A stretch of 45,318 bases of DNA, taken from positions 1 through 45,318 of the forward strand of contig CALLMJ010000085.1 in NCBI GenBank assembly GCA_938006875.1, in the 5' to 3' direction. The notes below the pieces were generated by a model, which was given only the letters and a program-made list of their open reading frames with translations, ran no database searches and was not told the DNA's origin. Position 1 is the stretch's first letter, and every line of letters starts with the position of its first letter. The position numbers and the translations under genes were made by a program. This DNA comes from an uncultured Bacteroidia bacterium (GTDB taxonomy: Bacteria; Bacteroidota; Bacteroidia; J057; CALLMJ01). Positions 1 through 45,318 of this stretch are shown here, piece by piece.

Positions 1-1
1 T

Positions 2-230
2 GTGGTCATTGAGTAGGCGTAGCCGTACCTGTGGTCATTGAGTAGGCGTAGCCGTACCGAAATGAGCATTTTTCGTGGGAAATCGGTTGTTTCGGTATGT
101 TTGCTTCACTCACTACTCAACAACCGCATGTGGACTGGTCATTGAGTAGGCGTTGCCGTACCGAAATGACCATGTTTCGTGGGAAATCGGTTGTTTCGGT
201 AGGTTCGCTTCACTCACTACTCAACAACCG
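2..230. repeat. Palindromic repeat, two full copies plus one truncated
   Basis: Copies lie at 2-29 (left end only), 31-126 and 137-230. Each full copy begins with GGTCATTGAGTAGGCG, runs through TACCGAAATGA and ends with TTTCGGTA...CACTACTCAACAACC. The two ends are imperfect reverse complements (TTGAGTAG...TACCGAAA against TTTCGGTA...CTACTCAA), so a copy can fold into one long hairpin. The unit is clearly richer in G+C than its surroundings and contains no reading frame. The copies differ by only a few bases, so amplification looks recent. It resembles a non-autonomous REP/MITE-type element. A degenerate relative lies at 14170-14220. Confidence 0.85.
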
Positions 231-417
231 AATATATACATAATGTTTTAAATTAACTTATTAATCGCTAACAATTAACTGGTAAGCCATTTTTAATGAA
301 TTGTTCATAAACTCTATTTTTTATATAATTTTGTTTTCATAAACTTTCCAAATTGAGTTTAAGCGTAAAAGTAGCAGCCCGATTGTAGCGAATCTAAGGG
401 GGGACGCCCAAATAAAC
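231..417. other. Gene-free AT-rich stretch with an orphan promoter-like box
   Basis: No reading frame of note is present. A plus-strand TATAATTTTG box at 324-333 matches the Bacteroidota -7 element but points into the 3' end of the convergent acyltransferase gene and has nothing to transcribe. It may be a relic of a lost gene, or chance in AT-rich sequence. The right side holds the dispersed repeat listed at 375-411. Confidence 0.4.
375..411 (-). repeat. Dispersed GGGCGT...CGGGCT repeat, copy 1
   Basis: Read on the minus strand this gives TTGGGCGTCCCCCC, then TTAGATTCGCTAC, then CGGGCT. The same framework (TTGGGCGTnCC...TTCGC...CGGGCT) occurs at 42594-42637 and, decayed, at 26628-26663. All three sit between genes. 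The function is unknown; it looks like a second short interspersed repeat family. Confidence 0.6.
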
Positions 418-1890
418 CTAAAACTGTAAATAAACAAAGGGTATAGACCCTAACGTTTTAAATTGATAAATTACTATAACCATTATTACAATTACAATAA
501 TTTTTAAACTCCAATGTAAAACTATAAATTGTGATTCAAAAAATTTTTTCCATGAGTTAGGAAGAAAATGTAAAATAATACCAGCTAGCAATATATGAGC
601 TACAATTTTATATTCCTCGTACCATTTTAAGAATAATTCTGCATGAAAATCGTTCAAAATTCTATCAAACATTTTGAAACTACTTTCTAATGAAGGGGAA
701 TTGAAAAAGAAAAATGTAAAAGTAAGGAAGGTATAAGTAAACAAAATACTGAAAATGGTATGAAAATGTGTACCCCAGAAATTTTTTAAAGCGATACGAA
801 ATTTTTGAGTAGCAATTTCATAGCTGATAGCAAGTCCATGTAGAAGCCCCCAAACAATAAAAGTAAAATTGGCTCCATGCCAAATTCCTGATAATAAAAA
901 GGTTACCATCATACTAAAAATTGCTGCACTTTTTCCCCAACTTCTTAATGAAAAATTTAAGGGTGTAAAAACATAATCATTAAACCATTGAAATAAAGTA
1001 ATATGCCAACGTCTCCAAAATTCTGTAATGGATTGAGATTTAAAGGGTTCGTTAAAATTTTGTGGAATTTGAATACCCACTAACAAACTCATACCGATTG
1101 CCATATCGGTATATCCAGAAAAATCATTGTATAAATAAAATCCGTAAGCAAATGCCGCTATTAATGACTCCAAACCTGTATAAAAACCAGGATTTTCAAA
1201 TATCCTTAGTATAAAATTGGAACCTAAAGGGTCTGATAAAATCACTTTTTTGGCTAAACCGCTAATAATTAACCAATAACCTAAGCTAATGATTTTGTCA
1301 TCAATATGAGTTTTATTTTTGATTTGCTCTAAGAAAGGTTCTGCTTTACTTATTGGGCCTGCTAAAATAGTTGGAAAATAACTTAAATACAGTAAATAAT
1401 GAAAATAATTGGTTTCAGGATTTTCAATTATTTCATTGTAAACATCAAAAATATAAGAAAGACTTCTAAAAATCCAAAAAGAAATCCCTAAAGGGGCTAT
1501 GATTTGAGGAATAAAAACATCTTGACCTGTCCAAAGATTCCATGTTTGAAGAGTAAATCCTAAATATTTGAAAACAAATAAGATACTAATATTGATAAAA
1601 ACGCTTGTATAAAGCAAAAGTTTTTTGAGGCTATCCTTTTTTTCTTTATGAATTTGTAAGGCAATGAAATAATCAATCAAAGCATAAAACATCAAAAATA
1701 TAACAAACTCGTTGGATAGTTTATAATAGATATACAAACTAAAAACCAATAATGTGGTATTTCTAAATGTAACTTGATGCTGAGTGATTGACCAAACCAA
1801 ATAAAAAATGACAAAAAAAATGGCAAAAATGCCAGAAGTAAAAGTAGGTAAGTATTCTGATGAATAGGTAAAAAATTTCCAAAAGTCCAT
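418..1890 (-). CDS. MBOAT-family O-acyltransferase (AlgI/PatA-like)
   Basis: A polytopic membrane protein of 490 residues, the usual size for AlgI/DltB-type MBOAT enzymes, which pass acyl (usually acetyl) groups across the inner membrane to an extracytoplasmic polymer. The family signatures are visible: WRRWHIT with His296, and GIWHGANFTFIVWGLLHG with the presumed catalytic His338; NDFSGYTDMAIG precedes them. Hydrophobic segments run throughout. It lies 6 bp downstream of the LysM-SGNH gene and is almost certainly co-transcribed with it. MBOAT plus SGNH is the layout of peptidoglycan (PatA/PatB) and alginate or exopolysaccharide (AlgI/AlgJ) O-acetylation systems. The acceptor polymer is inferred from the partner, not seen in this protein. 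The family is sure; the substrate is not. Confidence 0.9.
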   Translation of the reverse strand: MDFWKFFTYSSEYLPTFTSGIFAIFFVIFYLVWSITQHQVTFRNTTLLVFSLYIYYKLSNEFVIFLMFYALIDYFIALQIHKEKKDSLKKLLLYTSVFINISILFVFKYLGFTLQTWNLWTGQDVFIPQIIAPLGISFWIFRSLSYIFDVYNEIIENPETNYFHYLLYLSYFPTILAGPISKAEPFLEQIKNKTHIDDKIISLGYWLIISGLAKKVILSDPLGSNFILRIFENPGFYTGLESLIAAFAYGFYLYNDFSGYTDMAIGMSLLVGIQIPQNFNEPFKSQSITEFWRRWHITLFQWFNDYVFTPLNFSLRSWGKSAAIFSMMVTFLLSGIWHGANFTFIVWGLLHGLAISYEIATQKFRIALKNFWGTHFHTIFSILFTYTFLTFTFFFFNSPSLESSFKMFDRILNDFHAELFLKWYEEYKIVAHILLAGIILHFLPNSWKKFFESQFIVLHWSLKIIVIVIMVIVIYQFKTLGSIPFVYLQF

Positions 1891-1896
1891 TTTGAG

Positions 1897-3771
1897 TTAC
1901 GGCAAATTAAGGATATCACCGGGCATTAGCTTTTTATCTTTCCCTGGATTGATTTTCAATAGTTTTTCAACAGAAACGTTATGTTTTTTTGCAATGAGCC
2001 ATAAATTATCACCACTTTTTACCGTGTATTTTTTTGAAGTCTGATTTTTAGAGTTTAGAGGTTTGGTAATATTATTTTGAGTGGTTAGGTTAGAAGCTAT
2101 TTGTTTGTTCTGTACTTGTAAGGAAGAATTTTTAGTATGATTAGAAATATGGGTTTGTTGTGTTTTGGGTAAGTGTGATACAATTTTTTGAATAATCTGG
2201 TTTTTGGGGACTAAAGATGAATCTGTATAAATCGTTAAATATTGACCGGCATAAATGGTGTTACCTCTTATGAAATTCCATTTTTGAATATCAGTAACAG
2301 TAACTTCGTATTTATCTGCTATCATGGATAAATATTCTCCTTTGTTTACTCTATGCCAAGCCTTTACTGGTACTTTTTTTACAATTTTAACTTCCTCTTT
2401 TTTATGAGAATGGGTATTTTCTACTAATGCTGTTGGAATTTTTTTGGGTTCTTCTTTATTCAATACCACTAAACTCAAATCGGATTTATCAAAAATTCCG
2501 TTAAGTAAGATTTGATGATAAGTATTAAGATAAGCATTAGCGTAAAGCTCTCCTCTTAATTTATAGCCTGGGAAATTTAGGTGTACTCTATCCCATTGGC
2601 AAAGGTTATTTTTATGCCATTCTAGCATAGAATAACGACCACCAGAAACGTTATAATAATCAAAAAAAACAGATTGGGTATCAAAAGCAACCCTTTTAGC
2701 AATAGCTTGAGCCTTACCAACTTCTGGAATACTTAATCCACCTCTATAAAGGTCATGAGAACATGAAATGATAATAGTAGAATTAGGCGCTGCATTTTTA
2801 AATCGGTTAATGATAGCCCTTAAATTGTATTCATACATGGGTTCATTAATCCCTGCGTAATAATCGTTACCACCTAAATCAATAACCAAAATATCGGGTT
2901 GCATATCTGCAATTTGTTGATCCATGAGGTTTTGTCTTAAAATACTTAAAAATCCAGCACCGTTAATTCCTACACTATGGTATAAAATTCCTTGATTTTC
3001 AGGTGTTTCAAATGATATACCATGGCATTCAAAAAAGGTTTGATTTTTTTCAGATTGGTAAATATAAAAAGTTAGGTTATCACTAGCTTTAGGTAATTCT
3101 ACTTCTACAAAAGGCTTATCAGGATTTAATTTTGTATTTACATAAACAGCAGATTGTTGAACACCACCAGGTAAAATTTTTAAATCGTAGCTATTTTCTG
3201 AATATTTTCTATAAATTTTTAGAATTTTATTGTTAGCGTGTTGAGGATTAGGAGCAAAGCGAATGGTAAAAGTAGCTTTTTTGTCAAAGGTTTTTATGGT
3301 AACTCCTGAAATTCCGATGTCTAATTTGGGTTGAAATTGAACATTTTTAGCACTTTCCCAAAGCCCCGTAAAAGTTGTGGTATAATCGGAACCTGGGTGA
3401 GTTCTTGCTGCGGAATAAGGAAATACCATTCCTCTACCTCCTTCTCCAAAAACTTTTTGTAATCTAGTTCTAATTTCATGAGTAAAAATATCAGCTTGGA
3501 CATGAGAATCTCCAAAATGAATCACTTTAAGTTTACGGGAACCAACATTTTTCATAGATTGAACCATGGGCTCTATAGCTTTATAATCAGACCATTGAAA
3601 AATGTTATAATGATATCTTATGAAAGGATATTTTTTTTCGTAGTAAATTTTTTGTTCAATATATTCAGGACATGAGTAGCATGGTTCAGCATGAGAACAT
3701 CCCGAAGAAATAATAAATAAAACGAAAAATAGCAGGTGGTGAATCGAAGAATTGCCGGCAATTTTTTGCAT
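1897..3771 (-). CDS. Secreted SGNH/GDSL esterase with two C-terminal LysM domains
   Basis: A 624-residue exported protein. The start at 3771 gives MQKIAG followed by a hydrophobic segment ending LFIISSGCSHA, a signal peptide with a possible lipoprotein cysteine; an upstream in-frame ATG at 3879 would overlap the promoter and put 36 residues before the signal. The SGNH blocks are HFGDSH (nucleophile Ser89), DLGGNDYY, and WDRVHLN near residue 416 with the Asp/His pair. Two LysM repeats close the protein: WHRVNKGEYLSMIADKY and YTVKSGDNLWLIAKKH, joined by a Ser/Asn/Gln-rich linker. LysM binds peptidoglycan glycan chains, so the esterase or transferase is probably held on the wall. The 3' end is 6 bp from the MBOAT gene. 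A PatB-like role (acetyl transfer to peptidoglycan) is an inference; a deacetylase or a polysaccharide transferase is also possible. Confidence 0.85.
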   Translation of the reverse strand: MQKIAGNSSIHHLLFFVLFIISSGCSHAEPCYSCPEYIEQKIYYEKKYPFIRYHYNIFQWSDYKAIEPMVQSMKNVGSRKLKVIHFGDSHVQADIFTHEIRTRLQKVFGEGGRGMVFPYSAARTHPGSDYTTTFTGLWESAKNVQFQPKLDIGISGVTIKTFDKKATFTIRFAPNPQHANNKILKIYRKYSENSYDLKILPGGVQQSAVYVNTKLNPDKPFVEVELPKASDNLTFYIYQSEKNQTFFECHGISFETPENQGILYHSVGINGAGFLSILRQNLMDQQIADMQPDILVIDLGGNDYYAGINEPMYEYNLRAIINRFKNAAPNSTIIISCSHDLYRGGLSIPEVGKAQAIAKRVAFDTQSVFFDYYNVSGGRYSMLEWHKNNLCQWDRVHLNFPGYKLRGELYANAYLNTYHQILLNGIFDKSDLSLVVLNKEEPKKIPTALVENTHSHKKEEVKIVKKVPVKAWHRVNKGEYLSMIADKYEVTVTDIQKWNFIRGNTIYAGQYLTIYTDSSLVPKNQIIQKIVSHLPKTQQTHISNHTKNSSLQVQNKQIASNLTTQNNITKPLNSKNQTSKKYTVKSGDNLWLIAKKHNVSVEKLLKINPGKDKKLMPGDILNLP

Positions 3772-3776
3772 CGTTG

Positions 3777-3784
3777 CAAAATTA
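3777..3784 (-). promoter_or_regulatory. Promoter -7 box of the LysM-SGNH/MBOAT operon
   Basis: TAATTTTG on the minus strand ends 5 nt before the ATG, so the transcript is leaderless or nearly so. It is divergent from the promoter at 3858, 100 bp separating the two start codons. Confidence 0.65.
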
Positions 3785-3857
3785 TAAAAAAATATTCGGA
3801 ATCCAATAAAAGTGGATAAAATGTAAATATTGTTTTTATCATAAAAAGAATTTTTTA

Positions 3858-3865
3858 TAATTTTG
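3858..3865 (+). promoter_or_regulatory. Promoter -7 box of the type B T9SS gene
   Basis: TAATTTTG within TATAATTTTGC ends 6 nt before the ATG at 3872. This decides the start codon: an in-frame TTG at 3863 falls inside the box. Confidence 0.65.
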
Positions 3866-3871
3866 CTACTC

Positions 3872-6064
3872 ATGTTCAAAGCTAGAATTTTACAATCTCT
3901 TTTGTTTTTAGGTTTATTTTTTCAAGGATATTCACAATTTCAAGCCAATTATTGGTATTTTGGAAATTTTAATGGTTTACAATTTACTAACGGTTTTGCT
4001 GAACATGTAACTAATGGCCGTTTAAAAACAGAAGAAGGCTGTGCTACTATTTCTGACTCATTGGGGAATCTATTATTTTATACCAACGGACAAAATCTAT
4101 ATGGAAAAAATCATCAATTAATTAGCAATCAACTTATTGGAAATCCCGATGCCGCTCAATCTTCCATTTTTGTACCCTTTCCCACTCAAGAAGATACCCT
4201 ATATCTTTTTGTTAATGGTGCGTTTGGAAATGGAGGATTACATTATTATTTATTGAGTGCAAGTCAACAAACTATACTTAATGGACCCTATTTATTATAT
4301 CAGCCTACCTGTGAAAAAATAACTGCTGTTCATCAAAACAATCAAAAAGATTTTTGGTTATTAACTCACGAATGGAATTCTGATAAATTTGTATGTTATT
4401 CAATCACGCAACAAGGAATTAGTAATCCTATTATAACATTTATAGGTACAGTTCATACAGGAACGAGTGTAATTGCATCAGGAACAATGAAATTTTCTTT
4501 ACAGGGAAATCAAGTAGCCTGTGCTATTCCTTACTTAAATTTAGTAGAACGTTTTGATTTTCAGAATGGTATATTGTCTAATTATAGAACCAAAAGTATA
4601 AGAAATCCTTATGGAGTGAGTTTTTCACCCGATGGTCAAATATTATATGCAACAGGGTATTATTTTGCACAAGGCGGTGCATTAGTCAATGAAGTTTTTC
4701 AATGGAATCATCAAAACCAATTAATAACTATAGGCTCATGGACTTCCCCATTATTCACACCCGAAATTTGGATAGGAGACATTTCTAACGCAATAGACGG
4801 TAAAATGTATGTAGCAAAAAAAGATGCACAAGCTCTCGCAGTGATTGAAAAACCTAATTTGAATGGTACTGCTTGTAACTTTTTACTGAATGGCTTGCCT
4901 ACTACCAATTACTTGGTTCAATATGGTTTACCAAACTTTGTACAATCTTATTTATTAGTACCCAATCTCAACTTTCAAATTCCGCCATCTGTTTGTGCTA
5001 CAGATACTTTTACGCTTTGTGCAACTTCCAATTTACAAGGAAATTTTGAATGGTATATCAATAACCAAACTTTTATAACATCTAATAACTGTATTTCTTA
5101 TTCCTTTGTTCAACCGGGAGATTATACCATTACATTGACCCAGCAAGGTTATAAAGTTTCCAAAACCATTAAAGTTTACGGAAAACCACAAAATCCATTT
5201 TCTCAAAATATACTTTATGCTTGCAAAGAAGAAATTGTTACATTAGATGCACAAAACCCAGGAGCAAGTTATTTTTGGTCTAATGGATTTTCTAGTCAAT
5301 CTATACAGGTCAATCGTTCTGGGCGATATAACGTCAAAATTTATTATGGTGATGGTCAATGCCCTGAGTTATTTTTTGTTAATTTAGTTTTTATAGATAC
5401 ACCTAAACATAATTTCCCTGATACGTTAGTTTGTGATTTGCCATTGATTACATTTACCAACCCTTTTAACGATGCACAAGCTATATGGAACGGAAATTTT
5501 ATTTCAGATACTTTCACCATAGCTCAAAATGGTATTTATACAGTAAAATTTATTCGTTCGTCAATATGTGAATGGGTGGATACTTTTCAAGTAACTATTT
5601 CACCACCATGGATTAGAATTATGCCTTTTGATACAACGTTTTGTCCAACTAAAGGTTCTATTGAATTAGATGCAGGGAATTCCCAAAATTACCTTTGGAG
5701 TACAAACGAAACCTCAAGAAAAATATTAGTGAAAGAACCCGGGATTTTCTCTGTTTTAAGAACCGATGCCAATGGCTGTTCAACTTTTGAAGAAATTACT
5801 GTTAGAAATGAATGCAATTTGTTGTATATGCCCAACGCATTTACACCTAATCAAGATGGAAAGAATGAAACTTTAAAACCTATAACTGGAGAGCCTATGG
5901 ATTATGAAATGTTTATTTACAATAATACTGGTAAATTAGTATTTCAAGGTATAGAGTGGGGTGGGGAAAGCTTCCCAGAAGGAGTTTATATGGTTCTGGT
6001 GAAAGGTAAGTGGGCGAATGGAAAAACTATTCAAGAAGTTTATAATGTTTTATTAATACGTTAA
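3872..6064 (+). CDS. Secreted type B T9SS (gliding-associated C-terminal domain) protein
   Basis: 730 residues. A signal peptide (MFKARILQSLLFLGLFFQGYSQ) is followed by NYWYFGNFNGLQF and EGCATISDSLGNLLFYTNG, the usual opening of Bacteroidota surface proteins with an N-terminal beta-propeller. The middle (about 370-650) carries Cys-containing PKD/Ig-like modules (GDYTITLTQQG, ATYFWSNG-like strands). The end, LYMPNAFTPNQDGKNE...YEMFIYNNTGKLVFQG...PEGVYMVLVKG, is a textbook CHU_C/type B T9SS sorting domain, so the protein is exported through the outer membrane by T9SS and kept on the surface or released. No catalytic domain is evident; an adhesin or structural role is a guess. It is monocistronic, with its own promoter. 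Confidence 0.88.
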   Translation: MFKARILQSLLFLGLFFQGYSQFQANYWYFGNFNGLQFTNGFAEHVTNGRLKTEEGCATISDSLGNLLFYTNGQNLYGKNHQLISNQLIGNPDAAQSSIFVPFPTQEDTLYLFVNGAFGNGGLHYYLLSASQQTILNGPYLLYQPTCEKITAVHQNNQKDFWLLTHEWNSDKFVCYSITQQGISNPIITFIGTVHTGTSVIASGTMKFSLQGNQVACAIPYLNLVERFDFQNGILSNYRTKSIRNPYGVSFSPDGQILYATGYYFAQGGALVNEVFQWNHQNQLITIGSWTSPLFTPEIWIGDISNAIDGKMYVAKKDAQALAVIEKPNLNGTACNFLLNGLPTTNYLVQYGLPNFVQSYLLVPNLNFQIPPSVCATDTFTLCATSNLQGNFEWYINNQTFITSNNCISYSFVQPGDYTITLTQQGYKVSKTIKVYGKPQNPFSQNILYACKEEIVTLDAQNPGASYFWSNGFSSQSIQVNRSGRYNVKIYYGDGQCPELFFVNLVFIDTPKHNFPDTLVCDLPLITFTNPFNDAQAIWNGNFISDTFTIAQNGIYTVKFIRSSICEWVDTFQVTISPPWIRIMPFDTTFCPTKGSIELDAGNSQNYLWSTNETSRKILVKEPGIFSVLRTDANGCSTFEEITVRNECNLLYMPNAFTPNQDGKNETLKPITGEPMDYEMFIYNNTGKLVFQGIEWGGESFPEGVYMVLVKGKWANGKTIQEVYNVLLIR

Positions 6065-6079
6065 TTATTAATACGTTAC
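6050..6079 (+). repeat. 15-bp tandem duplication across a stop codon
   Basis: TTATTAATACGTTAA (6050-6064) is followed at once by TTATTAATACGTTAC (6065-6079), 14 of 15 bases identical. The first unit encodes the last residues and stop of the T9SS gene, so the duplication left the protein unchanged. Confidence 0.8.
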
Positions 6080-6149
6080 AGTTCATCGTCAAAAATATTA
6101 TATTAGACTGAATTTAAAAGAATTGGAATAATTTTTAAAAGAATCAATT

Positions 6150-6164
6150 TTGTTCGTATATTTG
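6150..6164 (+). promoter_or_regulatory. arsR promoter with overlapping putative ArsR operator
   Basis: TTGTTCGTA (6150-6158) overlaps the -7 box TATATTTG (6157-6164), about 21 nt before the arsR ATG. The same nonamer recurs twice before acr3 (6500-6508 and 6530-6538). A repressor bound here would cover the -7 box, which suits autorepression relieved by arsenite. The operator assignment is inferred from repetition and position. Confidence 0.5.
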
Positions 6165-6185
6165 CTAATAATTAATTGATTATTC

Positions 6186-6485
6186 ATGCCCTCAAAAAAC
6201 GATTCATTTTCAGAAGAACAAATCCTAACAGCTAGGTTTGCAAAAGCCTTAGCCCATCCAGTTCGTTTGGCTATTTTAAAAATACTTCATTCCAAAGCTT
6301 GTTGTTATCATGGAGATATGGCAGAGGAACTACCTATTGCAAAATCTACCCTTTCCCAGCATCTAAATGAATTAAAAAATGCAGGGCTTATTCAAGGGAA
6401 TATTACCCCGCCTACTACAAAATATTGCATTCATAAAGAAAATTTTCAACTTGCTAAAAAATTGATTAACAACATTTTTGAATAA
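6186..6485 (+). CDS. arsR: ArsR-family metalloregulatory repressor
   Basis: A 99-residue winged-helix protein of the ArsR/SmtB family. LAHPVRLAILKILHSKACCYHGDM leads into AEELPIAKSTLSQHLNELKNAGLIQG, the DNA-reading helix-turn-helix. The Cys39-Cys40 pair at the start of the helix-turn-helix lies where ArsR proteins place arsenite-binding thiols (ELCVCDL in classical ArsR), and a third Cys occurs in KYCIHKEN near the C terminus. It is followed by acr3, a DUF6428 gene and an arsenate reductase on the same strand, so it very probably represses its own operon and releases on arsenite or antimonite. Exact ligand thiols are inferred. Confidence 0.92.
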   Translation: MPSKNDSFSEEQILTARFAKALAHPVRLAILKILHSKACCYHGDMAEELPIAKSTLSQHLNELKNAGLIQGNITPPTTKYCIHKENFQLAKKLINNIFE

Positions 6486-6495
6486 ATTCAAAAAA

Positions 6496-6543
6496 AATAT
6501 TGTTCGTAAAATTCCGAATATATCAAATATTGTTCGTAAAATT
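6496..6543 (+). promoter_or_regulatory. Two 18-bp direct repeats before acr3, putative ArsR sites
   Basis: AATATTGTTCGTAAAATT occurs identically at 6496-6513 and 6526-6543, start-to-start spacing 30 bp, close to three helical turns. The core TTGTTCGTA is shared with the arsR promoter. The first copy continues into CCGAA, giving TTCG...CGAA symmetry. A weak -7-like TAAAATTG abuts the second copy, so acr3 may have its own regulated promoter. Confidence 0.5.
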
Positions 6544-6572
6544 GCAAAAAATTGTAAGTCTTTTTTAGTCGT

Positions 6573-7592
6573 ATGCAACCCAAGTTAAAATTTTTAGATA
6601 GATACCTAACGTTATGGATATTTCTTGCGATGTTTATAGGAGTAGTTTTGGGTTATTTATTTCCAGGTATTAAAACCTTATTTGATTCTCTTTCCGTTGG
6701 TTCAACCAATATTCCACTGGCAATAGGATTGATTTTAATGATGTATCCACCACTTGCCAAAGTAGATTATTCTTTGCTTCCCAAAGCATTTCAAGATAAA
6801 AAATCCATGTTTTTATCCTTATTCCTTAATTGGGTATTAGGTCCTCTATTAATGTTTGGATTAGCAGTATTATTTTTAAAAGACCAACCCGATTATATGG
6901 TAGGCTTAATATTGATTGGTTTGGCACGTTGCATTGCTATGGTAATCGTTTGGAATGATTTAGCGGGGGGAAACCGAGAATATGGAGCATTGTTAATAGC
7001 TTTAAATAGCATTTTTCAAGTAATTTCTTATAGCTTTTATGCTTGGATATTTATTAACATTTTACCCTCCAAATTGGGAATTGGTAATTTTGATATTCAT
7101 GTTCCGATGAGTGAGGTAACTCAAAGTGTTGTAATTTATTTAGGAATTCCGTTTTTAGCAGGATTTTTAAGTAGAAAAATTTTAGTTCAATCCAAAGGCA
7201 TTACTTGGTATAACACAAAGTTTGTACCCGTTATTTCTCCAATTACTTTATATGCTTTATTGTTTACTATTGTTTTGATGTTTAGTTTAAAAGGAGACAA
7301 AATTTTAGAACTACCCTTTGATGTTTTAAAAGTAGCCATACCTTTAATTCTTTATTTTGTGATTATGTTTTTTATGAGTTTTTTTATCAACAAATCTATG
7401 AAAGTAGCTTATGATAAAAATGCTTCTATATCATTCACAGCAACAGGAAATAACTTTGAGTTAGCCATTGCCGTTGCAATTGCTGTTTATGGTATACATT
7501 CCGCTCAAGCTTTTGCTGGTGTTATTGGCCCTTTGGTAGAAGTCCCTGTATTGATTTTGTTAGTAAAAGCCAGCCAAAAATTAAAATATTAA
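6573..7592 (+). CDS. acr3: Arsenite efflux permease ACR3
   Basis: A 339-residue inner-membrane transporter of the ACR3 branch of the BASS superfamily, which extrudes arsenite using the proton-motive force. About ten hydrophobic helices can be drawn. LIGLARCIAMVIVWNDLAGGNREYGALLIALNS contains the invariant Cys120 needed for arsenite transport, and TGNNFELAIAVAIAVYG near residue 290 is the second conserved block of the family. Length is normal. It follows arsR by 87 bp containing two putative operator repeats, and precedes DUF6428 by 12 bp. Together with the reductase downstream it forms a complete reduce-and-export arsenate pathway. Confidence 0.95.
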   Translation: MQPKLKFLDRYLTLWIFLAMFIGVVLGYLFPGIKTLFDSLSVGSTNIPLAIGLILMMYPPLAKVDYSLLPKAFQDKKSMFLSLFLNWVLGPLLMFGLAVLFLKDQPDYMVGLILIGLARCIAMVIVWNDLAGGNREYGALLIALNSIFQVISYSFYAWIFINILPSKLGIGNFDIHVPMSEVTQSVVIYLGIPFLAGFLSRKILVQSKGITWYNTKFVPVISPITLYALLFTIVLMFSLKGDKILELPFDVLKVAIPLILYFVIMFFMSFFINKSMKVAYDKNASISFTATGNNFELAIAVAIAVYGIHSAQAFAGVIGPLVEVPVLILLVKASQKLKY

Positions 7593-7604
7593 TCAAAAAT
7601 TTAT

Positions 7605-8078
7605 ATGACTATTCAAGAGTTTAAAAATCATTTAAAAAATTTAGAGGTTATTCAATTTGCTTTACCTAATGGCAAATTGGTTCCAGAACATTTTCATATT
7701 ACTGAAATGGGAAAAAAAACCAAACATTTTATAGATTGTGGAAATACTATTCGTAAAGAATGTTTCGTTAGTTTTCAATTATGGTACGCTAATGATTATC
7801 AGCATAGATTAACCTCAGAAAAATTATTCAAAATTATTGCTGCCTCTGAACCCCTTTTTGAAAACGAAAATTTAGAATTAGAAGTAGAATACCAAACCGA
7901 TTTAACCATAGGTATTTTTGGTTTAGAATTCAAACAGGGAATTTTTCAATTAACAGAAAAATATACTACTTGTTTAGCTACTGACCATTGTGGTATACCT
8001 AAAGAAAAGCTAAAGGTACCATTAAAAAGTTTGGGAAAAACCAATAGTTGTTGTTCTTCTGGTACAAATTGCTGTTAA
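7605..8078 (+). CDS. DUF6428-family protein with Cys-rich tail
   Basis: 157 residues, no signal peptide and no membrane segment. It matches the small DUF6428 proteins found in Bacteroidota arsenic clusters (MTIQEFKNHLKNLEVIQFALPNG opening; PEHFHITEMG; GNTIRKECFVSFQLW). The C terminus is thiol-rich: CLATDHCG, then CCSSGTNCC as the last nine residues, a plausible soft-metal site. It sits between the arsenite exporter and the arsenate reductase, with 2 bp before the latter's ATG, so an arsenic-handling role (chaperone or buffer for As(III)) is likely but unproven. No enzymatic motif is visible. Confidence 0.8.
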   Translation: MTIQEFKNHLKNLEVIQFALPNGKLVPEHFHITEMGKKTKHFIDCGNTIRKECFVSFQLWYANDYQHRLTSEKLFKIIAASEPLFENENLELEVEYQTDLTIGIFGLEFKQGIFQLTEKYTTCLATDHCGIPKEKLKVPLKSLGKTNSCCSSGTNCC

Positions 8079-8080
8079 TT

Positions 8081-8701
8081 ATGCTTTTAACTATTCAAAA
8101 AATTATTGAAGGTTTTCATCATGAAAACATTTCTGAAGAAAGGAAATCTATTTTAAAGCCATTAGTGGAATACCTTCAAAAAAAAGTTAATTCAACGGAA
8201 AGTGTTCGTTTAAATTTTATTTGTACACATAATTCCCGTCGAAGCCATTTCTCTCAAATCTGGGCACAAACCATGGCTTACTATTTTAAAATTCCGAAAG
8301 TATTTTGTTACTCTGGAGGTACGGAGGCAACCGCTATGTTTCCTAAGGTTGCAGAAACCCTGAAAAATCAAGGATTTGAAGTTCTTAAAATTTCAGAAGC
8401 AGAAAATCCCATTTATGCCATAAAATATACAGAAAATGAACACCCTATCATAGGATTTTCAAAAATATATTCTCATGAATTTAATCCTAAAAGCCAATTT
8501 GCTGCTATAATGACTTGCAGTAACGCTGACGAAGGCTGTCCTTTGGTTTTAGGAGCAGAGGCACGTTTCCCTATAAAATATGATGATCCAAAAATATTTG
8601 ATGGTACGGAATTACAAAATCAAAAATATGCAGAACGTAGTTTAGAAATAGCACAAGAAATGTGGTGGGTATTCCAAAGTGTTAAAATAAATTATGTTTG
8701 A
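8081..8701 (+). CDS. arsC: Arsenate reductase, low-molecular-weight tyrosine phosphatase type
   Basis: 206 residues from the ATG at 8081, just after the DUF6428 stop; an upstream in-frame ATG at 8048 would overlap that gene and adds no conserved sequence. The phosphate/arsenate loop FICTHNSRRSHFSQIW supplies Cys48 and Arg54 (CX5R). TCSNADEGCP carries Cys146 and Cys153, and KYDDP near 167 provides the general-acid Asp, all as in LMW-PTPase-type reductases. It should reduce arsenate to arsenite for export by ACR3. The longer-than-classical length is typical for the Bacteroidota form often labelled protein-tyrosine-phosphatase. Last gene of the ars operon. Confidence 0.9.
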   Translation: MLLTIQKIIEGFHHENISEERKSILKPLVEYLQKKVNSTESVRLNFICTHNSRRSHFSQIWAQTMAYYFKIPKVFCYSGGTEATAMFPKVAETLKNQGFEVLKISEAENPIYAIKYTENEHPIIGFSKIYSHEFNPKSQFAAIMTCSNADEGCPLVLGAEARFPIKYDDPKIFDGTELQNQKYAERSLEIAQEMWWVFQSVKINYV

Positions 8702-8767
8702 GATTGGTTTCAAAATTTAGCTGATTGGCCCGAATGCAATGAAGGGGCATGTCTCAGTAAACCTTAA
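8702..8767 (+). other. In-frame 21-codon continuation after the arsC stop
   Basis: After the TGA at 8699-8701 the same frame stays open to a TAA at 8765-8767 and reads DWFQNLADWPECNEGACLSK plus Pro, which looks protein-like (two Cys, three Trp/Phe). It may be a remnant of a further gene or a former extension. It is not proposed as a translated product. Confidence 0.25.
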
Positions 8768-8778
8768 AAAAAATGGGA

Positions 8779-9438
8779 CTATTCCTCTAATCCTTGATGA
8801 TGGTAATAATTTTTGGGATAATTCCATACTTCTTCAGGTAATTCATGGTCATAATAAGGAATTGAAGAGGTTTTAGGAAATAAAGTATTTTGAATTTCTT
8901 TTTTTAGATGGAAGGCTAAATTAATGCCCACTACTGCACTAAATAAATGTCCTTCCCATGAAACAGGTGCATCTACCGGTACAATTCCCCAAAACATACC
9001 TTGATTCATTAAAATTACAATTAAGGCTAAAGCAACCGTTTTAAAATTACGAAGGAGTATCCCCATACTTAAAACAAAAAAATTGATTCCATAAATTAAC
9101 CCACTGCTTCCCAAATGATAACTATCACGCCCAAAAGCCCAGACCATTAATCCACCTACTAACCATATCCAAATAAGAATTTCCCAAGCCCAAGGTTTGT
9201 AAAATTCAAAAAGAATATATAAACCAACAGCCAGAACCAATAAATTAGAACTTAAATGCCCAAATCCTCCGTGAAGTAATGGTGAAAAAATAATTCCGAA
9301 TAAACCCCAGAAACTTCTTGGATAAATTCCTAGTACTGATAAATCCCAATTCGTAACAAATTGAAAAAATTGAATTAAAAAAAGTAAAGCAGAAAAAAGC
9401 AAGATAAAAATTAATGAATCAGAACGTTTAGTTTCCAT
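8779..9438 (-). CDS. Rhomboid-family intramembrane serine protease
   Basis: 219 residues with about six membrane helices. The rhomboid landmarks are complete: HGGFGHLSSNL (His56, His61, Asn65) in helix 2, GSSGLIYG with the nucleophile Ser112, and WEGHLFSAVVG with the catalytic His164. Rhomboids cleave substrate transmembrane helices within the bilayer. A charged C-terminal tail of about 40 residues is cytoplasmic or disordered. The gene ends convergently to the ars operon and is preceded by the aldose epimerase-like gene with a 44-bp gap. The substrate cannot be inferred from context. Confidence 0.9.
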   Translation of the reverse strand: METKRSDSLIFILLFSALLFLIQFFQFVTNWDLSVLGIYPRSFWGLFGIIFSPLLHGGFGHLSSNLLVLAVGLYILFEFYKPWAWEILIWIWLVGGLMVWAFGRDSYHLGSSGLIYGINFFVLSMGILLRNFKTVALALIVILMNQGMFWGIVPVDAPVSWEGHLFSAVVGINLAFHLKKEIQNTLFPKTSSIPYYDHELPEEVWNYPKNYYHHQGLEE

Positions 9439-9482
9439 GTAATTTTTACGTAAGAAATTGGGATTAAGTTTCTTAAAGAATA

Positions 9483-10370
9483 TTAAAAAACTTCAATAGA
9501 GTAAACAAACTCATCAGATTGATTAGGTTCAATTTTTCTAATGAGTTCTTTATTAGTAAAATCTTCTTGAAAATGGATATTATCAGCACAACCCACCCAA
9601 GGTTCAATACAAACAAAATCCGCACCAACAGGCTTCCATATTCCTAAGTGAAAAGATTCTGAATTTTCGGTTTCAAATATTTCTACATGAATACCATGAT
9701 GGTTCTTTAAATTTTTTAGTGAAATAACGCCTGATTCAATATTTTTGAAAATAATTGCATCTTTCTCAAAGAATTTATCACTCAAAAAAAGTTTTTGATT
9801 TTGTATTGGAACACTTTCTGTTTCACCAGTAAAATATCCTTCAGAATTAATCAAATGACGAATATTTTCTTCTTGAGCACTGAATTGAATATAATGTTCT
9901 TCTAATTGAATAGACTGAAAAGCATGTAAATTAAAAGCTGGGTGACCACCAATTTGGAAAGGTAGAACTTCTTTTCCTTTATTGATGATTTTATGGCTAA
10001 CCTCTAAAGATGAATCTATCAGTGTGTAAGAAAGCAGAATTTGAAATTCAAAAGGGTAAATTTTTAAAGTTTCAGGATTACTTATGAATTGGAATATTAT
10101 TTGATCTGGTTCATGTTCTAAAACATTCATTAATGATTTTCTTAAAAAACCATGTTTTTCCATTGTGAAGGTTTTACCCTGAAAACGAATAGTATCTTCA
10201 AAACTTCTCCCTATGATAGGAAAAAGTACTGGTGAATAATAGGACCAGAATTGAGTACCAACTTTTAAACGGTGAGTTTGAGTAGATTTATCAAATAGTT
10301 CAATCAGTTCACCACCCTGATTAATAAACTTTGCTTTGAGATAATCGTTTTCTATTAAGTATGTGTCCAT
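9483..10370 (-). CDS. Aldose 1-epimerase-family protein (LacX-like)
   Basis: 295 residues, cytoplasmic, with the galactose mutarotase fold: an N-terminal strand with NQGGELIELFD, GRSFEDTIRF, EKHGFLRK (His73), FQIGGHPAFNLH (His143, the likely general acid) and C-terminal CIEPWVGCADN, whose Glu is the expected catalytic base. It interconverts anomers of an aldose or hexose phosphate; the substrate is not readable from sequence. Its start overlaps the stop of the upstream FecR-like/TPR gene by 1 nt, so the two are translationally linked. A galactokinase exists at 40739 but far away, so no galactose operon is implied. Confidence 0.88.
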   Translation of the reverse strand: MDTYLIENDYLKAKFINQGGELIELFDKSTQTHRLKVGTQFWSYYSPVLFPIIGRSFEDTIRFQGKTFTMEKHGFLRKSLMNVLEHEPDQIIFQFISNPETLKIYPFEFQILLSYTLIDSSLEVSHKIINKGKEVLPFQIGGHPAFNLHAFQSIQLEEHYIQFSAQEENIRHLINSEGYFTGETESVPIQNQKLFLSDKFFEKDAIIFKNIESGVISLKNLKNHHGIHVEIFETENSESFHLGIWKPVGADFVCIEPWVGCADNIHFQEDFTNKELIRKIEPNQSDEFVYSIEVF

Positions 10371-11233
10371 TATTTAGTATGAATTTTATTCAAATAATTT
10401 TGGTACAAATGTTTATAATTTTCCACACCGCTTTCAGCGGCTTGTCTATACATATTTAAGGCTTCTATATATAGTTTTTTGTCTTCGTAATAATTGGCTA
10501 AAACAGCTTTAGCTAAAGTGGTATTACCTAAGTCATTTTGAATAGCTTGAATTTCCTGATAAATATTATCCTTTTGTGTTTTCGTAAATGTTTTTATACA
10601 ATATTCAGAAGATTTTGAGTTTTCATAACCTTTAGGCACAACTTGCCAAAAATAGCATTCATTGGGTTTTAAATGAAAGGGTTGAAGGTTTAAAGTAATA
10701 AGGGTATCCTTAATTTCTTTTCTAATGATTTCTTGTTCATCAGAAGAAAGTATAAAAATATAATCTTTAGCATTTTTATGGGAAGACCATACAAAAGTTA
10801 CCATGTCTTCTAAAATAAAAGATTGGAAAGGCGGTTGATACAAGAATATATTTCCTGTAAGACTTCTATTAACCATACCTTTATTGGACATGGTATTGGC
10901 TTGAGGTTTGCTGGTTGCGTTAGAAACTACATAATCAACGTATTTTGAAGTAATGGAAGAAGGGGCTTTATTGACTTTAGCTTGTAAATCCGAAAAAGAA
11001 TAATTTCCTTCAATTTTAAGCTCTAAGGTTTGTTTATTTTGATATGACAAAGCTGCATAAGCCTCTTTTCCTATTTTAATTTTTGAACCATCTGGAATTT
11101 TTGTTCCAGAAATAGCTTTTTTCCAAATACCTTTTTCTTCATATTGGACATCTCCATTTACAGCAATAAAAGTAAAATTTTGAGAATAAACCCAATAATA
11201 CGAAATTAAGAACAAAAAAAATAGATATTTCAT
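10370..11233 (-). CDS. Exported FecR-like domain protein with C-terminal TPR-like helices
   Basis: 287 residues beginning with a signal peptide (MKYLFFLFLISYYWVYSQ). Residues about 22-85 (AVNGDVQYEEKGIWKKAISG...IPDGSKIKIGKEAYAALSY) follow the FecR-like beta-domain pattern of wall or surface proteins. A middle region (FLYQPPFQSFILEDMVTFVWSSHKNAKDYIFILSS...CYFWQVVP) resembles a fibronectin/Ig-like domain, and the last 60 residues (ANYYEDKKLYIEALNMYRQAAESG) form a TPR-like helical pair. No enzyme motif is seen. It is expressed with the epimerase-like gene and follows the T9SS gene by 40 bp. A scaffold role in the periplasm is a guess. Confidence 0.65.
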   Translation of the reverse strand: MKYLFFLFLISYYWVYSQNFTFIAVNGDVQYEEKGIWKKAISGTKIPDGSKIKIGKEAYAALSYQNKQTLELKIEGNYSFSDLQAKVNKAPSSITSKYVDYVVSNATSKPQANTMSNKGMVNRSLTGNIFLYQPPFQSFILEDMVTFVWSSHKNAKDYIFILSSDEQEIIRKEIKDTLITLNLQPFHLKPNECYFWQVVPKGYENSKSSEYCIKTFTKTQKDNIYQEIQAIQNDLGNTTLAKAVLANYYEDKKLYIEALNMYRQAAESGVENYKHLYQNYLNKIHTK

Positions 11234-11273
11234 AATAAGTTTAAATAATGAAAATTTAACAAAATTTATGCCA

Positions 11274-13094
11274 CTATTGTTTAATTACTTTTTGGGTTTG
11301 CAAAAATAGCTGATTTTTTTGGATCTGAATGAAATAATTACCTTTTGGAAGCTCATTTAAAGACATAGTAAATTTGGCAGTTCCTGCATAAACTTTGTCA
11401 GTTACCAAGTTTTTAATGATTCTACCATTCATATCTAATAAAAGGACTTCTACTTCTCCTGTTTTATCCATAGAAAACGTTAATGTAATTTCATCATAAA
11501 AGGGCATAGGATAAACAGTTAGGTTTTGTGAATGGTTAGAAGAATTTTGCTTAGGAGTAGTTTGGCATAAATTGGTTGAGAATTGAGCTAAACGACCTGT
11601 ATTAATACCCGTAGCACTTCCTACTACACCATAACACCAAATTTCATTGGAACCGTCTTGTCTTAATGCACCCCCCGAATAATCTCCCCATCTGTAAGGG
11701 CTGTTGGTTCCAAATCCAATTTGGCCTGTTCCCTCAAAAGCAATAGCCATGTCTGAATAATCTCCAAATTCGTCGATAGCAAATGCACCTATTCCGGGTC
11801 TGTTATTACTAGATGAAAAATCTACAAAAAGTAAAGTATTGTTTCCACTTGCGCTTCCGCAACCTGAGTAAACAACAGATGGATATGCTAATGAGTATTG
11901 AGAATGAGCAATATAAATAGCATCAGCAAAAGCAAAACCTAGTCCCAAACTATTCAAATAAATAGTACCATAATAAATTGCAGAACGTCCATTCAGACCC
12001 GTGTTAAAAGCATAAACAATGATGTTATTTTCAAAATAAGCGCTTTGGATACGGTTATCATTAGTACTTAATTTTAATGTTGTACCTTTTTGAGGTGCAT
12101 CAGGAGGCATATTATAGTTTAGAGCAGAAGGTAAAGTAATGGGATTATTTAAAACTCCGCCATTGGCTTCAGAATTGGTTAAATAATGAACATGCACATG
12201 AACACCATTGCCAATATTGTTTCTAATGAAATACATATCAGGACCATAGGGTTGTGTAGCACCTGTAACAGGAACTAATGAAAAGTAATTGGTTACATAA
12301 ACAACAGGATTTAGAGTTGCTCCTGCATACCCTTCACTTAATGGAATTTGCCAAATTCCGGCTCCTTTGGCTTCTCCTGAATTCGTAAATAAATTCCCTG
12401 TTATAAATAATTCTTCAGTAGAAATCCCAATTGAAGGATAATCCGTCCAAACATCTTCTAATACAACTACGTTATCTTTTAAATTTCCTATTAAAGCATA
12501 CATATACCAAGCTCCTGAAGGGTCATTGGTCGCAGAAAAACCTACTATTACCCTAGATGAGCTTGCAGAAGAACCATTCAAATAAACAATAATAAAACGG
12601 TCATGAATCGGATCATAAATTACCCTAGGGTCATATTTGGTGTTGTTTAAACCTAAACTTTGTGATAGCGTGGATAGAGTTCTTTGTTGTAATTGTTGTC
12701 CATTGGTATTGTAAACTCCAAAATTTGAATTTTGAACAGCTACAATTTTACCACCCTTAGATATAGCAATATGATTATCCAAAGGAGTACCTGAACCCGA
12801 TGCATTACCAGGATAAGTTCCTTCTACATTAGGTTCCGACACCATTGTTTTTTTGGCTTTTTCATAAAAATTAAAATTATTGACAGATTCTTCCTTTTGT
12901 TTTTTTAGTTTTTCTTTACTCTCCACAATTCCCGGTTCATGAATCTCAATATTTTTTAGTGTAACACTAGGTTCGTCATTAAGTTCATTGATATGAACTA
13001 CACTTAATAAAGGAACAGGCTCTGGTTTTGTTTTATGATGTTGAGCATGAATAAAATAAAACCCAAAAAGATTAATAAGAAACAAATATTTCAT
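11274..13094 (-). CDS. Secreted type A T9SS sorting-domain protein
   Basis: 606 residues. A signal peptide (MKYLFLINLFGFYFIHAQ) is followed by a Lys/Glu-rich stretch to about residue 90 and then NHIAISKGGKIVAVQNSNFGVYN and KYDPRVIYDPIHDRFIIVY, which recall beta-propeller/sialidase-like surface proteins; SPYRWGDYSGGALRQDGSNEIWCYG near 480 fits this. The last 80 residues (LTVYPMPFYDEITLTFSM...VLLLDMNGRIIKNL...LPKGNYFIQIQ) are a type A sorting domain, so the protein is exported by T9SS and probably attached to surface lipopolysaccharide. No catalytic residues are assignable. Confidence 0.85.
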   Translation of the reverse strand: MKYLFLINLFGFYFIHAQHHKTKPEPVPLLSVVHINELNDEPSVTLKNIEIHEPGIVESKEKLKKQKEESVNNFNFYEKAKKTMVSEPNVEGTYPGNASGSGTPLDNHIAISKGGKIVAVQNSNFGVYNTNGQQLQQRTLSTLSQSLGLNNTKYDPRVIYDPIHDRFIIVYLNGSSASSSRVIVGFSATNDPSGAWYMYALIGNLKDNVVVLEDVWTDYPSIGISTEELFITGNLFTNSGEAKGAGIWQIPLSEGYAGATLNPVVYVTNYFSLVPVTGATQPYGPDMYFIRNNIGNGVHVHVHYLTNSEANGGVLNNPITLPSALNYNMPPDAPQKGTTLKLSTNDNRIQSAYFENNIIVYAFNTGLNGRSAIYYGTIYLNSLGLGFAFADAIYIAHSQYSLAYPSVVYSGCGSASGNNTLLFVDFSSSNNRPGIGAFAIDEFGDYSDMAIAFEGTGQIGFGTNSPYRWGDYSGGALRQDGSNEIWCYGVVGSATGINTGRLAQFSTNLCQTTPKQNSSNHSQNLTVYPMPFYDEITLTFSMDKTGEVEVLLLDMNGRIIKNLVTDKVYAGTAKFTMSLNELPKGNYFIQIQKNQLFLQTQKVIKQ

Positions 13095-13107
13095 TACAAT
13101 TATTTGG

Positions 13108-13115
13108 CAAATTTA
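13108..13115 (-). promoter_or_regulatory. Promoter -7 box of the type A T9SS gene
   Basis: TAAATTTG on the minus strand, 13 nt before the ATG whose first base is at 13094. It probably serves the run of four minus-strand genes down to the rhomboid. Confidence 0.5.
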
Positions 13116-13185
13116 CAATTATTTTCCATAAATAGTTTCCATTTTTATAAATATTCACGAATTTTGTCATTGATTTATAATATAC

Positions 13186-13935
13186 ATGATTTTACCGATA
13201 CCTTTAAGTAGTAATAAGTTAAAGTTTTTTCATCATTTAACTACAAAAAAAGGACGTGAAAAAGAAGGGCTTTTTATGATTGAAGGGAAAAAATTAGTAC
13301 AAGAAGCCATTCAAGAAAAACTTAATATTCATTCTATTATTGTTCATGATAAGTTGGATATCCAAAATCTTAATATCCCTGAAAATGTAAATATTTATAT
13401 TGCAAAAGAATCGGATTTTCAAAAGCTAACCTATTTGGATAACCCTGAAGGGATTTTAGGTGTTATTCCTACATTAAATTATGAATTTCCACAAAATATC
13501 CATAATAAAAAATTTTTTATCTTAGACCATATACAAGATCCTGGAAATTTGGGTACAATATTTAGGGTTTGTGATGCTTTGAATATTAATGGATTAATTT
13601 TAAACCAATGTGTAGAAGTGTTTAATCCTAAAGTAATCAGAGCCAGTATGGGGGCGGTTTTTCGTATTCCATTTTATTCATCAAATATTCATGAAATTAT
13701 TTCTTTGAATACCCATAAAATCTTAAAAACAGAATTATCAGGAATACCTATAACAGAAATAAATCTTTCAGAGTATCAATTTATTGTACTTGGAAATGAA
13801 GCAAATGGAATTCAATCAACATGGAACAAACAAATTCCAATATCTATCAGCATTCCACAATCAGGCAAAGCAGAATCTTTAAATGTTGGTATAGCATGCG
13901 GAATATTAGCTTGGGAATGGAATAAAAAAATCTAA
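13186..13935 (+). CDS. SpoU/TrmH-family RNA 2'-O-ribose methyltransferase
   Basis: 249 residues. The N-terminal quarter (LTTKKGREKEGLFMIEGKKLVQEA) is the substrate-binding domain of the SpoU family. The knotted SPOUT domain follows: DHIQDPGNLGTIFRVCDAL (motif 1), VLGNEANGI (motif 2) and ISIPQSGKAESLNVGIACGILAWE (motif 3), which together bind S-adenosylmethionine. Target is rRNA or tRNA; TsnR/RlmB-like 23S methylation is the usual role for this layout, but the nucleotide is not deducible. It stands alone, convergent with prfB. Confidence 0.92.
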   Translation: MILPIPLSSNKLKFFHHLTTKKGREKEGLFMIEGKKLVQEAIQEKLNIHSIIVHDKLDIQNLNIPENVNIYIAKESDFQKLTYLDNPEGILGVIPTLNYEFPQNIHNKKFFILDHIQDPGNLGTIFRVCDALNINGLILNQCVEVFNPKVIRASMGAVFRIPFYSSNIHEIISLNTHKILKTELSGIPITEINLSEYQFIVLGNEANGIQSTWNKQIPISISIPQSGKAESLNVGIACGILAWEWNKKI

Positions 13936-14221
13936 TAATTACAAAAATTTTAAAATCTGGAACAAAAAAATAAAAAATATATGATTGGTGGAAGAGGAGC
14001 ATAATATCAACTGCAAAATTGAAGGTTTTGGAGCAATGGCTCTAAAGTCAGAATTTGTAAAAAAAGTATAAATTCAATAGAGTTTATAACAATTAAATAA
14101 AAATTAGTTTATCAATTGATTGTTTGTGGTTAACGAGGCAATCTAAAACATAAGGTAAATATTCGGTTTTTGAGTAGTGATTGAAGCGAAGGTACCAAAA
14201 CGACCGTTTTTCTCCAAAACA
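13936..14221. other. Intergenic region with gene debris and a decayed repeat
   Basis: Two things are visible. A 28-codon open stretch at 13985-14071 without a normal start reads CKIEGFGAMALKSEFVKKV before a TAA; it looks protein-like and may be the tail of a lost gene, which I do not recognise. A degenerate copy of the 1-230 repeat lies at 14170-14220. No strong terminator hairpin was found between the convergent SpoU and prfB genes. Confidence 0.4.
14170..14220 (-). repeat. Degenerate half-copy of the palindromic repeat
   Basis: TTGAGTAGTGATTGAAGCGA followed by AGGTACCAAAACGACCG and TTTTTCTCCAAAAC aligns with the reverse complement of the right half of the 1-230 unit (TTGAGTAGTGAGTGAAGCGA...CCTACCGAAACAACCG...CACGAAAC). 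Roughly three quarters of the positions agree by eye. It abuts the 3' end of prfB. Confidence 0.65.
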
Positions 14222-15310
14222 TTAATTTCTGGAACCAAATTCCATTAAATAGGCTTTAATAAAATCATCTAAGTCTCCGTCCATAACTGCTTGAACATTA
14301 GATGTTTCTATATCGGTTCGTAAGTCTTTAACTAATTTATAAGGATGAAAAACATAATTACGAATTTGAGAGCCCCATTCAATTTTTTTCTTGCTAGATT
14401 CTAATTTGGCTTTTTCTGCCAACCTTTTTTCAACTTCTAAAGCATATAAACGGCTTTGTAATAATTTAATTGCTTTATCACGATTTTGGTGTTGAGAGCG
14501 TTCTTGTTGGCATTCAACAATTATACCGGTTGGAATGTGTTTTAAACGAACGGCTGATTCCGTTCTATTTACATGTTGACCACCAGCACCACTTGCACGA
14601 AAAGTATCCCATTCTAAATCTGCGGGATTAATTTCAATTTGTATATCATCATTCACCAAAGGATAAACAAAAACCGAGGCAAAAGATGTATGACGTTTTG
14701 CGTTAGAATCAAAGGGAGAAATTCTTACTAAACGATGAACGCCTGTTTCGGATTTTAGGTAGCCATAAGCAAATTGACCCTCAATTTCTAATGTAGCACT
14801 TTTTATTCCTGCAACATCACCGATTTGCTCGTCTATCATAGAAACTTTGTATCCATGTTTTTCTGCATACATAATATACATACGCATTAACATTGATGCC
14901 CAATCTTGAGATTCTGTTCCTCCTGAACCTGCATTGATGGTTAAAATGCAACTCATAGAATCTTCTTCTTCCGAAAGCATGTTTTTAAACTCTAATTCCT
15001 CTAACGCTTTTAAAGCATTTTGGAAATATTCTTCTAATTCTTTTTCTTCTAATTCTTCTGCTTTAAAAAAGTCATAAGCAACCTCTAACTCATCATATAA
15101 ATTTTTAACTTTGTCAAAGGCTTCTATCCAAACTTTAATAGCAGAAATTTGTTTGAGTATAGATTGTGCTTGTTCAGGATTATCCCAAAAATGAGATTCA
15201 AGCGTTATAGTTTCTAATTCCTTGATTTTATCTTTTTTTTCCTTAATTTTTAAGTAGCCAAATAAAGACTCCACTCTTTCTTTGAGTTCTTTAAACTGTT
15301 CTAAATTCAT
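14222..15310 (-). CDS. prfB: Peptide chain release factor 2
   Basis: 362 residues from the ATG at 15310, which lies 9 nt after a TAATTTTG promoter box; an upstream in-frame TTG at 15322 falls within that box. The class I release factor domains are complete: an N-terminal coiled coil, the RF2-specific SPF tripeptide (198-200, in [15 protein letters not shown]) that reads UGA and UAA, and the GGQ motif (243-245, in [18 protein letters not shown]) that triggers peptidyl-tRNA hydrolysis. The reading frame is continuous: the in-frame UGA and slippery CUU site used for autoregulation in many bacteria are absent, and the region corresponding to it reads [11 protein letters not shown]. It is divergent from the GH5-like gene. 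Confidence 0.96.
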
Positions 15311-15319
15311 AAGAATTGG

Positions 15320-15327
15320 CAAAATTA
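15320..15327 (-). promoter_or_regulatory. prfB promoter -7 box
   Basis: TAATTTTG on the minus strand, 9 nt before the ATG. It fixes the start codon and implies a leaderless or very short leader. Back to back with the promoter at 15396. Confidence 0.6.
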
Positions 15328-15395
15328 CAAAAATTACTGAATTTTCTTTTCTTAAATTTTAAATCTAATTTTTTACGTATTACAAATATAATATT

Positions 15396-15403
15396 TATCT
15401 TTG
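15396..15403 (+). promoter_or_regulatory. Promoter -7 box of the GH5-like lipoprotein gene
   Basis: TATCTTTG ends 4 nt before the ATG at 15408, so the mRNA is probably leaderless. Confidence 0.6.
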
Positions 15404-15407
15404 CCAT

Positions 15408-17057
15408 ATGATTTTTAGAAAACATTTTGTTTTTTATTTTGCATGGTTTATTTTTTGCTTCAATGGGTGTAACAACAATAAAAAGTCTGAAGCTTTTGTT
15501 TATACTCCTCCTATAACTCAAGAAAATTTTGTTCAAATTAAAAATCAACAATTTTACATAGGAGATAGTATATTTTTTCCTTTTATGCTCAATTATGTAG
15601 TTTATATACGAAAAGTTGGAGATGAGTTTGTGATAAGCCCAGATAAAGAATATGATGACCCAACCATTTGGGAAGGAAATTCTAAAGATAGCATTTTACA
15701 TGTTTTAAAAGGGCATTTAACTTTAATCAAAGAATTAGGTTTTAATTCTATTCGTTTGGTATTTAAAACAGGCTTGAATTGTTTTCAAGAAAAACAAGAA
15801 TTCGACATTTATACTCAAACAAAAAAAGAAAAAATTCCTTTAAAAGGAAATGAAAGTATTTTAATAAACTGTGCTAATCAGTTTTTAAGTTTAGCAGATT
15901 CATTAGGGTTGAGGGTTATGTATCTTTTAGACCCCCCTGTTGACCATCCTGAATTAGAGCAATTTACCATTCAACTATTAGAAAATTTTAAAAATCAATC
16001 TGTAATCTATTGTTATGATTTTTTTAATGAACCACTTTACTTTGATAATCAAAATAAACCATCTAATAAAAGAAATAGAGAAAAAAAAGACGCATTTAGA
16101 ATAGTTGCTCATTGGCATAACTTGATGAGGAAACATGCTCCTTTTCATTTATTTACTATAGGTTTTGCCGAACCCATTGAAGTATTTGAGTGGGACCCTT
16201 CCATTTTGCCTGTTGATTTTGTGCAAATGCACACTTATCACCCTTTGCGTTATCCTAATGAAGTCGCTTGGTATTCTCATTATATCCAAAAACCTATAAT
16301 GATTGGAGAAACTTCATTACCTGCTGATAATGATTCTATTACTTATGATGAACAACGTCAATTTATGATTGATGCTTTTAAATATGCTAGGGATTTTGGT
16401 TTTATTGGATTTGGTTGGTGGCAATTTCAAGAAGTTCAATGGGGTAATTATGAACATGATTTTACGGCATTGATTAATCATAAAGGAATCACCAAAACTC
16501 AAGATGGTAAGTATATTATTAAAGGTTCTTTAAAACCAGCCGCTTTTGAAGTAAAAAAATTATTAAATTATCAACCCAAAGAAAAGAACACTCAAAAATG
16601 GGTAAATTATTATAACATGTTGGGTTATAAAAATATAGTATTAAAAGGAAAAGTGGTTGAAAAAGGTACAGGAAAACCTATTGAAGGAGCAGTTATTAGA
16701 GGTTGGACAGAATGGTGGGATATTGCAGCTAATACTTATACAGATTCTTTAGGAAATTTTCTTTTATACTCCAATAAAGAATTTATTCATTTCCAAGTGT
16801 CTGCTCCCGGTAAACAAAACTTAATCTTTAATTATAAAGCGGAATATCAACCATTAGTAAAGAACCCTATTCCATGGGACAAACTTCCTGATTCATCATT
16901 AGAATATCACAAAATTTCTTATCATCCATTTTTAAAGAAAAATAACCCAAATGCAGAATATCCAATCTTTGATTTTGAGCCTTCTTTATTTAATCAAGCA
17001 CAGTATCAAGGATTCATGAAAACCATTGAATTAGAAAATATTCAACTAAACGATTAA
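15408..17057 (+). CDS. GH5-like (clan A) glycoside hydrolase lipoprotein with CarboxypepD_reg-like tail
   Basis: 549 residues. A lipoprotein signal ends FCFNGC with Cys21. Residues about 40-390 form a (beta/alpha)8 glycosidase barrel: LGFNSIRLV, then YDFFNEP with the acid/base Glu208, MHTYHP (His275, Tyr277), and IMIGETSLP with the nucleophile Glu301. This is the spacing of cellulase/mannanase-type clan A enzymes. After the barrel, IVLKGKVVEKGTGKPIEGAVIRG...NTYTDSLGNFLLYS is a carboxypeptidase-regulatory-like beta-domain, common in Bacteroidota surface proteins. It probably cleaves a beta-glycan in the periplasm or at the surface. There is no SusC/D pair or other glycan gene nearby, so the substrate is open. 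Confidence 0.82.
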   Translation: MIFRKHFVFYFAWFIFCFNGCNNNKKSEAFVYTPPITQENFVQIKNQQFYIGDSIFFPFMLNYVVYIRKVGDEFVISPDKEYDDPTIWEGNSKDSILHVLKGHLTLIKELGFNSIRLVFKTGLNCFQEKQEFDIYTQTKKEKIPLKGNESILINCANQFLSLADSLGLRVMYLLDPPVDHPELEQFTIQLLENFKNQSVIYCYDFFNEPLYFDNQNKPSNKRNREKKDAFRIVAHWHNLMRKHAPFHLFTIGFAEPIEVFEWDPSILPVDFVQMHTYHPLRYPNEVAWYSHYIQKPIMIGETSLPADNDSITYDEQRQFMIDAFKYARDFGFIGFGWWQFQEVQWGNYEHDFTALINHKGITKTQDGKYIIKGSLKPAAFEVKKLLNYQPKEKNTQKWVNYYNMLGYKNIVLKGKVVEKGTGKPIEGAVIRGWTEWWDIAANTYTDSLGNFLLYSNKEFIHFQVSAPGKQNLIFNYKAEYQPLVKNPIPWDKLPDSSLEYHKISYHPFLKKNNPNAEYPIFDFEPSLFNQAQYQGFMKTIELENIQLND

Positions 17058-17158
17058 ATTGAATGATAAAAGTTGAAAAAAATTGTATTTTTTACTAACA
17101 CAGAACTTAATATTTATTCATTTTTTAATGATTTTAATCGCGATATAAATTAAAGTTG

Positions 17159-17166
17159 TATATTTG
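17159..17166 (+). promoter_or_regulatory. Promoter -7 box of the DUF2892 gene
   Basis: TATATTTG, 15 nt before the ATG at 17182 and 28 nt before the ATG at 17195. It fits the upstream ATG slightly better, which bears on the start problem described for that gene. Confidence 0.55.
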
Positions 17167-17194
17167 TTAAAATTTGATGTTATGAAAAAAAAAC

Positions 17195-17386
17195 ATGGGT
17201 ATAATTGACCGAATTGTAAGGATACAAATAGCATTTTTCATCATTGCTTTATATTTCTTTCAAGTAATTGAAGGTACTTTAGGAATTATTTTGATAGTTT
17301 TAGCATCAGTTTTGGTTTTGACTAGTGTGGTGAGATTTTGCTCTTTATATCCACTTTTGGGTATAAATACATGCGAAAAAAATTAA
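17195..17386 (+). CDS. DUF2892 (YgaP-type) small membrane protein
   Basis: 63 residues: MGIIDRIVRIQIAFFII, a hydrophobic hairpin of two helices, and SLYPLLGINTCEKN at the end. This matches the DUF2892 pattern, in which homologues usually begin MKKNMG and end GINTCKKK. Here an ATG at 17182 is followed by nine A residues and CATG; with eight A the frame would read MKKNMGIIDR, so the canonical start is off by one base. Either translation begins at the internal ATG, or the A9 run is slippery, or the tract is miscounted. The function is unknown; the family sits in the inner membrane, sometimes beside rhodanese domains. Confidence 0.8.
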   Translation: MGIIDRIVRIQIAFFIIALYFFQVIEGTLGIILIVLASVLVLTSVVRFCSLYPLLGINTCEKN

Positions 17387-17446
17387 ATTTAAATTTTTTT
17401 AACCCATTCTAAAAAAGATTTTCATCATTAAAGATGAAAAATGTAT

Positions 17447-17454
17447 TACTTTTG
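17447..17454 (+). promoter_or_regulatory. Promoter -7 box of the DUF1573 gene
   Basis: TACTTTTG, 15 nt before the ATG at 17470. It lies downstream of an in-frame ATG at 17434, so the later start is preferred. Confidence 0.55.
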
Positions 17455-17469
17455 CATAAAAAAAGGGTT

Positions 17470-18579
17470 ATGAGTACTCAAAAATTTAGTATAATTCTAC
17501 TTTACTTAATCGGTTATTTTCAAATTTTTGCACAGCCTTCATCTGCTAATTTTTCTATCAAAGAACATGATTTTGGAGAAATTAACGAAGGTGTACAAGC
17601 GGAATATCAATTTTTATTTAAAAACACTGGAACAAAACCTATAAAATTAAATAGTGTACATGCCTCATGTGGTTGCACTACACCAGAATGGTCATCTGAA
17701 CCCGTTCCACCAGGAAAAACAGGTTTTGTAAAAGCCATTTATAATTCTACTGGAAGACCCGGTGGTTTTACTAAAACTATAACCGTCATGATTGATGATT
17801 CCCAAGAACCCATAATCCTCACTATTAAAGGCAATGTCAAACCTAAACTCAATGATGTTTATGTGAAAGATACTATTGGAGGATTAGGGTTTGAAAACTT
17901 ATTTATACCAATTAATAATTTTGCTTCTAATGAAACCAAAGAGTTTTCTATCAAATTCAAAAATATTTCCAAAGAAACCATCAATATAATCCATAAAAAT
18001 ACAGAGCATTCTCCTGCTTTTGTACCTCTTTTTGATAGATATTCATTAAATCCAGGAGATGTTGGGACATTAACTATTCAAGCGATTGGCGAAAAAGGCG
18101 AAGCTTCATTTTTGAAGCATGGTCAAATTTTTAATGAAAAAATTATTTTTTATACCAACGAAAAATCTAATAATAAAAAAGAAATACTTTTGAATGGTAC
18201 ATTTGTAAAAATTTATACAGACAAAGAATTAGCCCAGCAACCCAAAATACAATTTGAAAAAATTGAATTTGATGCAGGAAATATTATTCAAGGAGAAAAA
18301 GTTAATTATGCCTTTAAATTTAAAAACGTTGGTGGTGGAATTTTAAAAATAGAAAGTGCGAAACCTTCCTGTGGTTGTACGGCATCAGCACCCAGAAAAT
18401 CAGAAATTGAGCCCGGAGAAACTTCTCAAATTGAAATGACTTTTGATTCCACAGGAAGAACAGGTCCACAATCCAAAACCATAACAGTAACTTCTAATGA
18501 CCCTATTAACCCCACTATTGTTTTGAAGTTTAAGTGTAACATACAAACCAATCCGTTTAGTGGTGGTTTCTCAAAATAA
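17470..18579 (+). CDS. Exported protein with two DUF1573 domains
   Basis: 369 residues from 17470, giving a signal peptide MSTQKFSIILLYLIGYFQIFAQ; the ATG at 17434 would precede the promoter box. The first DUF1573 domain (NFSIKEHDFGEINEGVQAEYQFLFKNTG...ASCGCTTPEW) and the last (FEKIEFDAGNIIQGEKVNYAFKFKNVG...PSCGCTASAP) share the CGCT motif and the STGRxG...KTITV segment; a diverged Ig-like module lies between them. The fold is ASH/Ig-like and extracytoplasmic. Function is not established; such proteins are numerous in Bacteroidota envelopes. The ynfA gene begins directly after the stop codon. Confidence 0.85.
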   Translation: MSTQKFSIILLYLIGYFQIFAQPSSANFSIKEHDFGEINEGVQAEYQFLFKNTGTKPIKLNSVHASCGCTTPEWSSEPVPPGKTGFVKAIYNSTGRPGGFTKTITVMIDDSQEPIILTIKGNVKPKLNDVYVKDTIGGLGFENLFIPINNFASNETKEFSIKFKNISKETINIIHKNTEHSPAFVPLFDRYSLNPGDVGTLTIQAIGEKGEASFLKHGQIFNEKIIFYTNEKSNNKKEILLNGTFVKIYTDKELAQQPKIQFEKIEFDAGNIIQGEKVNYAFKFKNVGGGILKIESAKPSCGCTASAPRKSEIEPGETSQIEMTFDSTGRTGPQSKTITVTSNDPINPTIVLKFKCNIQTNPFSGGFSK

Positions 18580-18900
18580 ATGAAAGATATCACTATATTT
18601 GTACTTTCAGCATTTTTTGAAATATTGGGTTGTTATGCCTTTTGGAATTATTTTAAACTCCATAAATCCATTTACTGGTTAATTCCCGGCTTGGTTAGTT
18701 TAATCATATTTGGTTATTTATTAACACAAGTAAATTTAGATTCAGCAGGGAGGACCTATGCTATTTATGGCGGCATATATATTGCTTTTTCATTAGTTTG
18801 GCTTTATTTTGTAGAAGAAATCAAACCCGATTTTTACGATTTATTAGGTGCAAGTGTTTGTATTATTGGTGCATTAATAATTTTATTTGCTCCAAGATAA
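18580..18900 (+). CDS. YnfA/UPF0060-family small membrane protein
   Basis: 106 residues with four predicted membrane helices, usual for UPF0060. The family pattern is plain: FFEILGCYAFWNYFKLHKSIYW, then DSAGRTYAIYGGIYIAFSLVWLYFVEEIKPDFYDLLGASVCIIGALIILFAPR. It is distantly related to small multidrug-resistance transporters, but its substrate is not agreed. It starts at the base after the DUF1573 stop, so it is co-transcribed. Confidence 0.9.
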   Translation: MKDITIFVLSAFFEILGCYAFWNYFKLHKSIYWLIPGLVSLIIFGYLLTQVNLDSAGRTYAIYGGIYIAFSLVWLYFVEEIKPDFYDLLGASVCIIGALIILFAPR

Positions 18901-18908
18901 ATGTTTTA

Positions 18909-18916
18909 TAATTTTG
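18909..18916 (+). promoter_or_regulatory. Promoter -7 box of the EEP-family gene
   Basis: TAATTTTG, 15 nt before the ATG at 18932, immediately after the ynfA stop. It favours this start over in-frame upstream codons inside ynfA. Confidence 0.55.
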
Positions 18917-18931
18917 CATCGTAATTATAAG

Positions 18932-19969
18932 ATGAAATTCATAACAATATTTTTCTATGTACTTCTTTCAAATTTTGTAATAAACGCACAACAAAATAAT
19001 TTCCCATTCCCTAAAAAAATGGATAATTACTGGTTGATTGCTTCTTACAATATCGAGAATTTGTTTGATACAGAAGATGGTCCGAACGACGATGCTGAGT
19101 TTTTACCGAATAGTCCCAAACAATGGAATCAAGATAAATACCAAAAAAAATTAGAAAGACTTTCTGAGGTAATTTTAAGCATGCACCCCAAAAATATTGG
19201 ACCCGATATAATCGGGCTAATTGAAGTAGAAAACAAAAAAGTTGTTGAAGATTTAATGAACTTTGGGAAATTATCAGAAGGGAAATATCAAATTATTCAT
19301 TACGAATCTGCTGATAAAAGAGGGATTGATGTTGCATTATGTTTTAAAACAGAAAATATTAAACTGATTAAATCAGAATTTTATAGACCTCATGATGATT
19401 CTGATCCTAATTTTTTTACACGTGATATTTTGCATGTAACCTTATTAATGGGTAAAAAAGATACTGTACACTATTTTGTTAATCACTGGCCTTCCAGAAG
19501 AGGTGGTGAAGAAAGCGAAGAAAAAAGAATTTTAGTTGCTGATTTATTGGAAAAGAAAATTGATTCTCTTAGAGCCATTAATATCCATACAAAAATTGTG
19601 GTGATGGGTGATTTTAATGATAACCCTGCAAATTGGTCAATAACTGAAACGTTAAAAGCGAAAATTAAAAAAGAAGAAGTAAGGGAAGGTCATTTGTGGA
19701 ATGCAATGGCTGATTTAGCTGCAAAAGGTCATGGAACTCATAAATTTAAAAATGAATGGAATATGTTAGACCAATTCATGCTTTCTCATGCACTGATTCA
19801 TCATAAAAAAGGAATTCGTTACCATCAAGCTTTTATTTATAATCCAGATTTTATTCAAGAAAAAGATGAGCGATTTAAAGGAGCTCCTTTAAGGACTTTT
19901 GTAGGGAATAAATATTTAGGTGGATATAGTGACCATTTTCCAATTTTGTTAATATTGACAAAAAAATAA
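18932..19969 (+). CDS. Exported endonuclease/exonuclease/phosphatase-family protein
   Basis: 345 residues with a signal peptide (MKFITIFFYVLLSNFVINAQ). The EEP catalytic blocks are present: SYNIENLFDTEDGPNDDAEF (metal-binding Asn), GLIEVENKKVVEDLM (metal-binding Glu), VNHWPSRRGGEESE, VVMGDFNDNP (Asp-x-Asn), and C-terminal YSDHFPILL (Asp-His). This is the subgroup often called endonuclease in Bacteroidota; DNase or phosphodiesterase activity in the periplasm is expected, perhaps for nutrient scavenging. It has its own promoter. Confidence 0.88.
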   Translation: MKFITIFFYVLLSNFVINAQQNNFPFPKKMDNYWLIASYNIENLFDTEDGPNDDAEFLPNSPKQWNQDKYQKKLERLSEVILSMHPKNIGPDIIGLIEVENKKVVEDLMNFGKLSEGKYQIIHYESADKRGIDVALCFKTENIKLIKSEFYRPHDDSDPNFFTRDILHVTLLMGKKDTVHYFVNHWPSRRGGEESEEKRILVADLLEKKIDSLRAINIHTKIVVMGDFNDNPANWSITETLKAKIKKEEVREGHLWNAMADLAAKGHGTHKFKNEWNMLDQFMLSHALIHHKKGIRYHQAFIYNPDFIQEKDERFKGAPLRTFVGNKYLGGYSDHFPILLILTKK

Positions 19970-19999
19970 AAAATTTGTTTTTTTTATTCGTTTTTTTAT

Positions 20000-20007
20000 T
20001 ATTTTTG
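20000..20007 (+). promoter_or_regulatory. Promoter -7 box of the Lrp/AsnC gene
   Basis: TATTTTTG, 18 nt before the GTG start at 20026. Confidence 0.5.
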
Positions 20008-20025
20008 CAATAAATTTTAATAGTT

Positions 20026-20496
20026 GTGAATAACGAAATATTAAACAAAGCTGATATTGATATCTTAGATAAAGGTATTCTACAAATACTTTTAAATGAT
20101 GGTAATACTCCTTATACCGATATAGCAAAAGAATTGGGGGTTTCTGGTGGTACTATTCATGTAAGAATGAAAAAAATGGAAGAATCTGGAATTGTTACAG
20201 GTTCAAAATTAACCATTGATTATTCTAAATTAGGTTTTGATGTTTGTGCTTATATAGGCGTTTATTTAGAAAAAGGTTCTGCCTATCCAAATGCTCAAGC
20301 TGAATTAAAAAAAATTGATGAAGTGGTTGAAATGCACTATACAACGGGTAGTTATAATATTTTAGCGAAGCTAATTTGTAGAGATACAAATCATTTGCGT
20401 CAAACATTAGATAAAATTCAAGAAATTCAGGGTATTCAAAGAACTGAAACTTTTATTTCTTTAGAAAATAGTATACTAAGAGAAGTGAAACTATAA
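20026..20496 (+). CDS. Lrp/AsnC-family transcriptional regulator
   Basis: 156 residues from a GTG codon (next in-frame ATG lies beyond the DNA-binding domain). The N-terminal helix-turn-helix reads DKGILQILLNDGNTPYTDIAKELGVSGGTIHVRMKKMEESGIVTGS, and the C-terminal RAM/effector-binding domain includes GFDVCAYIGVYLEKGS and HYTTGSYNILAKLICRD. Such regulators sense amino acids and form octamers. The order here (long N terminus, GTIHVRMKKMEESGI) matches the common Bacteroidota Lrp. The fasciclin gene starts 45 bp downstream with its own promoter signals and may or may not be a target. Confidence 0.92.
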   Translation: MNNEILNKADIDILDKGILQILLNDGNTPYTDIAKELGVSGGTIHVRMKKMEESGIVTGSKLTIDYSKLGFDVCAYIGVYLEKGSAYPNAQAELKKIDEVVEMHYTTGSYNILAKLICRDTNHLRQTLDKIQEIQGIQRTETFISLENSILREVKL

Positions 20497-20497
20497 T

Positions 20498-20516
20498 TTG
20501 GCACTAATTTTGCCAA
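20498..20516 (+). promoter_or_regulatory. Sigma-54-type promoter / inverted repeat before the fasciclin gene
   Basis: TTGGCACTAATTTTGCCAA contains TGGCAC-N5-TTGC (20499-20513), the exact -24/-12 form of a sigma-54 promoter, with a predicted start near 20525 and the ATG at 20542. It is also a perfect 6-bp inverted repeat (TTGGCA...TGCCAA) and contains TAATTTTG (20505-20512), the ordinary -7 box. Which of the three readings is used cannot be told from sequence. Confidence 0.4.
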
Positions 20517-20541
20517 TAATTATTAGATAAAATTTGTTCGT

Positions 20542-21027
20542 ATGAAAAATCTTCTTACGGTTTTGTTGTTCTATTTAATTTCTCAATCTTCTTTGAATGC
20601 TCAAGGTACATTAGCAAATGTGTTCAATACCTCCGATAATTTCAAAACCTTTAATTCTTTATTGCTAAAATCTGGATATTCGGAAAATTTGAAAATGAAA
20701 GGTCCTTACACAGTTTTTGCGCCTACTGATGAAGCGTTTTTAGAACTTCCCGAAGGACTTGTTGTTACTTTAATCAACGCAAAAACTCGTGAAGAAAAAT
20801 TAGAACTCTATGACTTTGTAAAACATTATATTTTTGAAGGTTCTTATTCTGTAAATGATTTAAGAAAATTATCAACTTTAAAAAATATTGCAGGCGATGA
20901 AGTAAAAATTGAATCTGACTTTTATGGAGCCAAAGTTAATGGAATCGTTATAATACAAGGAGATATTAAAGCCAAAAATGGCATTGCTCATTCTATTGGT
21001 AAATGCTTTTATAAACCTCATCAATAA
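20542..21027 (+). CDS. Exported fasciclin-domain protein
   Basis: 161 residues: a signal peptide (MKNLLTVLLFYLISQSSLNAQ) and a single FAS1 domain. The H1 block is YTVFAPTDEAFLELPEG and the H2 block NGIAHSIGKCFYKPHQ, where canonical members have NGxxHVID; the YH core is shifted to AHSIGK. FAS1 domains mediate adhesion to matrix or other cells. The protein is probably periplasmic or surface-exposed. Its upstream region carries a sigma-54-like site, described separately. Confidence 0.88.
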   Translation: MKNLLTVLLFYLISQSSLNAQGTLANVFNTSDNFKTFNSLLLKSGYSENLKMKGPYTVFAPTDEAFLELPEGLVVTLINAKTREEKLELYDFVKHYIFEGSYSVNDLRKLSTLKNIAGDEVKIESDFYGAKVNGIVIIQGDIKAKNGIAHSIGKCFYKPHQ

Positions 21028-21070
21028 AAATTTGTAAGTCTGGATTTTGGTTGGTATCAAATAATTTTAA

Positions 21071-21078
21071 TATTTTTG
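21071..21078 (+). promoter_or_regulatory. Promoter -7 box of the cyclophilin gene
   Basis: TATTTTTG, 15 nt before the ATG at 21094; it overlaps an in-frame TTG at 21076, which is therefore unlikely to be a start. Confidence 0.55.
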
Positions 21079-21093
21079 CAAAAAAATTTGAAC

Positions 21094-21810
21094 ATGAAAT
21101 ACATTATTCTTGTATTTTTATTTATGTCGTTTCTTTTAACGAATTGGGGATATGCCCAAAAAAATAAAAAAGATAAAAAATCAAAAGATAAAGTAAAAAA
21201 TGAGGTTGAAAAAAAAGACAACACCAAAAAAGATAATTCAATGAATAAAAAAGATGATTATATTTTTGTTCTATCCACTAAATTTGGAGATATAGAACTT
21301 TATCTTTATGATGAAACCCCTTTGCATAAAGCAAATTTTATTAAATTAGTAAATGAAAAGTATTATGACGGAACAACTTTCCATCGCATTATTCCGAATT
21401 TTATGATTCAAGGTGGTGATATTAATTCCAAAGATAATGACCCCAATAATGATGGAATGGGCGGGCCAGGTTATACAATTCCTGCGGAATTCAAAGATCA
21501 TTTGAAACATCATAAAGGGGCTTTAGCTGCTGCAAGAATGGGAGATAATGTAAATCCTAAAAAAGAATCTAGTGGTTCCCAATTTTATATTGTTCAGAAT
21601 GATAATGGAACTCCTTTTTTAGATGGTAATTATACGGTTTTTGGGAAAGTCTTAAAAGGTTTAGAGGTTGTAGACAAAATTGTTGAACAACCTAGAGACA
21701 AAAGAGATAGACCTTATGAAGATATCAAAATGACCATTCAAGCAATTCCAACCTCTAAAAAAGAAATTAACGAAAAATATCAACTCAATTTGCCCATTGA
21801 TTCTAAATGA
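21094..21810 (+). CDS. Exported cyclophilin-type peptidyl-prolyl isomerase
   Basis: 238 residues. A signal peptide (MKYIILVFLFMSFLLTNWGYAQ) is followed by about 35 residues of almost pure Lys/Asp/Asn/Glu, a charged linker, then a cyclophilin domain: FGDIELYLYDETPLHKANFIKLV, YYDGTTFHRIIPNFMIQGGD (catalytic Arg in FHRIIP), GGPGYTIPAEF, ALAAARMG, SSGSQFYI, and LDGNYTVFGKVLKGLEVVDKI. It should speed prolyl isomerisation during folding in the periplasm. The stop overlaps the next start by ATGA, so the DUF4139-like protein is translated in step with it. Confidence 0.93.
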   Translation: MKYIILVFLFMSFLLTNWGYAQKNKKDKKSKDKVKNEVEKKDNTKKDNSMNKKDDYIFVLSTKFGDIELYLYDETPLHKANFIKLVNEKYYDGTTFHRIIPNFMIQGGDINSKDNDPNNDGMGGPGYTIPAEFKDHLKHHKGALAAARMGDNVNPKKESSGSQFYIVQNDNGTPFLDGNYTVFGKVLKGLEVVDKIVEQPRDKRDRPYEDIKMTIQAIPTSKKEINEKYQLNLPIDSK

Positions 21811-23270
21811 AAAAAATATTAGTATCCATTGGATTCGTTGCATTTCTTTTTGGATATATTAAAAGTCAGCCACAAAATTTACCCATTAAAGATATTTCCA
21901 TTTTTTTAGAAAATATCGCATTTATAACAAAAACTCAAAAACTTAATTTTGAAAAACAAAAAGCAATTATAGAGGGTCCTCCTGATGCTATTGGCGGTGC
22001 TTACTGGTTAGGGACAAATAATTCTTTCCAAATTAATGGAATTGTAATAAAAAAAGATACGGTATATTCTCCCGCTCAAGCAAAAGATTTTTATGATTTA
22101 TTAAAAGCCAATGTAGGCTCAAAAGCTGACGTTACCTATCAAATTGCTAATGAAATTGAAACTGTTTCTGGTGAAATTCTTCCTATTGATATTAATACCA
22201 ACATTATTGCAATCAAAAAAGCTAATGGTCAAAGTGTATTTTTGAAAAAAGAACAAATCCAACAGGTGGCTATTCATGGTTTGGTAAAAACTACCTATTT
22301 CGAAAAATCTTTAGGGGATGTTACAGAAATAACTATTGATAAAAATCTTTCCGATGGAAATATTAATCTTATGTATTACATCCATGGAATTTCTTGGGAG
22401 CCCTTATATGGACTAGAGGTTTTAGATGATAGTACGAGTCTATTTACTATGCATGCTTTAATAAAAAACAATTATCAAGATTTTGAAAATTGTAACATTA
22501 AACTTTATGCTGGTAATGCCAATTTGAATTTAAAAGAAAAAATTAAGCCTATATCAAATCAATCAAATTTGACGGTTGTGAATGGAACTCAAGCATCTAA
22601 AGAAAATATTAGAAATGCTACACCGCCATTGCAAGCTTATGAAATCAATAATGTAAGCTTATCTAAAGGTTCAGAAGCTAAATTTGCTATTTTTTCTCAA
22701 AAAATTACTACCAAGAATTTATTTGAATGTATCATACCAAACTTTATTGAGCCCGGAAAAGCACCTTATAATTATCCTTTAACGGAATTTCCTGTTTATG
22801 AATCCGTAAAATGGACCAATAACACTCAAATTCCTTATGCAAAAGGTAAAGTACAAATTTTAACCAAAGGTCTTAAGTCTATTTCGGAAGATGATATGCC
22901 TTATACAGAATCTGGAGCTTCTCTAAAAATCCATGTAATCACTTCCCCCCAAATTTTGCTCACAATCTATGAAGAACAAATTGAAAAAGAAGATAAAGTT
23001 CGTAAAAACTCTCAAAACCAATTTTTAGATAGATATAAAGTCAAAGGATTAATTACAATCAAAAATGCTGATGAAAACAAAGTTTATATTGAAGTTTATA
23101 AAAAATTAATTGGTAGAATGACCAAAACCAGTATGGCTGAGGTAATCAAAACCAATGAAAATTTATATGAAAATCCTTTAATGAATGTAAGTTGGAAGTA
23201 TGAAGTCCAAGGTAAAAACTTTCAAACCATTCCTTACGAATACGAATTTTTCTTACCAAGTTCAAAATAA
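21807..23270 (+). CDS. Exported DUF4139-like protein
   Basis: 487 residues with a signal peptide (MKKILVSIGFVAFLFGYIKSQP). NINLMYYIHGISWEPLYGLEV and MHALIKNNYQDFENCNIKLYAGN resemble the DUF4139 core (sW-P-Y-l followed by strands and an N-x-x-x-x-W/F element), and SLSKGSEAKFAIFSQ and FLDRYKVKGLITIKN fit its later beta-rich part. The N-terminal half is beta-rich and not recognisable. No enzymatic residues are visible. The ATGA coupling to the cyclophilin gene suggests this protein may be a folding client or partner, which is inference only. Confidence 0.6.
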   Translation: MKKILVSIGFVAFLFGYIKSQPQNLPIKDISIFLENIAFITKTQKLNFEKQKAIIEGPPDAIGGAYWLGTNNSFQINGIVIKKDTVYSPAQAKDFYDLLKANVGSKADVTYQIANEIETVSGEILPIDINTNIIAIKKANGQSVFLKKEQIQQVAIHGLVKTTYFEKSLGDVTEITIDKNLSDGNINLMYYIHGISWEPLYGLEVLDDSTSLFTMHALIKNNYQDFENCNIKLYAGNANLNLKEKIKPISNQSNLTVVNGTQASKENIRNATPPLQAYEINNVSLSKGSEAKFAIFSQKITTKNLFECIIPNFIEPGKAPYNYPLTEFPVYESVKWTNNTQIPYAKGKVQILTKGLKSISEDDMPYTESGASLKIHVITSPQILLTIYEEQIEKEDKVRKNSQNQFLDRYKVKGLITIKNADENKVYIEVYKKLIGRMTKTSMAEVIKTNENLYENPLMNVSWKYEVQGKNFQTIPYEYEFFLPSSK

Positions 23271-23280
23271 TTAATGACAC

Positions 23281-23709
23281 TTGAAATCCTATTCTATTCA
23301 AAACGAATCTGAATTAATCCCTCTTATCCATGAAATTAAAAAGGATTATTCAGATTTCCATATTTTTTTATTAGAAGGTGAATTAGGTGCAGGCAAAACT
23401 ACTTTTGTGAAGTATTTTGTCCATTCTTTTGTTTCCCATTATGAAGTTCAAAGCCCAACCTTCACATTAGCTAATATTTATCATTTTGATAATCTAAAAA
23501 TTTTACATGCTGATTTGTACCGTCTTAAAAGTGAAGAAGAAGTTTTAGAATCTGGGCTACCCGAATTATTAAATAATTGTGATTATGCTTTTATAGAGTG
23601 GTACGATTATATTTTACCATGGATTGATAGGGCTTTAATCATAAAAATAAGCATTCAAAATCAGCAAAGAATTTTTCATTTTCATATTTTTGAAAGAAAT
23701 TTAACCTAA
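23281..23709 (+). CDS. tsaE: tRNA threonylcarbamoyladenosine biosynthesis ATPase TsaE
   Basis: 142 residues from a TTG codon, 10 bp after the DUF4139-like gene; no ATG or GTG is available before the P-loop. Walker A is GELGAGKT (33-40), followed by QSPTFTLANIYHF, ILHADLYRLKSEEEVLESGLPELL and AFIEWYDY, the full TsaE pattern. It is the ATPase that works with TsaB and TsaD to make t6A37 in ANN-decoding tRNAs. The normal length supports the TTG start. Confidence 0.94.
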   Translation: MKSYSIQNESELIPLIHEIKKDYSDFHIFLLEGELGAGKTTFVKYFVHSFVSHYEVQSPTFTLANIYHFDNLKILHADLYRLKSEEEVLESGLPELLNNCDYAFIEWYDYILPWIDRALIIKISIQNQQRIFHFHIFERNLT

Positions 23710-23754
23710 GTTCTTAAAAAAATACAGTTAATTAGTTCCGAAAATAAATATTAC

Positions 23755-24000
23755 TTATGATTGTTGGTATTTTATAATGGTATCAATTAAATCCCCGACG
23801 TTTTTCATTTTAATGACGTCTTTCATTTTGAATTTAATGGAAAATTCTTTTTCTACATGAGCAATCATTTCTACATGAGATAATGAGTCCCAACCATTTA
23901 CGTCAGCGGCAGTCATTTCACGTGTAATTTGAATATCGTTTTTTTTGAATACTTTTTGAAAAATGTTAGTGAGTTTTTCAATTACTTGATTTTCTGTCAT
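23755..24000 (-). CDS. Acyl carrier protein
   Basis: 81 residues: MTENQVIEKLTNIFQKVFKK, then NGWDSLSHVEMIAHVEKEFSIKF, with Ser39 of DSL as the 4'-phosphopantetheine attachment site. The acidic four-helix pattern is right, but W before DSL and the sequence around it differ from the fatty-acid AcpP (usually ADSLDTVEL), so this is a specialised carrier. It begins 6 bp after the PorV/PorQ-like gene and shares its transcript. No ketosynthase or ligase lies next to it, so the acyl group and its use are unknown. Confidence 0.9.
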   Translation of the reverse strand: MTENQVIEKLTNIFQKVFKKNDIQITREMTAADVNGWDSLSHVEMIAHVEKEFSIKFKMKDVIKMKNVGDLIDTIIKYQQS

Positions 24001-24006
24001 ATCTAT

Positions 24007-25092
24007 TTATTCCTTGTTTTCTAATTGTTTTTTATTCTTTTTTAGCTTTTTAGGTTTTTCATCGTTTCCAATGGAAGAATTCTCTTCTCTTTTGTCTTTA
24101 TTGATAGCCAAACTTATTCCAATTCTATGAATCCAACCTAAATACAAAGTAGGATCGATTGCATAATCAATCATTAATGGATGTTTAGTAAAATGGGTTT
24201 TAAGACCTAAACCAAAAGTAGGGTAGGGCTGGTCTTTCACGTTGATTTTATATCCTGCTCTAAAAAATAAAAAGTTGTGGAAACCATATTCTACACCTAA
24301 TCGTATATTTTCTGCATTGTCATTGGGATGATTTAACTGAATAGCGGTTAAAAGTTGATGTTTTTCGTTTTTAAAAGGTATCATAGAAATTCCCAAACTA
24401 AAATTGGTGGGAGAAGGATTGCTTTCTAACTCTTTTTGTGGTTTGGCTAAAGGAACTTGGGGTTTATTGCCTTTCAATTTACTATTGGGACCAAAATTTG
24501 TCAAACTTACTGCAAATTTTAAGTTTTTAAAATCTGTTCTATACAAAAAACCTAAATCCACAGCAGCAGTATGAGCCACGAAACGGTCTAAAGTTTCATT
24601 GATGTACTTCAAAGAAACACCATAGCTAAACATTTCGGTTAATTTTTTGGAATATGCTAAGCCGATAGCCACATTATAAGCATAAAAATATTCTCCTGTT
24701 CCCGTGGGTTGAAATTCTGTACGTCTTTCCATGGCACCCGTTGTAAAAGAAGTAGCATGCAAAGCGAAGTTCCCTAATTTTTGATTCGGAATCATAGCAG
24801 AAAAAAAAGCATGATTAGTACCCGCTACATAAAAAGTATTCGCACCCGCAAAATTTATTTGTTCATTATCGGCTAATGCTGCAACATTGTAAGAAACTGC
24901 ATAAGCATCACCATTTACCGCCACTTGGCTTCCTCCCATTCCTGCGGCTCTTGGGCTTCCATCAATCTTTAAAAAAGTTAATGCAGAAATCCCTGCCCTT
25001 TGTGCTCCTAACTGTGGAAAAATTTGACAGTGAGCTTTCGTAATTATGCTCATAAAACTCAATACAATTATCAAATGAAGTGCTTTTTTCAT
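24007..25092 (-). CDS. PorV/PorQ-family outer-membrane protein (T9SS-related)
   Basis: 361 residues from the ATG at 25092 (MKKALHLIIVLSFMSIITKAHCQ signal peptide); an ATG three codons upstream at 25101 is also possible. TFLKIDGSPRAAGMGGSQVAVNGDAYAVSYNVAALA is the family opening, and alternating aromatic strands through to GYKINVKDQPYPTFGLGLKTHF and YAIDPTLYLGWIHRIGISL show a 14-strand FadL-like barrel. PorV and PorQ are the T9SS shuttle and attachment-complex barrels. Which it is, or whether it is a paralogue, cannot be settled here. The tail is Lys/Glu-rich. Paired with the acyl carrier protein gene. Confidence 0.8.
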   Translation of the reverse strand: MKKALHLIIVLSFMSIITKAHCQIFPQLGAQRAGISALTFLKIDGSPRAAGMGGSQVAVNGDAYAVSYNVAALADNEQINFAGANTFYVAGTNHAFFSAMIPNQKLGNFALHATSFTTGAMERRTEFQPTGTGEYFYAYNVAIGLAYSKKLTEMFSYGVSLKYINETLDRFVAHTAAVDLGFLYRTDFKNLKFAVSLTNFGPNSKLKGNKPQVPLAKPQKELESNPSPTNFSLGISMIPFKNEKHQLLTAIQLNHPNDNAENIRLGVEYGFHNFLFFRAGYKINVKDQPYPTFGLGLKTHFTKHPLMIDYAIDPTLYLGWIHRIGISLAINKDKREENSSIGNDEKPKKLKKNKKQLENKE

Positions 25093-25111
25093 TATAACCA
25101 TAAAATTTTCG

Positions 25112-25119
25112 CAAAGTTA
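25112..25119 (-). promoter_or_regulatory. Promoter -7 box of the PorV/PorQ-ACP operon
   Basis: TAACTTTG on the minus strand, 10 nt before the ATG at 25101 and 19 nt before that at 25092. Divergent from the flippase promoter at 25178. Confidence 0.55.
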
Positions 25120-25177
25120 GTAAAAACTATGAATGATTTCACTCATTTTTTAGAATTGTTTACAAAACTTTTTCTTG

Positions 25178-25185
25178 TAAATTTG
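25178..25185 (+). promoter_or_regulatory. Flippase promoter -7 box
   Basis: TAAATTTG, 14 nt before the ATG at 25200; its last bases overlap an in-frame upstream TTG, arguing for the ATG. Confidence 0.5.
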
Positions 25186-25199
25186 TGATTTCATATTCC

Positions 25200-26603
25200 A
25201 TGAACCCTTTCTTTTTTACTCTCTTCATTTCCATAATTGCTAACTTAATTATCAAACCAGCTTGGGTTTTTACTGAAAATAAAATTCAAGATGAATTAGG
25301 GCATGAAATGTTAGGTCTTTATGCCGCTTTATTTTCTTTCTCCAGTATTTTTTTAGTACTCTCTGATTTAGGAATTAGCCAATGGAATGTAAAAGAATTT
25401 TCAGGAAAAAAAAATATTCTTAATCAACAAATTGGAAAAATTTGGGGTTCAAAAATTTTTTTAAGCTTTTTATTTTTCGTAGTCAGTTTATTAACAGCGA
25501 TTGTTTTAGGCTATTCTTGGTACCATATTCAGTGGCTTTTTTGGATTATCGTTTATCAACTATTCATTTCAGGAATACAACTTCAAAGAGGTCATTTACA
25601 AGCCCTACAATTATTTCGTTTAGATACTCTTCTTGGTAATTTAGATAAAACTTTCTTACTGATTTTTTCCTTATATTTGATTTATACCCATCAACTTCGT
25701 TTTGAATCTTTTATTGACGTTTTACTTTTGTCAGCTTTCTTGCCCTTTCTTTTTGGGTGGTTCATTTTAAAAAATCATTTAGAAATCCCAAAAATAGAAT
25801 GGGATTTTATCTTTTTAAAACAAATTTCCAAAGCCTTTTTACCTTTTGCATTCATGACTATTCTCTTTTCCACTAATGAAAGAATCAATCAAGTTTTAAT
25901 TGAAAAAATTGCAGGAGAAAAAGAATCCGGGTTATTTGCGGGTGCATATCGTTGGAACAATGCCATTGCTATGTATCTTTGGACAATTCTCCCCATATTT
26001 TTTGCTAAATTTGCTAATCATCAAAAAGAACCTAAATTATTACAAAAGTTTTTTCAATTAGGCTGGGTAATTGTAGCAATTCCTATACTTTTTGGTGCTT
26101 TTTGGGTGCTTTTACATGGAGAAATTTTATTCATTCAATTTAGCAAAAGCCAACCTCAAGATGTCCAAAAGATGTATTTTTTACTAAAAATTTTGATTTG
26201 GACAGTAGCTTTGAACGCTTGTTTTAATATTTTTTCTACTTGGTTAACTGCTTCTGGATACGTCCATGAAACTAACAAAGTTTTAGTTTATGCTGTAATT
26301 ACTAATCTCATTTTATCCATGATTTTCATTCCTAATTATGGAAGCACTGGTGGGGCAATTGCTTTATTAATAGCTTTTATTATTCAGTCCTTAGGTTTTT
26401 TGTATTTCTTTCTTAAATACAAAAATTTTTATTTAGATTTTTCTATTCTGGGTAAATCCCTTATAGTTTTGATAGTAGGAATTTCTAATCTTTGGATTTT
26501 TTACCAATTTCGAATGAATTGGTTCATAAGTACTTTAATGAGCATAACTGTAATTGCTGGAGGTTTATTTTACTTTAAATTGGTAGATTGGAAAAAAGAA
26601 TAA
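25200..26603 (+). CDS. Polysaccharide/oligosaccharide flippase (Wzx/MVF-like)
   Basis: 467 residues with about twelve to fourteen membrane helices, the size and topology of the oligosaccharide flippase branch of the MOP superfamily. Supporting features are the N-terminal amphipathic start MNPFFFTLFISIIANLIIKPAWVFTENKIQ, ERINQVLIEKIAGEKESGLFAGAYRWNNA in the seventh to eighth helices, and FIPNYGSTGGAIALLIAF near residue 375. It would turn lipid-linked glycans across the inner membrane. No glycosyltransferases flank it, so the glycan (lipopolysaccharide, capsule or peptidoglycan-like) is not identifiable. Confidence 0.85.
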   Translation: MNPFFFTLFISIIANLIIKPAWVFTENKIQDELGHEMLGLYAALFSFSSIFLVLSDLGISQWNVKEFSGKKNILNQQIGKIWGSKIFLSFLFFVVSLLTAIVLGYSWYHIQWLFWIIVYQLFISGIQLQRGHLQALQLFRLDTLLGNLDKTFLLIFSLYLIYTHQLRFESFIDVLLLSAFLPFLFGWFILKNHLEIPKIEWDFIFLKQISKAFLPFAFMTILFSTNERINQVLIEKIAGEKESGLFAGAYRWNNAIAMYLWTILPIFFAKFANHQKEPKLLQKFFQLGWVIVAIPILFGAFWVLLHGEILFIQFSKSQPQDVQKMYFLLKILIWTVALNACFNIFSTWLTASGYVHETNKVLVYAVITNLILSMIFIPNYGSTGGAIALLIAFIIQSLGFLYFFLKYKNFYLDFSILGKSLIVLIVGISNLWIFYQFRMNWFISTLMSITVIAGGLFYFKLVDWKKE

Positions 26604-26627
26604 AAATTTTTTATATCAGGAATATTT

Positions 26628-26663
26628 GGACTTACACCTCACTTCGTTTTAGGGTCGGACTTG
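26628..26663 (+). repeat. Dispersed GGGCGT...CGGGCT repeat, decayed copy
   Basis: GGACTTACACCTCACTTCG followed by GGGTCGGACTT lines up with the better copy at 42594-42637 (GGGCGTACCTCTCATGCTTCG...GGGTCGGGCT). Similarity is by eye and modest. Confidence 0.4.
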
Positions 26664-26968
26664 AAATCAATACAACAAAACGGAAAAATATTCTATGAAA
26701 AAGCAGGTACGGTTCAAATTCAGCCTGTAAACTTCCAAAATCCATTTAACGTATTTTATTTTCCATTCTTTATTTACATCAATACCTCTTTTAATGGTTA
26801 TCCAAATCCTTATATTCCCTTGAAGTAAACTATTAAAAACTCAAAAAATCCAAGAACAAGCATAATATATAAATTTGAATTTTGATATACCTGTTGTGGT
26901 AAAAGGGAAAAAAAGTTTACCAAATTTTAATTCTTTAAAAATAATTTTCTATTTTTTTAAAAGAATTG

Positions 26969-26976
26969 TAATTTTG
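26969..26976 (+). promoter_or_regulatory. Promoter -7 box, leaderless
   Basis: TAATTTTG ends 4 nt before the ATG at 26981. Confidence 0.6.
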
Positions 26977-26980
26977 CATC

Positions 26981-28042
26981 ATGAAAAAATATTTTTGGTT
27001 ATTTAGCTTATTAATTCATCAAGTTTTTGCACAAATTACAATTGTTCGTTCGGATTTACCTTCCCCGAATGAAATTTTTACAGTTAGATTCATTAATCAA
27101 CCTTTTGGTATTAATTTTAACCAGACTGGCCAAAATTATGTATGGAATTACAGTAACTTAAACGCTCTAATCACCAGAAATGATACTTTTTATTCACCTT
27201 GGCAAACCCCTCCTGTTTATTGGTTATTTTTCAATGGTTTTAATACTTCTGTTGCTCAGAAAATGCCTAATTCTTTTAATATAGGTCCTTTGTTAACCGT
27301 TTCTGAAATTTATAATTTTTATTTTGCTAATAGTTCTAGATATGAACTTACAGGTTTTGGTGCTTTAATCAATAATATTCCTACACCTGTAAAGCATGAT
27401 ACTAACGATGTAATTTATCGGTTTCCTTTGACTTATAATAAAAAAGATACATCTTATTCAACTTTTGATATTAATATACCTGGAATAGGATACTGGAAAA
27501 ATAACCAGAGAAGATATAACCATGTAGATGGCTGGGGAACTTTATATATTCCTAATGATACTTTTGAAGTTTTAAGAGTGAAATCTCAAATTTTTAATTC
27601 CGATTCGGTCTATTTAGACACTTTGGGAGGCTTTTCAGGACGTTTCCCGAGGCCTAAACAAACAGAATATAAATTTTTAACAAAAAATGGAGGAATTCCT
27701 GTTCTTCAAATTTTGACTCAAAGCAATCAATTAGGTATTGAAAATGTGGTTTCTGTTGAATATTTAAAAGTTGATCCTGCAACCTATAGATTTTCTCATT
27801 CCTTGAACAATCCCCATATAATCATTTATCATCAACCCCATCAAAATCAAGTATGGATAAAAATATTATCTGAAGAAAAATTTGAAATAACTCTTTATGA
27901 TTTATCGGGTAAATTAGTTTTTCAAGATTATTTACAAGGCTCTGATAGCTATGAACTTAAAAATATACCTTCTGGTTTCTATAGTTTAGTGATTTACAAT
28001 CAAAACCATACTTTTACCAGAAAATTATTGATTTCAGAATAA
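26981..28042 (+). CDS. Secreted type A T9SS sorting-domain protein
   Basis: 353 residues. Signal peptide MKKYFWLFSLLIHQVFAQ, a body of about 260 residues with no recognised domain (aromatic-rich and beta-predicted, e.g. TGQNYVWNYSNL and NQRRYNHVDGWGTLYIPNDTFEVLRVKS), and an 80-residue type A sorting domain at the end (VWIKILSEEKFEITLYDLSGKLVFQDYL...IPSGFYSLVIYNQNHTFTRKLLISE). It should leave the cell by T9SS. The cargo function is unknown; GWGTLYIP and the aspartate-poor core do not match a known hydrolase. Confidence 0.83.
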   Translation: MKKYFWLFSLLIHQVFAQITIVRSDLPSPNEIFTVRFINQPFGINFNQTGQNYVWNYSNLNALITRNDTFYSPWQTPPVYWLFFNGFNTSVAQKMPNSFNIGPLLTVSEIYNFYFANSSRYELTGFGALINNIPTPVKHDTNDVIYRFPLTYNKKDTSYSTFDINIPGIGYWKNNQRRYNHVDGWGTLYIPNDTFEVLRVKSQIFNSDSVYLDTLGGFSGRFPRPKQTEYKFLTKNGGIPVLQILTQSNQLGIENVVSVEYLKVDPATYRFSHSLNNPHIIIYHQPHQNQVWIKILSEEKFEITLYDLSGKLVFQDYLQGSDSYELKNIPSGFYSLVIYNQNHTFTRKLLISE

Positions 28043-28060
28043 ACCATTGAAAATTTTATG

Positions 28061-28068
28061 TATATTTG
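28061..28068 (+). promoter_or_regulatory. Promoter -7 box of the DUF3467-DUF6150-purD-def operon
   Basis: TATATTTG, 20 nt before the ATG at 28089. The four genes that follow overlap one another by 1 or 4 nt, and no other promoter-like box is obvious within the run. Confidence 0.6.
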
Positions 28069-28088
28069 CATAAAAATAAGAATTGAAC

Positions 28089-28394
28089 ATGTCAATAGAA
28101 CAAGAAAATCAATTAAATATTGAACTAACCGACGAAGTTTCTGGTGGTATTTATTCTAATTTAGCGATTATTTCTCATTCAGAAACAGAATTTGTGGTAG
28201 ATTTTATACAAGTTATGCCAGGAGTACCCAAAGCAAAAGTAAAAACTCGTATTATTTTAAATCCTCAGCACGCAAAAAGATTATTGTTTGCATTAAAAGA
28301 TAATATTGATAAATACGAATCCACATTTGGTCCAATCTCTGTAAATCAAAATATTCCTAATAAAATTCCATTTAATCCCAAAGGTCAAGCATAA
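28089..28394 (+). CDS. DUF3467-family protein
   Basis: 101 residues, soluble and cytoplasmic. The family pattern is clear: ELTDEVSGGIYSNLAIISHSETEFVVDFIQVMPGVPKAKVKTRIILNPQHAKRLLFALKDNIDKYESTFG. DUF3467 proteins are near-universal small proteins in Bacteroidota with no assigned role. ATG at 28089 is preferred over an in-frame TTG at 28083. The stop shares one base with the next start (TAATG), so the KSEA-repeat protein is translationally coupled. Confidence 0.92.
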   Translation: MSIEQENQLNIELTDEVSGGIYSNLAIISHSETEFVVDFIQVMPGVPKAKVKTRIILNPQHAKRLLFALKDNIDKYESTFGPISVNQNIPNKIPFNPKGQA

Positions 28395-28729
28395 TGAAAA
28401 TTGTATTTATTTTTTTTCTATTTTTTTTAGGAATTATTTTGAAATCTTATTCTCAAACAGTTTTTAAAGTAGAAAGAAAATCTGATGCGGATGTTAAAAT
28501 TTTTGTTGTGAAATACAAATCTGAAGCGGATTTATGTGTTTTTGAGGTTTCCCATAAAAGCGAAGCTGATAGAGACGGTTTGTGGTTTTTTACAAAGTTT
28601 AAATCAGAAGCTAAAAAGAAAATCTTTTTTACAGATTTAAAATCGGAAGCGGATTTAAAAGTTTTTTTTGTGAAATACAAATCAGAAGCTGTATGGAGAA
28701 ATCAATCTAAAATTGGAATTTGGAAATGA
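28394..28729 (+). CDS. Exported DUF6150-type protein of six KSEA repeats
   Basis: 111 residues. After a signal peptide (MKIVFIFFLFFLGIILKSYSQ) almost the whole protein is a repeat of about 13 residues beginning Lys-Ser-(Glu/Asp)-Ala: at residues 29 (KSDADVKIFVVKY), 42 (KSEADLCVFEVSH), 55 (KSEADRDGLWFFTKF), 70 (KSEAKKKIFFTDL), 83 (KSEADLKVFFVKY) and 96 (KSEAVW). Five units carry beta-prone hydrophobic alternation, suggesting a small solenoid or stacked hairpins. It belongs to what is named DUF6150, function unknown. It starts 1 nt inside the DUF3467 stop and its own stop overlaps the purD ATG by 4 nt. Confidence 0.85.
   Translation: MKIVFIFFLFFLGIILKSYSQTVFKVERKSDADVKIFVVKYKSEADLCVFEVSHKSEADRDGLWFFTKFKSEAKKKIFFTDLKSEADLKVFFVKYKSEAVWRNQSKIGIWK
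28478..28700 (+). repeat. Coding tandem repeat behind the KSEA motif
   Basis: Six units of mostly 39 bp (one of 45 bp) each begin with a form of AAATCNGAAGCGGAT. Units one, two and five are the closest (GTGAAATACAAATCTGAAGC and GTGAAATACAAATCAGAAGC), which points to duplication followed by drift. Confidence 0.8.
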
Positions 28730-30015
28730 AATTGAGAAATTTTTTGTTAATTGGAGGTGGCGGCAGGGAACATGCCATGGGCTTATCTATATCCAAATCA
28801 AAATTTTGTCATCAATTATATATTGCACCCGGAAATCCTGGTACAGAAGTTTTTGCTCAAAATATTACATTAAATATCATAAATCCTAATGAAGTTTTAA
28901 ACTTTTGTCTTGAGCATTCCATTGATATTGTGGTAGTAGGGCCAGAAGCCCCTTTGATGGAAGGTTTAGCAGATCTATTAATACAAAATCAAATTTCAGT
29001 GATTGGTCCTCAAAAAGCCGGTGCTTTATTAGAAGGTTCAAAAGTTTACGCTAAAGCCTTTATGAAAAAATACGGTATTCCCACAGCTAGTTACCAAAAA
29101 TTTGATAAAACTCAATTAAAAGAAGCAAAAGAATATTTAAAAACTGTAAAATTTCCTATAGTCTTAAAAGCATCTGGATTAGCAGCAGGCAAAGGTGTCG
29201 TAAGTTGTGATAATTTACATTTTGCAACGGATATTTTACAACAAATGTTAAACGGTACTCTAGTCGGAGAAGCTGGAGAAAACGTTGTGATTGAAGAGTT
29301 TCTTAACGGTTGGGAAGTTTCTATGTTTGTTTTAACTGATGGCAAAAATTATATATTACTGCCTGAAGCAAAAGATTATAAGCGTATTGGAGAAGGTAAT
29401 TCAGGTCCTAATACAGGAGGCATGGGCTCTGTTTCCCCAGTTCACCTTTTAAATTCTGAACTTAAAAATAAAATCATTCAAAAAGTCATTGAACCTACTC
29501 TTCAAGGATTAAAAACTGAAAATATTCATTATCAAGGATTTATTTTCTTTGGTTTTATGATAGTTCAAAATGAACCTTACCTTTTAGAATACAATGTAAG
29601 AATGGGAGACCCTGAAACTCAATCCGTTTTTTCTAGAATTACTTCAGATGTCGCAGAAATGTTTATTTTAGCTTCTGAACAAAGACTCAATGAATATCAA
29701 TTAGAAGTTTCATCAAAAACTGCTGTTACAGTGGTTTCTGTGAGTGAAGGTTATCCCGGAAGCTATGAAAAAGAAAAAGCTATTTTTTTACCCAAGTCCC
29801 TTCCAAAAGAAGTAATTTTATATCATGCAGGAACAAAATTAAAAGAAAATCAATTAGTTACTAACGGTGGAAGAGTTATCAATATAACAGCACTTGGTGA
29901 TAATCTCTCAAATGCTATTCAAAAGGCTTATAAAGCTAATGAACACGTAATTTTTAGTAATAAATATTTCAGAAAAGATATAGGACAAGACTTGTTAGTA
30001 TTAGAAAATTTATGA
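28726..30015 (+). CDS. purD: Phosphoribosylamine-glycine ligase
   Basis: 429 residues, the usual PurD length. NFLLIGGGGREHAMG opens the N-terminal domain; the ATP-grasp part shows PIVLKASGLAAGKGVV, VVIEEFLNGWEVSMFVLTDG, GPNTGGMGSVSP and EYNVRMGDPETQ. It forms glycinamide ribonucleotide, the second step of purine synthesis. ATG at 28726 overlaps the previous stop as ATGA; an in-frame TTG two codons earlier is less likely. No other pur gene is near. Its stop overlaps the def start by 4 nt. Confidence 0.97.
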   Translation: MKLRNFLLIGGGGREHAMGLSISKSKFCHQLYIAPGNPGTEVFAQNITLNIINPNEVLNFCLEHSIDIVVVGPEAPLMEGLADLLIQNQISVIGPQKAGALLEGSKVYAKAFMKKYGIPTASYQKFDKTQLKEAKEYLKTVKFPIVLKASGLAAGKGVVSCDNLHFATDILQQMLNGTLVGEAGENVVIEEFLNGWEVSMFVLTDGKNYILLPEAKDYKRIGEGNSGPNTGGMGSVSPVHLLNSELKNKIIQKVIEPTLQGLKTENIHYQGFIFFGFMIVQNEPYLLEYNVRMGDPETQSVFSRITSDVAEMFILASEQRLNEYQLEVSSKTAVTVVSVSEGYPGSYEKEKAIFLPKSLPKEVILYHAGTKLKENQLVTNGGRVINITALGDNLSNAIQKAYKANEHVIFSNKYFRKDIGQDLLVLENL

Positions 30016-30581
30016 TTTTACCTATTTTTGCATACGGAAAACCCGTTTTAAAAGAAAAAGCAAAACCTATCACCAAAGATTATCCCAAATTAAAAGAACT
30101 CATTGATAATATGTTTGAGACCATGTACAACGCTAATGGGGTAGGTCTTGCTGCACCACAAATTGGATTGTCCATACGTTTATTTATTGTGGATGGGCAA
30201 GCTATGAAACCAGACCCTCAACCTGATGGCTCCATAGAAAATATGGAGGGTTTCAAAAAAGTTTTTATCAATCCTATAATTTTGGAAGAAAACGGTGAAA
30301 AATGGGGCTTTGAGGAAGGTTGTTTAAGTATTCCGTATATTCGCGAAGTTGTTCAAAGACCTGCGAAATTAAAAATTCATTATTTTGATGAGTTTTGGAA
30401 TGAAAAAATGGAAGAATACGATGGACTAAAAGCTCGTATCATTCAACATGAATATGACCATATTGAAGGAATTTTATTTATTGAACATATTTCACCTTTT
30501 CGTAAACAACTCATTCGCAATAAATTAAATAAAATCTTGCAAGGCAAATTAGACGTGGATTACCCAATGATGTTTAAGTAA
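30012..30581 (+). CDS. def: Peptide deformylase
   Basis: 189 residues. All three metal/active-site motifs are intact: GVGLAAPQIG (43-52), EEGCLSIP (Cys ligand) and QHEYDHIEG (two His ligands and the catalytic Glu). It removes the formyl group from nascent proteins. An insertion with DGQAMKPDPQPDGSIENMEG between motifs 1 and 2 is common in Bacteroidota deformylases. The start lies within purD (ATGA overlap), so the two are co-translated. Confidence 0.97.
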   Translation: MILPIFAYGKPVLKEKAKPITKDYPKLKELIDNMFETMYNANGVGLAAPQIGLSIRLFIVDGQAMKPDPQPDGSIENMEGFKKVFINPIILEENGEKWGFEEGCLSIPYIREVVQRPAKLKIHYFDEFWNEKMEEYDGLKARIIQHEYDHIEGILFIEHISPFRKQLIRNKLNKILQGKLDVDYPMMFK

Positions 30582-30679
30582 TTAATAGATATATTCATCG
30601 CTTAAAGAGCATTTTCTATATAGATTATTGAAATTCCGCAAATGGCTTAACAAGTTTCGCAAACATATTTTTATTGAAT

Positions 30680-30687
30680 TAGATTTG
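30680..30687 (+). promoter_or_regulatory. Promoter -7 box of the OsmC-metZ pair
   Basis: TAGATTTG, 19 nt before the ATG at 30707. Confidence 0.5.
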
Positions 30688-30706
30688 CATACAAAATGGG
30701 AATAAA

Positions 30707-31132
30707 ATGAAAATCCGTTTAGAAAGAATTAATGAAAATTTTTTAATGGAGGCTACTAATGAAAGTAAGCATAGCATGAGAATGGATGCTAATCCTGAAA
30801 TTGGAGGAGATAATATGGGGATAAGACCTATGGAAACCATTTTAATGGGTTTAGCAGGATGTTTTTCTATTGATATTTTACATATTCTAAAAAAACAAAA
30901 ACTCAATCCAACCAATTATTTTGTTGAAGTTGAGGGATTAAGGGAAAAAGTAGGTAAAGCCAATCCCTTTCATCATATTATTATACAAATTTATATGGAA
31001 GGAGAAATCTCATCAGAAAAAGCATTAAGAGCCGCTGAACTATCCTTTCAAGAATACTGCTCAGTATCAAAAATGTTAGAAAAATCAGCAAAAATTGATT
31101 ACCAAGTAATTTTAAACAATATTAAGTTATGA
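30707..31132 (+). CDS. OsmC/Ohr-family protein
   Basis: 141 residues with the OsmC fold. The two redox cysteines sit in the expected places: GLAGCFSIDILHILKK (Cys52) and SFQEYCSVSKMLEKSA (Cys118). Family members reduce organic hydroperoxides or handle sulfur-containing thiols; the NMGIRPMETILMGLAGC form is the OsmC-like branch rather than classical Ohr. The last bases overlap the metZ start as ATGA, which links it with sulfur amino acid synthesis. The thiol substrate is an inference. Confidence 0.9.
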   Translation: MKIRLERINENFLMEATNESKHSMRMDANPEIGGDNMGIRPMETILMGLAGCFSIDILHILKKQKLNPTNYFVEVEGLREKVGKANPFHHIIIQIYMEGEISSEKALRAAELSFQEYCSVSKMLEKSAKIDYQVILNNIKL

Positions 31133-32301
31133 TTGAAGAATTTGAAAATTTTGAAACTTTAGCAATTCGTAACCAAATTGAAAGAACTCAATATTTAGAA
31201 CATTCTGTTCCTTTGTTTCTTACATCTAGTTTTGTTTTTGAGGATGCCGAAGATATGCGTGCATCATTTGCTGAAGAGAAAGACAGAAACATTTATACTC
31301 GTTTTTCTAATCCCAATAATTTAGAGTTTATTGATAAAGTTTGTAAAATGGAAAAGGCAGAATCGGGATTTGCATTTGCTACGGGAATGGCTGCAATTTT
31401 TTCAACTTTTGCTACTTTTTTAAATGCAGGTGACCATATCGTTTCTGCTAGTAGTGTTTTTGGTTCTACTCATACCCTCTTTACTAAATATTTTCCCAAA
31501 TGGAATATTCAAACTTCTTATTTTGATATTAATTTCCCACAGAATATTGAGTCTTTAATTCTGCCTAATACTAAAATTCTTTACGCAGAAACTCCCACCA
31601 ATCCCGGCGTGGATATTATTGATTTAGAGTTTTTATCACAAATTGCAAAAAAACATAATTTATTGTTAATCATTGATAATTGTTTTGCTACTCCTTATAT
31701 ACAACAACCTATTGTTTGGGGTGCTGATTTGGTAATTCACTCTGCAACTAAATTTATTGATGGTCAAGGAAGAGTTTTAGGTGGAATTACCGTAGGAAAA
31801 AAAGAATTAATCAGAGAAATTTATTTGTTTGCAAGAAACACAGGTCCTGCATTATCTCCTTTTAATGCTTGGGTTTTATCAAAAAGTTTAGAAACTTTAG
31901 CAATAAGAATGGAAAAACACTCTGATAATGCACTGAAACTTGCTCAATATATAGAAAATCATAAGCAGGTACTAAAAGTAAAATATCCTTTTTTAAAATC
32001 CCATCCACAGTATTCAATAGCAAAAAAGCAGATGAAATTGGGCGGTGGAATTGTAAGTTTTGAAATTCATGGCGGTTTAGAAGCAGGAAGAAATTTTTTA
32101 AATAAAATTAAAATGTGTTCATTATCAGCAAATTTAGGGGATACAAGAACAATTATTACGCATCCAGCAAGCACTACTCATAGTAAATTAACTCCCGAAG
32201 AACGTTTAGCAGTGGGTATTACGGAAGGTTTAGTTAGAGTATCCGTTGGATTAGAAAATATTCAAGATATAATTCAGGATATTGAGCATGCATTAAATTA
32301 A
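31129..32301 (+). CDS. metZ: Cys/Met metabolism PLP enzyme, O-succinylhomoserine sulfhydrylase type
   Basis: 390 residues, PLP fold type I of the trans-sulfuration family. YTRFSNPN (56-63) binds the cofactor phosphate from the partner subunit, AETPTNPGVDIIDLEFL and IIDNCFATPYIQQP are core motifs, and Lys208 in HSATKFIDGQGRVLGG is the PLP lysine. ANLGDTRTIITHPASTTHSKLTPEERLAVGI is the C-terminal substrate-binding block. The sequence fits the MetZ/MetY-like sulfhydrylase group, but cystathionine gamma-synthase is a close alternative. ATGA overlap with the OsmC-family gene. Confidence 0.85.
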   Translation: MIEEFENFETLAIRNQIERTQYLEHSVPLFLTSSFVFEDAEDMRASFAEEKDRNIYTRFSNPNNLEFIDKVCKMEKAESGFAFATGMAAIFSTFATFLNAGDHIVSASSVFGSTHTLFTKYFPKWNIQTSYFDINFPQNIESLILPNTKILYAETPTNPGVDIIDLEFLSQIAKKHNLLLIIDNCFATPYIQQPIVWGADLVIHSATKFIDGQGRVLGGITVGKKELIREIYLFARNTGPALSPFNAWVLSKSLETLAIRMEKHSDNALKLAQYIENHKQVLKVKYPFLKSHPQYSIAKKQMKLGGGIVSFEIHGGLEAGRNFLNKIKMCSLSANLGDTRTIITHPASTTHSKLTPEERLAVGITEGLVRVSVGLENIQDIIQDIEHALN

Positions 32302-32366
32302 AAAAAAACGAAATTTCTCAAAGTTTTAATTCCTAAAAATTCAGTTGATTTTTTATATAATCGTTT

Positions 32367-32477
32367 ATGAAAATATATCGTTCCAAAATGCCTGATTTAA
32401 TCAAAAAAATAACCTATAAAAATTTTTCCCGTGTTTTGCAACGGTCTCCTATAAAGATTAGAAAACATCAAAATTAA
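32367..32477 (+). other. Small basic open frame, 36 codons
   Basis: ATG at 32367 opens a frame rich in Lys/Arg (MKIYRSKMPDLIKKITYK, then NFSRVLQRSPIKIRKHQN). It has no recognisable family and no clear ribosome-binding or TAnnTTTG signal. Probably chance; listed because it occupies much of an otherwise empty gap. Confidence 0.15.
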
Positions 32478-32523
32478 TAAAACTGGTAGGAATTTTATCA
32501 TTTTTGAGTATATCTAAAATAAA

Positions 32524-32548
32524 AAACGGCAATACAAGATTGCCGTTT
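32524..32548. terminator. Bidirectional terminator hairpin
   Basis: AAACGGCAAT, loop ACAAG, ATTGCCGTTT: a perfect 10-bp stem with A-run before and T-run within the arms, placed between the convergent metZ and ppiD genes. It can serve both strands. Confidence 0.8.
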
Positions 32549-32574
32549 AAACTGATAATACGAAAAAGTCTTGA

Positions 32575-34743
32575 TTAAAATTGATATTTATATCTAAAAT
32601 CTTTCACTTTACCATAATCCTTTAAGGCAGGATTAATTTTACTCATTAATTGGTTTTTACGGGTATTTAGTAATGTAGTTTGTTGATTTTTAATAGTTGC
32701 ATCATCAACGTTTTGTGGAAATTCAACTTTTGTTACTTTAATCATATAAACACCGGTTAGTCCTACAATAGGTTTACTGGTAACTGTATTTTCTTTCATA
32801 CCGATAATTTTACCTAAAACAATAGGGTCATTACCAATGCCAGGGATAATAGGATTATTTATGGATATTTCATCAGCTTTAGACACAAATGCCCCTGTTC
32901 CATATTTATTTTTCAGAGCCTCAAGGTCAGAGCCAGAAAAACCTTGCATTTTTTGTAAAATAACCTTAGATTTTACTTGATTAATTACACGAGGTTTAAT
33001 TTGCTCTTTAATTTCAGAAAGAGGCTTATATCCTTCTTCGGATTTTTCTTTGATATACGCTACGACATAGGCATTTTCTGTAACTTTAACTCCAGATAAA
33101 TCGCCTTTTTTACCAGTTAAAGCCCAACGAGAAATATCTTTACCTCCTTGCAAACCAGGAATTTGTTGAGTATTTGGGTTTAATGGTTGAGAAATACGCA
33201 TGTCTAAACCTTTCTGAACAGCAATTTTTTCAAAATTTTCAGAATTAATAGCAGCAGCAGCAAATTCTAATGCTTGTCTTTCAATTTGTTTTTCTGTTTC
33301 TGTACTTGCAAATATCTCTTTTGCAATCACTAATACACGCATTAAACGGCTATCTTTTTCAACTACTTCTACAATATGAAATCCTTGATTAGATTTAATG
33401 GGACCCACAATGGTTCCGACAGGAACATTTTTTAATGCTTTATCAAAATCTGATCCAAATTGACCTCTTGTAATCCAACCTAGTTCACCACTCATAAATT
33501 TGGTTTGTTGATCTTCAGAATTCTCAGCCGCTAACATGGGAAAATTATCTTTATTAACTTTTAATTTGATTTCGTTTGCCTTTTTCTGAGCCTCCAAAGT
33601 ATCCCCTTTGAAACCAATAAAAATATGCTTGATTTTGTATGCTGGCATAGTATCTGTTTTCGTTTCTACTAATTTGATAATTTTATAATGTGTACCATCT
33701 AAGTAAGGACCAATCACACTATCTTTTTTTGCGTTTGTAATATAAGTTTTTGTAGTAAAATCTAATTGACCAACACTTCTAAAATTATTATCAATGGGCA
33801 AATCAGATTTTGATGCTGCATAAGAAGAATCATCTTTAACATCTTTTGACCACTCCTCTTTTGCTCTTAGCATTTCATTATACACATAAGCAGAATCTTT
33901 TGCAGAAGGGTATTTAGGAAACATTACATATTTAATAACAGCTTCTGGATAGGGTTGTTTAAACTGTTCTTTATTTTCATTATAATAATTGGAATAATCA
34001 CTATCGGTAACCACAACTTGAGAATCAGAAACTGTTGCAAAATTGACAGCCAAGTACTCAATATTAAATTTTGTATTTTCTTCAATAAACTTTCTTTTTG
34101 CTTCAGCTTTAGAGACAAAAGCAGAGGAAGTAAACATATTATTAAATTTTTCTTGAAGTCTAGTTCTTTGTAAATAATCTTCAAGATTTCTTAAAAAATT
34201 TTCAATTTGCGGATTGGTTTTTGCAGCATCTAGTGTTTTTTTTACTTCATTTATGTCCCAAGGTTTTTGACCATAATTCGTAAAAAGTTGTTGAACAATA
34301 GGATTGGGATTATCTCCAACAAACATATTATAAATTTCTTCTCCTGAAACGCTAATTCCTAATGTTTCAGTTTGATTTGCATAAATTCTATCCATTAAAA
34401 CCGTTTCCCAAGCCTGCATTAAGACCATATCACGAGTTTGGTCATCAACGGGCCCATTTTGAGCTTGATTATTCAAATATTCTTGATATTTTTTGTTTAG
34501 TTCTTCATAAGCAATTTTTTTTCCCAATACTTCACCTACATTTACTGATCGGTCAAAGAAAATATCTAAACTTGATACCGCGCTAGAAACAATAAAACCA
34601 AAAAGAGCTAATCCTAGAAACGTGATAAGTAGTCCTTGTCTTTCACGAATTTTGGAAATAATGGTTTGTTGTTCTTGTAATTCTGGATTTTCAATTTCTT
34701 GAAGATTTTTTTCTCCCTTTAATTGTTCTTTATCTGATGCCAT
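32575..34743 (-). CDS. PpiD-like periplasmic chaperone/prolyl isomerase
   Basis: 722 residues. A cytoplasmic Gln/Glu-rich start, one membrane helix (about 38-60, LLITFLGLALFGFIVSSAV), then a SurA-N-type domain (VGEVLGKKIAYEELNKKYQEYLNN) and a parvulin domain around 370-460 (YKIKHIFIGFKGD...GELGWITRGQFGSDFDKALKNVPVGTIVGPIKSNQGFHIVEVV). A long C-terminal chaperone part follows. This is the Bacteroidota SurA_N/PpiD form: anchored in the inner membrane, helping outer-membrane and T9SS clients fold. Standard parvulin residues look mostly present, but activity is not assured. Confidence 0.9.
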   Translation of the reverse strand: MASDKEQLKGEKNLQEIENPELQEQQTIISKIRERQGLLITFLGLALFGFIVSSAVSSLDIFFDRSVNVGEVLGKKIAYEELNKKYQEYLNNQAQNGPVDDQTRDMVLMQAWETVLMDRIYANQTETLGISVSGEEIYNMFVGDNPNPIVQQLFTNYGQKPWDINEVKKTLDAAKTNPQIENFLRNLEDYLQRTRLQEKFNNMFTSSAFVSKAEAKRKFIEENTKFNIEYLAVNFATVSDSQVVVTDSDYSNYYNENKEQFKQPYPEAVIKYVMFPKYPSAKDSAYVYNEMLRAKEEWSKDVKDDSSYAASKSDLPIDNNFRSVGQLDFTTKTYITNAKKDSVIGPYLDGTHYKIIKLVETKTDTMPAYKIKHIFIGFKGDTLEAQKKANEIKLKVNKDNFPMLAAENSEDQQTKFMSGELGWITRGQFGSDFDKALKNVPVGTIVGPIKSNQGFHIVEVVEKDSRLMRVLVIAKEIFASTETEKQIERQALEFAAAAINSENFEKIAVQKGLDMRISQPLNPNTQQIPGLQGGKDISRWALTGKKGDLSGVKVTENAYVVAYIKEKSEEGYKPLSEIKEQIKPRVINQVKSKVILQKMQGFSGSDLEALKNKYGTGAFVSKADEISINNPIIPGIGNDPIVLGKIIGMKENTVTSKPIVGLTGVYMIKVTKVEFPQNVDDATIKNQQTTLLNTRKNQLMSKINPALKDYGKVKDFRYKYQF

Positions 34744-34776
34744 CTCTATATTCCTATTTCAAATTTTTTTAGTTCG

Positions 34777-34784
34777 CAAAAATA
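34777..34784 (-). promoter_or_regulatory. Promoter -7 box of the ppiD-like gene
   Basis: TATTTTTG on the minus strand, 33 nt before the ATG. Confidence 0.45.
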
Positions 34785-34810
34785 ATGATTTCAAAATCAA
34801 TAAACAAAAG

Positions 34811-35197
34811 TTAATGAAAATAACCTTGAATAGTTTGCTCAACTACTTGGGTAATCTGATTATTTTCATCTACTAAAACTGTTTTTGAAGTAAATCCTTC
34901 TATTTCATTAGGAGTTAAAAAAGTGTAAGCAATAATTATTACCAAATCTCCTGGATGAAAATGCCGAGCAGCAGCTCCATTTAAGCAGATAACTCCACTA
35001 TTTTCTCTACCCTCAATTACATAAGTTTCAACTCTTGCACCAGTAGAAATATTCAATACTTGAACCCTCATGTGTGGAAACATACCCGCTGCTTTTAATA
35101 AAGCTTTATCTATAGTTACGCTACCCTTATAATTCAAGTCTGCTTCTGTTACGGTTGCACGATGAATTTTGGAGTGAAATACCTCAAAAAATGCCAT
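34811..35197 (-). CDS. panD: Aspartate 1-decarboxylase
   Basis: 128 residues from the ATG at 35197; an in-frame upstream start at 35215 lies within the promoter box. This is the small pyruvoyl enzyme making beta-alanine for pantothenate and CoA. The self-cleavage site is YKGSVTID (Gly25-Ser26, where the new N-terminal Ser becomes pyruvoyl), preceded by the substrate-binding Lys in FHSKIHRATVTEADLNY. ICLNGAAARHFHPGDLVIIIAY is the C-terminal signature. Transcribed separately from ppiD, 67 bp away. Confidence 0.96.
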   Translation of the reverse strand: MAFFEVFHSKIHRATVTEADLNYKGSVTIDKALLKAAGMFPHMRVQVLNISTGARVETYVIEGRENSGVICLNGAAARHFHPGDLVIIIAYTFLTPNEIEGFTSKTVLVDENNQITQVVEQTIQGYFH

Positions 35198-35212
35198 TTT
35201 AAAAATAGTCTG

Positions 35213-35220
35213 CAAAAGTA
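35213..35220 (-). promoter_or_regulatory. panD promoter -7 box
   Basis: TACTTTTG on the minus strand, 15 nt before the ATG at 35197. Confidence 0.55.
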
Positions 35221-35503
35221 GTGATTATTATTGGATTATACAAAATTTTTATACACAAGACTAGGAAGAACATAATAATAATTTTAATATTCAACACAAA
35301 AGCTAAGGGTTGGAGTGCTATCTCAAACGCTTTTTAACAAACAAAAATTATAGCTCTCAAAAAAAATCAAAATTTTTTATTAAGGGACAAAAGCAACCTA
35401 TTTTAAATAAATTCACAATTCAAAAAGAACAAAATTCTAAAAAGTTAAAATCAATTTTAAAACAAAATTTCTTAACTCTTGAACAAAATTTTCGAGAATA
35501 CAT
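35221..35503. other. Long upstream region of the sphingolipid gene
   Basis: AT-rich, with a frame that is open in phase with the next gene from a GTG at 35310. Its translation is a Lys/Gln/Asn-rich low-complexity stretch (e.g. FIKGQKQPILNKFTIQKEQN) with no counterpart in the enzyme family, and the promoter box at 35504 lies after it. I read it as non-coding. No hairpin or riboswitch could be identified. Confidence 0.5.
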
Positions 35504-35511
35504 TAATTTTG
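35504..35511 (+). promoter_or_regulatory. Promoter -7 box of the serine palmitoyltransferase-like gene
   Basis: TAATTTTG, 17 nt before the TTG at 35529. It supports the short form of the protein. Confidence 0.55.
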
Positions 35512-35528
35512 CAAAAAATTTTATAGAC

Positions 35529-36788
35529 TTGGATATCTTTGAAAAAATAGACAGACTGATGCAAACGGATTTAGGTCAATACGCTGATATGACCTATCAT
35601 TATTTTTCATTTCCTATATTAGAAGGTGAAATTGGTCCAAGAATGAGGTTTAAAGGAAAGGAATGTTTAAATTGGTCATTAAATAACTATTTAGGCTTAG
35701 CGAACCACCCAGAAGTAAGAAAAGTAGATGCTGAAGCAGCAGCACAATATGGTTTTGCTTATCCGATGGGTTCACGCATGCTTACAGGTAATACAAAATT
35801 CCATGAACAATTTGAAAAAGAGGTTGCTGAGTATTGCCAAAAAGAAGATGCTTATTTAATGAATTTTGGTTATCAGGCTTGTGTCTCTATTATTCAAGCA
35901 ATTACAGACCGTAGAGATGTCATTGTTTATGACCAACTTTGCCATGCATGTATTATTGATGGTATGTCTTTGAGTTTAGCGAAACGTTTTATGTATGCCC
36001 ATAATGATATGGCACAATTAGAAGACCGTCTTCAAAAAGCACAAAAAATAGTAGAACAAACCGGAGGAGGCATCTTAGTTATAACAGAAGGAGTTTTTGG
36101 AATGAAAGGTGATACTGGTCGATTGGATTTAATTGCTGAACTCAAAAAGAAATACCAGTTCCGTTTAATGATTGATGATGCTCATGGTTTTGGTATTATG
36201 GGTAGAACAGGTGCAGGTACTCATGAACATTATAATGTTGTGAATGAAGTAGATATATATTTTGCAACATTTGCTAAATCTATGGCAATGATAGGAAGTT
36301 TTGTTTGTGCAGATAAAAAAATTATTAAATTTATGAAGTATAACCTTCGTTCTCAAATTTACGCAAAATCCTTACCACTTGCTTTGACTATAGGTGCATT
36401 AAAACGTTTAGAATTGATTAGAAAACACCCTGAATATAGAGAACATTTATGGAATGTTGTTCATGCGGTTCAAGGAGGTTTAAGAGAAAGAGGTTTTGAA
36501 TTAGGTTATACGGATACGCCGGTTACTCCTGTTTACATGAGTGGGAACCCTATTGAAGCTTATAATTTGGGAGTAGATTTGCGTGAAAATTACAATCTAT
36601 TTGTTTCTATTGTTACATATCCAGTGATAGAAAAAGGTAAAATTATTTTACGTATCATTCCAACTGCTTCTCATACTATGGAAGATGTCAAAATTACTTT
36701 GGATATATTCACAATAGCCTCAGAAAAAATGAAATCTGGTTATTACAATAGTTATCAACCTGATTTTTCTGTTTTACATGAAGTTTAG
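35529..36788 (+). CDS. Serine palmitoyltransferase-like alpha-oxoamine synthase
   Basis: 419 residues from a TTG codon that gives MDIFEKIDRLMQTDLGQY, the expected start for this family; the open upstream extension of 73 codons is low-complexity. Family blocks: FPILEGEIGPRMRFKGKECLNWSLNNYLGLANHPEVR, YPMGSRMLTGNTKFHEQFE, MIDDAHGFGIMGRTGAGTHEH (Asp/His for PLP) and FATFAKSMAMIGS with PLP Lys250. Alpha-oxoamine synthases condense an amino acid with an acyl-CoA; in Bacteroidota this form is the serine palmitoyltransferase starting sphingolipid synthesis. 2-amino-3-ketobutyrate CoA ligase is the closest alternative. Confidence 0.83.
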   Translation: MDIFEKIDRLMQTDLGQYADMTYHYFSFPILEGEIGPRMRFKGKECLNWSLNNYLGLANHPEVRKVDAEAAAQYGFAYPMGSRMLTGNTKFHEQFEKEVAEYCQKEDAYLMNFGYQACVSIIQAITDRRDVIVYDQLCHACIIDGMSLSLAKRFMYAHNDMAQLEDRLQKAQKIVEQTGGGILVITEGVFGMKGDTGRLDLIAELKKKYQFRLMIDDAHGFGIMGRTGAGTHEHYNVVNEVDIYFATFAKSMAMIGSFVCADKKIIKFMKYNLRSQIYAKSLPLALTIGALKRLELIRKHPEYREHLWNVVHAVQGGLRERGFELGYTDTPVTPVYMSGNPIEAYNLGVDLRENYNLFVSIVTYPVIEKGKIILRIIPTASHTMEDVKITLDIFTIASEKMKSGYYNSYQPDFSVLHEV

Positions 36789-36843
36789 TTTTCAACATTA
36801 GTGGAAAAAAAATTTAGTATTTTGGTTGAAAACCATAATTAGT
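36788..36843. terminator. Possible hairpin after the sphingolipid gene
   Basis: GTTTTCAAC (36788-36796) and GTTGAAAAC (36835-36843) are perfect 9-bp inverted repeats, but with a 38-nt loop. The first overlaps the stop codon. The long loop makes it a weak terminator candidate; an operator for the gldE promoter right beside it is also possible. Confidence 0.3.
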
Positions 36844-36846
36844 TAC

Positions 36847-36854
36847 TATTTTTG
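36847..36854 (+). promoter_or_regulatory. gldE promoter -7 box
   Basis: TATTTTTG, 18 nt before the TTG start at 36873. Confidence 0.5.
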
Positions 36855-36872
36855 TATTTGTAAAAAAACAAT

Positions 36873-38234
36873 TTGGAACCTGACCCGTATAGTTACACTT
36901 TACCATTTTTAATTATTACAAACTTTCAAGAGTTTATTTCTGCCTCTTGGCTTAGTTTATTGTGTTTAATAGTTTTGTCTATTCTTTCTGCTATTTTTTC
37001 TGCTTATGAAACATCATTTTTTGCATTGCAAAGAGATGAAATTGAAGAAATGAAACTAAACCCTTCTATTAATCAAAAAATTATATTTAAACATCTCAAT
37101 TATTCTCATGAATTTTTGGCTACCATTCTCATAGGTATTAACTTTGTTAATATTGGTATTGTCTTATTTTCTCATGATTTATTAAAAAATTTAGGGGAGT
37201 GGTTTCAATTGAGTAGCTGGGTTCTTTCTATTTTAGATATTTTTCTTATTACTTCCTTTTTATTAATTTTTGCTGAAATTACCCCCAAAGTTTTTGCTTC
37301 TGCTAATAAAAAGTTCTTTTTAAAAAATTTTACGATTTTTATGGAAGGATTTTACTATTTGTTTTATCCTTTCAGTTCTTTATTAAGTTCTATTTCTTAC
37401 CTTATAAAAGACAAAAAAACAGAGCAACAAAATATTGAAGCCTCAATGGAGGAACTTAAACACGCTATTGAACTCACTTCTGATGATTTTGCCCCGAAAG
37501 AAGAAAAAGAAATTCTAAAAGGACTTGTCAATTTTAGGAACATACTAGTAAAAGCTGTAATGACTGCAAGAGTGGATATGAAATGTATCAATAAAAGTGA
37601 TACTCCTGAAATAGTTCTACAAAAAATTAATGAATATGGATATTCCAGATTACCAGTTTTTGAGGTTGACTCTGACCACATCGTCGGAATTTTATATGTA
37701 AAAGATGTTTTACCTTTGATAAAATCTGAAAATCTATCTGAATGGAAATCTAAAATACGCCCTGCATTTTTTGTGCCCGAAAATATGAAAATTAATAAAT
37801 TACTCACCGAATTTCAAAAAAGAAGGCTTCATATTGCTATTGTTGTAGATGAATTTGGTGGAACATCGGGTTTGGTATCCTTAGAAGATATTTTAGAAGA
37901 AATTTTTGGTGAGATTGCTGATGAACATGATGAAGAAGAAATTCTATTTAAACCTATTGATAAACAGACATTTTGGTTAGATGGAAAATTAACTATTATT
38001 GATTTATGCAAAAATTTAGAATTAGAAGATAATCTTTTTGAAGAAGTTCAGGGTGATTCAGAAACTGTAAGTGGTTTATTATCAGAAGTTTTAGGTAGAT
38101 TTCCACAAAAAAATGATTCTATAACTTTTAAAAATTATGAATTTGTGGTAGAAAATGCTTCTGAATTTGTGGTAGAAAGTGTAATTTTGAAAGTTCATGA
38201 AATTCATAACAATGAAATTCCTAATCATTCCTAG
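36873..38234 (+). CDS. gldE: Gliding motility-associated GldE (CNNM/CBS/CorC protein)
   Basis: 453 residues from a TTG codon. The N-terminal third is a CNNM-type membrane domain (SAIFSAYETSFFALQRDEIEEM...LIFAEITPKVFASANKKFF). A CBS pair follows (MTARVDMKCINKSDTPEIVLQKINEYGYSRLPVFEVDSDHIVGILYVKDVLPL and RRLHIAIVVDEFGGTSGLVSLEDILEEIFGEI), then a CorC/HlyC domain. This alone would be called a hemolysin C-like transporter; the gldD directly downstream, overlapping it, identifies it as GldE, which supports GldD in T9SS-linked gliding. Confidence 0.9.
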   Translation: MEPDPYSYTLPFLIITNFQEFISASWLSLLCLIVLSILSAIFSAYETSFFALQRDEIEEMKLNPSINQKIIFKHLNYSHEFLATILIGINFVNIGIVLFSHDLLKNLGEWFQLSSWVLSILDIFLITSFLLIFAEITPKVFASANKKFFLKNFTIFMEGFYYLFYPFSSLLSSISYLIKDKKTEQQNIEASMEELKHAIELTSDDFAPKEEKEILKGLVNFRNILVKAVMTARVDMKCINKSDTPEIVLQKINEYGYSRLPVFEVDSDHIVGILYVKDVLPLIKSENLSEWKSKIRPAFFVPENMKINKLLTEFQKRRLHIAIVVDEFGGTSGLVSLEDILEEIFGEIADEHDEEEILFKPIDKQTFWLDGKLTIIDLCKNLELEDNLFEEVQGDSETVSGLLSEVLGRFPQKNDSITFKNYEFVVENASEFVVESVILKVHEIHNNEIPNHS

Positions 38235-38781
38235 TATTTTTTTGTGCATATTGATATTTTTATCATCTTGTGATGAAATTCCTAACCCTAAGCTTCCTGG
38301 TTACCCTAGAATTTTGTTTCCTGAGCATGAATACCAAACTTTTAGTAGCACTCAATGCCCTTTTACATTTGAATATCCTAAAATAGGAAACATAGGGGAT
38401 AAAAGAATTGATTCCTGTTGGGTGGATATTGATATTCCACAATATCAATGTAAGTTCCATCTTACCTACAAACCTTTAAATCAAAAAGTTACTTATTCAA
38501 ATGCCTATGAAGATTATAGAAAATTGATTTACAAACATTCTCAAAAAGCATCAGAAATTGTAGAAACTCCCATTTACTCTAAAAATGGTATTGGTACCTT
38601 CTTTGAAATATACGGAGAAGTTCCTACATCTGCACAATTTTTCTTTTCCGATTCTACCCAACATGCTGTCATGTGTTCCTTTTATTTTGAAACTGCTTTA
38701 AAAAATGATTCCTTAAAACCCGTTATTGACTATTTCAAAAAAGATGTAAAGCATTTAATTCAGTCTATTCGTTGGAAATGA
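38212..38781 (+). CDS. gldD: Gliding motility lipoprotein GldD
   Basis: 189 residues with a lipoprotein signal ending FLSSC (Cys20). NPKLPGYPRILFPEHEYQTF is the characteristic GldD opening; TFEYPKIGNI and WVDIDIPQYQCKFHLTYKPL follow. GldD is needed for T9SS and gliding in the Bacteroidota that have it, but its exact job is not known. The start at 38212 gives the cleanest signal; an in-frame ATG at 38197 adds MKFIT. Either way it begins inside gldE, so the two are coupled. Confidence 0.92.
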   Translation: MKFLIIPSIFLCILIFLSSCDEIPNPKLPGYPRILFPEHEYQTFSSTQCPFTFEYPKIGNIGDKRIDSCWVDIDIPQYQCKFHLTYKPLNQKVTYSNAYEDYRKLIYKHSQKASEIVETPIYSKNGIGTFFEIYGEVPTSAQFFFSDSTQHAVMCSFYFETALKNDSLKPVIDYFKKDVKHLIQSIRWK

Positions 38782-39521
38782 TAAAATTATTGACTAAAAC
38801 AGGAATTTTAATTGGTTTTTGCTATTTTATAGCATGTCCTACCATGATTTTTAGCCAAGTTTTTTCCATAAAACCTCATCATTCCTTTAAAATCAATATC
38901 TCTCAACTATTAACAAGAGAAATTTTATTGAGTTATGAGCAAGGTTATTCCAATCGTAATGCTTCAGAATTTTTATTAGGTTATAGATTATATGCTTTCT
39001 ATCAAAACAAATCCAGTTTTAACTTTTTTTATCCAATTGATTACGATAAAATTACAGCATTAATACCTTATTCTTCAGGATTTATTGGAGGTTATACTTG
39101 GAAACATTTTTCTAAAACTCGTAAACCCAAGGTAGATTATTTTTTAGCTTTACAAATTTATGCAAGGTATCAATTTTATAATGATGTAGTGATTTATCAA
39201 AAATTTAAACTCAAAGAAAAAAATTATTACGCAAACCAAAGTTTAGACCAATACCAAACAGGAATAAAATTTTTAACTGGCAAGCGTTACTACCATTTTA
39301 ATGCTTTCCGTGAATCCGGTTGGATGTACGAAATTTACGGTGGATTAGGATTACGATTTCAACTTCAGAATAAAACCTTATTTTCCAAAAAATTTGATTC
39401 AGAAGAACAAGCCACTATTTATACTCAACCCCTTTTTGAAAAGCATTTTAATATCTACCCTTCAGTACATTTTGGATTAATTCTCGGTATCATTTCCGGG
39501 AAAATTAACACAGGTAATTAG
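38778..39521 (+). CDS. Exported protein, outer-membrane beta-barrel-like
   Basis: 247 residues. ATG at 38778 overlaps the gldD stop (ATGA). A signal peptide (MIKLLTKTGILIGFCYFIACPTMIFSQ) precedes strands such as REILLSYEQGYS, SEFLLGYRLYAFYQ, SGFIGGYTWKHFS, YFLALQIYARYQF, WMYEIYGGLGLRFQL and YPSVHFGLILGII, with alternating aromatic and polar residues and turns between. This suits a small outer-membrane barrel of about eight strands. No family was recognised. Co-translated with gldD, so a gliding or T9SS accessory role is worth testing. Confidence 0.7.
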   Translation: MIKLLTKTGILIGFCYFIACPTMIFSQVFSIKPHHSFKINISQLLTREILLSYEQGYSNRNASEFLLGYRLYAFYQNKSSFNFFYPIDYDKITALIPYSSGFIGGYTWKHFSKTRKPKVDYFLALQIYARYQFYNDVVIYQKFKLKEKNYYANQSLDQYQTGIKFLTGKRYYHFNAFRESGWMYEIYGGLGLRFQLQNKTLFSKKFDSEEQATIYTQPLFEKHFNIYPSVHFGLILGIISGKINTGN

Positions 39522-39524
39522 TTC

Positions 39525-39947
39525 ATGAAATATTTTTTACCTTCTATTATTGTAATGGTGTTCATTTATTTTTTTTCTGCTATGCCCAGTGATGAATCTT
39601 ATTTGCAACATAGCAGGGTAATAGCTTTATTTGCTTATTTAGGAATAGATTTATTTCAAATTTTGGGACAAAATGCTGTATTTTGGGTTAGAAAGACTGC
39701 TCATTTTATGATTTTTGGTACTTTAAGTTTAACTTTTTTTTACGGTCTCTATAAAAATTACAACAAAAATCCATTTTTATTTGCTTTTTTTATGAGTTTT
39801 TTCTATGCAATTTCCGATGAATTTCATCAGTACTTTGTTCCCGGCAGGTCAGCGGACTGGAAAGATGTTTTGATTGATAGTTTTGGGGCTTTTAGCTTTT
39901 TGTTTATCACAAAAGGCATCCAATGGATAAAAAGTAATTTAGGATAA
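39525..39947 (+). CDS. VanZ-family membrane protein
   Basis: 140 residues with four membrane helices and the VanZ signatures RKTAHFMIFGTLSLTFFYGL and SDEFHQYFVPGRSADWKDVLIDSFGA. Family members include teicoplanin resistance VanZ, but most Bacteroidota copies have unknown roles. It starts 3 bp after the barrel-like gene, so it ends the gldE-gldD transcript. Confidence 0.92.
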   Translation: MKYFLPSIIVMVFIYFFSAMPSDESYLQHSRVIALFAYLGIDLFQILGQNAVFWVRKTAHFMIFGTLSLTFFYGLYKNYNKNPFLFAFFMSFFYAISDEFHQYFVPGRSADWKDVLIDSFGAFSFLFITKGIQWIKSNLG

Positions 39948-39986
39948 TTGATTTTGCTTTGATACTTTTATTTCTTGCTAGTGCAC

Positions 39987-40751
39987 TCAAATATTTTTCA
40001 TTTTTTCAAAATATTTTATCGATTCTTTCATTCTGATTCCATACCAACTAAACATTTCTCCATCTACTAACATAACTTTCGTATCTTTTAAAACTTCTTG
40101 AAATTCTTGAATATGACTATTTTTGAACGGAAAAGGTTCAGAAGATAAAAATAAATAATCGGGTTTTACAACTTGAATTTCTTCCAATGTGATATTGGGA
40201 TAACGTACTGAATGATTTTCAAAAGGATTGATGAAACCCAATTGATTTAAAACATCGTTGATGTAAGTAGTTTTTCCGACAGTCATAATAGGTTGATACC
40301 AAATCAAATAAACTGCTTTTTTTTGAGAAACAATAGGATTTAATTGTTCAGGAATTGTAGTTAACCATTCATTAGTAACCTGAGTTTTATTCAATATAAG
40401 ACCCAAATTTTTTATCATTTGAATACCATCTTTCCAACTTTCTACATTCACTACATATACAGGGTATTTCTTTGCTAAAACTTGAACCATTTCAGGAGTA
40501 TTTTCTTCTTTTTCGCAAAAAATTAAGTCTGGTTTTAAAGAATCAATTTTGTCATAATGAACTTGTTTAGTTCCACCTACAATAGCTATATTTTTGATTT
40601 TTTCCTTTGGATGAATACAAAATTTGGTTCTACCCACTACATTAGCCCCCATTTCCACTAAAGTTTCTGTAATAGAAGGACATAAACAAACCACTCGTTG
40701 TGGAGTATTTTCTAAATAAACTTCACGTTTTAAATCATCTAAGAAAAGCAT
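39987..40751 (-). CDS. BtuF-like helical-backbone metal/cofactor receptor, no signal peptide
   Basis: 254 residues. TPQRVVCLCPSITETLVEMGANVVGRTKFCIHP and KPDLIFCEKEENTPEMVQVLAKKYPVYVVNVESW, with a C-terminal VKPDYLFLSSEPFPF, match class III periplasmic binding proteins (BtuF/FepB/FhuD group). The N terminus MLFLDDLKREVYLENTP has no signal or lipobox, so the protein appears cytoplasmic or the export signal has been lost. The start lies 13 nt inside the galK end. No permease or ATPase lies nearby. Cobalamin is a guess at the ligand. Confidence 0.8.
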   Translation of the reverse strand: MLFLDDLKREVYLENTPQRVVCLCPSITETLVEMGANVVGRTKFCIHPKEKIKNIAIVGGTKQVHYDKIDSLKPDLIFCEKEENTPEMVQVLAKKYPVYVVNVESWKDGIQMIKNLGLILNKTQVTNEWLTTIPEQLNPIVSQKKAVYLIWYQPIMTVGKTTYINDVLNQLGFINPFENHSVRYPNITLEEIQVVKPDYLFLSSEPFPFKNSHIQEFQEVLKDTKVMLVDGEMFSWYGIRMKESIKYFEKMKNI

Positions 40752-41818
40752 CTTTCTTTACCGATAAAAATTTTGGGTTGAATAGAAAAGTTTTTATAAT
40801 ATAAACGTTCCAATTGCGAAAGGTAATCCATATCAAAATTATCATCAATTAAAGCGATAGCACAACCCCCAAAACCGGCTCCTGTCATTCTTGCCCCTAA
40901 ACAACCCTTTTGCTTTTGAATATTTTCTACCAAAAAGTCTAATTGTTCACAAGAAACTTCATAATCTTTTTTTAAAGACTCATGAGAAGCGTTCATCAAT
41001 TTTCCAAAACTTATAAAATCTTTATTTTTCAATGATTCTACTGATTTTTTTACACGTTCTTGTTCCGTAATTACATGTCTTGCTCTTTGAACTAGTTCAA
41101 TATTAGTAAAAAAGTCTAAATCAGAAATATGAGCTTCTGCTAAATTTTGTATATTTCTATGTTTTTGAATAATTTGTAAAGCTTGTTCACAAGAACTTCT
41201 CCGTTGATTATAAGCAGAATGTTTAAGACTACGTGGCAATTGAGTATCTAAAATCAAAATTTTGTATTTTTCACCAATAGAAAAAGGGATTTTTTCATGT
41301 TTAAGTTTTTGGCAATCTATTAACAACGCATAATCCCATTCATTATGAGCAATCACATAACTATCCATAATCCCACAATTCACACCAATATATTGATTTT
41401 CAATTTTTTGAGCTATTAAAGCAATATCCAAAGAAGACCAATTCAAATTTAAAATTTCATTAAATGCTTTTAACGTTACCACCAAAATAGCAGCAGAAGA
41501 AGACAAGCCCGAACCCTCCGGTAAATTAGAATGATAATTTAATTCAAAACCTTGAGGAATATCAATTTTTTGCAATTTTAAATAGCGAATCACACTCAAA
41601 GGGTATTGAAACCAACCCTGTTCATTCGGAAAATCTTCAAAGATAGAACAACCAAAAGGTTCATGTTTATCAGAATAAAAAACAAAATGATCAGAATGAT
41701 TTTTAACCCAAAGAGTAATTCCTAAATCAATAGTAGTGGGTAATACCCAACCTCCATTGTAATCCAAATGTTCACCAATTAAATTGATTCTTCCAGCAGA
41801 AACGTAAGGTTTTTTCAT
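40739..41818 (-). CDS. galK: Galactokinase (GHMP family)
   Basis: 359 residues. Motif 1 AGRINLIGEHLDYNGG marks the sugar site, motif 2 LPEGSGLSSSAA (99-110) is the ATP-binding glycine/serine loop, NCGIMDSYV contains the catalytic Asp, and MTGAGFGGCAIAL is motif 3. It phosphorylates galactose at O1. A related GHMP sugar kinase is the alternative. Genes galT and galE are not present here; lipB precedes it by 1 nt. Confidence 0.9.
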   Translation of the reverse strand: MKKPYVSAGRINLIGEHLDYNGGWVLPTTIDLGITLWVKNHSDHFVFYSDKHEPFGCSIFEDFPNEQGWFQYPLSVIRYLKLQKIDIPQGFELNYHSNLPEGSGLSSSAAILVVTLKAFNEILNLNWSSLDIALIAQKIENQYIGVNCGIMDSYVIAHNEWDYALLIDCQKLKHEKIPFSIGEKYKILILDTQLPRSLKHSAYNQRRSSCEQALQIIQKHRNIQNLAEAHISDLDFFTNIELVQRARHVITEQERVKKSVESLKNKDFISFGKLMNASHESLKKDYEVSCEQLDFLVENIQKQKGCLGARMTGAGFGGCAIALIDDNFDMDYLSQLERLYYKNFSIQPKIFIGKERCFS

Positions 41819-41819
41819 A

Positions 41820-42548
41820 TCAGTAAACTATTGGAAAAGGTTCTTGAACATATTCTAAATCAAATATTTCTGCAAACTTTTGTTTCAAGATTGGAATGAC
41901 TTCATGAAAATTCACAGTTTTACCCAGTTCTTTTTCTATTGAAGTAACACCTTTATCCGAAATTCCACAAGGAATAATATTTTGAAAATAAGCTAAATCG
42001 GTATTTACATTTAATGCTAATCCGTGCATACTTACCCATCGAGAACAACGAATCCCAATAGCCGCAATTTTACGCGGATTTTTTTCAATATCTACCCAAA
42101 CTCCTGTTAAACCTTTAATTCTATGACCTTCAATTCCGTAATAAGCAATGGTTTGAATAATGACTTCCTCAATATTCCTTAAATAAATATTCAAATCGGT
42201 TTTAAAATTTTCTAAATCAAAAATTGGATAAGCCACCAATTGACCTTTACCATGGTAAGTAATATCGCCTCCTCTATTAATTGGGTAATATTCAATTCCT
42301 TTTTCTTGGCACTGCTCTTTTGAAAGTAACAAATTTTGGAAATCACCACTTTTTCCTAATGTATAAACATGATTATGTTCACAAAAAATTAAATAATTAG
42401 GCGTAGGAACTTCTGTACCATTATCACGATTTTGAATTTTTATATTAACAATAGATTGAAGTAAACTTTCTTGGTAGTCCCAAGTTTTTTTATAAGGAGC
42501 ATCAGGAATCCACAAAAAGCTAACTTTTTTATTTTGTATTTTATACAT
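41820..42548 (-). CDS. lipB: Lipoyl(octanoyl) transferase
   Basis: 242 residues. The LipB landmarks are NRGGDITYHGKGQLVAYPIFDLE, GVWVD...RKIAAIGIRCSRWVSMHGLALNV (catalytic Lys in KIAAIGIR) and NIIPCGISDKGVTSIEKELG (catalytic Cys). It moves octanoyl from acyl carrier protein to lipoyl domains, the first step of lipoate synthesis. The promoter box TAATTTTG on the minus strand (42554-42561) is 5 nt before the ATG. First gene of the lipB-galK-BtuF-like run. Confidence 0.95.
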   Translation of the reverse strand: MYKIQNKKVSFLWIPDAPYKKTWDYQESLLQSIVNIKIQNRDNGTEVPTPNYLIFCEHNHVYTLGKSGDFQNLLLSKEQCQEKGIEYYPINRGGDITYHGKGQLVAYPIFDLENFKTDLNIYLRNIEEVIIQTIAYYGIEGHRIKGLTGVWVDIEKNPRKIAAIGIRCSRWVSMHGLALNVNTDLAYFQNIIPCGISDKGVTSIEKELGKTVNFHEVIPILKQKFAEIFDLEYVQEPFPIVY

Positions 42549-42553
42549 AACTA

Positions 42554-42561
42554 CAAAATTA
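42554..42561 (-). promoter_or_regulatory. lipB promoter -7 box, leaderless
   Basis: TAATTTTG on the minus strand, ending 5 nt before the start codon. Confidence 0.6.
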
Positions 42562-42593
42562 GGAAACGAAAATAAATTTTACTAAAAATTATT

Positions 42594-42637
42594 TTGGGCG
42601 TACCTCTCATGCTTCGCATTCGGGTCGGGCTGATGCG
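42594..42637 (+). repeat. Dispersed GGGCGT...CGGGCT repeat, best copy
   Basis: TTGGGCGTACCTCTCATGC, then TTCGCATTCGGGTCGGGCT. It is the most complete of three copies (others at 375-411 and 26628-26663). The G+C-rich tract carries on with GCTTGCCGAAGTGGGCTTAG to about 42676. It lies between lipB and nuoN. Confidence 0.6.
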
Positions 42638-42754
42638 TTTACACTGTGCTTGCCGAAGTGGGCTTAGCCATTCACTTGGGTATTTTGATTTTAATACTAA
42701 TGATTAAGCTTACAAAAATAAAACTTATAGTTTCGTTGAAAATTTTTTTAGATA

Positions 42755-42762
42755 TAATTTTG
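42755..42762 (+). promoter_or_regulatory. nuoN promoter -7 box
   Basis: TAATTTTG, 58 nt before the ATG at 42821: an unusually long leader for this window. Confidence 0.5.
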
Positions 42763-42820
42763 CAATACAAAAAACATATTATAATTTCGCTTTTTAATTG
42801 GAAATAGAATATCAATCATT

Positions 42821-44293
42821 ATGGAGTTTAACAGTCAATTTTTAATAGATGCACTGCCCGTATTATCCTTAGTAGGCTTTGGTTTATTAGTCATGCTATT
42901 AGATGCATTTAAAAACGATAAAATTACATCATTAGTAACTATTGTGGGCATTTTGGTATCTATGGTTTTAGCTATTCCCGGATTAGTAGCACCTGAAGAA
43001 ATGCGTTTATCATTTTATAATGTAATTTATGCAGGCGGTTTAGCTGGATTAATCCATATATTTTTGTGTATTTCTGGAATTCTTTCTATACCATTTATCA
43101 CCGAATATTTAAAAAAACAAAATCAATCTCATTTACAAGGTGAAATTTTTGCTTTAATAATTTTTTCCTTAATTGGAATGAACCTATTAGCCACTGCAAA
43201 TGACCTAATCATGACTTTTATTGGTCTTGAAATTATGTCAGTTTCTTTATATGTTTTAGCGGGAAGTTTCAAAAAAGATTTACGTTCTAATGAAGCAGGT
43301 TTAAAATACTTTTTATTAGGAGCTTTTGCTTCTGCATTTTTATTGTTTGGGATTTCTTTAATATATGGTATGACAGGAACTACCATGTTGGACCGTATTT
43401 CAACTATTGACCCCAACTTAATCAAAGATAAATTTCCTATGTTATTTTATCCTGCATTAGTTTTAATAGCTATTGGATTTTTATTTAAACTCAGTGCATT
43501 TCCTTTCCATGTTTGGACACCAGATGTATATTCGGGTGCCCCTACACCATTAGTGGGTTTCATGGCAACGGGTTCCAAAATGGCTTCTGTAATCGCATTT
43601 GGATTTATTTTAAGTAGTTTATTACCTCAAACTGGTGATAAATTATCTCAATTAATAGCTTTTTTAGCAGTTATTTCCATGATTTACGGAAATATAGTTG
43701 CAGCTCAACAAAGAAATATCAAACGACTTTTAGCTTATTCTAGTATTTCCCACACGGGTTACATGTTATTAGGAGTTGCTGGTGGCCCCGAAGGATATAA
43801 AGCCGCTATTTTTTATATGCTTATTTACACATTTATGACCGTTGCTGCATTTGCTTTAATTTCCTCTATTGAAAATTCTGAAGAAGATTTAAATTACGAA
43901 AATTGGAAAGGTCTTGGTGTAAAAAATATATCTTTTGGTATAGTCATGTCCATTTTAATGTTTTCATTAGCAGGCTTCCCTCCATTAGCAGGATTTATTG
44001 GTAAATACTTTGTATTTTTAGCCGCAGTAAAAGGAGGCTTTGTTGCTCATGCTGTGGTGGGCATATTAACGAGTGTTGTAGGTGCTTATTATTATTTGAG
44101 AGTTCTAGTAACTATGTTTTTTGAAAAACCTTCCGATGGTACAGAACCTAAATCCTTACAAATCCAAAATAGCATTTTATTACCCATTATCGTTTTAGCT
44201 GCTATCATTTTGATTATTGGTATTATGCCTGCTCCAATCACAAGTTATTTAGACATCCTATACGGTAAAGCAGGTTTCTTTGCTAAAATATAA
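42821..44293 (+). CDS. nuoN: NADH-quinone oxidoreductase subunit N
   Basis: 490 residues with about fourteen membrane helices, the proton-pumping antiporter-like NuoN subunit. FIGLEIMSVSLYVLAGSFKKDLRSNEAGLKYFLLGAFASAFLLFG and KLSAFPFHVWTPDVYSGAPTPLVGFMATGSKMA are diagnostic and include the conserved Lys residues and the Glu of helix 5. Length is normal and there are no lesions. NuoN is usually the last gene of the nuo operon after nuoM; here it stands alone with its own promoter, lipB on the other side. Confidence 0.95.
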   Translation: MEFNSQFLIDALPVLSLVGFGLLVMLLDAFKNDKITSLVTIVGILVSMVLAIPGLVAPEEMRLSFYNVIYAGGLAGLIHIFLCISGILSIPFITEYLKKQNQSHLQGEIFALIIFSLIGMNLLATANDLIMTFIGLEIMSVSLYVLAGSFKKDLRSNEAGLKYFLLGAFASAFLLFGISLIYGMTGTTMLDRISTIDPNLIKDKFPMLFYPALVLIAIGFLFKLSAFPFHVWTPDVYSGAPTPLVGFMATGSKMASVIAFGFILSSLLPQTGDKLSQLIAFLAVISMIYGNIVAAQQRNIKRLLAYSSISHTGYMLLGVAGGPEGYKAAIFYMLIYTFMTVAAFALISSIENSEEDLNYENWKGLGVKNISFGIVMSILMFSLAGFPPLAGFIGKYFVFLAAVKGGFVAHAVVGILTSVVGAYYYLRVLVTMFFEKPSDGTEPKSLQIQNSILLPIIVLAAIILIIGIMPAPITSYLDILYGKAGFFAKI

Positions 44294-44370
44294 AATTCGT
44301 TTACCTACATAAAAAATTGAAAGCCATGTTGTTTATCATATCATAGCTAATTTTTTTTCTGAAGGATTAG

Positions 44371-44583
44371 GGTCAGGAAGGATTAAAAGCAGAACTTAAA
44401 GCCAACAGAAATAAAATGATGGCGATTTTGTATAAAGCTGAAGATGAGTTTAAACAAAATGTCCTGATTGCGAAAATATTTTGGGAGAAATGTCAAGTAA
44501 TTGAAAATCGTAGTTGGCAAATTGAACAAGCAATTACAATGTTTAACTCGTTAAACTCTGCGCCAAGCCCCAAAACGTTCTAA
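44371..44583 (+). pseudogene. Unrecognised protein-like fragment, 70 codons
   Basis: From a stop at 44368-44370 the frame is open to the TAA at 44581-44583, with ATG codons at 44416 and 44419 giving at most 55 residues. KAEDEFKQNVLIAKIFWEK and ENRSWQIEQAITMFNSL look like helical protein. No promoter box is close. It may be the tail of a lost gene or a short real gene; I do not recognise the family. Confidence 0.35.
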
Positions 44584-44688
44584 GCAACCCATGAGAACGA
44601 TAGTGCTCCGAAAAAACAGACATCTGAAAATCAAACTTTGAGAAATAATTTTTTTCAAAAAATTTGGATATGTAAAAATAAATTCAAT

Positions 44689-44707
44689 ATATTTGTAGCA
44701 CAAATAT
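44689..44707. promoter_or_regulatory. Inverted repeat overlapping the integrase promoter box
   Basis: ATATTTGTAGCACAAATAT is an 8-bp perfect palindrome with a 3-nt centre, and TATATTTG (44688-44695) is a -7-type box. An operator over the former promoter of the integrase is plausible. Confidence 0.4.
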
Positions 44708-44734
44708 AAACAAAGTTTGGTTTAATCAAATAAC

Positions 44735-45181
44735 ATGCGTGTACTAAAAACTATTGAAATAAAACCTATAAATTATCAAAACACCCATCGTTTGGGGCTT
44801 TACTTTGCTATGAATGAAGAATTAAACAGCATTGTAAAAACCTTTGCCAATGCTAAATGGGCTTACCGACCTCAAATATGGTTGTTTGAAGGGCAAAAAG
44901 CATCGGAACAGTATAGCGAAAAAAGCTTACAAAGTGTTTTAAAAAACGTGTTGCAAAAAACAAAAATAAATAAACCGGCTACATTGCATTGGCTAAGACA
45001 TTCATACGCTACTCACTTATTAGAATCCGGTACCGATTTACGATATATACAGGAATTATTAGGTCATAAAAGTTCAAAAACAACTGAAATTTATACCCAT
45101 GTAACAGAAAAAAGTCTTCAAAAAATAACAGTCCTTTTGATGATTTGTAAAATTTCTTTTAAATTTGTTATGTTAAAATAA
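44735..45181 (+). pseudogene. Tyrosine recombinase, internally deleted and frameshifted
   Basis: The N-terminal part ([43 protein letters not shown]) matches the arm/core-binding start of Bacteroidota tyrosine integrases. After KWAY it jumps to [29 protein letters not shown] and the catalytic end [28 protein letters not shown] with the Tyr nucleophile. Roughly 150 or more residues, including the first catalytic Arg region, are missing at about 44861-44869. At the end, the usual SPFDDL* reads in another frame (45119-45150), consistent with the loss of one A in the run at 45120-45125. It cannot be active. Confidence 0.85.
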
Positions 45182-45306
45182 GACGAAAAAAAACAGACCT
45201 ATCTTCCATTTTTGGGGAATATTAGGATGATTTTATGAGATATATAAGTAAGTTAGGTGCTATTTAGGACGATACCGAAAACAACAACAACAATAACAAG
45301 ACAAAA
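45182..45306. other. Region after the broken integrase, possible recombination site
   Basis: Contains ATATATAAGTAAGTTAGGTG (45239-45258) followed by CTATTTAGGACGATACC and an ACAACAACAACAATAACAAG run before an ATG. The structure resembles the borders between gene and recombinase seen near integrases of mobile elements, but the site is not proven. Confidence 0.3.
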
Positions 45307-45318
45307 ATGAAAAAGACA
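45307..45318 (+). CDS. Start of a further gene, cut by the window edge
   Basis: Only ATGAAAAAGACA (Met-Lys-Lys-Thr) is present, a typical signal-peptide start, preceded by an A/C-rich leader with no stops nearby. The rest lies outside the window, so nothing can be said about its product. Confidence 0.3.

Follow-up and report, generated by a model that had tools for sequence, protein, structure and literature searches.

A LysM-bearing, Ape1-type SGNH protein encoded beside a PatA-like MBOAT acyltransferase in an uncultured Bacteroidia bacterium: likely components of peptidoglycan O-acetylation

Known clusters and the layout of the locus

O-acetylation of the cell wall controls lytic transglycosylases and sensitivity to lysozyme. 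Two Bacteroides walls measured in 2005 were 27% and 69% O-acetylated, and the clusters concerned consist of two Ape1-family genes and one pat gene, with no Ape2; the higher value is that of Bacteroides fragilis, which has an ape1b-ape1c-pat cluster (PMC1199599). Ape1c lacks a segment of approximately 100 residues after motif I (PMC1199599). Gene order suggests that what used to be called Ape2 in Neisseria and Campylobacter is the transferase now called PatB (PMC1199599, PMC5077204). PatB is built from a membrane helix, a linker, and then an SGNH domain; Ser or Asn replaces Gly in its block II, and an Ile or Val that is part of a hydrophobic wall precedes the catalytic His (PMC12148441). The Tyr of the C-terminal FXYXXF motif of PatA becomes acetylated (PMC12148441).

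The window, a 45,318-nucleotide stretch of DNA, carries a gene for an SGNH protein with LysM domains and, downstream of it, an MBOAT gene, both on the minus strand, as are all features described below. The former (P0001, here protein A; 1897..3771; 624 aa) starts with ATG at 3771 and its stop codon ends at 1897; an upstream TTG start would lengthen the frame to 3879. The latter (P0002; 418..1890; 490 aa) starts with ATG at 1890, its stop codon ends at 418, and it encodes an acyltransferase of the PatA/AlgI/DltB type. Only 6 bp (1891-1896) lie between them, which agrees with the initial annotation, as does the presence of two LysM domains on A: Pfam LysM matches in two stretches with 83.9 bits (cut-off 20.9). 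Domain 1 covers about residues 468-517 (2221..2370) and domain 2 about residues 580-624 (1900..2034), the best stretch being 582-624. Pfam Lipase_GDSL_2 matches with 48.8 bits (cut-off 32.9). The N terminus (residues 1-25; 3697..3771) is a hydrophobic signal ending in IISSGC, which would resemble a lipoprotein signal with Cys25 in a weak lipobox. Two relatives (L012 and L014) have Gly-Cys at roughly the same place.

The second gene matches Pfam MBOAT with 94.0 bits (cut-off 27). Its catalytic His338 lies in GIWHG (877..879), and WHG is present in 58/58 MBOATs of the named loci with complete 3' ends. The acyl-shuttle motif FVYLQF, with Tyr487, is located at the C terminus (421..438). The strict form F.Y..F makes up the very C terminus in 51 of these 58 proteins, and the Tyr lies within a relaxed form of FXYXXF in all 58. 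A DltB function (D-alanylation of teichoic acid) was considered and rejected, as the NCBIfam DltB score of 197.7 bits is below the cut-off of 375. A 35-row tree covered part of the MBOATs.

Protein A compared with Ape1 and PatB

By fold, A is of the Ape1 type. Its core (residues 56-421; 2509..3606), aligned with VIA-align to Neisseria Ape1 (4k3u), comprises the SGNH domain and a carbohydrate-binding insert. The predicted model matches 4k3u with Z 38.9 and rmsd 2.5 over 340/350 residues, insert included, and Campylobacter Ape1 (8gld/8gkd) with Z 34.5; the best match to a structure other than Ape1 has Z 16.7. In a search with a sequence profile of A, 4k3u comes up at 5e-46. The SGNH blocks align with those of 4k3u. 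Specifically, block I is GDSH with the nucleophile Ser89 (3502..3513), invariant in A1 and A3. Block II is GINGA (2956..2970), at least 90% conserved in A3, and retains the oxyanion Gly271, which is aligned to a Gly of 4k3u that we take to be its block II Gly. Block III is GGND with Asn302 (2863..2874), invariant in A3, and block V is DRVH with Asp394 and His397 (2581..2592), both also invariant in A3. As for Ape1, the gene is linked to that of a PatA-type MBOAT.

Two hallmarks of PatB are missing from A. Block II keeps Gly271 instead of Ser or Asn. A PatB-type membrane helix followed by a linker of about 110 residues is not seen ahead of the SGNH domain; the predicted N-terminal helix (residues 8-23) ends 66 residues before Ser89. 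The distance from the hydrophobic stretch to the catalytic Ser has a median of 58 residues in 77 A proteins vs 108 in 65 proteins of a second, membrane-anchored SGNH family, labeled C. The PatB feature that A does show is the hydrophobic residue just before the catalytic His, Val396 (V, I, or L in 76/78 A proteins, read by script). Neisseria Ape1 likewise has V here, so this residue does not discriminate between Ape1 and PatB. C proteins have T in 37/51 cases (those missed by the pattern are not counted), and judged by sequence at this residue A is more PatB-like than C. PatB is not named among the 50 structure matches listed for A, nor among the best 60 of 69 matches and the 13 matches of two PDB profile searches, and these lists carry no weight against PatB. 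Because the Ape1 fold extends over 340/350 residues and the block II glycine is kept, and also because the PatB-type helix and long linker are lacking, the initial description of A as a fused form of PatB is probably wrong.

Linkage of A, C, and the MBOAT in relatives

Among 60 related genomes, 38 have a match to A, and 31 of these have a same-strand MBOAT gene within 700 bp downstream (hand count; in one case fused to A). No such MBOAT is found in six (G002, G008, G020, G049, G057, and G059), and the A locus of G005 is cut by a contig end. The same arrangement is present in 59/80 named loci (the best 80 of 575 confirmed candidates); the remaining 21 include one (L079) that ends at a contig end. 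The genome counts are not independent, since the genomes share ancestry. With 31/38 genomes and 59/80 loci paired, the linkage is not due to chance, and consistent separation of the SGNH homologues from MBOAT genes, which had been proposed as evidence against the initial annotation, did not occur. In G031, A and the MBOAT form one open frame, a single case that may be an assembly error. A and C occur together with no adjoining MBOAT in 11/80 named loci (best 80 of 575).

The C gene is usually located just upstream of A in relatives. In the window genome it is detached from A and lies on contig C53. C was found in 43/49 A-bearing genomes searched. In the 60 relatives, both proteins were counted in 35 genomes, only A in 3, only C in 1, and neither in 21 (a weak C match in G057 is its A protein and was not counted). 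The corresponding Fisher p of 5e-12 is based on these counts, made before a divergent A was recognized in the C-only genome (G052). C is on another contig or more than 600 kb away in 10 relatives that keep A and the MBOAT together. Moreover, C is present in 7/10 further A-bearing genomes chosen because they have no C beside A; these represent 10 of the 12 named loci of this kind, and the other two (L086 and L091) have the same rows in the A tree as L018 and L019 (from genomes G002 and G059). In 5/6 C-less A-bearing genomes, an MBOAT gene has a DUF459-like or DHHW gene as its neighbor, and three of these genomes have A in the same cluster. G021 has A and the MBOAT with no C found (the genome is 87% complete). 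The DUF459-like partner has a conserved SS near block II and DG(A/V)H, which suggested PatB; this assignment was dropped because PDB sequence searches listed no PatB. As its Pfam DUF459 score is 21.5, below the cut-off of 27.2, it is named DUF459-like only.

The predicted model of C has a helix at residues 41-60, a low-confidence region at 83-129, and then the SGNH domain. It matches 4k3u with Z 37.1, the Ape1 fold, and PatB (8tlb) with only 15.6, and a special kinship of C with PatB was thus rejected. Block II of C has a conserved glycine. Since C too has the Ape1 fold and this glycine, neither of these two features can tell the role of C from that of A.

Two LysM architectures are seen among the A proteins: a pair at the C terminus and an insert within the chain. 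This suggests that LysM was gained at least twice. Parsimony on the A tree gives four changes of LysM state, one of them at L079, cut by a contig end, and counts of this kind do not distinguish gains from losses. This tree omitted L043-L072 (mostly second views of included genomes), odd-numbered loci from L097 on, the duplicates L001, L041, and L042, and the fragment L033; L032 was left unplaced (branch length 2.08). The flank comparison covered those 65/80 named loci whose upstream sequence exceeds 3.5 kb. A LysM lytic transglycosylase gene lies upstream of C in 22 of them, namely in 0/16 loci with LysM on A vs 22/49 without. Counting SLT genes at any position of the locus gives 1/16 vs 22/49 (Fisher p 0.006). 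In L083, the gene immediately after A is an SLT gene. Mutual exclusion of the two LysM carriers was not adopted as a rule, because the LysM-bearing A proteins compared form one clade and may reflect a single historical event, and no domain transfer is claimed.

Proposed pathway and relation to known systems

The best explanation, to which we assign a probability of roughly two in three, is that the pair represents two components of a Bacteroidota system for peptidoglycan O-acetylation and de-O-acetylation (OAP), with A as a LysM-tethered de-O-acetylase and C as the likely transferase. It builds on the observed gene layout, domain content, catalytic motifs, and persistence of C alongside A, and on the Ape1 fold in the predicted models of A and of a C protein. 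From these we infer the substrate, the direction of the A reaction, the transferase role of C, and the role of LysM. The PatA-like MBOAT would load acetyl from acetyl-CoA onto its own Tyr487, on the external side of the membrane. The C protein encoded on contig C53, which fits the slot of PatB better than A does, would most likely hand the acetyl group to MurNAc of the wall. The SGNH domain of A would strip the O-acetyl group again, while the carbohydrate-binding insert and the two LysM domains would hold A on glycan strands. Lytic transglycosylases depend on a free hydroxyl at C-6, and removal would open such sites to them. The acetylation layout proposed initially is supported as an MBOAT/SGNH set for the cell envelope, and the casting of A as PatB is the part that probably fails on account of the Ape1 fold.

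A different assignment makes A itself the wall-tethered acetyltransferase, which takes acetyl from the MBOAT tyrosine and, through LysM, modifies mature wall. The close association with the MBOAT speaks for this (31/38 genomes; 59/80 of the best 80 of 575 loci), and A stays beside the MBOAT in the 10 relatives that C has left and is fused to it in G031. The hydrophobic residue before the catalytic His is also as in PatB, and Anderson et al. regard nascent vs mature wall as target as an open matter (PMC12148441). However, we consider a transferase A unlikely in view of the predicted Ape1 fold with its insert, the retained block II Gly, and the missing helix and long linker; C, moreover, is kept in 43/49 A-bearing genomes, and some clusters that retain A have a DHHW or DUF459-like protein adjoining the MBOAT. 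It is less probable still that A and C are both transferases, or both esterases, acting at other sites or times; nascent strands at the membrane could then be the target of C, for instance, and the sacculus that of A. Both have a full catalytic set and the same fold, and they are kept together in most genomes holding either; however, the studied Campylobacter cluster has one transferase and one esterase (PMC5077204), and the other SGNH families beside the MBOAT in 5/6 C-less genomes suggest different jobs.

Regarding the polymer, the wall itself was proposed initially, and wall O-acetylation is the likely pathway of A and the MBOAT, given the Ape1 fold, LysM, and the lytic transglycosylase upstream in 22/65 loci. 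An exported or surface polysaccharide, with LysM merely anchoring the enzyme, is very improbable. Polysacc_synt-family proteins are often flippases, and one is encoded 21 kb away (25185-26603); some A proteins adjoin MBOAT-DHHW pairs, and alginate and cellulose are acetylated by MBOAT/SGNH sets as well (PMC12148441). The three features that favor the wall count against a polysaccharide, as does the measured O-acetylation of the wall in Bacteroides with such clusters (PMC1199599), and no glycosyltransferase or polymerase was listed by Pfam for the 31 ORFs scanned out of the 40 of at least 120 aa in the window.

If A is an esterase, a mutant lacking the SGNH-LysM gene should be more O-acetylated, the reverse of the mutant prediction in the initial annotation. 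In Campylobacter, O-acetylation rose from 12.5% to 35.6% when ape1 was deleted (PMC5077204). The locus and its relatives would then give a concrete division of labor, in which C transfers and A removes, with a wall-binding LysM placed on an esterase-type protein in two architectures. The question of nascent vs mature wall as target, raised in PMC12148441, could be approached from the removal side via a LysM-bearing enzyme. As a broader scenario, to which we give somewhat less than even odds, Bacteroidota may acetylate the wall without PatB. A membrane-anchored Ape1-fold protein, C, would have become the acetyltransferase, with a PatB-like helix and linker, while its sister A stayed an esterase and, in two separate lineages, gained LysM domains that keep it attached to the sacculus, replacing the LysM lytic transglycosylase found in the cluster elsewhere.

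Compared to known systems, A is most similar to Ape1 of Neisseria and Campylobacter (4k3u, 8gkd, 8gld) in its whole fold, with the carbohydrate-binding insert between blocks I and II of the SGNH domain, in its catalytic blocks, and in its position beside a PatA-type MBOAT. It differs by its two C-terminal LysM domains, by the lack of a recognized PatB beside it, and by an identity of only about 20%. No paper on a LysM-bearing Ape1 was among those listed in literature searches, and the term LysM does not occur in Weadge 2005 (PMC1199599). PatB shares the SGNH superfamily and the place next to an MBOAT gene with A. As described in PMC12148441, it carries no domain for wall binding, a membrane helix with a long linker serves as its tether, and its block II contains Ser or Asn. 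The predicted membrane helix and long linker ahead of the SGNH domain of C resemble the PatB layout described there. Compared by domain and motifs, the window MBOAT resembles PatA in its MBOAT domain, catalytic His, and C-terminal FXYXXF with Tyr, but its solved relatives by sequence are DltB and its partner set differs. MltD-type lytic transglycosylases (SLT and LysM) also have C-terminal LysM, with an SLT catalytic domain instead of SGNH, and they are encoded in the A cluster of relatives whose A has no LysM. The ape1b-ape1c-pat cluster of Bacteroides and Porphyromonas (Weadge 2005, PMC1199599) resembles the A/C sets in having two Ape1-family genes upstream of pat and no Ape2. Unlike Ape1c, A and C both have an insert after block I, so that matching them to ape1b and ape1c by gene order is not secure. 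In the genus of the window, unlike there, one of the two SGNH genes is no longer part of the cluster, and the remaining one encodes LysM.

The gene pair in the window

The LysM-SGNH protein, here called A (P0001), is encoded on the minus strand at 1897-3771 and has 624 aa, with two LysM domains by sequence and Pfam. A gene for a 490-aa MBOAT acyltransferase (418-1890, minus strand) lies 6 bp beyond it, and the pair described in the initial annotation is confirmed. The MBOAT retains His338, its catalytic residue, and its last residues, FVYLQF, fit the FXYXXF motif; the tyrosine of this motif is auto-acetylated in Campylobacter PatA (PMC12148441, excerpt). Assignment as DltB fails the NCBIfam cut-off. 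The contig (C85) belongs to a 2.87-Mb genome, judged to be Bacteroidota from its relatives.

Several other features of the window were recorded. The contig end (1-233) carries direct repeats: two copies of a 98-nt unit that are 94% alike, and three copies of a 29-nt segment of that unit. The product of the divergent neighbour of the SGNH gene (3863-6064) carries a CHU_C type IX secretion signal. An ArsR-type regulator (6186-6485), an SBF-family permease, perhaps an arsenite exporter (6573-7592), a DUF6428 protein (7605-8078), and a further small gene with no Pfam match may form an arsenic-resistance cluster (6186-8701). A member of the GldD family of gliding-motility lipoproteins is encoded at 38197-38781.

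Gene clusters and LysM architectures in relatives

Many relatives have another SGNH gene directly upstream of A; its product is here called C, and the usual gene order is C - A - MBOAT. A and C share the Ape1 fold (C was modelled from locus L077) and form separate clades in a tree. Among 80 named loci, A is flanked by both MBOAT and C at 57 (A carries LysM at 15 of these and lacks it at 42), by C without MBOAT at 11, by MBOAT without C at 2, and by neither at 10. C is gone from the cluster in the genus of the window; the genome of the window encodes its C on contig C53 (L006), and relative G001 on contig C22. MBOAT frames reach 588-685 aa at L115, L120, L122, L125, L128, and L141, the usual size being near 500 aa.

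The genome of the window also encodes another Ape1-type SGNH protein, which has a single LysM (C117, L164:7070-8584; no MBOAT found on the contig) and a DUF459-like SGNH protein (C1, L162:4119-4949; no MBOAT on the contig), homologues of which adjoin MBOATs in G002 and G005. Its two other MBOATs have no adjoining SGNH gene in the stretches read. The 2.5-Mb genome G060 (locus L090) has five Ape1-type matches, one within an 839-aa open frame.

In a quick tree of 82 A rows, one clade of 35 (SH-aLRT 97) carries a C-terminal LysM throughout, except L079, which is truncated by a contig end. L032 (G036) also has its LysM at the C-terminus, but its position in the tree is uncertain. A second architecture, a single LysM within the insert, occurs in nine genomes (G016 at L040, G009, G012, G014, G015, G017, G021, G058, and, as a weaker match of 22 bits, G036). 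MBOATs adjoining LysM-bearing A likewise form a clade (support 99; 35 MBOATs), and the L092 MBOAT, which is paired with a protein of the DHHW SGNH family, falls outside it.

Where A has no LysM, the gene upstream of C often encodes a lytic transglycosylase with SLT and LysM domains (22 of 49 such loci with enough flank; domains by Pfam on L099 and L118). Three of the 22 (L115, L120, L128) have one LysM and low SLT-profile scores, the Pfam SLT match being below cut-off in L115 and L120. Of the LysM-A loci, 16 had enough flank, and none of these has a lytic transglycosylase gene upstream; at L083 the gene immediately after A encodes an SLT protein that lacks LysM. Neisseria Ape1 depends on the lytic transglycosylase LtgA to function optimally (PMC7083599, excerpt). 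This connection with lytic transglycosylases ties the putative O-acetylation system to peptidoglycan.

Roles of A and C

By sequence, the closest solved relatives of the catalytic part of A are 4k3u and then 8gkd/8gld, with structure-library titles of peptidoglycan O-acetylesterase and Ape1; the available part of a Viruses 2025 paper terms 4K7J and 8GKD O-acetylesterases. An AlphaFold2 model of A (pLDDT 85.7) matched 4k3u with Z 38.9 over 340/350 residues, covering aa 56-421; Z was 34.5 for Campylobacter Ape1 and 16.7 for the next entry. In this predicted model, the Ape1-matching part comprises the SGNH domain and a carbohydrate-binding insert. A retains the block II glycine, whereas PatB has Ser or Asn at that position (PMC12148441, excerpt). 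The earlier pathway reading was right in kind, but its view of A as a fused PatB with its own wall anchor is probably wrong. Our best call is that A of the window is a LysM-tethered Ape1-type de-O-acetylase adjoining its PatA-like MBOAT.

The distribution of C bears on this call. P0001 matched in 38 of 60 relatives (cut-off 1e-15) and the C profile in 37 (cut-off 1e-25). The match in G057 is its A protein matching weakly and was discounted, leaving C proper in 36: 35 together with a P0001 match, plus G052, which has a divergent A between C and MBOAT. A is thus borne by 39 relatives, 36 of them with C. In ten extra genomes, picked because C is absent beside their A locus, C was present in seven (E < 1e-80), or 43 of 49 A-bearing genomes overall. 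Of the six without C, G005 (L183) and G063 (L168) have a DUF459-like SGNH gene directly upstream of an MBOAT, apart from the A locus seen; G060 has two clusters (L090, L171), each with A, a DUF459-like gene, and MBOAT; G057 and G061 show the order MBOAT - DHHW - A; and G021 (87% complete) yielded only A and MBOAT. Since A accompanies three possible transferase types, C is read as filling the transferase slot and A as having another job, de-O-acetylation.

Some observations speak against this reading. A is the immediate neighbour of the MBOAT and remains when C leaves, as in 10 of 60 relatives (G000, G001, G007, G009, G012, G014-G018), but the reverse occurs at the 11 of 80 named loci where C and A stay together with no adjoining MBOAT. 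A is fused to the MBOAT in one genome (G031), in a single open frame (L038:1-2772) that is either a natural fusion or an assembly error. C shares the Ape1 fold and block II glycine, so neither shows C to be a transferase. The hydrophobic residue that PatB uses before the catalytic His is present in 76 of 78 A proteins, but 37 of 51 C proteins have Thr at that position; Neisseria Ape1 has a hydrophobic residue there too, as in A.

Membrane anchoring was compared at the named loci by a simple script using Kyte-Doolittle hydropathy rather than by a signal-peptide program. The median distance from the end of the strongest hydrophobic stretch to the catalytic Ser is 108 residues in C (n=65) and 58 in A (n=77), and the mean hydropathy of the stretch exceeds 1.6 in 65/65 C and 62/77 A proteins. 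In the C model, a helix (41-60) and a low-confidence stretch (83-129) precede the SGNH domain. PatB has been described as having a membrane helix and a long linker that is presumably unstructured (PMC12148441, excerpt).

Comparison with known systems

In Campylobacter, deletion of patA or patB lowers O-acetylation and deletion of ape1 raises it (PMC5077204, excerpt). No description of a LysM-bearing Ape1 was found in the literature searched. Clusters of ape1b - ape1c - pat have been described in Bacteroides and Porphyromonas by Weadge et al. 2005, with peptidoglycan O-acetylation of 69% in B. fragilis and 27% in B. thetaiotaomicron (PMC1199599, excerpt). That paper does not mention LysM. By gene order, C would correspond to Ape1b and A to Ape1c, but Ape1c is described without the segment after motif I, which A has.
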